DNA from: a virus
Direction: 5' to 3' (one strand)
IMG/VR virus record: IMGVR_UViG_3300032271_001949
Location: 1-30,158 of that record
DNA: 30,158 nucleotides
Both the position numbers and the translations under genes were made by a program. A model generated the notes under the pieces. That model worked only from the letters and a program-made list of their open reading frames with translations, had not been told where the DNA came from and did not search any database. Within the stretch, counting starts at the first letter, position 1, and every line of letters starts with the position of its first letter. This document shows, in pieces, positions 1 to 30,158 of this stretch.

Positions 1-2
1 CT

Positions 3-116
3 GAACAAGCGCGGTATCGCTTCAATCGAGAAGGTGCTGAATTCATTCAAGCCCTTCCCGGTCCTGCTGATGTCGCTGTTGGTACTCGACTCATGTTTGA
101 GACCAATTTCTGCTAA
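3..116 (+). CDS. 3' end of an upstream gene (partial), unknown product
   Basis: An open frame enters from the left edge and ends with TAA at 114-116. The 37 visible codons end in FETNFC and include an NREGAEF stretch. The composition looks like an ordinary soluble protein, whereas the overlapping frame 1 over the same bases looks less natural. The stop lies 10 nt before the ATG at 127 of the next gene, which fits the dense same-strand packing here. Function cannot be told from this short piece. From position it is probably a tail or structural gene, but that is inference. Confidence 0.6.
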   Translation, partial: EQARYRFNREGAEFIQALPGPADVAVGTRLMFETNFC

Positions 117-126
117 ACCTCGACCT

Positions 127-705
127 ATGGCGCTAAACCCTTCACAACTATTGCAGCTTGCGCAAGGTGCAGGCTTCAAGGGGCAAGATGCCCAGACAAT
201 GGCTGCAATTGCTATGGCCGAATCAAGCGGCGATCCTGGTGCACATAACAGGAACGCTCGTACTGGCGATGATTCCTATGGCTTAGCACAAATCAACATG
301 CTTGGCTCCATGGGGCCAGCGCGGTTAAAACAGTTTGGCTTGCAGAGTCCTAGCCAACTTCTTGATCCCCAGACAAATTTTAAAGCTGCAAAACAAGTAA
401 AAGATTCTTCAGGTTTTGGCGCATGGTCCACCTACGGCTCTGGTGGATACAAACAGTTTTTACCGCAAGTTCAAAAAGCATCGGCAGGTTTGCCTTCTAC
501 GCCAACTACAACTACACCAACGTCACAACAAAGTTCTCCCGCTAATACCTATAACTTCTATTTGAACGGGACACAACAAGAAGGTATGGATTTTTTGAGC
601 ACTTATCTGCCTAAGTTAACGGGGCAACAAGAAAAACCTAAGGCAATGTTTGACCCGTTATCAATGCTAGCTTCTGCTTTTAATGCTGATTACAGCAAAG
701 AATAA
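127..705 (+). CDS. Lytic transglycosylase (SLT-like) with a phage-specific C-terminal module
   Basis: 192 aa. Residues about 8-100 look like a lysozyme-fold transglycosylase domain: the probable catalytic Glu is E32 in AMAESSG, followed by the SYGLAQIN motif at 50-57. Such enzymes cleave the glycan strand of peptidoglycan. A Thr/Ser/Pro-rich linker follows at about 118-140. The protein ends in a module (YNFYLNG, QEG, DFLSTY, FDPLSMLASAFN) that is repeated at the end of the next gene. The frame is open back to the window edge, but I start at ATG 127 because the upstream gene ends at 116 in another frame. No signal peptide is seen. The stop overlaps the next start (TAATG), so the pair is probably translationally coupled. 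Likely role: tail-associated lysin used at entry. The domain call is firm and the role is inferred. Confidence 0.8.
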   Translation: MALNPSQLLQLAQGAGFKGQDAQTMAAIAMAESSGDPGAHNRNARTGDDSYGLAQINMLGSMGPARLKQFGLQSPSQLLDPQTNFKAAKQVKDSSGFGAWSTYGSGGYKQFLPQVQKASAGLPSTPTTTTPTSQQSSPANTYNFYLNGTQQEGMDFLSTYLPKLTGQQEKPKAMFDPLSMLASAFNADYSKE

Positions 706-1379
706 TGGCAGGACTTTTTGACGTCGGCAGTATTGCGCCCCCTGGTGCAGATTTTGCGAGCACTGGGCCGCATCTTCATGTTGGCGTGCAAGACGCTAGC
801 GGGAAGTACCTTGATCCGCAGTCGGCGCGGTCTTTTCTTTTGTCTCGAATTCTTGTTGGACAGCAGAAGACACCGCTATATTCACAGCAAAGTAGTGGTT
901 GGGTAAGCTCTTCGCCCGTTACTTCACCGTTTGGGCATAGAGAGGCTCCCACCGCTGGCGCATCAACTGAACACATGGGAGTTGACTTTGGTGTGCCACA
1001 AGGTACAAAGCTTGCATGGTCCTCTTTACCTGGAGATGTTTATACTCCCAATAAAGGATTTGGTACAATTCAAACAACAGATCCTCAAGGACACCCTTAC
1101 GCTGTAAAACTTTTGCATACAACCCCAGGGGCAACAAGTTCTGCGCCAGGAGCTACGAGCCAACCATCAGGTGCCCCTTCTACGCCAACAACTTCAGCGG
1201 CTACTGGCAATGTGTACAATTTTTACCTTGGCGGAAAAAAACAAGAAGGTGATACAACTGATTTTTTAAGCAGCTACATGAATCAATTGATGGACGGATC
1301 AAGCAAAAAAGTCCAATCGCAGTTCAATCCAACAGCAATGTTGATGTCTGCGTTTAATACTGCGCCTATGTACGCATAA
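705..1379 (+). CDS. M23/LytM-like peptidase with permuted motif order
   Basis: 224 aa. M23 zinc peptidases cut peptide cross-bridges of peptidoglycan using HxxxD plus a later HxH. Here the late motif comes first: GPHLHVGV, with H23/H25, then G..LDP, at residues 21-38. The early motif comes second: a SPFGHR lead-in at 74-79, HMGVD (H90, D94), then GDV and a LLH at H138. All expected ligands are thus present in circularly permuted order. A Pro/Ser/Thr linker (about 141-170) leads to a C-terminal module (YNFYLGG, QEG, DFLSSY, FNPTAMLMSAFN) shared with the preceding transglycosylase. The start ATG overlaps the upstream stop by one base and its own stop overlaps the next ATG in the same way. It could also be a remnant of tandem M23 domains. 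Probable tail lysin. Confidence 0.75.
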   Translation: MAGLFDVGSIAPPGADFASTGPHLHVGVQDASGKYLDPQSARSFLLSRILVGQQKTPLYSQQSSGWVSSSPVTSPFGHREAPTAGASTEHMGVDFGVPQGTKLAWSSLPGDVYTPNKGFGTIQTTDPQGHPYAVKLLHTTPGATSSAPGATSQPSGAPSTPTTSAATGNVYNFYLGGKKQEGDTTDFLSSYMNQLMDGSSKKVQSQFNPTAMLMSAFNTAPMYA

Positions 1380-1714
1380 TGCGCACACTAGGAAGCTTCA
1401 ATCAACGCGTTAATTTTCCGTTACACAGGGAAGATTGGCAGCCAGAGCGTCCCGGAAGGGTAGCAACAGAACCTAGCGCAATCCTTGGCTACGATCTTGG
1501 CGTCCACCGCAACGCCATTGAGCACGAAGCCGAGCTACGTTCTGGCGCCGAAAAAGTTGCTATGGGCAGAGGACGCGATCGACGAGTGAACGCTCCCCAA
1601 CGCATGGCAGGCCAAGCCTTGGATGCGGACATAAAGCAAAGTTCAGGGCTGCGACAAGCTTTTACTCAACAACCAATTGCAGGCATGGCCGAGCTTAGGC
1701 TTGCAAGTTCATAA
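1379..1714 (+). CDS. Hypothetical protein following the lysin pair
   Basis: 111 aa, not recognised. It is basic and rich in Arg, Glu and Ala, with no membrane segment, signal peptide or cysteine. The ATG overlaps the preceding stop as TAATG, the same one-base coupling seen between the two lysin genes, which is the main argument that it is expressed. The N-terminus (FNQRVNFPLHREDW) looks like a compact structured segment and the rest like charged helices. Position in a three-gene unit suggests a tail or lysin-associated part, but nothing in the sequence proves it. Confidence 0.6.
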   Translation: MRTLGSFNQRVNFPLHREDWQPERPGRVATEPSAILGYDLGVHRNAIEHEAELRSGAEKVAMGRGRDRRVNAPQRMAGQALDADIKQSSGLRQAFTQQPIAGMAELRLASS

Positions 1715-1716
1715 GT

Positions 1717-1722
1717 TAAAAT
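1717..1722 (+). promoter_or_regulatory. Putative phage promoter (TAAAAT)
   Basis: TAAAAT in the context GTTAAAATAGT lies 27 nt before the GTG at 1750. It belongs to a family of TA(A/G)AAT sites placed before many plus-strand genes here. No convincing -35 box is visible. Confidence 0.45.
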
Positions 1723-1749
1723 AGTCTTTAAGACACAGGCAATTAGGAC

Positions 1750-1974
1750 GTGGGACAAAGCACAAACGCTGATAATACTGGAACAGCAGCTGCGGCTACT
1801 GCCGGTCTTGTCCCACCTCCAAAACAAGGGACAACCCAACAAGTTGCTAGCTCTTTACTGACTCAAAATAAAGGCATGCAGGACACAACCAAGCAAATTT
1901 TTTCGGCCCTGCCTTTTAATGACGATCAAAAAACACGGTTAGCCGGTCAAATTTTCGGTGCTGTACAAAAATAA
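1750..1974 (+). CDS. Small hypothetical protein, possible virion component
   Basis: 74 aa starting with GTG. No in-frame ATG precedes it, and a TAAAAT promoter-like motif sits 27 nt upstream. The first half is low-complexity (Ala, Thr, Gly, Gln, with VPPPK). The second half is likely helical (TKQIFSALPFNDDQKTRLAGQIFGAVQK). No known domain is recognised. Alanine- and glutamine-rich small proteins of this kind are common between structural genes in phages. Role unknown. Confidence 0.6.
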   Translation: MGQSTNADNTGTAAAATAGLVPPPKQGTTQQVASSLLTQNKGMQDTTKQIFSALPFNDDQKTRLAGQIFGAVQK

Positions 1975-1982
1975 CCTTAGAC

Positions 1983-1988
1983 TAAAAT
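1983..1988 (+). promoter_or_regulatory. Putative phage promoter (TAAAAT)
   Basis: TAAAAT in the context GACTAAAATAAGT, 24 nt before the ATG at 2013. Same motif and spacing class as at 6579, 10622, 13290 and 29779. Confidence 0.5.
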
Positions 1989-2012
1989 AAGTACATTAGT
2001 TCTTAAATTTTC

Positions 2013-2216
2013 ATGTCTGACAAAGGGAAAATGCCCCCCGCCCTCCTCGCTCACTTTAAGTCCAAAGCTGAGGACAAAGAAGGCAAGGCTGAATCTTCTG
2101 CTGAAGAAAAAGAAGAAGGTGATAAAGAAAAAAGGAAAGAAGCCGTAAAGAAAGCACGGACTCACTTAGAGGAACGCAGCCGTTCAGCTCGTAGCAAGTC
2201 CGAAGAAACCAAGTAA
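2013..2216 (+). CDS. Small highly charged hypothetical protein
   Basis: 67 aa. After a short start (MSDKGKMPPALLAHFKSK) the protein is almost entirely Lys, Glu, Arg, Ser and Ala and should form one long charged helix or stay disordered. There are no cysteines or membrane segments. Its own promoter-like motif lies 24 nt upstream. Its stop is 3 nt from the end of the convergent HNH gene. A scaffold, nucleic-acid-binding or assembly-helper role is possible but unproven. Confidence 0.6.
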   Translation: MSDKGKMPPALLAHFKSKAEDKEGKAESSAEEKEEGDKEKRKEAVKKARTHLEERSRSARSKSEETK

Positions 2217-2219
2217 AGG

Positions 2220-2990
2220 TTACTGTTTCCTAACGGGGTTCATGACTGCCTCATAAGGAGTACAACCCTGCCTAAGGCGCTTGGAGATAAGTCCTTTGCT
2301 TAAACCTTTTTCAACTTCCCATTCACTATAGGTTTTTGTAACGTCACCAATGGTGATGTATTTGGCGTTTTTGTTGCGGACCGTTTTACCTTTTGTAGGG
2401 TTTTCGGTTGGTGTAACGTGTTTAGACCGATCCCCACCATCATGCTTTTCTGGGCTAAGCGCAATTTCCAAAGGCCAATTTTTGTTTAAACGCTTTTGGA
2501 GGGAAGCTGGTGTGATACCAATTTCTTTTGCCCAATCAGAGATACACATTGTTTTACCATCAAACGTATAAAGGCGTGTCGGCCTACGCCCTCCTCTATT
2601 TTTACAATTTTCTGCATGTGTTATCCATCTACAGTTTTCTTTACAATAATTACCGTTGTTGTCAATACGATCTAAGTCATACCCAGGCCCTGGCCGACCG
2701 CCCATATCTGCATAAAAACCTTCGTACGTTTCCCATTCAGGATCGTAAGTAATCCCACGCCCCCCGTAACGCGCATATCCGTGTTGGTTCGGGCAATTGC
2801 AACGCCGCTTCATGAAATACCAAGAATTGTAACTAGATAGCGCATTTGGAGCTTCAGTTTCTTTTTTATTTTTACAATCTGTGCACAAAATAACTTTGTT
2901 GTTGTTTAAGAAACGCAGCATTTCTGTGCGTTTAACAAAAATTTTTGAGGAACAAAGTTGGCAATGAATTAAAAAATCAGAGGTGTTCAT
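2220..2990 (-). CDS. HNH endonuclease (homing type) with zinc ribbon and C-terminal helix-turn-helix repeats
   Basis: 256 aa. N-terminal CxxC pairs (C10/C13, C36/C39) suggest a zinc ribbon. The central part has the familiar phage HNH pattern: YNSWYFMKRRC, YGGRGI, W...EGF, MGGRPGPGYDLDRIDNNG, then NCRW and a final N-rich stretch. The C-terminus has two similar modules (about 142-183 and 212-253) of the form 'theme sequence, W, G(I/L)(T/S), L.KRL', like NUMOD-type DNA-binding repeats. It lies on the strand opposite its structural-gene neighbours and ends 3 nt from the gene at 2013, as expected for a free-standing homing endonuclease. Target site unknown; it may have inserted between 2216 and 3059. 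Confidence 0.85.
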   Translation of the reverse strand: MNTSDFLIHCQLCSSKIFVKRTEMLRFLNNNKVILCTDCKNKKETEAPNALSSYNSWYFMKRRCNCPNQHGYARYGGRGITYDPEWETYEGFYADMGGRPGPGYDLDRIDNNGNYCKENCRWITHAENCKNRGGRRPTRLYTFDGKTMCISDWAKEIGITPASLQKRLNKNWPLEIALSPEKHDGGDRSKHVTPTENPTKGKTVRNKNAKYITIGDVTKTYSEWEVEKGLSKGLISKRLRQGCTPYEAVMNPVRKQ

Positions 2991-2995
2991 GGGAT

Positions 2996-3001
2996 TAAAA
3001 T
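2996..3001 (+). promoter_or_regulatory. Putative phage promoter (TAAAAT)
   Basis: TAAAAT in GGATTAAAATGAGG, between the divergent HNH start (2990) and the structural gene at 3059. The distance to the start codon (57 nt) is longer than for the other copies, so support is weaker. Confidence 0.35.
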
Positions 3002-3058
3002 GAGGAGAAACCGGTCCTCTGGATCAAGATACCACAACCGGCAGCGGAAGTCAACCAA

Positions 3059-3829
3059 ATGTCAAGCTCTAGTTCAAATAAACAACCGATGATGTTGGAC
3101 CGTCCAGCAACATCAAGCACGTTAGTTACAGTGGCTTCGGGTCAACTTTTTTCGACAAGTTTGATCCCTACTGCTATTGGTAACGTCACTAAAGTATTTG
3201 ATGCGGATTCAGCCTTAACTGATACTTCGATCAGTGGTGCGTACATTGATGAAATTTGGCTTCAATACAGTAAACGCAACTCTCTATACATCGACGCACA
3301 AGCGGCTACTGTTGCAACTTACTCTCAAGTAGGTACAGCACAAACAGTCACGCTTGCTAATCATAATTTGCAAGTTGGACAGAAAATTTATCTGGACTAC
3401 ACCAGCGGGAGTGGCGTAGATGAAATTCTTACTATTACTGCGGTAACACCCACTACGTTCAGTGGTACGAGCGCTACCAGCGCGACAACTTCTGGAAACG
3501 TAAATATTTATCCACCAATTGACATTTGTTTCTACCTGGTGTCAACTGGGTCAGTAACCAACGTCAACCAGTTTTTTCCGTTGTTTGTTACCAGTATTCC
3601 CGCAACGTACGACAACCAGTATTACAGTTTGACAGAGAAAAACATTCTTCCTTTGATCAGCCGCCCCGTTGTTCAGGCTGGCGCCAACTTCAATAGCGCG
3701 AACAGCACTACTTCTCCTAAGCTACGTGGGTTGACCTTGCAACGAGGACAGGCCATTTACGCTGCGGTCAGTGGTGCAGTTGCTCTTACCAACGGTTTTT
3801 ACGTCGGCGTACAAGCTGGCTACTATTGA
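3059..3829 (+). CDS. Virion structural protein with an FCCH-like beta module
   Basis: 256 aa, rich in Ser, Thr, Val and aromatic residues with almost no charged helices, typical of tail or baseplate beta proteins. Residues about 86-150 carry a module (YSQVG, T..NHNL..GQ.IYL....GSG, ...TPTTFSGT, TTSGNV) that recurs three times in the next protein. It resembles the short beta domain in phage tail proteins often labelled FCCH-like. The C-terminus (LTLQRGQAIYAAVSG...GFYVGVQAGYY) is typical of oligomerising virion proteins. The stop overlaps the reading frame of the next gene. Exact place in the virion is unknown. Confidence 0.75.
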   Translation: MSSSSSNKQPMMLDRPATSSTLVTVASGQLFSTSLIPTAIGNVTKVFDADSALTDTSISGAYIDEIWLQYSKRNSLYIDAQAATVATYSQVGTAQTVTLANHNLQVGQKIYLDYTSGSGVDEILTITAVTPTTFSGTSATSATTSGNVNIYPPIDICFYLVSTGSVTNVNQFFPLFVTSIPATYDNQYYSLTEKNILPLISRPVVQAGANFNSANSTTSPKLRGLTLQRGQAIYAAVSGAVALTNGFYVGVQAGYY

Positions 3830-3837
3830 TTCTGGTT

Positions 3838-6132
3838 GTGGCTTTTGGTAACAATTCATTTGGCAGCCCAAAGACCAATTTTGATGGCGGTTTTTCAAAA
3901 GGATTTGATGGTCCAGAAAGAAAAAGCAGCGCAGATGTAACCAGATTTGACAACCCTTACAGCTTTTCTTCAAAGAAAAGTGAGTATAAAAGTAGAATCC
4001 GTTTTTACGACCGAGATGCATTGTGGGCACGTTGGCGCCGTGGGTATGAACTCTATACGATTACTCAGAGTGTATTTGGGTCTACTGCGACAAACCGTAG
4101 CGCAGTCGGGGATTACAGATTTTATTGCGCATTTCAACAGTATCCTGGAATTTTTATTCCTGCTCGGGTTTTTACTTTTCCTAGCAGCTCGATAGAAACT
4201 GGCGAGCATATAGTAACAATTCGTGACGCTAACGCATTAAATTTTTATGATTTTGGGCTGCCTATTTTGGCAATTCGCTATTTGGGAACAGCGAATATTA
4301 TGCCTTACAGCCAAGCAGGAACAGCAATAACAGTCTCATACGCAAACCACGGATTTCAACCTGGTGATAATATTTACTTATCTTTTCTTAGTGGCACAGG
4401 TGTAACCGCTACTTTACCTATTGTCTCTAAAACAAATGATACGTTTACATGCACAGCGGCGGCACCGGCAACTACAATAGGAAATGTTTCAGCAGCACTC
4501 TCTACTGGATTTGATGATTTACGCTGGGTAGAAATTCGCACAAAATTAAGATACTTACCGACACCAGCGCTGTCAATTGTTGGAGAAAGATTTACAGATC
4601 GAATCAGCGAACGCGATCCAGGAGTTGTTGCAACTTACTCAAGAGTCGGTAGCACTGTCAGTGTTAATTGCTCCGCTAACCATGGGTTATTTACTGGGAA
4701 CAAAGTCAATTTAAATATTTCTTCAGGTAACGTATCTTCTGGTTTGTATGTGATTACCGTAACCTCGCCTTCTTCATTTACGGTTACAACAATTGATACA
4801 GGTGTTACAAGTGGATCAGCTGTTGTTTATCGTTTAATTGAAAAATTTAATTATGATGATTATGTTGGTTATACAGTAAAAGCTATTGATACTGTCAATA
4901 CGGAAATTGTTTTTCAACGCAACGATAGTTACGGCGCAAGAACAGTTGATAGTGTGGTAAAAATTGTTACTCCGGCGCATCGTGGCTTTTATGTCGGTCG
5001 TTTCTTGACATCAGAAGTTCGCTATCAATGCTCATGCCAAGATTTCACCAGGCGTGAAGGCTACAATCTTTATGATGAAAACACTAAAAACCGCTTTCCG
5101 GAAACAGCATTAACGTCTGCGAAGCCTGGTACGATCCTGAACAAAGATAACAGTATTACTGACACCAGGGAAAATATTGGGGTGTTTAACGATTTAGGGT
5201 ACATTACAACCAATAATTTCTATGAATTACCTAACTATGATGACAAAAAAAATAATTGTTACACTGCACTTTTGTATTACCAAATGCGTTGGTGCAAACA
5301 CATTTATGCAGCATTTTTTTCAATGGTGCATGACGAAGGAAATGTAGTAATTGATTTATCTGGCACCTATAAGCAAACAAATAGTTTTGATATTGTTGTC
5401 ACAGTTAACAATCATAACTTAACAGTCAATACGAGAGTTGCCTTAACATTTACAAGTGGATCCGCTTTGGACGGGTGGTATTTAGTTGGGCAGGTTATTG
5501 ATGCAAATAATTTCGTTATTGTTTACCCTTACTCGCAAACAACGTCGGGATATTGCTCTGTTAAAAATATAACTGAACACGATTACATGCAAGCTTGGTT
5601 GCTTGAGCCTAGTGATCATCCTGCTGGCGATGACTCGGATATTTTTTACAAAAACTTTACAAAAGAAAACAGCAGGGTATATCAAAATGCAGAACGTTTG
5701 GCAATGTTGAGAATGGGTAAAAATTGGCTGGGCACTACAACTTCATTGGATTTTCGTAACCAGCCGAGATCAGTGGCAAACTATCAACCCACTCTTTTGA
5801 CAGCTCTTTTGACGGACAACATAGTGCGCGATAACACAGGTACTTTAAGTAATTCAGGGATATTACAAAATAGCACGCAACGGTTAATTTCAATATTAAG
5901 TAAGGTCGTTAACTTAGAGCCAACTCTGGTGTCAAGCACAAAATTTGGGTTTCTTAATGAGCCTTTGATTAATTATGGGACTGACTACCAATTTGGTTTG
6001 ATTGTTTGCAGCGAGTATTTGAACGGTGTGCCACTTGCTCCATTGGATACGATCAGTACAATTGATTGCGGCACGTACACTCCGCAAACCGCCAAAGATG
6101 TTGTCATAGACTGTGGTATATACGGCGCGTAA
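3838..6132 (+). CDS. Large virion protein with three FCCH-like modules and a SWIM-like Cys/His motif
   Basis: 764 aa from GTG 3838 (start MAFGNNSFG); a TTG at 3826 would add 4 residues and overlap the upstream stop. Beta-rich structural protein. Copies of the module seen in the preceding gene lie at about 156-218, 262-330 and 507-572 (each with NH(G/N), a glycine turn, SG, and TSG or IGN). Between modules 2 and 3, QCSCQDF (C398, C400) and WCKHIYAAFF (C486, H488) form a CxC...CxH pattern like a SWIM zinc finger, separated by about 85 residues. The N-terminal region has YDRDALWARWRRGYELY. Same operon as 3059 and 6138. Probably a baseplate or tail protein; the zinc role is inferred. Confidence 0.75.
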   Translation: MAFGNNSFGSPKTNFDGGFSKGFDGPERKSSADVTRFDNPYSFSSKKSEYKSRIRFYDRDALWARWRRGYELYTITQSVFGSTATNRSAVGDYRFYCAFQQYPGIFIPARVFTFPSSSIETGEHIVTIRDANALNFYDFGLPILAIRYLGTANIMPYSQAGTAITVSYANHGFQPGDNIYLSFLSGTGVTATLPIVSKTNDTFTCTAAAPATTIGNVSAALSTGFDDLRWVEIRTKLRYLPTPALSIVGERFTDRISERDPGVVATYSRVGSTVSVNCSANHGLFTGNKVNLNISSGNVSSGLYVITVTSPSSFTVTTIDTGVTSGSAVVYRLIEKFNYDDYVGYTVKAIDTVNTEIVFQRNDSYGARTVDSVVKIVTPAHRGFYVGRFLTSEVRYQCSCQDFTRREGYNLYDENTKNRFPETALTSAKPGTILNKDNSITDTRENIGVFNDLGYITTNNFYELPNYDDKKNNCYTALLYYQMRWCKHIYAAFFSMVHDEGNVVIDLSGTYKQTNSFDIVVTVNNHNLTVNTRVALTFTSGSALDGWYLVGQVIDANNFVIVYPYSQTTSGYCSVKNITEHDYMQAWLLEPSDHPAGDDSDIFYKNFTKENSRVYQNAERLAMLRMGKNWLGTTTSLDFRNQPRSVANYQPTLLTALLTDNIVRDNTGTLSNSGILQNSTQRLISILSKVVNLEPTLVSSTKFGFLNEPLINYGTDYQFGLIVCSEYLNGVPLAPLDTISTIDCGTYTPQTAKDVVIDCGIYGA

Positions 6133-6137
6133 TTTTT

Positions 6138-6566
6138 ATGGCTGAGCAAATCCTCAATAATCGCTCTTCTCTGTTGTACGACAGACCCTTGCCAACACGT
6201 TTAGGTGCCGCTGAAATTGCAATTAATTACAATGCTGGAGATCCCGGCCTATACTTTGCGGATAACACAGCATCTCCAAGCACGGGATTAATCAAAGTTG
6301 GCCCAACATTTATAGGAAGCACGGCTCCAAATGTCACGCCCACTGGTTATACATTGTTATCCAAGGGTGAGTCTTGGCTGGATACTGCCAGCACTTACAT
6401 CCTTAAAATTTATGATGGGGCTGCGTGGCAAACACCTAAAGCCGTGTCATCAATCAGCGCCGGAAAGCCAAGCAACCCTGTTAACGGACAGCTTCATTAC
6501 GATAAAACGCTATCTAAACTTTATGTTTATGATTTGGCTTCTACTACATGGCTGCCTGCCGCGTAA
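6138..6566 (+). CDS. Tail-fibre-associated virion protein
   Basis: 142 aa from ATG 6138, 5 nt after the previous stop. The frame is open further upstream but only over the previous gene. The N-terminus (LLYDRPLPTRLGAAEIAINYN.GDPGLYFADN) matches a pattern common in phage fibre and tail proteins, where a P(T)...L..GE(L/I)A(I/V)NYN motif is followed by a short beta segment and K(V/I)GP. The second half carries KGESWLDT, YDGAAWQ and LYVYD..STTWLPA, a pattern of beta-prism-like adhesion proteins. It directly precedes the large fibre gene and a promoter motif, so it is probably part of the distal tail. Confidence 0.7.
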   Translation: MAEQILNNRSSLLYDRPLPTRLGAAEIAINYNAGDPGLYFADNTASPSTGLIKVGPTFIGSTAPNVTPTGYTLLSKGESWLDTASTYILKIYDGAAWQTPKAVSSISAGKPSNPVNGQLHYDKTLSKLYVYDLASTTWLPAA

Positions 6567-6578
6567 TGGTGGTTGCAG

Positions 6579-6584
6579 TAAAAT
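6579..6584 (+). promoter_or_regulatory. Putative phage promoter (TAAAAT) for the long fibre gene
   Basis: TAAAAT in GCAGTAAAATAAAC, 21 nt before ATG 6606. A Shine-Dalgarno-like AAGGGA follows at 6592-6597, one of the few clear ribosome sites on the plus strand. Confidence 0.5.
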
Positions 6585-6605
6585 AAACTCTAAGGGATAA
6601 ATACT

Positions 6606-9600
6606 ATGTCAGTCGATAATGTCACGCCTAATCAGGGCTACCCGCTTCCAAATAGCGCTAACACGCTATCGCATGACGTAACTCGCTTAATCAACGCTCT
6701 CTTAGGTGTTGACTCAGATGTCGCAGCACGCCCGCTGTCAAGTTCTTCTACATACGTCGGTACCACTGCAATTGCTTTAAATAGGGCTTCGGCAGCACAG
6801 TCTCTTACGGGCATCACAAGTATTGACGGTTCTGCCGCCAAATTAACTACTCCAGTAACTCTGTGGGGCCAAAGTTTTGACGGAAGTTTGAGTATTACGG
6901 GCGCATTAACTTCGGTTGGAAATATTACAGGTTCGGGCGCGATTAGTTTAACTACCGCTGCCGCATCTAACCTTTCTTTAACTTCAGGCACCACAGGGTC
7001 TGTAACTTTAGATTCTGGGACCACAGGTGCAATCAATATTGGTACAGGCGCAAACGCAAAAACTATTACATTAGGTTCTTCGACCGGGACGGTTCAACTT
7101 CCAACTGCGGTTACAAAAGTTGGACAGACCTCCTTGATTCAAGGTGGCGCCGTCAACATTACGTTTCCCACGGTTGCCGGAACTTTGGTAGGCTCTGGTG
7201 ATACCGGAACTGTTACGGCAACCATGCTTGCCAGCACCACTGGTACTGGTTCTACAGTTGTTTTATCAACATCACCTGCGTTGGTGACACCTATCTTGGG
7301 TACACCTACTTCAGGAAATTTATCAAATTGTACGAATGTACCAGCAGGGCAACTTTCTGGAACAATCCCATCAACCGTATTGGGAAACTCTTCTCTTTAC
7401 GTTGGTACCACGTCGATTGCCTTAAACAGAGCATCTGCCGCTCTTGGGTTAACTGGTATCAGTAGTGTTGCTTTACCTGGTGCTACATCTGGCACAATTA
7501 CAGTTCAACCTACGGCTGTCGCAGGGACTAATACGCTAACACTTCCTGCTGCAACTGATACATTAATTGGTAAAGCAACTACCGATACTCTTACAAACAA
7601 AACTTTTGATACAGCCGGAGCTGGCAATAGTTTCTCAGTCAACGGTACAGCAATTACTGCTGTTACAGGTACTGGTTCTACAGTTGTTTTATCAACATCG
7701 CCTTCTTTAACAACTCCAACTTTAGGCGCTGCTTCTGCAACTACTATCAATAAAGTTACCTTCACTGCGCCTGCAACAGGCTCTACATTAACTATTGCAG
7801 ACGGTAAGACATTAACAGCCTCTAATACTGTCACGTTAAGTGGTACTGATAGCTCAACTATTTCTTTTGGTGCTGGTGGAACTATTGCATATTTAGGTAC
7901 AAATAATGCTTTCACTGGCGCCAATACTTTTACAAACGCTACAGGACAAGTTTTCCGCCAAGCTGCAACTCAAGATGGGATTATTTTAAATGGCCGTGCG
8001 GGAGGCACTTCTTCTTATTCAGTTACGTTTACTCCAACAACTTTAACTGCAAGCCGCACGCTTACGCTTCCAGATGTAGCGGGCACTGTTGTAACTACCG
8101 GGGATACCGGTTCTGTTACCAGCACAATGATCCTTGACGGAACCATTCTTAATGCTGATGTAAATGCTTCTGCTGCAATTGCTGGCACGAAGATCAGTCC
8201 TGATTTTGGTTCTCAAAATATTGTAACTACAGGCACTGGAACGGCCGCAAGCTTTATTTCAGGTGCAGGTACAGTCACCGCCAACGGCATCCAGGTCGGC
8301 ACTGGCACCACCTACAAGCCAGGCATCTACAGCCCCGGCACAGACCAACTAGCCATCAGCACGGGTGGAACAAATAGGGTGCACGTTACTGCCGCAGGGC
8401 TTGTAGGGATTGGCACTACTAGCCCCACAGCAATATTTCATGCAGTTGCAAGCAGTTCATCGGGTACGTCAAACGCAGACGGTATCCGAATTAACGCTGC
8501 TGGCAACGTTGCAATCAACATGGGAGTCAACAGTTCTTTGAGTTACGGCTGGATTCAATCCGCTAACTGGGGCAGCGGTTACATTGCAACAGCGATTAAT
8601 CCTAATGGAGGCAGCGTAGGCATAGGAACTAATGACCTAGTCAGTTTCGGCGCTCAAAAACTTACTGTACGCTTCGGTTCTATAACAACCTCCAATAATA
8701 CGGCATCCGGCAATAATGGAGAATTGCGGTTCACTGGCACACCTGATGGAGTTAATTACAACTGGGCTGGGATTCGAGCTATTAGTGATGTCAACGTAAA
8801 CCAGGGAATTCTGGCTTTTTTCACCTCTCCATCAAACGTATCTGCTGAATCTTCGGCTGAGCGCATGCGCATTGACAGCTCCGGCAGGCTCTTAGTTGGC
8901 ACGTCTACTGCGCGTAGCAATATTTATTTTGGTGCGACAAACCCAACACCTAATGTTCAATTTGAATCAGTTACCAATAGTTATTCCGCTGGGCTAAGTT
9001 TACTTAATTATTCGGCTGTTGGATATGCTCCAATATTAAACATGGGGTTGTCTCAAACAAATACACAAGGAACTAATGCCCTTGTAGGTACAGCCACTGA
9101 TTTTGGGCTAATTAACTTTGTTGGAAACGATGGCACCAATTTTAGGAGTGGTGCTTGGATTCAGGCAACAACTGACGGAACACCAGCAAGCGGCTCAATG
9201 CCAGGCCGCCTAGTGTTCTCCACTACGCCGTCCGGGTCGGCTAGTCCTACGCCAAGAATGCAGATAAATAATGATGGCAAAAGCGGCGTTTATAGCACAA
9301 ACCCTGATGTTTTTATTGCCAGCAGCTCCAGCGCTGCTGGCAGTGCAAACTATTTATTTAGAGGCGCATATTCAGCTACTGCTCCATTAAATGGTACTGT
9401 TTCATTCCAAGTGACAACAAATGGCAACGTTACCAATACGAATGGTAGCTATACCAGTATTTCCGATCAAAAGTTAAAAGAAAATATTGTTGATGCAAGT
9501 TCACAGTGGAAAGATGTAAAAGCGTTTCGCATTCGCAACTGGAACTTCAAAGAGGAGACTGGATACGAAACTCACCGTCAAATTAGTCCGATTGCTCAGG

Positions 9601-9791
9601 AACTTGAGCAAGTTAGCCCCAACCTTGTTTTTGAAATTCTTGACCGCGATGAAAACGGTAAAGAAACAGGCGAAGTTACCAAAGGCATCAATCTATCCGT
9701 CCTCTACATGAAGGCCGTCAAGGCTTTGCAAGAAGCAATGGAACGCATTGAAACTTTGGAAGCTAAGGTCACCGCTCTGGAAGGCAAGTAG
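6606..9791 (+). CDS. Long tail fibre protein with S74 intramolecular chaperone
   Basis: 1061 aa. The N-terminus (TPNQGYPLPN..N.LSHDV.RL..AL) is a usual attachment segment of phage fibres. A very long Thr/Ser/Gly-rich repetitive shaft follows, with recurrent phrases such as TGTGSTVVLSTSP, VGTT.IALNRASAA and TLT.P..TDTLIGK, which fits a trimeric beta fibre. Residues from about 953 form a peptidase S74 domain: SDQKLKENI, then F..RNWNF, ISPIAQELEQ, and a terminal coiled coil (ALQEAMERIETLEAKVTALEGK). This domain helps trimerisation and usually cuts itself off just before the SD motif. Start chosen at the ATG with AAGGGA upstream. Likely host-recognition fibre. Confidence 0.88.
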   Translation: MSVDNVTPNQGYPLPNSANTLSHDVTRLINALLGVDSDVAARPLSSSSTYVGTTAIALNRASAAQSLTGITSIDGSAAKLTTPVTLWGQSFDGSLSITGALTSVGNITGSGAISLTTAAASNLSLTSGTTGSVTLDSGTTGAINIGTGANAKTITLGSSTGTVQLPTAVTKVGQTSLIQGGAVNITFPTVAGTLVGSGDTGTVTATMLASTTGTGSTVVLSTSPALVTPILGTPTSGNLSNCTNVPAGQLSGTIPSTVLGNSSLYVGTTSIALNRASAALGLTGISSVALPGATSGTITVQPTAVAGTNTLTLPAATDTLIGKATTDTLTNKTFDTAGAGNSFSVNGTAITAVTGTGSTVVLSTSPSLTTPTLGAASATTINKVTFTAPATGSTLTIADGKTLTASNTVTLSGTDSSTISFGAGGTIAYLGTNNAFTGANTFTNATGQVFRQAATQDGIILNGRAGGTSSYSVTFTPTTLTASRTLTLPDVAGTVVTTGDTGSVTSTMILDGTILNADVNASAAIAGTKISPDFGSQNIVTTGTGTAASFISGAGTVTANGIQVGTGTTYKPGIYSPGTDQLAISTGGTNRVHVTAAGLVGIGTTSPTAIFHAVASSSSGTSNADGIRINAAGNVAINMGVNSSLSYGWIQSANWGSGYIATAINPNGGSVGIGTNDLVSFGAQKLTVRFGSITTSNNTASGNNGELRFTGTPDGVNYNWAGIRAISDVNVNQGILAFFTSPSNVSAESSAERMRIDSSGRLLVGTSTARSNIYFGATNPTPNVQFESVTNSYSAGLSLLNYSAVGYAPILNMGLSQTNTQGTNALVGTATDFGLINFVGNDGTNFRSGAWIQATTDGTPASGSMPGRLVFSTTPSGSASPTPRMQINNDGKSGVYSTNPDVFIASSSSAAGSANYLFRGAYSATAPLNGTVSFQVTTNGNVTNTNGSYTSISDQKLKENIVDASSQWKDVKAFRIRNWNFKEETGYETHRQISPIAQELEQVSPNLVFEILDRDENGKETGEVTKGINLSVLYMKAVKALQEAMERIETLEAKVTALEGK
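7242..7699 (+). repeat. 32-bp direct repeat within the fibre gene
   Basis: 7242-7273 and 7668-7699 are identical over 32 bases and both encode GTGSTVVLSTSP. They reflect duplication of a shaft module and are possible points of recombination within the fibre. Confidence 0.8.
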
Positions 9792-9805
9792 TCCTACTCA
9801 CATCT

Positions 9806-9946
9806 ATGCCTGAAGAAATTACACCGGAGGAAAACAAGCAGCGCTTTAAAGCCTGTCTTGAATGGATCGACAACCTCACCCACGAAAAACTGGTAGAGTT
9901 GATGGGCGAGGAATGGCTTGCAGATTACCGCCGCCAGTTCCCGTAG
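9806..9946 (+). CDS. Small acidic hypothetical protein (46 aa)
   Basis: An ATG at 9806, 14 nt after the fibre stop, opens a 46-codon frame ending in TAG at 9944-9946. The product starts MPEEITPEENKQRF and continues with amphipathic helical stretches (CLEWIDNLTHEKLVELMGEEW, split here only by composition) ending in DYRRQFP. The composition is that of a genuine compact helical protein and it fills an otherwise empty 200-nt gap. No family is recognised. Role unknown; possibly a fibre assembly helper by position only. Confidence 0.6.
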   Translation: MPEEITPEENKQRFKACLEWIDNLTHEKLVELMGEEWLADYRRQFP

Positions 9947-9994
9947 TCAACGCCACTAATTCTGTGCTAACCTAGTTCTAATTATTACTCAACA

Positions 9995-10315
9995 ATGACA
10001 ACTTCATTTACTTGGAAAATTGTTCAACTGGAGCGCCAAACCGCCGATGGTTATGTGTTCACTATTCATTACACGGTTTCTGCTGAAGACGGAACTTATT
10101 CTGCAAGTTCTTACGGCAGCGTTAGCCTTGAGCGTGGCGATACACTTATCCCTTATTCTGATTTAACAGAAGACATCGTAGTTGACTGGCTACAAAATGC
10201 CCTTGGCAAAGGTCAAGTAACTGCAATTTGCAACGCACTTCAGGCTCAGATTGATGAACAGGTCGCACCAACAAAAGCCAGCGGTCTTCCGTGGTCAAAT
10301 AACAGTGCGGCTTAA
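9995..10315 (+). CDS. Conserved-looking cyanophage tail-region protein
   Basis: 106 aa starting MTTSFTWKIVQLER. The pattern 'TW.I..LER...DG.V..IHYTVSA.DG.Y..S.YGSV' and the C-terminal helix (VVDWLQNALGK..V.AICNALQAQIDEQ) are familiar from short proteins encoded near fibre genes in cyanophages, but I know no assigned function. The first two thirds look like a beta sandwich and the last third is helical. The stop shares TTAA with the stop of the convergent gene on the other strand. No cysteine pair and no membrane segment. Confidence 0.7.
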   Translation: MTTSFTWKIVQLERQTADGYVFTIHYTVSAEDGTYSASSYGSVSLERGDTLIPYSDLTEDIVVDWLQNALGKGQVTAICNALQAQIDEQVAPTKASGLPWSNNSAA

Positions 10316-10578
10316 TTTTCTAAGTTTTTATGGTTTACCATGTAATCCCAGATGCGATCTAGTTTGTGGTGAACAGCTTGCATCTCGCGAAGAAAATCCT
10401 GCTTAAGAACATAGTCCCTAATTACGCTGGTTTCTAAGTCGCTAATCTCATCTTCGACTGACTTAAATCGTTTATTTACCCTATCGTTAAAATTGGTCAG
10501 GGCTTTGCCGATGCCTGCAAAAGCAGCAACCCCAATAGTTGCAACAGTTGTAAGGCTACTGGGGTCAAGTCCAATCAC
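10312..10578 (-). CDS. Small membrane-anchored coiled-coil protein, holin-like by architecture
   Basis: 88 aa with a GTG start at 10578. Residues about 8-28 (SLTTVATIGVAAFAGIGKAL) form one hydrophobic segment. The rest is a heptad-like helix (FNDRVNKRFKSVEDEISDLETSV) and a basic/amphipathic tail (LREMQAVHHKLDRIWDYMV). It lies alone on the minus strand with its own TATAAT box 22 nt upstream. One N-terminal membrane segment plus a coiled coil fits a small holin or a spanin-like or adsorption-block protein; the sequence does not decide. The stop overlaps the stop of the plus-strand gene at 10315 by four bases. Confidence 0.7.
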   Translation of the reverse strand: MIGLDPSSLTTVATIGVAAFAGIGKALTNFNDRVNKRFKSVEDEISDLETSVIRDYVLKQDFLREMQAVHHKLDRIWDYMVNHKNLEN

Positions 10579-10600
10579 AAGTTTGATGCGCTTTTTTCTT

Positions 10601-10606
10601 ATTATA
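10601..10606 (-). promoter_or_regulatory. -10 box TATAAT, minus strand
   Basis: Consensus TATAAT read on the minus strand, 22 nt before the GTG at 10578. It is divergent from the TAAAAT at 10622 on the plus strand, so this short gap is a divergent promoter region. Confidence 0.5.
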
Positions 10607-10621
10607 AAAGATGCAACAGAT

Positions 10622-10627
10622 TAAAAT
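10622..10627 (+). promoter_or_regulatory. Putative phage promoter (TAAAAT)
   Basis: TAAAAT in AGATTAAAATAAGAG, 19 nt before ATG 10647. One of the best matches to the recurring motif. Confidence 0.5.
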
Positions 10628-10646
10628 AAGAGAAAGTTAGTGCGCC

Positions 10647-11033
10647 ATGGCAACTCAAGTACAACTTAGGCGTGGTACAACAGCGGACACAGGAAATTTT
10701 ACTGGCGCCATAGGTGAAGTCACTGTTGATACGTCTAAAAATACTCTTGTCGTCCACGATGCTGCTCAGCTTGGCGGCTATCCTCTACTAAGAGAGGACG
10801 GCATTAACTCCCGTTTGGCGCCAGGTTCTTTAGGCAGCTGCGCACTCAAATTTGCAAACTCAACCAGCACAGGTCTTTATAGCCCGGCACAAGGGTCTGT
10901 TGCTTTGGTCTCAAATGGCATTGCAGGACTTACAATGGATTCATCTGGTAATGCCACGTTCTCAGGTAACGTCACGGTGACCGGAACGTTTGATTCCTCT
11001 TCTATTATTGCCCTTATTGTCGCGCTAGGTTGA
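10647..11033 (+). CDS. Fibre-type protein with Mtd-like N-terminal segment
   Basis: 128 aa. The start MATQVQLRRGTTADTGNFTGAIGEVTVDT..NTLVVHD is the classic pattern of the N-terminal domain of major-tropism-determinant and many other phage receptor-binding proteins (LRRGT, GE..VDT, L.VHDG/A). The middle (ALKFANSTSTGLYSPAQGSVALVSNG..GLTMDSSGNATFSGNVTVTGTF) is a fibre-shaft phrase. It stops soon after, without a chaperone or lectin domain, so this is a short fibre or a base to which another protein attaches. It is followed at 2 nt by the next gene. Confidence 0.75.
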   Translation: MATQVQLRRGTTADTGNFTGAIGEVTVDTSKNTLVVHDAAQLGGYPLLREDGINSRLAPGSLGSCALKFANSTSTGLYSPAQGSVALVSNGIAGLTMDSSGNATFSGNVTVTGTFDSSSIIALIVALG

Positions 11034-11034
11034 T

Positions 11035-11379
11035 ATGGCAAACACTTTTAATAGGACAACCAAATCCAGCTTGACGACAGGGGACGTTACTACAGACCCA
11101 ACAACTAATGTTCTGACTGCTGGAGTTGCAACTTCTCTCATTCTCATCAGCGTTTTAATTTCAAACAAAAGTGGCACAAACGCCAACGCTACTGTTTACT
11201 TGGTTACGGCAGCTGGCGATGACACCTATTTATTGAAAGGCGCGCCAGTGCCTTCAGGTTCCACACTTGAGATGATACAAGGCAGCCGGATTGTCTTGAC
11301 CGCTAGTGACGTAATTAGAGCAAGTTCTGATACTGCTTCAGCATTAGACGTAACTATTAGCTATCTTGCACAAGGTTAA
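11035..11379 (+). CDS. Small beta-rich virion-type protein
   Basis: 114 aa. The pattern 'N.T..SLTTGDVTTD.TTNVLTAGVATSLILISVLISN' followed by VYLV, PVPSGSTLEMI.GS.IVLTASDVIRA and DVTISYLAQG is an Ig-like beta sandwich of the kind often found in phage tail regions. No charged clusters, cysteines or membrane segment. It lies between two fibre genes with gaps of 1 and 5 nt. Probable head-tail or fibre accessory protein; function not proven. Confidence 0.65.
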   Translation: MANTFNRTTKSSLTTGDVTTDPTTNVLTAGVATSLILISVLISNKSGTNANATVYLVTAAGDDTYLLKGAPVPSGSTLEMIQGSRIVLTASDVIRASSDTASALDVTISYLAQG

Positions 11380-11384
11380 AGCCC

Positions 11385-13250
11385 ATGTCTTACTTAGGTA
11401 ACGATTTAGCAACTAGCCAAGCTTTTCTGCCTGACGGCACGGGTGCCATTTTAAGGACAGTTCCTGATAAGTTAAAAGAGAGTGTAAGTGTTAAAGATTT
11501 TGGCGCTAAAGGTGACGGTATAACTGATGATACAGCGGCCATCAAGGCAGCCATTGCATCAGGTACGAATATTACTGTAAATTTTCCTCCCGGAACTTAC
11601 AAGATTACATCTACCCTTGATCTATCCTCTACTAATGTTGCATTGGTAGGTCAAAACATATTTACAATTTGTCCTAAGATTACAGGCAATTTTAATGGAT
11701 ATTTAATTAAATTATCGGGAACTTCAATTAGTGATTACAGGGGACCTGATTTTATTTCCACCCTTCAGCTTGAAAATTTAAATAATGGCACAACGGCTGG
11801 ATCGGCGGGATGCGTAGATGCTCAATACACGGGAAATATAATCATACGAAATTGTTTTTTAAGGTTTCAAAATACTGGAATACTGTGCAATGAAACAATT
11901 TCCGCTGAGTTTGATAACATCTTTTTAGTAGGGGATAGCGGCACCAACACTACTCATTCTAATTGCCGAGGATATTACGGGCAGGGTAGAAACTGCAAAA
12001 TAAATCAAGGACGAGTTTATGGTTGCTTTGTGGCCTTAGATATTAGCGGGGATAGCTGGAACGTCAGCGGTTTAAATTGCGAGTTTAACGACATCATTAT
12101 TCGGCAAGGATCTGCAGATTGCTTTTTGTTTGAAGGGTGTCATTTTGAAACAAGTGGAACGCTGTTCACTAATGCTGTTACGTTTCCAACCATTACAACT
12201 TCTCCATGGACTGATAATGGCGGCGATGGGACAGGCTGGACTGGATCAACAACGTTCTTAAATTGCAACGTCGCTTTTGGCGCTGTTGGCACTGGGAACG
12301 GACAAGCCGCACCGTTGCTTGTAATCAAAAATCAATCGGGCTTTACCGGAAGCTTGAACCTTATTGGATGTGCTATAAATTGTGCCACGCCCTCTCTGGC
12401 AACCATTAGCACGTCATTTGATAGGACAGCAGCGACTTCGATTGTTGGTGGCCTTAAATGTTTTATTGTTGGCGATAGCAATTTTATTGACCCGGCCACA
12501 ATTCCAAGCGATCAATACAGCAACTATGCCAGGTTCGGTGGTGGCACTTATGGCGGACAAGTCCAGCTCAGCCGCGTTAAACTCGATGGTTTTCTTTCTG
12601 ATGTAAGCGGAAACAACGCTTACAAATTGACTGGATTCACCCAATTCAGGCTAACCGATACTTCTTCTATTATTGATGAAACTGACGGCACTTGCGTAAA
12701 AGGGTATACAACCGCGTCGTTAAAATCTAATTACTATAGTCAAGGCGTTCGGATGGCTTGGAACGTCTTCAGTCCCACGATTGACAACCAGTGTAGCCTG
12801 GGAAGTGCTTCACTGAGATGGACTCAAGTCTTTGCCGGCAGCGGCACTATTAATACATCAGATAGAAATGCAAAAACAGATATCCAAGAAACCCCTTTAG
12901 GACTTGATTTTATCAATAGCCTTAAGCCAAGCAGATACAAAATGCTTGAGTCAGGCAATGTCACGCAAGGGGAGGAAGAAATTTATTTTGATGAAGAAGG
13001 AAATGAAATCAAGCGAATCAAACCCGGTTCTCAACTACCAATTCCAGGCACACGGTTTCATGATGGCTTAATTGCTCAAGAAGTCAAAGAAAGTCTTGAC
13101 AGGCTAGGGATTGATGGTGCAATGTGGACTCAAGATGAAAACGGGTCTCAAGGACTTCGATACGATGAACTCATTGCTCCTTTAATCAAAGCCGTGCAAC
13201 AACTATCGGCTGAAATTGAGCAACTTAAGCAAGCTGCGGATTGCAAGTAA
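11385..13250 (+). CDS. Beta-helix tailspike (pectate-lyase fold) with C-terminal S74 chaperone
   Basis: 621 aa. N-terminal anchor segment (GTGAILRTV..KLKE.VSVKDFGAKGDG..DDTAAI.AAI, about 18-57), then the opening of a right-handed beta helix (FPPGTYKITSTL) that runs to about 450 with many N/G/C-rich rungs. From about 492 a peptidase S74-type domain begins (TSDRNAKTDI), continuing through LDFINSLKPSRYKM, FHDGLIAQEVKE, YDELIAPLIKAVQQL and a short coiled coil. Such proteins bind or cut surface polysaccharide, and the S74 part is normally released by self-cleavage. The same N-terminal anchor occurs in the protein at 28122. ATG start, 5 nt after the previous stop. Confidence 0.87.
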   Translation: MSYLGNDLATSQAFLPDGTGAILRTVPDKLKESVSVKDFGAKGDGITDDTAAIKAAIASGTNITVNFPPGTYKITSTLDLSSTNVALVGQNIFTICPKITGNFNGYLIKLSGTSISDYRGPDFISTLQLENLNNGTTAGSAGCVDAQYTGNIIIRNCFLRFQNTGILCNETISAEFDNIFLVGDSGTNTTHSNCRGYYGQGRNCKINQGRVYGCFVALDISGDSWNVSGLNCEFNDIIIRQGSADCFLFEGCHFETSGTLFTNAVTFPTITTSPWTDNGGDGTGWTGSTTFLNCNVAFGAVGTGNGQAAPLLVIKNQSGFTGSLNLIGCAINCATPSLATISTSFDRTAATSIVGGLKCFIVGDSNFIDPATIPSDQYSNYARFGGGTYGGQVQLSRVKLDGFLSDVSGNNAYKLTGFTQFRLTDTSSIIDETDGTCVKGYTTASLKSNYYSQGVRMAWNVFSPTIDNQCSLGSASLRWTQVFAGSGTINTSDRNAKTDIQETPLGLDFINSLKPSRYKMLESGNVTQGEEEIYFDEEGNEIKRIKPGSQLPIPGTRFHDGLIAQEVKESLDRLGIDGAMWTQDENGSQGLRYDELIAPLIKAVQQLSAEIEQLKQAADCK

Positions 13251-13289
13251 AGACGGTTGAAAACTGCTTGTTGTTTTTAATTTTTAAAG

Positions 13290-13295
13290 TAGAAT
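13290..13295 (+). promoter_or_regulatory. Putative phage promoter (TAGAAT)
   Basis: TAGAAT in AAGTAGAATAAGTTC, 22 nt before the GTG at 13318. The following ATAAGTTCAAAA is repeated before the gene at 26490. Confidence 0.5.
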
Positions 13296-13317
13296 AAGTT
13301 CAAAATGTTTTACCAAC

Positions 13318-14100
13318 GTGTACGCTCCTACCTCTATTACCTCCAAGCAACAAACCTGGTTTAAGAAACAACCAATTGCTTCTGATGATCTTCCCAATGA
13401 TCAAAAAGCTAAGGTTTACCAAGGACGCGCTTACCCCGTCAAAGCATTAATCAAGCAGCAAGATGGGCACACGCAGCTTGATTTAGGTGCTCTTGGCACT
13501 TGGTGGATCTTTGATGCCCATTGGAGCGGCTTGACGCCTGAACCCACGCCCTATGGCGTAGACGGTGAACTGCGGTACCTGCGGAACTTCCCTTACTTCT
13601 GGCAACAAGACAACGGATCAGAAGGCTGGCGCCAATGCCAAACAAGCTCAATTGCCATGTGCTTGAAGTACCTTGGCGTCAAAGGTATTAATGACGACGT
13701 CGATTACCTCCACTATGTCAACAAACATGGCGATACCACGACGCGAGAAGCGCATTTCGGTGCTTTAGCGGACCTTGGCGTTAAGGCGGACTTCAAAACA
13801 AATCTTGACGTAGCTGACGTTAAAAAGCAAATTGACAAAGGAAGGCCTGTTGCGGCAGGTGTGATGCACCACGGAACAACGGATGCCCCCTCCGGTGGAG
13901 GACACTTTATCGTCATCACTGGTTACTCATCTTCCTACTGGCTGGTACAAGATCCGTTTGGTGAGCTTGATCTTGTTGGGGGTCACTGGTTAGCGCAAAA
14001 TCCTACGTCAGGGAAAAACCAGCATTACTCATATGCAAACCTAGATCCTCGGTTTTTTGTTGGGGGAGGGGCTACTGGTTGGGGATGGATTTTTAAATGA
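13318..14100 (+). CDS. C39-like papain-fold peptidase, probable endolysin
   Basis: 260 aa from GTG 13318. The N-terminal part (about 10-70) looks like an SH3-type beta domain (AYPVKALIKQQDGHTQLDLG.LGTWWIFDAHW). The catalytic domain has RQCQTSSIAMCLKYLG with the probable nucleophile C107, GGGHFIVITGY with H196, and VQDPFG with D212. This is the Cys-His-Asp set of C39/papain-like peptidases used by phages to cut peptidoglycan peptides. No signal peptide. The next gene overlaps by 4 nt and encodes a short membrane protein, so the pair looks like endolysin plus holin. An ATG at 13304 opens only a 19-codon frame in another phase. Confidence 0.78.
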   Translation: MYAPTSITSKQQTWFKKQPIASDDLPNDQKAKVYQGRAYPVKALIKQQDGHTQLDLGALGTWWIFDAHWSGLTPEPTPYGVDGELRYLRNFPYFWQQDNGSEGWRQCQTSSIAMCLKYLGVKGINDDVDYLHYVNKHGDTTTREAHFGALADLGVKADFKTNLDVADVKKQIDKGRPVAAGVMHHGTTDAPSGGGHFIVITGYSSSYWLVQDPFGELDLVGGHWLAQNPTSGKNQHYSYANLDPRFFVGGGATGWGWIFK

Positions 14101-14294
14101 GTGACATAACAAAAGCAATTCACGAAACCGCACAAGTTCTTCAGGATTTTGCTACCATTGTTTTTTATTTACACGTGGTAGCTTTGTTGGTGATTAATAC
14201 AACAAGAACGCCTCCCTCCGGCTCTGTGCTTAATAAAATGTACAGGATGCTTGAGATACTGGCTGGCTTGTTAACCCCACTTGCTAAACGTTAG
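14097..14294 (+). CDS. Small membrane protein, candidate holin
   Basis: 65 aa, ATGA overlap with the peptidase gene. A hydrophobic stretch lies at about 19-35 (TIVFYLHVVALLVINTT), and a second, amphipathic and partly hydrophobic stretch (MYRMLEILAGLLTPLAKR) is at the C-terminus. The size, one to two helices, positive C-terminus and coupling to a probable endolysin suit a holin. No family signature is recognised, so the call rests on architecture and context. Confidence 0.6.
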   Translation: MSDITKAIHETAQVLQDFATIVFYLHVVALLVINTTRTPPSGSVLNKMYRMLEILAGLLTPLAKR

Positions 14295-14329
14295 TAATCA
14301 GCTAACATAACTACAAACCCAATCAAATC

Positions 14330-14545
14330 ATGGCAAAACTAGAAACCCTTGAGTCTGGACTTACCAAGCAGTTGTCTGAGCTTGCAGATCAAATCCGCGC
14401 CCTGGAGGCTTCTTTGCTCAGCGCAAAAGAAGGTTACTTGAAAGTAAGCGGTGCCCTGGAGGCAATTGCGTTTTTAAAACAACCTTCGAGTGAGCAAGAA
14501 AGTATTTCTGAAGAGGAAGCCGTTAATGTTGCGTTAGGAGAATAA
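14330..14545 (+). CDS. Small coiled-coil protein
   Basis: 71 aa. Residues about 3-52 form a clear heptad pattern (LETLESGLTKQLSELADQI and on to LKVSGALEAIAFL), and the acidic tail (EQESISEEEAVNVALGE) is probably disordered. No membrane segment or cysteines. The stop codon directly abuts the tRNA-Thr gene on the opposite strand. Function unknown; it may be a lysis regulator or assembly helper. Confidence 0.6.
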   Translation: MAKLETLESGLTKQLSELADQIRALEASLLSAKEGYLKVSGALEAIAFLKQPSSEQESISEEEAVNVALGE

Positions 14546-14617
14546 GCTGCACCTCGGAATCGAACCGAGAATCTTCCGCTTACAAGGCGGATGCAGTAGC
14601 CATTATGCTAGTGCAGC
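14546..14617 (-). tRNA. tRNA-Thr (anticodon TGT)
   Basis: 72 nt on the minus strand. The 7-bp acceptor stem GCTGCAC/GTGCAGC is perfect. The anticodon arm is TCCGC-CTTGTAA-GCGGA, giving anticodon TGT (codon ACA). The T arm is CTCGG-TTCGATT-CCGAG. No CCA is encoded. It lies immediately next to the stop of the plus-strand gene ending at 14545. Phage tRNAs usually supply codons the phage uses more than the host. Confidence 0.93.
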
Positions 14618-14623
14618 AGTGCA

Positions 14624-14671
14624 TAGGAGCGGGGGGACTTGAACCCCCAAGGTCAAAGACCCGCGGATTTT
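14624..14671 (-). pseudogene. 3' half of a class II tRNA, 5' half missing
   Basis: Read on the minus strand this is the end of a tRNA: the 3' strand of an anticodon stem (TCCGC), a variable arm GGTC-TTT-GACC, a T arm GGGGG-TTCAAGT-CCCCC and a 3' acceptor strand CGCTCCT followed by A. The matching 5' acceptor AGGAGCG, D arm and 5' anticodon strand are not found within tRNA distance; the sequence there is the end of the HNH gene, whose TAA overlaps the fragment edge. The long variable arm limits it to Ser, Leu or Tyr type. It may be a tRNA cut by HNH insertion, a split tRNA, or an attachment-site core. Confidence 0.65.
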
Positions 14672-15401
14672 ATTTTAAAACGAAAGATTTACGTTTGTAA
14701 ACTTTTTCAGGATAGTATTTATCTACAAATCTTCGAGCCTGCGTATGTGAAACTTCCAAGATTTTAGCTACTTTTGCGTTCCACCCAAATTGAGTTAAGT
14801 CAATATCGGCTATTTTAGCCAATCTTTTGTTAATTTCCTCGGGTTTTAACGCATTGTAATCATAAGGCGCTTTTAAGTTTTTGTTTTTTAAAATTTTTTC
14901 AGCTTTCTTTTTTTTGTCAGACCTATTGCGCCCCCTGTAAGTATCTGTTTGAGCGTGACAATTAGGGCACAAAATTTGAAGATTTTCAAATCTATTGTCT
15001 TCATGATTTCCGTTAATGTGGTCAAGCTCTAGTGGTGCCATTTTGCCGTTCCATTGTGTTATGCCGCAACGCTCGCATTGCGCTTCTTTTAGCCCTTCTC
15101 GGATAAGGCGTCTTCTTAAACTATTAGAACCCATGTGCGGTCCAGTCCTTAACGTATTGTCTATTAAATATTCTGAAATGTCTCTGCGGGGACCAAAGTT
15201 TTGACCTTTGTTCCAGCCTTGCCCTTTCCAGTGAGAAGTATCTAACTGTAACTCCGCAATATGCCTTTTAACACTCCCATAATTTGCACCTGCGGGTTTT
15301 AATCCAAGATATTTAAGGGCGCCTGCACACGAAATAGATACAGAAACCGCTCTAGTGAGTTGTTCTTTAGTATATTTTTTGTGGACAGTATTTTTTTTCA
15401 T
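14670..15401 (-). CDS. HNH endonuclease, free-standing, in tRNA cluster
   Basis: 243 aa. Complete HNH core with zinc-binding cysteines: CERCG (C109/C112), LELDHINGN with D127-H128, N140 in FENLQILCPNCH, and C145/C148-H149. N-terminal helix-turn-helix-like stretch (TKEQLTRAVSVSISCAGALKYLGL) and C-terminal basic HTH (WNAKVAKILEVSHTQARRFV) give DNA binding. A minus-strand TATAAT lies 24 nt upstream. The coding sequence runs directly into the tRNA 3' fragment at 14624-14671, which points to insertion into a tRNA gene. It is not inside a recognisable group I intron. Confidence 0.88.
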   Translation of the reverse strand: MKKNTVHKKYTKEQLTRAVSVSISCAGALKYLGLKPAGANYGSVKRHIAELQLDTSHWKGQGWNKGQNFGPRRDISEYLIDNTLRTGPHMGSNSLRRRLIREGLKEAQCERCGITQWNGKMAPLELDHINGNHEDNRFENLQILCPNCHAQTDTYRGRNRSDKKKKAEKILKNKNLKAPYDYNALKPEEINKRLAKIADIDLTQFGWNAKVAKILEVSHTQARRFVDKYYPEKVYKRKSFVLK

Positions 15402-15425
15402 TAGGTAGAGGCGCTGATTACGCTT

Positions 15426-15431
15426 ATTATA
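15426..15431 (-). promoter_or_regulatory. -10 box TATAAT, minus strand, for HNH gene
   Basis: Exact TATAAT on the minus strand between tRNA-Leu and the HNH start at 15401 (24 nt upstream of the ATG). Confidence 0.5.
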
Positions 15432-15441
15432 GCCTTTTCTA

Positions 15442-15523
15442 TGCCCCCTGCCGGGGTCGAACCGGCACGCTTTTCAGCAAGAATTTTTAAGATTCTTGTG
15501 GCTACCTCTTACACCAAGGGGGC
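15442..15523 (-). tRNA. tRNA-Leu (anticodon TAA)
   Basis: 82 nt on the minus strand including the discriminator A. The acceptor stem GCCCCCT/AGGGGGC is perfect, the anticodon arm AGAAT-CTTAAAA-ATTCT gives TAA (codon TTA), a long variable arm follows, and the T arm is GCCGG-TTCGACC-CCGGC. No intron is present, although the cyanobacterial host gene of this type often carries a group I intron. CCA is not encoded. Confidence 0.92.
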
Positions 15524-15593
15524 TTGCGGTACAAGCATAGCGCACAGTACAGGTATCTGCACCGTAGTTTTGGGTAAGGATTCATGTACCGCC

Positions 15594-16004
15594 ATGTTTC
15601 ACTGCGAAAACGATTTACTCGCCAACCTGATTGTTTTAAGCCCAAAGGTAGCAAGAAAACGATTTCGAGAAAGTATTTTTGAGGATTGGTGTTGGCAATG
15701 CGCTTATTGTGATAAACATCTAAACGATTGCACGGCAACTATTGATCACATTATTCCTAAGCACAAAGGCGGTCACAACACAAGAAACAACCTCGCAGCT
15801 TCTTGCACTTCTTGCAATAGGGCCAAAGGTTCACAACATGTTTTTGAGTATATGAGCCCCTCTCATCAACATTATTCAGAGCAAAGGGTTGGTAAACTTA
15901 AGAAGTGGATGGAGCAAAAACCTTGCTCTTTAAAAATAGTACCAACAGCGCAAGCTATCCCTTACATTTGTCATGATGCAACCCTCGGCTGGATCGCGAC
16001 TTGA
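15594..16004 (+). CDS. HNH endonuclease domain protein
   Basis: 136 aa from ATG 15594. The frame is open back to 15441, but that part overlaps tRNA-Leu and reads as non-protein, so I reject the longer start. The HNH core: CAYC (C36/C39), TIDHIIPKHKGG with D51-H52, N66, and ASCTSCNRAKG (C71/C74, N75). This is the compact HNH form seen both in homing nucleases and in phage packaging or repair-associated nucleases. A basic region (KVARKRFRESIFEDW) precedes it. The 3' end overlaps the next gene by 32 nt. Unlike the other HNH genes here it runs in the same direction as its structural neighbours. Confidence 0.78.
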   Translation: MFHCENDLLANLIVLSPKVARKRFRESIFEDWCWQCAYCDKHLNDCTATIDHIIPKHKGGHNTRNNLAASCTSCNRAKGSQHVFEYMSPSHQHYSEQRVGKLKKWMEQKPCSLKIVPTAQAIPYICHDATLGWIAT

Positions 16005-16161
16005 TCCCCAAAGAACTGCCCCTGGGAAAGCGTTCCTTAGTGATTTTGTTTCTCAAGCTATTGAAAAGCTAAAAAACGAAAGGATTCCTGATTCTTTTCA
16101 GCAAACAGCAAACGGTCAAGTAGCTCAAGACTTGATTACAAATAAAGACTATTACGTTTGA
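15973..16161 (+). CDS. Small hypothetical protein overlapping the HNH gene
   Basis: 62 aa, beginning ATGATG inside the end of the HNH gene (32-nt overlap in another frame) and ending 2 nt before the next ATG. A disordered N-terminus (QPSAGSRLDPQRTAPG) is followed by a helix (FLSDFVSQAIEKLKNERIPD) and a polar tail. Not recognised. The tight spacing to the next gene supports expression. Confidence 0.5.
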   Translation: MMQPSAGSRLDPQRTAPGKAFLSDFVSQAIEKLKNERIPDSFQQTANGQVAQDLITNKDYYV

Positions 16162-16163
16162 TC

Positions 16164-16436
16164 ATGGCTGATCACGCAAAAGCCAAAAGGCTGGCCAAGG
16201 AACACATGAAGTGTAATTGCCCGCAAAAAGCACCTCCTGGGGACACCCATAAAAAAGTGGTTAAATCTTGTCACGACGGTGAGGAAAAAATTGTCAGGTA
16301 CGGTCGTCGCGGCTACGAAGATTACACGCAACATCATGACCCCGAGCGCCGCAAAAACTTTAGGGCTAGAATGAGATGTGATGAAAAAATGGATAAGAAC
16401 ACCCCACGGTACTGGGCTTGTTCAGATCTTTGGTAA
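16164..16436 (+). CDS. Conserved-looking Cys/His basic protein of unknown function
   Basis: 90 aa from ATG 16164. Two parts: a short Lys-rich N-terminus with a CNC motif, and a segment with the pattern KVVKSCHDGEEKIVRYG, RGYEDYTQHHD, ERRKNFRARM.CDEK and TPRYWACSDLW. A similar pattern (C.DGKEKI.R.G ... RK.F.ARH...YW.....W) recurs in phage and giant-virus proteins of unknown function; I recall it as a DUF but cannot verify which. Cysteines and histidines could bind a metal. It sits 5 nt before the Dps gene, so the two are probably co-expressed. Confidence 0.6.
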   Translation: MADHAKAKRLAKEHMKCNCPQKAPPGDTHKKVVKSCHDGEEKIVRYGRRGYEDYTQHHDPERRKNFRARMRCDEKMDKNTPRYWACSDLW

Positions 16437-16441
16437 GTTAA

Positions 16442-16912
16442 ATGGCAAAACCTGCAATTGACAAATCAACTCCTTGCTACTGCCACTTAACGCAGTGTTT
16501 GCGTGACTCGGTTCACGTTTATCATCAAACTCAACTTGTCCATTGGAATTTGATGGGTGGAAAGTTTTATTCCATTCACAAATTGACAGAGATGATCTAT
16601 GAGGAAATGCAAGAAGGTAATGATGTTATTGCCGAGCATATTCGCTCTTTGGACATTGCCACACCAAAAACCGTCGAGGATTTGGTGTACACAACCTTGC
16701 CAGCAATCCCTTTGGAAAGTTGCTTTAACCAAGAGCCCATTATTCTGCAACTGGCAACCAACCACAATTTGCTCGCCAAAAAATTTGAAGAGTTAATCAA
16801 AATGAGCGAATCAATCGGCGATCAACTTACTCTCGACCTTGGAGTTGAGCGTGGTCGCGTGCATAAGAAGTTTCAATGGTTGCTTAAGAGTACACTAGAT
16901 TATAAGAAATAA
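16442..16912 (+). CDS. dps: Dps-type ferritin (DNA protection / iron storage)
   Basis: 156 aa, the usual Dps length. The signature stretch QLVHWNLMGGKFYSIHKL and YEEMQEGNDVIAEHIRSL matches the family. The four ferroxidase residues sit at H34, H46, D61 and E65: the gaps of 12, 15 and 4 equal those of the Listeria Dps-like ferritin site (His31, His43, Asp58, Glu62). Family members form 12-subunit shells that oxidise Fe(II) with peroxide and protect DNA. The C-terminal helix (LAKKFEELIKMSESIGDQLTLDLGVERGR) is also as expected. No long basic N-terminal DNA-binding tail, so iron and peroxide detoxification is more likely than DNA condensation. Co-directional with a Cys/His protein upstream and virion-like genes downstream. 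Confidence 0.82.
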   Translation: MAKPAIDKSTPCYCHLTQCLRDSVHVYHQTQLVHWNLMGGKFYSIHKLTEMIYEEMQEGNDVIAEHIRSLDIATPKTVEDLVYTTLPAIPLESCFNQEPIILQLATNHNLLAKKFEELIKMSESIGDQLTLDLGVERGRVHKKFQWLLKSTLDYKK

Positions 16913-16918
16913 CAAACC

Positions 16919-17266
16919 ATGTCTTACAATCCAATTCACATTGATACGCTGTTTTACTATCCGACGGCGCTCACTACGGCAGGCACAACGGCAACTCTTT
17001 TGGCGGCTGATCAAGATAATGCAGCGCCCATTAATTTTGGTTTTCAAGTCACTGTCGCCAGCATTGGCACTAACGTGGTCGTGCGCTTTGAAGGCAGTTT
17101 AGACAACACTAACTTCTTTGCTTTGGCAGCTTCTGACACCACGATTACCACTAACGGGACTACGGGGTACTTCTTTTCAAGCATGCCCCTCAAGGCCGTC
17201 AGAGCGCGCCTGGTGTCAATCCTTACGGGCACACCTACCGTTACCTTCGTCATCTCTGCAAAATAA
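16919..17266 (+). CDS. Virion-type beta protein, paralogue 1 of a tandem pair
   Basis: 115 aa, all-beta composition with few charges. It contains VASIGTNVVVRFEGSLDNTNFFAL, the (L/F)(D/E)GS.D.TNF motif of a common phage structural family, and ends in TVTFVISAK. The next gene is a diverged copy with the same layout (N-terminal T..PT..T.GTT, central RF/LDGS, C-terminal TVTF). Spacing of 6 nt from Dps and 3 nt to its partner indicates one transcription unit. Location in the virion unknown. Confidence 0.65.
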   Translation: MSYNPIHIDTLFYYPTALTTAGTTATLLAADQDNAAPINFGFQVTVASIGTNVVVRFEGSLDNTNFFALAASDTTITTNGTTGYFFSSMPLKAVRARLVSILTGTPTVTFVISAK

Positions 17267-17269
17267 CTA

Positions 17270-17614
17270 ATGAGTTATTTTGAAAGTTATCAACAAACCG
17301 CCCTATTTAATTTCCCAACGTTAACCACCCCGGGAACAACTGAGGCAGTTGAAGTTTATACTATTAACTATCTTTCTACGCGAAATTATACGTTGATTGC
17401 GACTGTTGCAAATATTAACACTTCAGTCGTGGTGAGGCTTGATGGTAGCGTAGATGGTACCAATTTTGGTGCCATGATTTCAAACACAGTTACGGAAAAT
17501 GGTACGTATGCGTACAACGTCAGTGGTTTCCCAATGAAACAGATACGTGCCAACTTCTTTCATGAAACCGGTGGCACCGACGCTACTGTTACTTTCCAGG
17601 TTGCTGCCAATTAA
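17270..17614 (+). CDS. Virion-type beta protein, paralogue 2 of a tandem pair
   Basis: 114 aa. The central motif VANINTSVVVRLDGSVDGTNFGAM and the end TDATVTFQVAAN align with the preceding protein, so the pair arose by duplication. Sequence identity is low apart from these motifs, suggesting an old duplication. Its TAA shares TTAA with the stop of the convergent oxygenase gene. Confidence 0.65.
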   Translation: MSYFESYQQTALFNFPTLTTPGTTEAVEVYTINYLSTRNYTLIATVANINTSVVVRLDGSVDGTNFGAMISNTVTENGTYAYNVSGFPMKQIRANFFHETGGTDATVTFQVAAN

Positions 17615-18405
17615 ATTAACGGCCAACTGCGCCACCATTTTGTGATTACGTATTTATTCCCACTAACTGCCGGCAATGCTTCGTGCATTGTTTTAATGTT
17701 GGGTAACCCGTTTTGATAAAGATTATTCCAAATAACAGCTTTGCCTGTCGTTGGTTTGATCTTTAATTTTAGATGCTTAAAGTAAGTTTCTCCGCCTTCT
17801 TCTACATCATTAAGGTAAATTAAAAAAGTCCATGTGCGTTGACCCATCCATTCTGTGTAGACTTTATATTCTCTCGCTAAAGGGCAAAAGTAATCGGCGT
17901 GTTCTTTGTAGTACTGCCCAGGTTCGTATTTTTGTGCCTGCATAACTTCACCCAAAAACGGATTTAACCCCATAAACTCAGCAATTTTGTTATCAAGATT
18001 ATTTAAAAGAGGTGAAGAAAAATAATGCATGTCTGCGGTTTTGCTGGTACGATAACTTGTTGTCAAGCTTTTATCTGTAGGATCCGCAACAGTTGATGGC
18101 CTGAGATTTGTGTCAGTCACTTTAATCAGTTCTTGGCACTCTTCCGCAGTTAAAAAATTCTTTACATTGTACATTTGCGTGAAAGGAAACAAAAGTTTCT
18201 TTGCCTCCTTGGGGAATGGCCTGTTAGCAAATTCTCTGTAATCAATAGTTTTTGGTTTACTTTTAAAACTACAAAGTCGTAAAAGTTGTTCTATTTGTTC
18301 ATCGCTTTGATTATACGCGTTTTTAATGTACCTAATAACTTGAGTTTTACTGACTCCGCTGACAGCTGCTTTCATCATCTCGTAAGCAACGCTTTGTTGT
18401 TCCAT
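17611..18405 (-). CDS. 2-oxoglutarate/Fe(II) oxygenase, prolyl-4-hydroxylase-like
   Basis: 264 aa from ATG 18405 (a TTG 6 nt upstream is also in frame). Fe(II)-binding residues: H169-x-D171 in YKEHADYF and H241 in TMHEALP; K251, ten residues later, should bind 2-oxoglutarate, and TKWWR closes the fold. Conserved P4H features include FLTAEECQELI, YRTS, LNDVEEGGETYF and GKAVIWNN. The N-terminal 65 residues form a separate helical part (VIRYIKNAYNQSDEQIEQLL). The family hydroxylates Pro or other residues on proteins; cyanophages often carry such genes, with unknown substrates. A single minus-strand gene between plus-strand units. Confidence 0.85.
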   Translation of the reverse strand: MEQQSVAYEMMKAAVSGVSKTQVIRYIKNAYNQSDEQIEQLLRLCSFKSKPKTIDYREFANRPFPKEAKKLLFPFTQMYNVKNFLTAEECQELIKVTDTNLRPSTVADPTDKSLTTSYRTSKTADMHYFSSPLLNNLDNKIAEFMGLNPFLGEVMQAQKYEPGQYYKEHADYFCPLAREYKVYTEWMGQRTWTFLIYLNDVEEGGETYFKHLKLKIKPTTGKAVIWNNLYQNGLPNIKTMHEALPAVSGNKYVITKWWRSWPLI

Positions 18406-18424
18406 TTGCAAAGTACAGTCTGAG

Positions 18425-18430
18425 TAAAAT
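18425..18430 (+). promoter_or_regulatory. Putative phage promoter (TAAAAT)
   Basis: TAAAAT in GAGTAAAATATAG, 19 nt before ATG 18450 and upstream of the small genes at 18450 and 18545. Confidence 0.45.
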
Positions 18431-18449
18431 ATAGTGGATAAAAGCTTTT

Positions 18450-18533
18450 ATGGCAAGTGGAAGTAGTTGCATTGATTTTTGCTTGTACCTTTTTCACAAG
18501 CTACAGCCTTGGTTCCTATTTCCTAAAACCTAG
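18450..18533 (+). CDS. Possible 27-aa peptide, weak
   Basis: ATG 18450 to TAG 18531-18533, starting MASGSSCIDFCLYLFHKL. The distance from the TAAAAT motif (19 nt) fits the other genes, but the frame is very short, Cys/Phe-rich and without a ribosome site. A hairpin GCTTGT/ACAAGC (18481-18501) lies inside it. It may simply be leader sequence for the gene at 18545. Confidence 0.2.
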   Translation: MASGSSCIDFCLYLFHKLQPWFLFPKT

Positions 18534-18544
18534 TTGGAGACACG

Positions 18545-18703
18545 ATGGCATCCGATTCAGCCACAAAAAATTATCTACACAACTACGTTACGGAACGCTT
18601 GCCCGCCTTAACCCAAGGTAGCCTTGAAAACCCAAACGACCCGCCTTCAATAGCTGAAGATCGCCGTTACACCCCGTTACAACCGCTCCCGTATCAAATT
18701 TAA
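18545..18703 (+). CDS. Small hypothetical protein (52 aa)
   Basis: ATG 18545 to TAA 18701-18703. The product begins MASDSATKNYLHNYVTERLP and continues with a polar, proline-rich tail (SLENPNDPPSIAEDRRYTPLQPLPYQI). A GGAGA ribosome-site-like stretch lies 5 nt before the ATG. The composition looks like a real gene and it fills a gap between the oxygenase and the NblA-like gene. No family recognised. Confidence 0.55.
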   Translation: MASDSATKNYLHNYVTERLPALTQGSLENPNDPPSIAEDRRYTPLQPLPYQI

Positions 18704-18724
18704 ACGGTTTTTAGTCACGGCTGT

Positions 18725-18730
18725 TAGAAT
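18725..18730 (+). promoter_or_regulatory. Putative phage promoter (TAGAAT)
   Basis: TAGAAT in CTGTTAGAATTACG, 23 nt before ATG 18754. Confidence 0.45.
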
Positions 18731-18753
18731 TACGTCATAGATTGGGCCAGTTA

Positions 18754-18978
18754 ATGGACGCCGATGCCTTAAGTTTATCAGTCGACCAAGAGTTTGCTGT
18801 GCACGCAGCGGCTTTTGCGATCAAAAACATGGACCGAGATGAACTGGAGGAAGCGTTCATCGACATGCTTCATCAAAAAATGAGGGATCGTCAGATGTTC
18901 TTCATGGTTCTTAAGGAACATGGCATCGATGCAGAGATTACCTTCAACTACCTCACCGAACAACAACTCCCTTCGTAA
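18754..18978 (+). CDS. NblA-like phycobilisome degradation adaptor (tentative)
   Basis: 74 aa from ATG 18754 (a TTG at 18742 would add 4 residues). Residues 7-57 follow the NblA pattern: LS..QEF (L8-F14), then ..H...F.I..M.R.EL.E.F...L.QKM and a Lys near the end (LKEHGI). NblA is a small two-helix protein that links phycobilisomes to the Clp protease; phage copies are known from bloom-forming hosts and from uncultured marine cyanophages. Here the family's usual 55-65 aa core is followed by a 14-residue tail. The similarity is by pattern only, so another small helical family is possible. Own TAGAAT promoter; 2 nt from the next gene. Confidence 0.55.
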   Translation: MDADALSLSVDQEFAVHAAAFAIKNMDRDELEEAFIDMLHQKMRDRQMFFMVLKEHGIDAEITFNYLTEQQLPS

Positions 18979-18980
18979 CA

Positions 18981-19367
18981 ATGGCCGTCACTCGCACTAT
19001 TAAAGGCACCCTGGATAAGCTTCAAGTCAGTGGTGGTACTGAGATTACTTTTCTTGGCCCCACTACTGCAGGCAATGTGGGGGACTTGACTAGGGGTTTT
19101 CGTGTCAACCCTGCAAACACTGGTGACATTATTGTCACAATTAACAAAAGCTTCGCTTTGATTGATCTTGAAATCTTTAGGGAAGACGCATACACCGCAG
19201 GTTCAGCGCCTACTGGTTATGTAAAGTTTTTTAACATTTTTAAAGCGGGCAAAGGCAAAGGAGCTGTTGGTGTTACCGTCACTGACGCCTCAAAGGATTA
19301 TATTGTGTTGCTAACGTTTGATGATTACAGTGAAGCTTCTTACACCGGCTCAGTCGTCATCCCCTAA
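18981..19367 (+). CDS. Hypothetical beta-rich protein
   Basis: 128 aa, not recognised. Evenly spread Thr, Val, Gly and Asp with alternating hydrophobic stretches (ITFLGPTTAGNVGDLTRGF, GDIIVTINKSF, YIVLLTFDDYSEASYTGSVVIP) suggest a beta sandwich. No membrane segment or cysteine. It starts 2 nt after the NblA-like gene and its 3' end overlaps the lysozyme-like gene by 47 nt. Possibly a virion accessory protein. Confidence 0.6.
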   Translation: MAVTRTIKGTLDKLQVSGGTEITFLGPTTAGNVGDLTRGFRVNPANTGDIIVTINKSFALIDLEIFREDAYTAGSAPTGYVKFFNIFKAGKGKGAVGVTVTDASKDYIVLLTFDDYSEASYTGSVVIP

Positions 19368-20064
19368 TAAATACACTAGCCCTTTTCTTAGCGACACAGC
19401 GGTTCAACTAATCAAAACGTACACTGTGGCCAGGACCGAAATTGGTCTTGGCCGTTTTGCTAGCTACAAGACTGAACACGGTGAGTGGCGTATTGGGTAT
19501 GGCAGCACCCGCATCGGGAAAGTGTGGGCTGGACCTCACTTTAAAACCACACGGAAAGAAGTTGATCAACAATTGGTTAAAGATCTAGAAGATTTTTGTT
19601 CTAAATTTTTTAGCTATGTTTTCATGCCGCTTAATGTAAAGAAGCGCGCAGCAATTGTCAGCTATGCTCACAGCGTTGGTTTGGTTGCATTTAAAGAATC
19701 CAGGTTGTTAAGCCTTATTAATGAGCGTGCAACAAAAAACGCAATCATAAAAGAGTGGAGTCCTTTCATAAATCCTGAGTATAGGTACGTCAACTCCCTT
19801 TTAAAAAGGCGGCGCAGGGTTGAATTAAATATGTACCTGGCGCCAGATGCTCAAGTTCCTCTTTTTACTGAGCACAAATGTGAGTTGAAACAGTGTCTCC
19901 TCAACATTGGCGAAAGTTACATGGGAACGCCAAACCAAATCAAGGCAATAGAATATCTTGAGCGGAAACTCCTGGAGTGGGATCCGTCCGAAGAAACTCT
20001 GCGGCGATTTTGGCGTTACTGGAATCAAGAGCAGGGGGGATTGGGTTCGCCTCGAAGCCTTTAG
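19321..20064 (+). CDS. GH24 (T4 lysozyme-like) endolysin with altered catalytic residues
   Basis: 247 aa from ATG 19321, overlapping the previous gene by 47 nt; an in-frame GTG further on would remove the leading residues, so the exact start is uncertain. The fold signature is clear: TVARTEIG with catalytic Glu E40, ASYKTEHGEWRIGYGS (about 47-62), N(V)KKRAAIVSYAHSVG...F..S.LL..IN, and RRRRVELNMYL. In T4 lysozyme Asp20 and Thr26 follow the Glu; in alignment by motif these become Thr and Arg (WRIGYG), so only the Glu is kept. The C-terminal 60 residues (LERKLLEWDPS..TLRRFWRYW) are extra and probably helical. Likely cuts peptidoglycan, but activity with changed residues is untested. Confidence 0.72.
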   Translation: MITVKLLTPAQSSSPNKYTSPFLSDTAVQLIKTYTVARTEIGLGRFASYKTEHGEWRIGYGSTRIGKVWAGPHFKTTRKEVDQQLVKDLEDFCSKFFSYVFMPLNVKKRAAIVSYAHSVGLVAFKESRLLSLINERATKNAIIKEWSPFINPEYRYVNSLLKRRRRVELNMYLAPDAQVPLFTEHKCELKQCLLNIGESYMGTPNQIKAIEYLERKLLEWDPSEETLRRFWRYWNQEQGGLGSPRSL

Positions 20065-20140
20065 AGCACTGGAGCCAATCCAGCATGTCAAGAAGCTCTA
20101 GCTCTGGACAGTAATTGTGAAGAATTTTATCTGCATCCAT
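19940..20140 (-). CDS. Small hypothetical protein overlapping the endolysin gene antisense
   Basis: 66 aa from ATG 20140. A strong AAGGAG lies 7 nt before the ATG, and the start overlaps the end of the DUF1599-like gene by 14 nt, both typical of a coupled gene. The N-terminal half (MDADKILHNYCPELELLDML) looks natural. The C-terminal half runs antisense over the last 125 nt of the plus-strand endolysin gene and may be constrained by it. No family recognised. Real expression is plausible but not certain. Confidence 0.45.
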   Translation of the reverse strand: MDADKILHNYCPELELLDMLDWLQCSKGFEANPIPPALDSSNAKIAAEFLRTDPTPGVSAQDILLP

Positions 20141-20465
20141 AAGGTAACTCCTTGGGTAGTTTAAATTCACTTACCGCTTTTTCGATAAGCGCATCGTTTT
20201 GTGCTAATGCAATTTTAAGTAACACCAAATATCCAATCAAATCTTGCACTACATCTTCATCACAGGCAAGCAAACCGGCTCCTTTTTGGATGCGATTTAA
20301 TTTGTCATCAATGCGAACAAGAAGTTGTTCTACGGAATCTGCTTTACTGAAAATGCGCGTAGGATTTAATGCTGCGTCGCCATATTTTGCATTTTTTTCT
20401 AGTAGTAAAGTTTTGATTTCATCACATACTTGCGCAATCTTTAACTGATTTTCGCTAAGGCCCAT
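20127..20465 (-). CDS. DUF1599/Nmad-like protein, possible nucleotide-metabolism role
   Basis: 112 aa from ATG 20465. The pattern EKNAKYGDAAL (23-33), RIFS, LLVRIDDKLNRI (48-59) and DEDVVQDLIGYLVLLKIA is that of the small all-helical DUF1599 family, also called nucleotide-modification-associated. The acidic EKN..YGD and DE..DLIGYL residues resemble the metal-binding helices of MazG-type pyrophosphatases. The substrate is unknown. The gene starts close to the divergent gene at 20492; the small gene at 20140 follows. Confidence 0.72.
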   Translation of the reverse strand: MGLSENQLKIAQVCDEIKTLLLEKNAKYGDAALNPTRIFSKADSVEQLLVRIDDKLNRIQKGAGLLACDEDVVQDLIGYLVLLKIALAQNDALIEKAVSEFKLPKELPYGCR

Positions 20466-20491
20466 GGGTTTATCCCTGTCAAAATGGAGGT

Positions 20492-20791
20492 ATGGAACCA
20501 AAGGCTAGCACAGATTACGACGTCGATAACCGTTATCGTGGTCTAAAGACTACTAAAGATGACCGCGCTCATGGGAAGACCGGAACAGAAGATGATCAGG
20601 AAGGGAAACGTGCTTTAGCAAAAGCACTGGCACAACGCAGAATAAGTCAGCGCCCGTCTTTGACACAGGATCGCAAAGAAGATGACCACTTTATTGTGTC
20701 TGGCCCTGGTGACACGATGTACAGGTTTAAAAACTCTTTTGGTGCACCACGTAGCCCTGCTCAACGGCGCCTTGGGCAAGTTAATCAATAA
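20492..20791 (+). CDS. Hypothetical basic, polar protein
   Basis: 99 aa. GGAGG lies 3 nt upstream of ATG 20492, a good ribosome site. The protein is very polar (DYDVDNRYRGLKTTKDDRAHG, EDDQEGKRALAKALAQRR) with one hydrophobic spot near the end (TMYRFKNSFGAPRSPAQRRLG). No cysteines. Probably partly disordered; function not recognised. It divides the minus-strand cluster. Its stop codon lies inside the first copy of a 50-bp tandem repeat. Confidence 0.6.
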   Translation: MEPKASTDYDVDNRYRGLKTTKDDRAHGKTGTEDDQEGKRALAKALAQRRISQRPSLTQDRKEDDHFIVSGPGDTMYRFKNSFGAPRSPAQRRLGQVNQ

Positions 20792-20886
20792 ATTACTTTT
20801 CCAAGATGTAAAAAAACGTTAACAAACGCTCAATTTAATAAATTACTCTTCCAAGATGCGAAAAAATGTCAACAAAACGATCAATC
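20787..20886. repeat. 50-bp tandem direct repeat at the ends of two convergent genes
   Basis: 20787-20836 and 20837-20886 are two adjacent copies starting AATAAATTACT and containing TTCCAAGATG, with about 80% identity. Copy 2 is the 3' end of the methyltransferase-like gene on the minus strand. Copy 1 contains the stop of the plus-strand gene and would encode a broken version of the same protein end. It looks like a local duplication. Confidence 0.8.
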
Positions 20887-21449
20887 TGATTAAATCCATA
20901 CTCCATCTTAGGCAAGTAGATAAAGTAACCCCAGCTATGTGCTGGCGCAACCACTTTCATAAAGTGCCCGTGCACCAGGTTGCAGCGTTTTTTGGGTATG
21001 CAAATTGGATAATCCCAAATATTTTGGTTGGCACGCATCAACTCAAAGTTTGTTGTGAAAAACAACGCTTCTGGGATGTTGCGTAGTTTCCATTCACGTT
21101 CTAACCTGTTAAACCATGCGTGCGAGGGAGACCACTTACCTTTGCTTAAAGACCAACGGATTGTGCCACGAGCTTTGCTATATGAACATCTGCCATACGT
21201 TGGAGGAAACAAATAAGTAGTTCCTGTCCAAGGTATTTCAATATTTAAAGCGTCATCTTTAAGGGTATAGATTTGTCTTGCCCTTAAGAATTCTTTGTTT
21301 GCGTGTTCTGTTGAGCACGGATCCAAATCAATATCGCCTAATAGCGCATCAATATAAGGAAGGTACTCAACAGGTGTAAGCCAATCATGGTCAATACGTC
21401 TAATTTTTGATAGAAATTGAGACTTAGTGAGCCAAGGTCTTATTTTCAC
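20835..21449 (-). CDS. Dam-like (phage N6-adenine) methyltransferase homologue, altered motif IV
   Basis: 204 aa, GTG start overlapping the upstream stop by 4 nt (GTGA). The pattern DWLTPVEYLPYIDALLGDIDLDPCS, then DDAL....PWTGTTYLFPPTYG is that of small phage adenine methyltransferases (W.TP, LDP.S, W....NPPY). The catalytic (D/N)PP(Y/F) is here FPPTYG: the key Asp/Asn is replaced by Phe. The DLDP motif that binds AdoMet is kept. The enzyme may be inactive, have changed specificity, or act as a DNA-binding protein. Last gene of the minus cluster, with its 3' end duplicated. Confidence 0.72.
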   Translation of the reverse strand: MKIRPWLTKSQFLSKIRRIDHDWLTPVEYLPYIDALLGDIDLDPCSTEHANKEFLRARQIYTLKDDALNIEIPWTGTTYLFPPTYGRCSYSKARGTIRWSLSKGKWSPSHAWFNRLEREWKLRNIPEALFFTTNFELMRANQNIWDYPICIPKKRCNLVHGHFMKVVAPAHSWGYFIYLPKMEYGFNQIDRFVDIFSHLGRVIY

Positions 21450-21853
21450 GTAAGAATTGGCCCCGACACAGATTTTTCTCGGTTGTAGTGGACAAGCGCC
21501 AGGTGCTCTTTGTCTTGAATAATAAAAAGTGCTTCTTTGTTGGGGTTCAATGTTTCGGCTTTAACAACCGCTTTTCGCATTACTTCTGCTGGCCCTTCTT
21601 GTTCCTTACTGCTTAAATCATCAATGGCTGCAATCAACTGGCTTACCGGTAAAAAGAACATTGAATCCTCATCTTTTTCTGCATCAGGAATATAAACCAT
21701 GGCTCCAGGGCCTTCATGTGCGTAGAAACGTTCGTAGAAATCGCACATATCTGCGCAAATACGCTCAATCGTCAACTGCGTCAAGATCTGTTCCTCTGGC
21801 GTGGGATTCGCCAGGTTGAGTTTTGACAGAAGTTTCTTGCGCTGGTTGGTCAT
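21446..21853 (-). CDS. Hypothetical protein in the minus cluster
   Basis: 135 aa, ATG 21853. N-terminal Lys-rich helix (NQRKKLLSKLNLANPTPEEQ), a mid part with Cys and aromatics (CADMCDFYERFYAHEGPG) and a C-terminal half with beta strands (EALFIIQDKEHLALVHYN). Not recognised. The first 89 nt lie inside the end of the upstream gene in another frame, and the last 4 nt overlap the methyltransferase-like gene. Expression is supported by this coupling. Confidence 0.65.
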   Translation of the reverse strand: MTNQRKKLLSKLNLANPTPEEQILTQLTIERICADMCDFYERFYAHEGPGAMVYIPDAEKDEDSMFFLPVSQLIAAIDDLSSKEQEGPAEVMRKAVVKAETLNPNKEALFIIQDKEHLALVHYNREKSVSGPILT

Positions 21854-22418
21854 TTTTTATGTACTCAGCAAGTCCTGAGCGTTGAAGGGTTTGACGGATC
21901 TTGGGCAGTGGTTCGTAAATGACCACTGCTTTGCCCATGTTCCCTATTTTCTTAACCAGTTTACCGTTTTCATCTTTAACTTTGGCCAGTTCGCCTTGCC
22001 GTATAAGGTATTCGGCCACGCAACGATACCGCCGTTTTGTGACGAGATCGATGTCAGGAAACTTTTCGCAAATGGTGGCAGGCTTCATATCGCTAAACGT
22101 AATCCTAATTTGATCCGCTAGGGAGAACCCAAGGATTAGGTCATTTGTACTAGTCTCGTACGTTTTTAACAGCTCAAGATAGCGGCGCAAGTCTGGCGTT
22201 TTAAAACTGCCAGAGGGTGGGATAAACATGCTCACTTGCTCAGCAAGGGAGGGCCGCATAAGATTTTCGTAATTATCGACAGTGACAGTATCAATATCAA
22301 GACCAGTGAACCTGTAGCTGAGATACTTGGTGGGTTTGCGGGATGCTGCAATATCTACCCCACTTATGAGTGGTTCTACCCCGTCTAGGGGTTCTTCTTC
22401 CCACAAGTCCAAGTCCAC
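21765..22418 (-). CDS. Hypothetical protein in the minus cluster
   Basis: 217 aa, GTG 22418. Acidic N-terminus (LDLWEEEPLDGVEP), then a mixed region (YLSYRFTGLDIDTVTVDNYENLM), helical segments and a winged-helix-like tail (CEKFPDIDLVTKRRYRCVAEYLIRQG..AKVKDENGKLVKKIGN). The last part could bind DNA, since a short HTH followed by a basic beta hairpin is a common layout, but this is only a reading of the pattern. The C-terminal 30 residues overlap the start of the next gene. Confidence 0.65.
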   Translation of the reverse strand: MDLDLWEEEPLDGVEPLISGVDIAASRKPTKYLSYRFTGLDIDTVTVDNYENLMRPSLAEQVSMFIPPSGSFKTPDLRRYLELLKTYETSTNDLILGFSLADQIRITFSDMKPATICEKFPDIDLVTKRRYRCVAEYLIRQGELAKVKDENGKLVKKIGNMGKAVVIYEPLPKIRQTLQRSGLAEYIKNDQPAQETSVKTQPGESHARGTDLDAVDD

Positions 22419-22438
22419 TGGTGCGCTTTTGCTATTTG

Positions 22439-22675
22439 TTACAGCTTACCTTGTTTTTCAGCTTTCTCTACCTGCTGGCGGTGATCAATTCGTAAAACCC
22501 ACTCGGCGTAATCACGTTTCTTCTCCATGTGACGTAGATCTCCAGGCTTTGGTCTGCCTCCATAGTTGCAAGCTTCCCACAAAGCTGTGGCCATTAGCCG
22601 CTGTTGCTGGGTCATCAGTGTTTTCCATAACACATCGGTGGACACTTTGGACAAAAGGAGGCTAAACTCATCCAT
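22439..22675 (-). CDS. Small hypothetical protein, first of the minus cluster
   Basis: 78 aa from ATG 22675, with AGAGGA about 11 nt upstream. A longer frame to 22807 is open but would run antisense to a convincing plus-strand membrane peptide and has a less natural N-terminus, so I prefer the short form. The product (LLLSKVSTDVLWKTLMTQQQ, ALWEACNYGGRPKPGDLRH, DYAEWVLRIDHRQQVEKAEK) is helical. No family recognised. Confidence 0.55.
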   Translation of the reverse strand: MDEFSLLLSKVSTDVLWKTLMTQQQRLMATALWEACNYGGRPKPGDLRHMEKKRDYAEWVLRIDHRQQVEKAEKQGKL

Positions 22676-22693
22676 AGAAGTGCAATCCTCTTT

Positions 22694-22825
22694 ATGAAGC
22701 GGCCTATTACTGTTGCAGAGTTGCTCCTGGTTTTGATTCTGGGACCCCTTGGAGTCGTTGGTGTTCAACATCTTTATGGGTTCGTGGCTGATAAAATTAG
22801 CATACAAGTACAGATTAAAAAGTAA
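22694..22825 (+). CDS. Small single-pass membrane peptide (43 aa)
   Basis: ATG 22694 to TAA 22823-22825. The product begins MKRPITVAELLLVLILGPLG and continues VVGVQHLYGFVADKISIQVQIKK: a basic start, a hydrophobic stretch from about 6 to 24, and a polar basic tail. This is a clear small membrane protein, and the stop is 5 nt before the ATG of the next gene, suggesting one operon. Candidates are a small holin, antiholin or membrane anchor; nothing more specific is visible. A clear ribosome site is missing. It starts 18 nt from the divergent start at 22675. Confidence 0.6.
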   Translation: MKRPITVAELLLVLILGPLGVVGVQHLYGFVADKISIQVQIKK

Positions 22826-22830
22826 GAATT

Positions 22831-23379
22831 ATGAGTCAGACGCCTCCGACTACTGTTATGCCTGCTCCTGTTGCTCCTACGGTTTTTCAATCGGTAATCC
22901 CTAAGGAAAGCTTTACCCACTCTGCGGATTACCTGGGGCGGATCCAAGATCAAACACAGGATGCAATTAACACATTGTACTCCCAGGCAGGGACTCCGGC
23001 TCAACTCAGGGCTCAAAATGCTGGTACCGTGATGCAGGCGGCTGGTACTTACCTGTCAAGCTTGCCTACAGGTGACAAGTACACGCGGGCAAGCAGCGGC
23101 GTTGACGACAAATTTGCGCCCGCACAACAAGCAGCTAAAACACAATTCTCACAAGCACAGCAAGATTACGCTGACGCATTAAGCCATATTGGCGATGTGC
23201 CTGCACCGGTCAGGAAAGAACGTCCATCTTGGGCGGAAGGGGCAGGGTATGGCGATACTTCTACTCCTGCACCTGCTCCGGCACCCGCACCCGCACCCGC
23301 ACCCGCACCCGCGCTTGCTTCTGCCCAGAACCCCATGGGTAGAAGCTTTCTATTCAATCCTTCTGGCCGCATTGTTTAA
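22831..23379 (+). CDS. Virion-type protein with Pro-Ala repeat
   Basis: 182 aa. Polar, Gln/Ala/Thr-rich, with two helical parts (DYLGRIQDQTQDAINTLYSQ; FSQAQQDYADALSHIG) and no cysteines. Residues about 148-163 are an uninterrupted Pro-Ala repeat (PAPAPAPA) encoded by a hexamer repeat. The C-terminus is NPMGRSFLFNPSGRIV. Such proteins are usual among the smaller virion or internal proteins of cyanophages. Its stop shares TTAA with the antitoxin-like gene on the other strand. Confidence 0.6.
   Translation: MSQTPPTTVMPAPVAPTVFQSVIPKESFTHSADYLGRIQDQTQDAINTLYSQAGTPAQLRAQNAGTVMQAAGTYLSSLPTGDKYTRASSGVDDKFAPAQQAAKTQFSQAQQDYADALSHIGDVPAPVRKERPSWAEGAGYGDTSTPAPAPAPAPAPAPAPALASAQNPMGRSFLFNPSGRIV
23281..23310 (+). 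repeat. GCACCC hexamer repeat (five perfect copies)
   Basis: Five perfect tandem copies of GCACCC, continued on both sides by degenerate copies, encoding Pro-Ala. In-frame copy number changes would alter only linker length. Confidence 0.85.
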
Positions 23380-23636
23380 AACGTTTCTGGTTCAGCATTT
23401 GCACTGTATTCCATAGGTAGAGGGTAAGGATCAAATTGTTCTAGTGGTGGCTCATTTTGAGGTTCTTCAATCCAATCAGTGTACACATCTGTTAATACTG
23501 TATAGGTCTCAACAGGAACAAACATTACGTCTGCTCCGTCGTCCATTTGGATCCGGTAGTGTTCTTTGTTAACTTCAATATCTTCCAGGATTTCTTCAAT
23601 AGAAGCTTCCAGCTCTTGAAACGTAATGACTTTCAT
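23376..23636 (-). CDS. Phd/YefM-like antitoxin-type protein without a toxin partner
   Basis: 86 aa, ATG 23636 with AGGAG 7 nt upstream. The N-terminal 50 residues follow the Phd/YefM pattern: MKVITFQELEASIEEILEDIEVN, a Y/F-R-I-Q-type strand, DGADVMFVPVETYTVL. In this family these residues form the DNA-binding dimer that represses its own operon, and the C-terminus binds the toxin. Here the C-terminus is an acidic, Pro-rich tail (EEPQNEPPLEQFDPYPLP) and no RelE, Doc or similar toxin gene lies next to it. Possible roles are repression of phage genes or neutralising a host toxin. Both are inference. Confidence 0.55.
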   Translation of the reverse strand: MKVITFQELEASIEEILEDIEVNKEHYRIQMDDGADVMFVPVETYTVLTDVYTDWIEEPQNEPPLEQFDPYPLPMEYSANAEPETF

Positions 23637-23675
23637 GGGGTTCTCCTGGATTCAAGTAGGTTAGCAGATGTTCTA

Positions 23676-24518
23676 CTAAGGCGAAACCCCCGCACGTGTG
23701 TAACCTAATCCACTGGTACTAGAGGTAACTGTGGGATTGACAATAAATCCAAAATCAACAGAATACGTTACAGGATCCAACGTGTGTACGTCGCCCCAGC
23801 GATCTAAATCCCAGCCGGCACCATATCCACTGCTTGTATCCCAAGTTCTGTACAACGAAGCAGTTGTTACGCAGGTGCCAAAATCTCCAAAATCAGAAGC
23901 CGATTCAGTGTCATACCTCCAATCAAGGTTAGCAATTGTTATTGTGAGTGAATAAACTGTTTCAAGATAACGAAAATCATTAGTAATTAAGATTATGTAA
24001 TCACCAGCAGGTAACGCAGTGTTTGGATAATCAGCGCCATAGCTATAGCTACTACTGTCATCTCCGGAGTCGCTATAGCTTAATCCTGTTTCATAGAACA
24101 CATATCCCGCAGAGTTGATAGGTAATTCGCGCCTGTGTGTTCCGTCTTCTACTTTGTAGACAGAAATAAGTGTATTGCGATTTGTATTCTGTTCATATGA
24201 AGTTGTGCTGTAATTTTGAGTAATTATGACGCTTCTTGGGCGCAGCAACGTTATTTTATAAAAAGTAGATTGAATTCTACTGTTGCCGCCGTGTTTATTT
24301 TTTAATTGAATAGATTGAAAGAGAGGGGACGCTTCAAACGTCCCTAGGTTTTGTGGTGTGTTAATTGAATCACCAGCTCTTGCGGGTAACGGGTCACTCC
24401 CTAGGTACGAAGTAGGGCCATAAGCTGTCGGCCCAGACCCACCGGTAGGATACGTTTCTACTATTCCTAAGTTGTAATAACCTAGATTCTCAGGGAGTGT
24501 CGTTAAGAATCGGGCCAT
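23676..24518 (-). CDS. PPC-like beta-sandwich protein, possible virion component
   Basis: 280 aa, ATG 24518. The middle part (about 52-200) resembles a pre-peptidase C-terminal (PPC) fold: NTPQNLG, F.SIQL, FYKITL, ..VIITQNY, N.LISVYK, GYVFYETGLSYS, then PAGDYIILITN and LETVYSLTI. It also has a Tyr/Ser/Gly-rich spacer (DSGDDSSSYSYGADYP). N-terminus (LPENLGYYNLGI) and C-terminus (DFGFIVNPTVTSSTSGLGYTRAG) are polar. No signal peptide or protease. Similar PPC-type modules bind carbohydrate or proteins; here it may decorate the virion. Its start is overlapped by the previous gene by 29 nt. Confidence 0.65.
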   Translation of the reverse strand: MARFLTTLPENLGYYNLGIVETYPTGGSGPTAYGPTSYLGSDPLPARAGDSINTPQNLGTFEASPLFQSIQLKNKHGGNSRIQSTFYKITLLRPRSVIITQNYSTTSYEQNTNRNTLISVYKVEDGTHRRELPINSAGYVFYETGLSYSDSGDDSSSYSYGADYPNTALPAGDYIILITNDFRYLETVYSLTITIANLDWRYDTESASDFGDFGTCVTTASLYRTWDTSSGYGAGWDLDRWGDVHTLDPVTYSVDFGFIVNPTVTSSTSGLGYTRAGVSP

Positions 24519-24825
24519 CTTCTGTCATTAAGCCAGTATAAAGACCATCGTTACGGCCACTAGCTTGATACTTTTCTTCTACCACTTTAGCACGTTCGGG
24601 ATACATGCCTTCATCCTCAACAGTTTCAATTGTTTCAAAACTAAGCCTTTTCTCCATGCAACGAAGTTCTAGTGCTGCTTCTTCTTTATCATCAAACCAC
24701 TCGGTCCAGTTATTATCACCACCAATGTAAATGTGGCCAGCATACTTCCGCACTGGTAAATGATAGTTGCTGGGGAGAACCCGGCTGATTTTGGAAGTAG
24801 GTTTAGGCGTTGTTGGATTTTGCAT
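24490..24825 (-). CDS. Hypothetical protein
   Basis: 111 aa from ATG 24825 (a TTG 6 nt upstream is also open). A disordered N-terminus (QNPTTPKPTSKISRVLPSNY) is followed by an aromatic beta region (YAGHIYIGGDNNWTEWFDD) and a helix (EEAALELRCMEKRLSFETIE). Not recognised. It overlaps the end of the HNH gene by 23 nt and the start of the PPC-like gene by 29 nt, so all three are probably transcribed together. Confidence 0.6.
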   Translation of the reverse strand: MQNPTTPKPTSKISRVLPSNYHLPVRKYAGHIYIGGDNNWTEWFDDKEEAALELRCMEKRLSFETIETVEDEGMYPERAKVVEEKYQASGRNDGLYTGLMTEDGPILNDTP

Positions 24826-25396
24826 GATCAAAAATGTTCCCGTAACTCAGGTTTACGACGGAAATTTTGGTAGGGACTGGAACCGATTCTAGCTCTCGAA
24901 GCCTCAAGTGGAGTGGGTTGCAGCACAACATGTCGCAACCTGGTTGGTGGAAGACGCGCATCCGCCCCGTGTAACCCCTTGAAGTCCAAAAGGCAACACG
25001 CGCGGCTGATTGTATCCGCCCGCTGTGCGCTGGGCTGGGCATGTACGCGGCTGTTTCTGTGTTGTTTTTCTTCGTGGCGCCAATCCAGTGCCAGCAATCA
25101 TTCTTTTTCCTGATCTCAACTTTCTCCCAAAATTTCTTAACTTGCCAGTAAACATCAAAGTTAAAGTTTTTTACGTCAATAGCGCACCTACCTTTTTGGA
25201 TTTCTTTCATGCAATCAAGGCATTCGTGCATTAATCCAAATTTTCCTTTGTGGCCGGGCTGATCTTTCTTGTGCCACAAACAGAGTGTGTCTTCAGATTT
25301 GCTTAAGATTTTGTTCACTTGTTCAGCTTCTTTGGGAAATTTATTAAGAACTGTTTCACAGTTTTTGGCAAGGATCTGAAAAGCGCTGTCAGTCAT
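24803..25396 (-). CDS. HNH endonuclease, C-terminal HxxxC...CNPxHL type
   Basis: 197 aa from ATG 25396; a longer frame to 25663 overlaps the upstream HNH gene and has shadow-like composition. The first 70 residues have Cys and His pairs (CLWHKK, MHECLDCMKE, C71) that may hold a zinc. The second half is the plant/phage HNH pattern: NDCWHWIGA (C101), S.GRIQSAARVAFW, then FHQPGCDMLCCNPLHL (H150, C154, C158, N160, H163). Overlaps the upstream HNH gene by 8 nt, so the two form a pair of similar nucleases. Confidence 0.75.
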   Translation of the reverse strand: MTDSAFQILAKNCETVLNKFPKEAEQVNKILSKSEDTLCLWHKKDQPGHKGKFGLMHECLDCMKEIQKGRCAIDVKNFNFDVYWQVKKFWEKVEIRKKNDCWHWIGATKKNNTETAAYMPSPAHSGRIQSAARVAFWTSRGYTGRMRVFHQPGCDMLCCNPLHLRLRELESVPVPTKISVVNLSYGNIFDHAKSNNA

Positions 25397-25910
25397 AAGC
25401 CTCGTGGATGCAGATCCGCCGGACAATATGGTAAGGGATTTTGTATTGACGCGCAAGGGCAGCGTAGGTTTTGTTTTCCAAGAAGCCAGCCCGCAACTCC
25501 TTGACAATGGCTGGTGTGACGAGGCTCCCTTTGCGCTGGCCGCGTTCGAAGCACACGTCTTGTTTTGTCCCGAAGTAATAGTGGTTTGGGTTGAGGCAGT
25601 GCGCTGAGCTGCATTGATGCCGTCTAACCACCATCGGCTGAGACGCATCTTGGTACTGATCAACTATGGCCATCACCAGGATCCTGGCGTCCCGTCCTTT
25701 GTATAGGGGCCTTGAGCTGTGACTGGTGGTGAACCCTTGCAGCTTGCTGTGGTTACTGGTTTTGAGGCACCAGCAGGATTGTGTTCCCAAATGGGACTCA
25801 AATCGCGTCAAAACACTAACGAAGAACAAGAGATCTTCTTCGGTTAGGTAGTTTTCTTTGAAGAATTCTAGAAGTTGCACAGCAGGGGAAGGTAGGGGGA
25901 GTTGACGCAC
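25389..25910 (-). CDS. HNH endonuclease with C-terminal helix-turn-helix
   Basis: 173 aa, GTG start. CWC at 46-48, a basic stretch (YKGRDARILVMAIVDQYQ) and the core RRHQCSSAHCLNPNHYYFGT (H98, C100, C105, N107, H110) match the HNH form of phage free-standing nucleases. The C-terminus (VTPAIVKELRAGFLENKTYAALARQYKIPYHIVRRI) is a NUMOD-like HTH that should contact DNA. First gene of the minus-strand unit ending at 23376 or earlier. The large hairpin lies just upstream of its start. Confidence 0.8.
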   Translation of the reverse strand: MRQLPLPSPAVQLLEFFKENYLTEEDLLFFVSVLTRFESHLGTQSCWCLKTSNHSKLQGFTTSHSSRPLYKGRDARILVMAIVDQYQDASQPMVVRRHQCSSAHCLNPNHYYFGTKQDVCFERGQRKGSLVTPAIVKELRAGFLENKTYAALARQYKIPYHIVRRICIHEAYD

Positions 25911-25963
25911 CGATTAAAACTAGGGCAAAAGCGCTGCGGTGTCAAGGGTCTCGGGGTAGGGGG

Positions 25964-26148
25964 TTTTAACGTACGAAGTACGTCATTATTTGCCCTTTTA
26001 CTCCTTTAGAAGTAAATGGTGGTTCTAACTTGTAAAGAACATTGGTACGTAACAAAAGTTGCATACGGATGTTATTTACAAGTTAGAACCACAACTCTCT
26101 TCCCTAAGAGTAAACCCACCTAAAAATGGCATACTTTGTACGTTAAAA
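25964..26148 (+). repeat. 185-nt coaxial imperfect inverted repeat; candidate hairpin RNA or MITE-like element
   Basis: The core arms 26019-26053 and 26058-26092 pair at 32 of 35 positions, with two G-U pairs and an AAAA loop; the outer 18 bp are perfect. The end arms 25964-25980 and 26132-26148 pair over 17 positions with one G-U pair. Between them TTTACTC (25997-26003) pairs with GAGTAAA (26108-26114). All blocks share the same centre near 26056. The G-U pairs favour a plus-strand RNA. Confidence 0.8.
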
Positions 26149-26196
26149 AAATCCCAGTCATACCAAGGGGTTTGCGGTAGTACATCCTTACCCCCT

Positions 26197-26218
26197 AACG
26201 GTAACACAAACCGTTTTT
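26197..26218 (+). terminator. Possible rho-independent terminator (weak)
   Basis: AACGGT-(7 nt)-ACCGTT followed by TTT. It lies just 3' of the large hairpin and could end a plus-strand transcript that contains it. The stem is only 6 bp with few GC pairs. Confidence 0.3.
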
Positions 26219-26245
26219 GCTACTTTTTCAACGCAACAAGCAACA

Positions 26246-26449
26246 TCAACCCTCTACTGTAGATTTAGGGCAATAATGCTCCTCATATTGTTGTGCATAA
26301 ACAGCAGCACAATGGTACGGCTCAACATAACGACACATAGAACCCGTGGCATTACAAACCCTATGCACTTGATTACCATGCCCATCCTCCCCAAGTTCAA
26401 TTGTTGTTCCATTGGGAAACGTCTGAATAACGTCCATAGCCTTCATCAT
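26246..26449 (-). CDS. Small Cys/His-rich hypothetical protein
   Basis: 67 aa from ATG 26449; ATG 26446 and ATG 26436 are alternatives. A beta hairpin-like start (MDVIQTFPNGTTIELGEDGHG) leads to a Cys/His-rich part (VHRVCNATGSMCRYVEPYHCAAVYAQQYEEHYCP) with four cysteines and several histidines, a possible metal site. No family recognised. Its start faces the divergent GTG of the gene at 26490 over 40 nt, which must hold both promoters. Confidence 0.5.
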   Translation of the reverse strand: MMKAMDVIQTFPNGTTIELGEDGHGNQVHRVCNATGSMCRYVEPYHCAAVYAQQYEEHYCPKSTVEG

Positions 26450-26489
26450 TGCCGGTGATACAATTGTAATAACGATAAGTTCAAAAGTT

Positions 26490-27461
26490 GTGGGTTTACT
26501 ACAATCACTAGGCGGTCTCGTCGGCTTACCTACAAATCCCGTAAGTGCAGCAGTAGGCCTGGCCAGTTATTTAGCCTTCCCCCCTGCAGCTGGCGCTAGC
26601 GAAGAAGCAGAACTGGCCGGGTACAAAAAACTCCTGTCAGACCCCTATTACGGCAAAAAAAGCATTCGCTGGAGTCCAGCCACACCCCAAAATCCACGAG
26701 GAACCGCAGTAGATCCCATGCCAACTTCGCAGCAGGCGACAAGCCCTCGCAATCTTGTCCGTAGTACCAGCCCTGCTACCCAATTTTCTACTGCCGGCGC
26801 CGGACCTAATGGCCCGAACCCCAACGCCATTGTTCAAGGTCAAGACGGTATTGGCGAAGAGTACCGTCAACGTATGTCCGCGTACAACAACCAAGCAATC
26901 CTTGCTCGCCAGTCCCTGCAAGGCTATGATCCCTCCAAAGGCCCCCTCCCAGGTGCCGCCCAGGAAGCCCAAGACCAAGGCATGGACATTTGGAAGGGTG
27001 TGTACGCAGGCACCAAAATGGCCCAACCAGGAGGCGCTGTAGGCACATTCAACCCCCTGATGCAGGCTCGTGGCGACGTACCTTCAATGGAAGAATTGTG
27101 GAAAGGAATCGGCGGCGGTGCACCTACAGCAGGACCCAGCGACGAAGCAATTAAAGCGGCCATGGCACAAGGCCAGTACCATGCTGCCGCTGGTAGCCCC
27201 AACCCTTTTGGCCAACCTGCTAACACGCTGCCAGCACCTCCTCAGCAGCAAGGAGCAGCAGTTAGCGGCGCCTTTGCACCGGCCCAAGCCGAAGCAGCAA
27301 AGAAAACTGCTGGAGCAGAAGGCATGCCACAGCTGCCTAAAACCCCTGAATCACAGACTCCCGGACAAGATTTTTTGAGCCGCACCATGAGCAGCCCATG
27401 GGGCGACGCCTTGAAAAATACTCTTGGTGGCATGCTTATTAACAGAATTCAGGGGCTGTAG
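26490..27461 (+). CDS. Large polar virion-type protein
   Basis: 323 aa, GTG start. N-terminus with Gly/Ala/Leu hydrophobic stretches (LGGLVGLPTNPVSAAVGLASYLAF), then long Pro/Gln/Ala/Gly-rich regions with Tyr-containing spots (EEYRQRMSAYNNQAILARQSLQGYD), and a Gly/Leu C-terminus (LGGMLINRIQGL). No enzymatic motif. It resembles the low-complexity virion or internal head proteins found in this part of cyanophage genomes. The upstream ATAAGTTCAAAA is shared with the region before 13318. The next gene starts 5 nt after its stop. Confidence 0.6.
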   Translation: MGLLQSLGGLVGLPTNPVSAAVGLASYLAFPPAAGASEEAELAGYKKLLSDPYYGKKSIRWSPATPQNPRGTAVDPMPTSQQATSPRNLVRSTSPATQFSTAGAGPNGPNPNAIVQGQDGIGEEYRQRMSAYNNQAILARQSLQGYDPSKGPLPGAAQEAQDQGMDIWKGVYAGTKMAQPGGAVGTFNPLMQARGDVPSMEELWKGIGGGAPTAGPSDEAIKAAMAQGQYHAAAGSPNPFGQPANTLPAPPQQQGAAVSGAFAPAQAEAAKKTAGAEGMPQLPKTPESQTPGQDFLSRTMSSPWGDALKNTLGGMLINRIQGL

Positions 27462-27466
27462 TAATT

Positions 27467-27931
27467 ATGACGTTTGCACCTGTGCAGCAAACTGACCGTT
27501 ATCGCAATCCAGATGACGGGCAATATTACAACTTAGATCCGCAATATCAAGAAGGTTGGCGTGGCTTTAATCCTGACTTTACTACTGCAGTAAGTAAAGC
27601 AAAAATATGGAAAGAACTTTCTTCCGCTAGCCAAGATTACTCTCAATCAGGCACTGACATCCCTACCTTCAGTGAAGGATCAGGCGGAGCTTATAGCGCC
27701 GGCTCTGACCAAGCACCACAGGGATTTGGCTACCAATACAAAACACCTTTCAGCATTGGTGGCAGTCCCAGCTTTAATATTTTACAAGGTCAAGGGGCGT
27801 TAGGGGGTAGGAGCGGTGAGCAGTTGTTACGCTTGCAACAAGGCAGCGGTAACATGCAAAACCAACAACTGCAAAACGAGCTTGAGCGCCGTGGTATTAT
27901 GCCTAGAGGCGTCCAACTTCCTTCCGTTTGA
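27467..27931 (+). CDS. Virion-type protein, Gln/Gly/Ser-rich
   Basis: 154 aa. Starts MTFAPVQQTDRYRNPDDGQYYNLD-like with a Tyr-rich repeat style, then Ser/Gly/Gln stretches, and a C-terminal helix (QLLRLQQGSGNMQNQQLQNELERRGI). No cysteines. The composition matches the preceding protein, so both may belong to one structure. The next start codon is 2 nt after its stop. Confidence 0.6.
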   Translation: MTFAPVQQTDRYRNPDDGQYYNLDPQYQEGWRGFNPDFTTAVSKAKIWKELSSASQDYSQSGTDIPTFSEGSGGAYSAGSDQAPQGFGYQYKTPFSIGGSPSFNILQGQGALGGRSGEQLLRLQQGSGNMQNQQLQNELERRGIMPRGVQLPSV

Positions 27932-27933
27932 CC

Positions 27934-28119
27934 ATGCCGACGCATTTAATTCGTAGTTGGGTAGTGGAACTTGCCAAAAAACTACGTAACTCCGAAGATT
28001 ACGATGACTTTGGATATGGGACTGAACCTATTCCTGGAGATAAAACATGGACAAAATGCGCCAACAAGTGTAAGACTTGCGCTTGTAGAATGAAGAAAGC
28101 TAACGATAAAGAGCAGTAA
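27934..28119 (+). CDS. Small Cys-cluster protein
   Basis: 61 aa from ATG 27934. N-terminal helix (HLIRSWVVELAKKLRNSEDYDDF), then a Cys cluster near the end (KCANKCKTCACRMKK; C at 4 positions within 10 residues) that could bind zinc. Positioned between two virion genes with gaps of 2 nt on each side. Not recognised. Confidence 0.55.
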   Translation: MPTHLIRSWVVELAKKLRNSEDYDDFGYGTEPIPGDKTWTKCANKCKTCACRMKKANDKEQ

Positions 28120-28121
28120 AG

Positions 28122-29744
28122 GTGTCCCAAACAAAAGCCCAACTTGTTGATATAACCAGCTCAGGAGTATCATTTACTCAATCTGGCACGGGTGCTGTTG
28201 CTAGGACAGTTGATAGCAAGTTAAAAGATACGGTAAGCGTTAAAGATTTTGGTGCAGTTGCTGATGGAGTATTTGCAAGCGGGGCTGGAACAGATAATAC
28301 TGCTGCATTTCAAGCGGCAATTAATAGCTTAATAAATCCAAGCCTTGGTGCAAAATCTTTATACATTCCAGCGGGAGTTTATAAACTTTCAACGCAAATT
28401 ACAATACCTTCAGGAATTTCTGTTTTTGGTGATGGGCCTTGGTCTTCAATTGTATTCTGCCCATCAACTTTTAGCGATGTTAGTGGTTTAGTTAGATTAA
28501 ACGGTTCAGGCGGACCTCCCACGTCAGTCAAAGGATTAGGAATACTTGCTCAAACAGGCGGCGCTTCTGGGTATGGTTTAGTATCTGTTGCCAACGGTGT
28601 ATTTTTAGATTGGCTATGGGTCAATGGGTTTACTGTAGGTATCCAACTTGATTCAACAGATAATTTTTTAACTAATTTTGCGTCTGAACTAAGCACAACA
28701 AATGTTTACATTACGCAATCTGATGTTAATGTGTCAAATGGAACTGTGTATGGGGGACAAAACGGCATAACTGTTGCTAATAATAGCGCTGTTGACAGCG
28801 GTCGGGTTATTTTAACAGCAATTCGAGCAACAAGTTGTCTTCAAAATGGGTTTTATTTAGGTCCGGCTAAACACGTGTCTTTAGTTGGGTGTGCTGCTTA
28901 TCACGGCAATAATACTAAACTTGTTACTTCAGGCTTGACTATTAGTACATCAACAGACGTGATAGTCGACGGATTTAGTGCTATGCTTGGGTCTACATCA
29001 ACTACTAGTACAGGCATAAAAGTTATTGCCTCATCAAGAGTAATTGTTAATGGCGGGCAAATTCGTAATTTTATTGACGGCGTAGTTAGTAACGCTTCTG
29101 GTGATGTAACATTTAACGGAATTCAAGCCACTAACAATGGTCGCAGTGGAATGTATATTAACGCAGGAACACGCATCATTATTAGCAATAATATTTTAAG
29201 GTCAAACGGCACTTCCGGAGTAAGCGATTATGGAATTATAACTCTTAATTCTGATGCAAACTCAACTCATACAATTGTTAATAATACGTGCACTGATGTA
29301 TCGGGTGGTGTTCAGGATTACGGCATTTCCGCAAGCGTATCCCAAAGCACTAGTTACACAATAATTGATGGGAATGTTTGTCAAAACAATAATACAGCAG
29401 ATATTTATCTTGAAGGCACAAACAGCGGAAACATTAAATTAGGAGCTTCTAATATTACCGGCACTGTTCTTGAGATTAGCGTTCCTTCTGTTGCATCAGC
29501 AGCGTCGTTAACACTTCCTCGCGGAGCCGATGTAATAAATGTTACTGGGACAACAGGAATAACATCTATTAGTGCCACTGGAAATGCGCGCAGGTGTGTA
29601 ACGTTAAATTTTGTTGCGGCATTAACAGTGACAGATGGGTCTAATCTTAAATTAGCAGGAAATTTTACAACAACAGCTGATGACACATTAACCCTTTATT
29701 GCGACGGAACAAATTGGATTGAAATTGCACGTTCCGTTAATTAA
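28122..29744 (+). CDS. Beta-helix tailspike without chaperone domain
   Basis: 540 aa from GTG 28122. The N-terminal anchor (GTGAVARTV.SKLKDTVSVKDFGA) matches that of the protein at 11385, also at DNA level. Then follows a right-handed beta helix: IPAGVYKLSTQITIPSGISVFGDG, many N..S/T..G.I rungs with the NNT, NNS pattern, and a C-terminal beta domain (LTLPRGADVINVTG..TLTLYCDGTNWIEIARSVN) that probably forms the trimer end. Such spikes bind or cut surface polysaccharide. No S74 domain. Same family of anchor with a different helix suggests modular exchange. Confidence 0.82.
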   Translation: MSQTKAQLVDITSSGVSFTQSGTGAVARTVDSKLKDTVSVKDFGAVADGVFASGAGTDNTAAFQAAINSLINPSLGAKSLYIPAGVYKLSTQITIPSGISVFGDGPWSSIVFCPSTFSDVSGLVRLNGSGGPPTSVKGLGILAQTGGASGYGLVSVANGVFLDWLWVNGFTVGIQLDSTDNFLTNFASELSTTNVYITQSDVNVSNGTVYGGQNGITVANNSAVDSGRVILTAIRATSCLQNGFYLGPAKHVSLVGCAAYHGNNTKLVTSGLTISTSTDVIVDGFSAMLGSTSTTSTGIKVIASSRVIVNGGQIRNFIDGVVSNASGDVTFNGIQATNNGRSGMYINAGTRIIISNNILRSNGTSGVSDYGIITLNSDANSTHTIVNNTCTDVSGGVQDYGISASVSQSTSYTIIDGNVCQNNNTADIYLEGTNSGNIKLGASNITGTVLEISVPSVASAASLTLPRGADVINVTGTTGITSISATGNARRCVTLNFVAALTVTDGSNLKLAGNFTTTADDTLTLYCDGTNWIEIARSVN

Positions 29745-29778
29745 CTCGGTTTAATTTTTTTTTTTATTTAAGGTAGAG

Positions 29779-29784
29779 TAGAAT
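29779..29784 (+). promoter_or_regulatory. Putative phage promoter (TAGAAT)
   Basis: TAGAAT in AGAGTAGAATCAACAG, 21 nt before ATG 29806. A T-rich run at 29753-29768 just upstream could be a terminator tail for the spike gene. Confidence 0.45.
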
Positions 29785-29805
29785 CAACAGAAGCACAATA
29801 GAAAC

Positions 29806-30158
29806 ATGGGGTACATCGGCGTCCAACCTGCTAAAGGGCAATACCGTAAGCTGACTGACATTTCCAGCAGCTTTAACGGTGTCCTTACGTCGTTCCAGCT
29901 GAGCGTACCCCCTGGCGGCGCCAATTACTACATAATTCCCAGCTCGCCACAACAGCTGATGATTTCAGTTGGCGGCGTAATCCAAAATCCCGGCGTTGAC
30001 TACACAACAACCGGAAGCCAAATTATATTCACAACAGCACCTGCTGCTGGCCTCAGCTTCTTTGGCACATTCATGGGAGATGTTGGTAATGGCGTAAGCG
30101 CTTCAGGTGTTAATTATATTGCAACAGGAACAGGAGCAATTACACGTACAACTGCAAG
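29806..30158 (+). CDS. Tail-fibre protein, N-terminal part (cut by window end)
   Basis: Open frame from ATG 29806 to the end, at least 117 codons. It starts MGYIGVQPAKGQYRKL, followed by DISSSFNGVLTSFQLSVPPGG, a LMISVGGVIQNPGVDY segment and a Thr/Gly-rich beta stretch (FFGTFMGDVGNGV). This layout (short anchor, SF.G..T.FQL, SVGGV.QNPG.DYT, then G-rich beta) is typical of the N-terminal anchor domain of phage fibres. The rest lies outside the window. Confidence 0.75.
   Translation, partial: MGYIGVQPAKGQYRKLTDISSSFNGVLTSFQLSVPPGGANYYIIPSSPQQLMISVGGVIQNPGVDYTTTGSQIIFTTAPAAGLSFFGTFMGDVGNGVSASGVNYIATGTGAITRTTA

Follow-up and report, generated by a model that had tools for sequence, protein, structure and literature searches.

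The peptidase gene described here (Table 1) encodes a protein in which the two halves of an M23 domain occur in swapped order, and a natural circular permutation of the M23 domain is strongly supported as the explanation. This reading had been put forward from the order of the motifs in the window (here and below, the whole stretch of DNA analysed, a 30,158-base virus record), and it is supported by the swapped homologous halves, the conserved ligands and the single predicted domain. The product is probably a permuted M23 zinc endopeptidase that is encoded beside a glycan-cutting enzyme and makes up, together with it, a virion-borne pair that pierces the cell wall.

Table 1. Position of the permuted peptidase gene, its parts and its upstream partner in the window.
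Feature	Position	Strand	Remarks
Upstream partner, SLT_3 lysozyme-like enzyme	1..705, 5' end open	+	Pfam SLT_3 E 8.6e-19, residues 52-144
Permuted M23-like peptidase gene	705..1379	+	224 aa product
Residues 13-39, C-terminal part of an ordinary M23 domain, here first (TGPHLHVGV..G.YLDP)	741..821	+	
Residues 40-70, linker from old C terminus to old N terminus	822..914	+	gap between matched pieces
Residues 71-140, N-terminal part of an ordinary M23 domain (PVTSPFGHRE..HMGVDF..KLLH)	915..1124	+	
Peptidase C-terminal tail, residues 159-224, common to the upstream protein	1179..1376	+	two short predicted helices, low confidence

Order of the catalytic motifs

In ordinary M23 enzymes, according to a review of the family, the H(x)nD motif comes first, another catalytic histidine lies about 30 residues before the HxH motif, and HxH comes last (PMC9662197). 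The window protein departs from this order. In it, H23 and H25 (codons 771-773 and 777-779) are located in STGPHLH and are followed by H90 and D94 (972-974 and 984-986) in TEHMGVDF and by H138 (1116-1118) in KLLH, so that the HxH motif stands ahead of HxxxD and LLH, at exactly the residues named in the original prediction. The third histidine, the counterpart of LytM H260, is H138, which sits after, not before, HxH. The start of the gene overlaps the stop of the upstream gene by one base (TAATG), and this start codon is supported by relatives that likewise begin with MAGL or MASL.

With the M23 family (PF01551; for example, LytM, lysostaphin, MepM and ShyA) the permuted proteins share HxxxD and the extra catalytic histidine, as well as the FG.R..P......H.G.D and TG.HLH..V blocks, each half aligning separately to the M23 profile, and the window protein also has HxH. 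They differ from M23 in that the blocks are swapped, in scoring below the Pfam cut-off and, in most of them, in having HxD in place of HxH. Given that these proteins are homologous to M23 but depart from its motif order and fall short of the Pfam cut-off, we file them as circularly permuted relatives rather than as ordinary M23.

Relatives and conservation of the ligands

By eye, the permuted order is present in 38 of the 39 loci of the first set of relatives, the exception (L045) being ordinary. In the second search, 480 of 523 stretches proved to be relatives, and the matches listed (80 of 480) include 73 new loci, all of which are permuted, 67 by pattern and six with variant motifs that can be seen near their starts. 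Twelve of the 38 permuted loci were left out of the 27-row family alignment, namely, 11 near-copies (L013, L020, L022, L024, L025, L026, L028, L029, L037, L039 and L043) and L016, which is cut at a contig end. The window, Synechococcus phage S-EIV1, Acinetobacter phage Ab105-2phi, the 26 other rows of this alignment and the 73 loci amount to 102 entries, which were reduced to 78 distinct proteins by dropping identical sequences, many of the 78 still being close copies. Three other phages were considered as possible carriers of the permuted form, the cyanophages S-PM2 and Sf-CH11 and Leptolyngbya phage Lbo240-yong1, and all have the ordinary order.

H23, H90 and D94 are present in all 78 distinct proteins (window included), and H138, within LLH, in 77, the exception (L140) being cut at a contig end. 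Residue 25, the third zinc-ligand position, is Asp in 75 of the 78 proteins and His in three (window, L126 and L127). In a quick tree of 63 domains, these three form one clade (SH-aLRT 100), which is placed, with moderate support (81), within the Asp-bearing cyanophage-type group; the root of this tree has a very long branch. A local accident is ruled out by the swapped order being kept in 78 distinct proteins, and an assembly artefact by the same architecture in these proteins.

Homology of the two halves to M23

A profile of ordinary M23 was built from 23 domains, of which 16 came from IMG/VR contigs, two from the cyanophages S-PM2 and Sf-CH11 and five from PDB chains. Residues 72-117 of the window protein match positions 2-47 of this model with 24.9 bits and residues 13-37 match positions 90-113 with 8.8 bits; 78 shuffled controls reach at most 1.5 bits per piece and at most 2.5 bits per whole protein. 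Both pieces were found in 57 of the 78 distinct proteins, swapped in all 57 and in the normal order in none, and a single piece in the other 21. The larger piece scores 12.3-31.7 bits across the permuted proteins. The HxH piece is weak by single-sequence scoring, with at least 5 bits in only 30 of the 78, and falls below 0 bits in eight of the 57; the remaining 49, with both pieces above 0, are all swapped.

Furthermore, when the permuted family was aligned with M23 by hhalign, residues 71-110 align to positions 1-39 (P 1.9e-12) and residues 17-39 to positions 93-114 (P 7.3e-7), these P-values being only indicative with one target; each of the two halves matches M23 separately. Against a tandem copy of the M23 profile, a single alignment runs across the junction, with a score of 98.0 vs 72.6 for the better half. 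Among solved structures, the family profile finds M23 chains such as 3slu (E 1.2e-4 for the whole sequence), in which positions 73-140 of the profile align to residues 225-294 of the chain; a second block, profile 16-44 to chain 316-339, is in swapped order and is not significant alone. Pfam M23 (PF01551) gives the window protein 14.8 bits, vs a gathering cut-off of 28.7, and in the 27-row alignment the window alone matches this model at E <= 1, so that a conserved group with swapped order is missed by the Pfam M23 model (0 of 27 members over the cut-off).

Predicted structure

For the full protein, AlphaFold2 (27 sequences) yields a model that is mostly confident over residues 1-150 and of low confidence in the tail. 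For residues 1-150 (63 sequences), the mean pLDDT is 91.7 and the pTM 0.87, and this confidence places both halves in one domain; the structure prediction suggested with the original claim returned, for these residues, one compact, high-confidence domain. Under the proposed rearrangement, the C-terminal HxH strand would have moved to the N terminus, a linker of about 30 residues would join the old termini, and the new termini would lie between the GQ.IG/STGPHLH strand and that of the catalytic His, which reads KLLH in this protein and YxHL in the ordinary enzymes. The chain would presumably refold into one M23-like active site.

Foldseek, which like VIA-align follows chain order, gave no match to the PDB at E <= 0.001 for either model. 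VIA-align superimposes the model on the M23 peptidase 2gu1 (Z 4.0, rmsd 3.3, 84 aligned, model 44-148 to chain 200-291), lysostaphin 4lxc (Z 3.1, rmsd 3.4, 83 aligned) and Csd3 4rny (Z 2.9, rmsd 4.8, 83 aligned), with Z scores that are no better than those for unrelated chains (4.3). All three M23 matches lie within residues 42-149 and leave the N-terminal block unused, which would be a weak indication, from models, of what a permutation predicts. The only significant structural match to the full-length model is the BFVD model A0A510E7V3_3 (E 2.1e-7, 29% identity, 179 columns), a large viral protein that is perhaps another permuted copy.

The upstream gene and the shared tail

The likely start of the upstream partner, by eye, is the ATG at 127. 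The C-terminal tail of the peptidase recurs in this protein (open-frame residues 175-229, nt 523-687; tail match i-E 2e-13), the last ~60 residues of which resemble those of the peptidase, with 49% over peptidase residues 145-219. Upstream ORFs were examined in 76 loci. In 48 of these the ORF is longer than 160 aa, and 46 of the 48 carry the same C-terminal tail of about 60 aa, whereas in the remaining 28 loci the ORF directly upstream is smaller (138-154 aa), looks alike from locus to locus and is apparently non-muralytic; the one from L007 resembles a helix-hairpin-helix protein (E 7.2e-5, below the Pfam cut-off).

Among the 48 larger partners, 27 resemble the lysozyme of the window. In a Pfam scan of eight partners, SLT transglycosylases account for five and SLT_3 for one (L126); L042 and L193 have no Pfam match and, in PHROGs, match families named endolysin. 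In the partners scanned, the larger upstream gene looks like a glycan cutter, judging from these sequence matches. The tail is common to two non-homologous, adjacent wall enzymes and stays while the type of the glycan-cutting partner changes.

Copies within tape-measure proteins and a possible common origin

Acinetobacter phage Ab105-2phi and Moraxella phage Mcat19 have the same permuted domain inside their tape-measure proteins, with HLD, HxGxD and LLH, whereas the window has HLH. These copies have a shorter linker and, in contrast to the separate protein of the window, are part of a long chain, of 1,462 aa in Mcat19; the Ab105-2phi ORF ends soon after the domain. In eight viral contigs close to Ab105-2phi, translated from among the 80 listed of 142 relatives found, the domain belongs to frames of 1,433-1,718 residues; a few of the 80 also served in alignments. 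The tape-measure-type domains are 30-33% identical to the domain of the window.

A first scan of genome contigs, with the family alignment A3, found no relatives, and a second one (A5) found 269. Among the matches listed (80 of 269), the domain is permuted in eight Acinetobacter genomes, and an ordinary continuous M23 is present in the remaining 72 loci, most of which belong to Lachnospiraceae according to their titles. As a control, 72 of 83 loci examined show a single continuous match to ordinary M23 and 11 are permuted, L314 and L315, with M23 pieces swapped, being counted among the latter.

The similar cut point, the shared HxD and the wording of the motifs suggest that the stand-alone and tape-measure copies share one origin, as far as can be told from the sequences. 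In two domains of the tape-measure type (L234 and L314), the two pieces have about seven positions of the M23 model in common, at the new ends of the domain; such an overlap would fit tandem duplication followed by trimming, and over-extension of the alignment could give the same. It is conceivable, though we would put the chance somewhat below even, that one M23 permutation in an ancestor of tailed phages gave rise to a distinct subfamily, most members of which would have an H/D/D zinc site, and that this subfamily serves two virion machines: in S-EIV1-like cyanophages, a stand-alone enzyme that a shared docking tail combines with exchangeable glycan cutters, and in phages of Moraxellaceae, an internal tape-measure domain. 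If this is the case, termini moved next to the catalytic strand may let the domain join or dock on the tail and switch on at ejection.

Proposed function

By the mechanism that we propose for the permuted peptidase, the zinc ligands would be H90, D94 and residue 25, which is a His in this protein and an Asp in most relatives, and H23 together with H138 would activate water. The peptidase would cut the peptide cross-links of peptidoglycan and the enzyme encoded upstream would cut glycan alongside it, with the shared C-terminal tail docking both on the same part of the virion, so that the two chemistries could open the host wall at DNA entry. The several tail-fibre genes in the window, the adjacent lysozyme-like gene and the tape-measure fusions elsewhere provide the context from which we infer a tail lysin.

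The PHROG matches of the peptidase belong to families variously named endolysin, metallo-endopeptidase, peptidase and tape measure. The first of these names and the lysozyme-like neighbour would also suit an enzyme that acts in lysis from within rather than at entry, but such an endolysin role is unlikely considering the tail-fibre genes, the relatives built into tape-measure proteins, the tail on both enzymes, which looks like a docking element, and the presence in the window of a separate gene (13318-14100) that matches an endolysin family.

Somewhat less probable still is that the permuted fold is real and the protein is no longer a peptidase, having become a binding or structural M23-like domain, as in EnvC and NlpD. 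Degenerate M23 proteins with binding roles are known, according to the review (PMC9662197), and the replacement of the third ligand His by Asp in nearly all of the distinct proteins points in the same direction. Against this, divergent lineages have retained the remaining ligand and catalytic positions, a pattern that would be unexpected after loss of catalysis, and the clade of the window itself has the full HxH. Aspartate, moreover, is able to bind zinc.

The alternative originally offered to a permutation was a remnant of two domains. The stop-to-stop frames of the short relatives extend at most 49 residues upstream of the matched start, and no ordinary M23 domain was detected there ahead of the permuted one. 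Nor was a full-length ordinary M23 detected in the ORFs of the window and of 75 family loci, with flanks of up to 5-6 kb; the loci of S-EIV1 and Ab105-2phi stood outside this check. The M23 profile gives two swapped pieces in each of six tape-measure proteins, one of which is that of Mcat19. The HxH piece scores only 0-1 bits in five of them, and the only further M23 piece detected in these six is one of -3.7 bits in Mcat19. Hence, the arrangement that had been named as counter-evidence, a normal M23 domain that precedes the permuted one in a single longer protein, was encountered neither in the frames nor in the tape-measure proteins, and a broken or fused pair of M23 domains was rejected as there is no full-length ordinary M23 in the flanks examined. 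The remnant itself is made unlikely by the ligands, which are conserved in 78 distinct proteins. Taken by itself, each half matches no more than a portion of M23, and many relatives have a weak HxH piece. Even so, it is extremely improbable that the motifs were left over from two broken M23 domains, or reflect an artefact of frame or assembly, and do not form one domain, when the same architecture recurs on many contigs with ligands conserved in both halves, one domain is confidently predicted and the flanks lack an ordinary copy.

Comparison with known systems

A close relative among named phage proteins is AHV82231 of Synechococcus phage S-EIV1, which is permuted, has the MAGL start and is 46-49% identical over residues 1-146; it differs from the window protein in having HLD, not HLH, and, by eye, in its tail. 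AHV82231 is annotated plainly as 'peptidase M23 family' and the gene before it as 'hypothetical protein'.

Precedents for permutation come from other folds. The accessible text of PMC6403190 describes circularly permuted NlpC/P60 enzymes (YaeF/G6R, LRAT-like) in a superfamily that includes peptidoglycan peptidases, but these have a cysteine-peptidase fold unrelated to M23. Among the barrel-sandwich (HABAS) folds, topologies are related by circular permutation and an M23 protein is included in the structural alignment, but this comparison, in the part of the source that is accessible, deals with distant folds and with no permuted M23 enzyme that retains its active-site residues (PMC11515920). 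Among the papers listed in the literature searches, we found no report of a permuted M23: the string 'permut' is absent from the main text of the M23 review PMC9662197, and the accessible portions of PMC8790148, PMC5332604, PMC11594527, PMC12419801 and PMC10194240 report none.

M23 is a large and well-studied family, the definition of which assumes one order of motifs. The permuted group provides a natural test of a metalloenzyme active site surviving permutation and of Asp for His at a zinc-ligand position, and points to a pair of peptidoglycan enzymes that apparently have a docking tail in common and of which one, the glycan cutter, is exchanged.

Other genes of the window

The product of 26490-27461 resembles, by eye, an S-EIV1 protein (L001 6251-7114; MGQPGGAIGSVNPLMQ vs MAQPGGAVGTFNPLMQ), and with this likeness the record looks S-EIV1-like beyond the peptidase. 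For the product of 13318-14100, the PHROG match is to phrog_10051 (E 3.8e-48), a family named endolysin; by eye it has the look of a C39-type peptidase, and it is a candidate for a separate lysis enzyme. The product of 16442-16912 is Dps/ferritin-like by eye, and its PHROG match is to phrog_3636 (E 3.1e-17), a family named DNA binding protein. Three further ORFs, at 2220-2990 (-), 14670-15401 (-) and 15441-16004 (+), have, by eye, the look of HNH-type homing endonucleases.

Follow-up and report, generated by a model that had tools for sequence, protein, structure and literature searches.

Gene-free DNA in a virus fragment of 30,158 bases (the whole stretch analysed, hereafter the window) holds a large palindrome directly upstream of two HNH-like genes, A and B, which raises the question of what such a structure does and whether it works as RNA or as DNA. 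The original prediction had named a noncoding RNA, a MITE-like insert and a strong transcription block ahead of the HNH unit as candidate explanations.

The K217 gene of the window (21765-22418, minus strand) matches 72 viral loci and, as the one relative with a name, Synechococcus phage S-EIV1, and a search of bacterial genomes returned no K217 relatives. These matches identify the window as 30 kb from the genome of an S-EIV1-like cyanophage, whose hosts are probably freshwater cyanobacteria. A search for relatives of gene F returned two loci only, family libraries gave nothing beyond weak matches for E67, F, A, and K217, and the phage genomes searched gave no match to the DnaB_C family. An 84,149-base contig of the same lineage (G012, comprising L092-L096), in which D280 is split across both contig ends, is apparently a complete genome, circularly permuted and about 84 kb long; within it, L094 (44401-45650) contains two more pronounced fold outliers, at z −4.1 and z −4.8. 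Elsewhere, the window carries a 2OG-Fe(II) oxygenase gene (17611-18411, minus strand; PF13640, E 1e-15) and the minus-strand genes of tRNA-Leu(TAA) (15442-15523) and tRNA-Thr(TGT) (14545-14617), a pair that recurs in several relatives.

Architecture of the palindrome, its short sites and the adjoining promoter

Folding, an inverted-repeat search and a strand-symmetric score delimit the following parts.

25964..26148, no strand: whole nested palindrome, centred on 26055.5
26019..26092, no strand: inner 35-bp near-perfect stem (74 nt), AAAA loop at 26054-26057; kept as a stem in relatives
25964..25990, no strand: left outer arm, a small palindrome in itself (TTAACGTAC-GAA-GTACGTCA)
26122..26148, no strand: right outer arm (TGGCATAC-TTT-GTACGTTAA)

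The interval 25950-26240 folds at −109.2 kcal/mol, compared with −62.5 ± 4.6 kcal/mol for 200 dinucleotide shuffles, none of which was as good (z −10.2). Without any energy model, the inverted-repeat search recovered 25997-26053/26058-26114 (57 nt, 77%) and 25964-25990/26122-26148 (27 nt, 85%), two repeats that share one centre. The strand-symmetric palindrome score was 132 for this element and at most 85 for shuffles. A window-wide fold scan ranked the palindrome as the top outlier of the 30 kb (z −5.6, the runner-up reaching −3.4), in agreement with its earlier description as the clearest unexplained structure in the window. The nested structure and the inner 74-nt stem with its AAAA loop are thus confirmed, and more strongly than first claimed. 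Further out, an outermost inverted repeat with GGTAGGGG on the left (25890-25900) and CCCCCTA on the right (26190-26200) brackets the entire noncoding gap and is conserved across 11 aligned relatives. Two known classes of palindromic sites do not match this architecture: protelomerase telomere sites are perfectly palindromic at their centre, where this element has the AAAA loop and nearby mismatches, and the integron attC core boxes RYYYAAC/GTTRRRY are each missed by one letter (TTCTAAC/GTTAGAA in the stem).

The arms also contain short repeated sites, and a conserved leftward promoter lies beside them.

25967..25974, minus strand: GTAYGYNA copy 1, GTACGTTA
25978..25985, plus strand: GTAYGYNA copy 2, GTACGTCA
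26045..26052, plus strand: GTAYGYNA copy 3, GTACGTAA
26059..26066, minus strand: GTAYGYNA copy 4, GTATGCAA
26127..26134, minus strand: GTAYGYNA copy 5, GTATGCCA
26138..26145, plus strand: GTAYGYNA copy 6, GTACGTTA
26004..26012, plus strand: CTTTAGAAG, the window form of a short TTCTTATAGAAG-like motif
25940..25945, minus strand: −35 box TTGACA of the conserved leftward promoter
25917..25922, minus strand: −10 box TAGTTT, 17 nt from the −35 box

Six of the 11 GTAYGYNA copies of the window fall in the palindrome arms, as inverted copies in alternating orientation. Related clades have GTAC-containing variants at matching places, as read from the alignment, and GGATATGTAAGAT has three copies in the 79 kb of S-EIV1, one in the B leader and the other two in the inner arms, one per arm. 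Most clades carry an TTCTTATAGAAG-like motif left of the inner stem, and several have CAAA[TC]CC[AG]TTGCG in the spacer of the promoter, to the right of the palindrome, or at both places. The promoter pattern TTGAC[AG]-N17-TAnnnT directed toward gene A occurs in 22 of 27 gaps, with 0.4% expected per gap, and is absent in L024, L050, L055, and L056. The predicted A promoter of the window spans 25945-25917, and 18 bp separate its −35 box from the start of the palindrome upstream. Most relatives have a poor −10 box (TACCCT, TACCGT), which would fit a promoter needing help.

Conservation in relatives and linkage to gene B

The block order F / E67 / gap / A / B / C / D280 / I86 / J122 / K217 / Dam is kept in about 25 viral contigs, some of them redundant. 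Nearly all of these carry a large nested hairpin in the gap, which measures 300-480 nt and lies directly 5′ of A and B; stems of distant clades lack recognisable sequence identity, and the palindrome is nonetheless present. L005, the closest relative, is about 90% identical to the window over the noncoding stretch and about 80% over coding DNA, and it differs by compensatory changes in the outer arms. In an 11-sequence alignment, 28 of 60 consensus pairs show double changes from one Watson-Crick pair to another, in 72 cells; controls with slid partners give 8-11 such pairs and 12-15 cells. The original prediction, which was to fall if pairing was not conserved in relatives, therefore survives on this point. 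The symmetric palindrome score is weak in L050, L055, L102, and L105. One further candidate, L004, found through an exact stem 18-mer, was rejected as a fortuitous match within a coding gene.

The genes flanking the gap are as follows.

25389..25880, minus strand: gene A, HNH-like domain and C-terminal HTH; likely start GTG at 25880 by alignment with L005
24803..25402, minus strand: gene B, CxxC-type zinc ligands and a degenerate HNH part; orthologue in S-EIV1
26246..26449, minus strand: gene E67, a conserved small protein across the gap from A

The B orthologue of S-EIV1 (7.0-7.7 kb; 26% identity) shares the zinc-type ligands that precede the HNH part and lies about 9 kb from the K217 homologue on the circle. 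A large nested palindrome is located directly 5′ of it, although the neighbouring genes differ from those of the window. The same arrangement recurs in L100, L101, and L107 (z about −7), and a shorter palindrome precedes B in L102 and L105/106. Its presence upstream of B in S-EIV1 and in these first three contigs despite the different surroundings indicates that the palindrome goes with the B gene rather than with the neighbourhood. L103 and L104 have no palindrome upstream of B, where a further HNH-looking ORF is found instead; the one in L103 (2639-2998, 119 aa) may represent replacement of the palindrome by a homing endonuclease. Another fold outlier of S-EIV1, at about 60.7 kb, lies in a gap between convergent genes and was rejected as an element.

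Family profile searches matched B to PHROG HNH families and no profile to A, which resembles annotated phage HNH homing endonucleases over its C-terminal half (35% over 88 aa). Orthologues of both genes keep C..CxNPxH, and those of B also CxxC, while the catalytic first histidine that is conserved in HNH endonucleases is replaced in many (H/S/A/Y in A, H/T/N/S in B). The structural model of A (pLDDT 93.7) places its C-terminal HTH nearest to those of resolvases, IstA, and KorA, with fold matches at E above 0.5. The model of B is poor (pLDDT 67.9), and its few fold neighbours, mostly I-PpoI, I-HmuI, and NFI DNA-binding domains, are all weak (E above 1). As judged from their sequences, A and B appear to be HNH-family proteins that have lost catalysis and retained zinc-type residues, with an HTH in A. 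They are apparently fused in one open frame of 382-426 aa in L043, L046, L050, and L051, which suggests that the two proteins act together.

Mismatches in the stems and alternative explanations

Selection on an RNA helix is expected to favour G-U pairs on the transcribed strand, and G-U pairs had initially been taken to point to a plus-strand transcript. The mismatches do not bear this out. Strand-symmetric arm alignment of 22 elements, which weighs all mismatches alike, yielded 1505 Watson-Crick, 106 G-T, 106 A-C, and 356 other pairs, and pairwise comparisons between relatives yielded 30 new mismatches to G-T and 35 to A-C. RNA controls gave a G-T:A-C ratio of 11:1 overall, made up of 6 to 1 for 6S RNA, scored in the same manner as the elements, and 5 to 0 for the acceptor stems of phage tRNAs, obtained by a simpler count. 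The inner stems alone, read on the plus strand, have 21 G-T and 43 A-C mismatches, a count for which the boundaries of the window, L008, and L023 were set at the wrong motif, so that the strand call rests on the 22-element count. The RNAalifold strand comparison, which favours whichever strand is folded, was not used for this call. Equal G-T and A-C mismatches leave the plus-strand RNA reading unsupported and indicate that pairing is kept at the DNA level. Since most relatives also keep the palindrome despite near-complete change of its letters, it is probably a control site in DNA rather than RNA. The equal counts are a reminder that covariation alone is no proof of RNA.

That the palindrome forms a long hairpin in a structured noncoding RNA or a leader RNA is therefore rather doubtful; the most plausible strand for such an RNA would be the minus strand, which also encodes E67, A, and B. 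It would account for the strong folding energy, the covariation and the greater share of G-U that the inner stems have on the minus strand, but not for equal mismatch classes over all stems or for a conserved promoter directed away from the palindrome; Rfam returned no family at threshold for the element, and most of its sub-threshold matches are to generic hairpins of microRNAs. Even in the absence of selection, template switching between the arms makes them uniform and produces compensatory changes (PMC8794818, PMC8604942), and part of the covariation could have arisen in this way (PMC8794818). This process would likewise yield no G-U bias, but a palindrome upheld mainly by mutation, with little function of its own, seems improbable when its position is fixed and linked to B across very diverged phages and the flanking noncoding DNA is more conserved than coding DNA in L005.

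The main rival to a control site of the A/B operon, which we regard as unlikely, is a replication or recombination start, where an initiator, perhaps A/B, would bind the repeats, the palindrome would be extruded or nicked, and synthesis or recombination would begin. Iteron-like inverted copies and a palindrome beside a gene for a predicted DNA-binding protein do resemble iteron origins, of which repeated sites and such an adjoining gene are characteristic; there is one element per record where searched, and it has no strand bias. Against such a start, GC skew, of little use here as an origin marker, has no turning point at the element in S-EIV1 or in the long contigs, DNA polymerase A is encoded some 13 to 23 kb from it, and the HNH catalytic histidine is not conserved in A and B. 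The idea of a strong transcription block fares worse, and we hold a terminator or insulator between E67 and A to be very improbable. The palindrome does lie between two leftward genes, and a T-run hairpin had been described at 26197 (AACGG..CCGTTTTT), but no conserved T-run follows the stems on either strand, the conserved promoter starts left of the palindrome, and the stem of that hairpin is not conserved in the closest relatives. The corresponding segment of the window (26197-26225, AACGGTAACACAAACCGTTTTT) is terminator-like on the plus strand. As for a MITE-like or other mobile insert, the nested inverted repeats are what such an insert would show, but the idea is hardly tenable: the palindrome is found at the orthologous position in relatives with the block, its divergence is in step with that of the genome, no second copy was found within the 30,158-base record, and its sequence has no match in GenBank phages.

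A candidate control element of the A/B operon and its closest known counterparts

The best explanation, to which we assign a probability of roughly 45%, is that the palindrome is a multi-site double-stranded DNA control element of the A/B operon, with A and B as its predicted ligands. Inverted copies of short putative binding sites are set around one centre upstream of the A/B promoter, and the arms may, in addition, be able to form an extruded cruciform. The products of the operon itself, A and B, are the likely ligands and would bind through their zinc-type and HTH DNA-binding parts and thereby set operon expression, probably by autoregulation. A plain operator, however, has no need of 35-bp stems, and the contigs that lack the element (L103/L104), the four weakly scoring elements, the four gaps without the promoter pattern and the fold matches of A and B, all with E above 0.5, also speak against the A/B-operon reading. 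A more far-reaching version seems improbable, namely a phage switch in which a cruciform-forming palindrome and a domesticated pair of dead homing endonucleases, recognising both shape and sites, would start replication or a genome-wide expression programme in S-EIV1-like cyanophages. If A and B do bind the palindrome, they would be a viral example of homing endonucleases that have become regulators. The palindromic shape outlives its sequence throughout this phage lineage, which is widespread and little studied, and is tied to worn-down HNH genes.

The closest counterpart is S-EIV1 itself (KJ410740), where the large nested palindrome directly 5′ of the B orthologue occupies an unannotated noncoding stretch at about 7.7-8.0 kb. 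It has no recognisable identity to that of the window, the neighbour genes are different, and the search made found no A; as a cultured isolate carrying the module, S-EIV1 makes the control-element reading testable. Free-standing phage HNH homing endonucleases (e.g., those of Acinetobacter podophages) are the proteins matched by the C-terminal half of A, but A and B differ from them in keeping a syntenic position throughout the lineage and in the variability of their catalytic histidine. A precedent for a degraded homing endonuclease serving as a DNA-binding domain is Smad MH1, a His-Me/HNH-type scaffold that has lost catalysis (Grishin 2001, as cited in PMC4999995). To this domain and, by fold, NFI, the likeness consists of I-PpoI and NFI being top fold neighbours of B; both are eukaryotic, their fold similarity to B is weak, and homology is only putative. 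Finally, the 77-bp inverted repeat at the 5′ end of the Porphyromonas gingivalis capsule locus is likewise a large repeat upstream of an operon, and it has been investigated, as a structure in DNA or in RNA, for a DNA-binding protein that is co-transcribed (PMC3969353). That system differs in its HU-like protein, its bacterial capsule operon and its single repeat without nested arms (PMC3969353).
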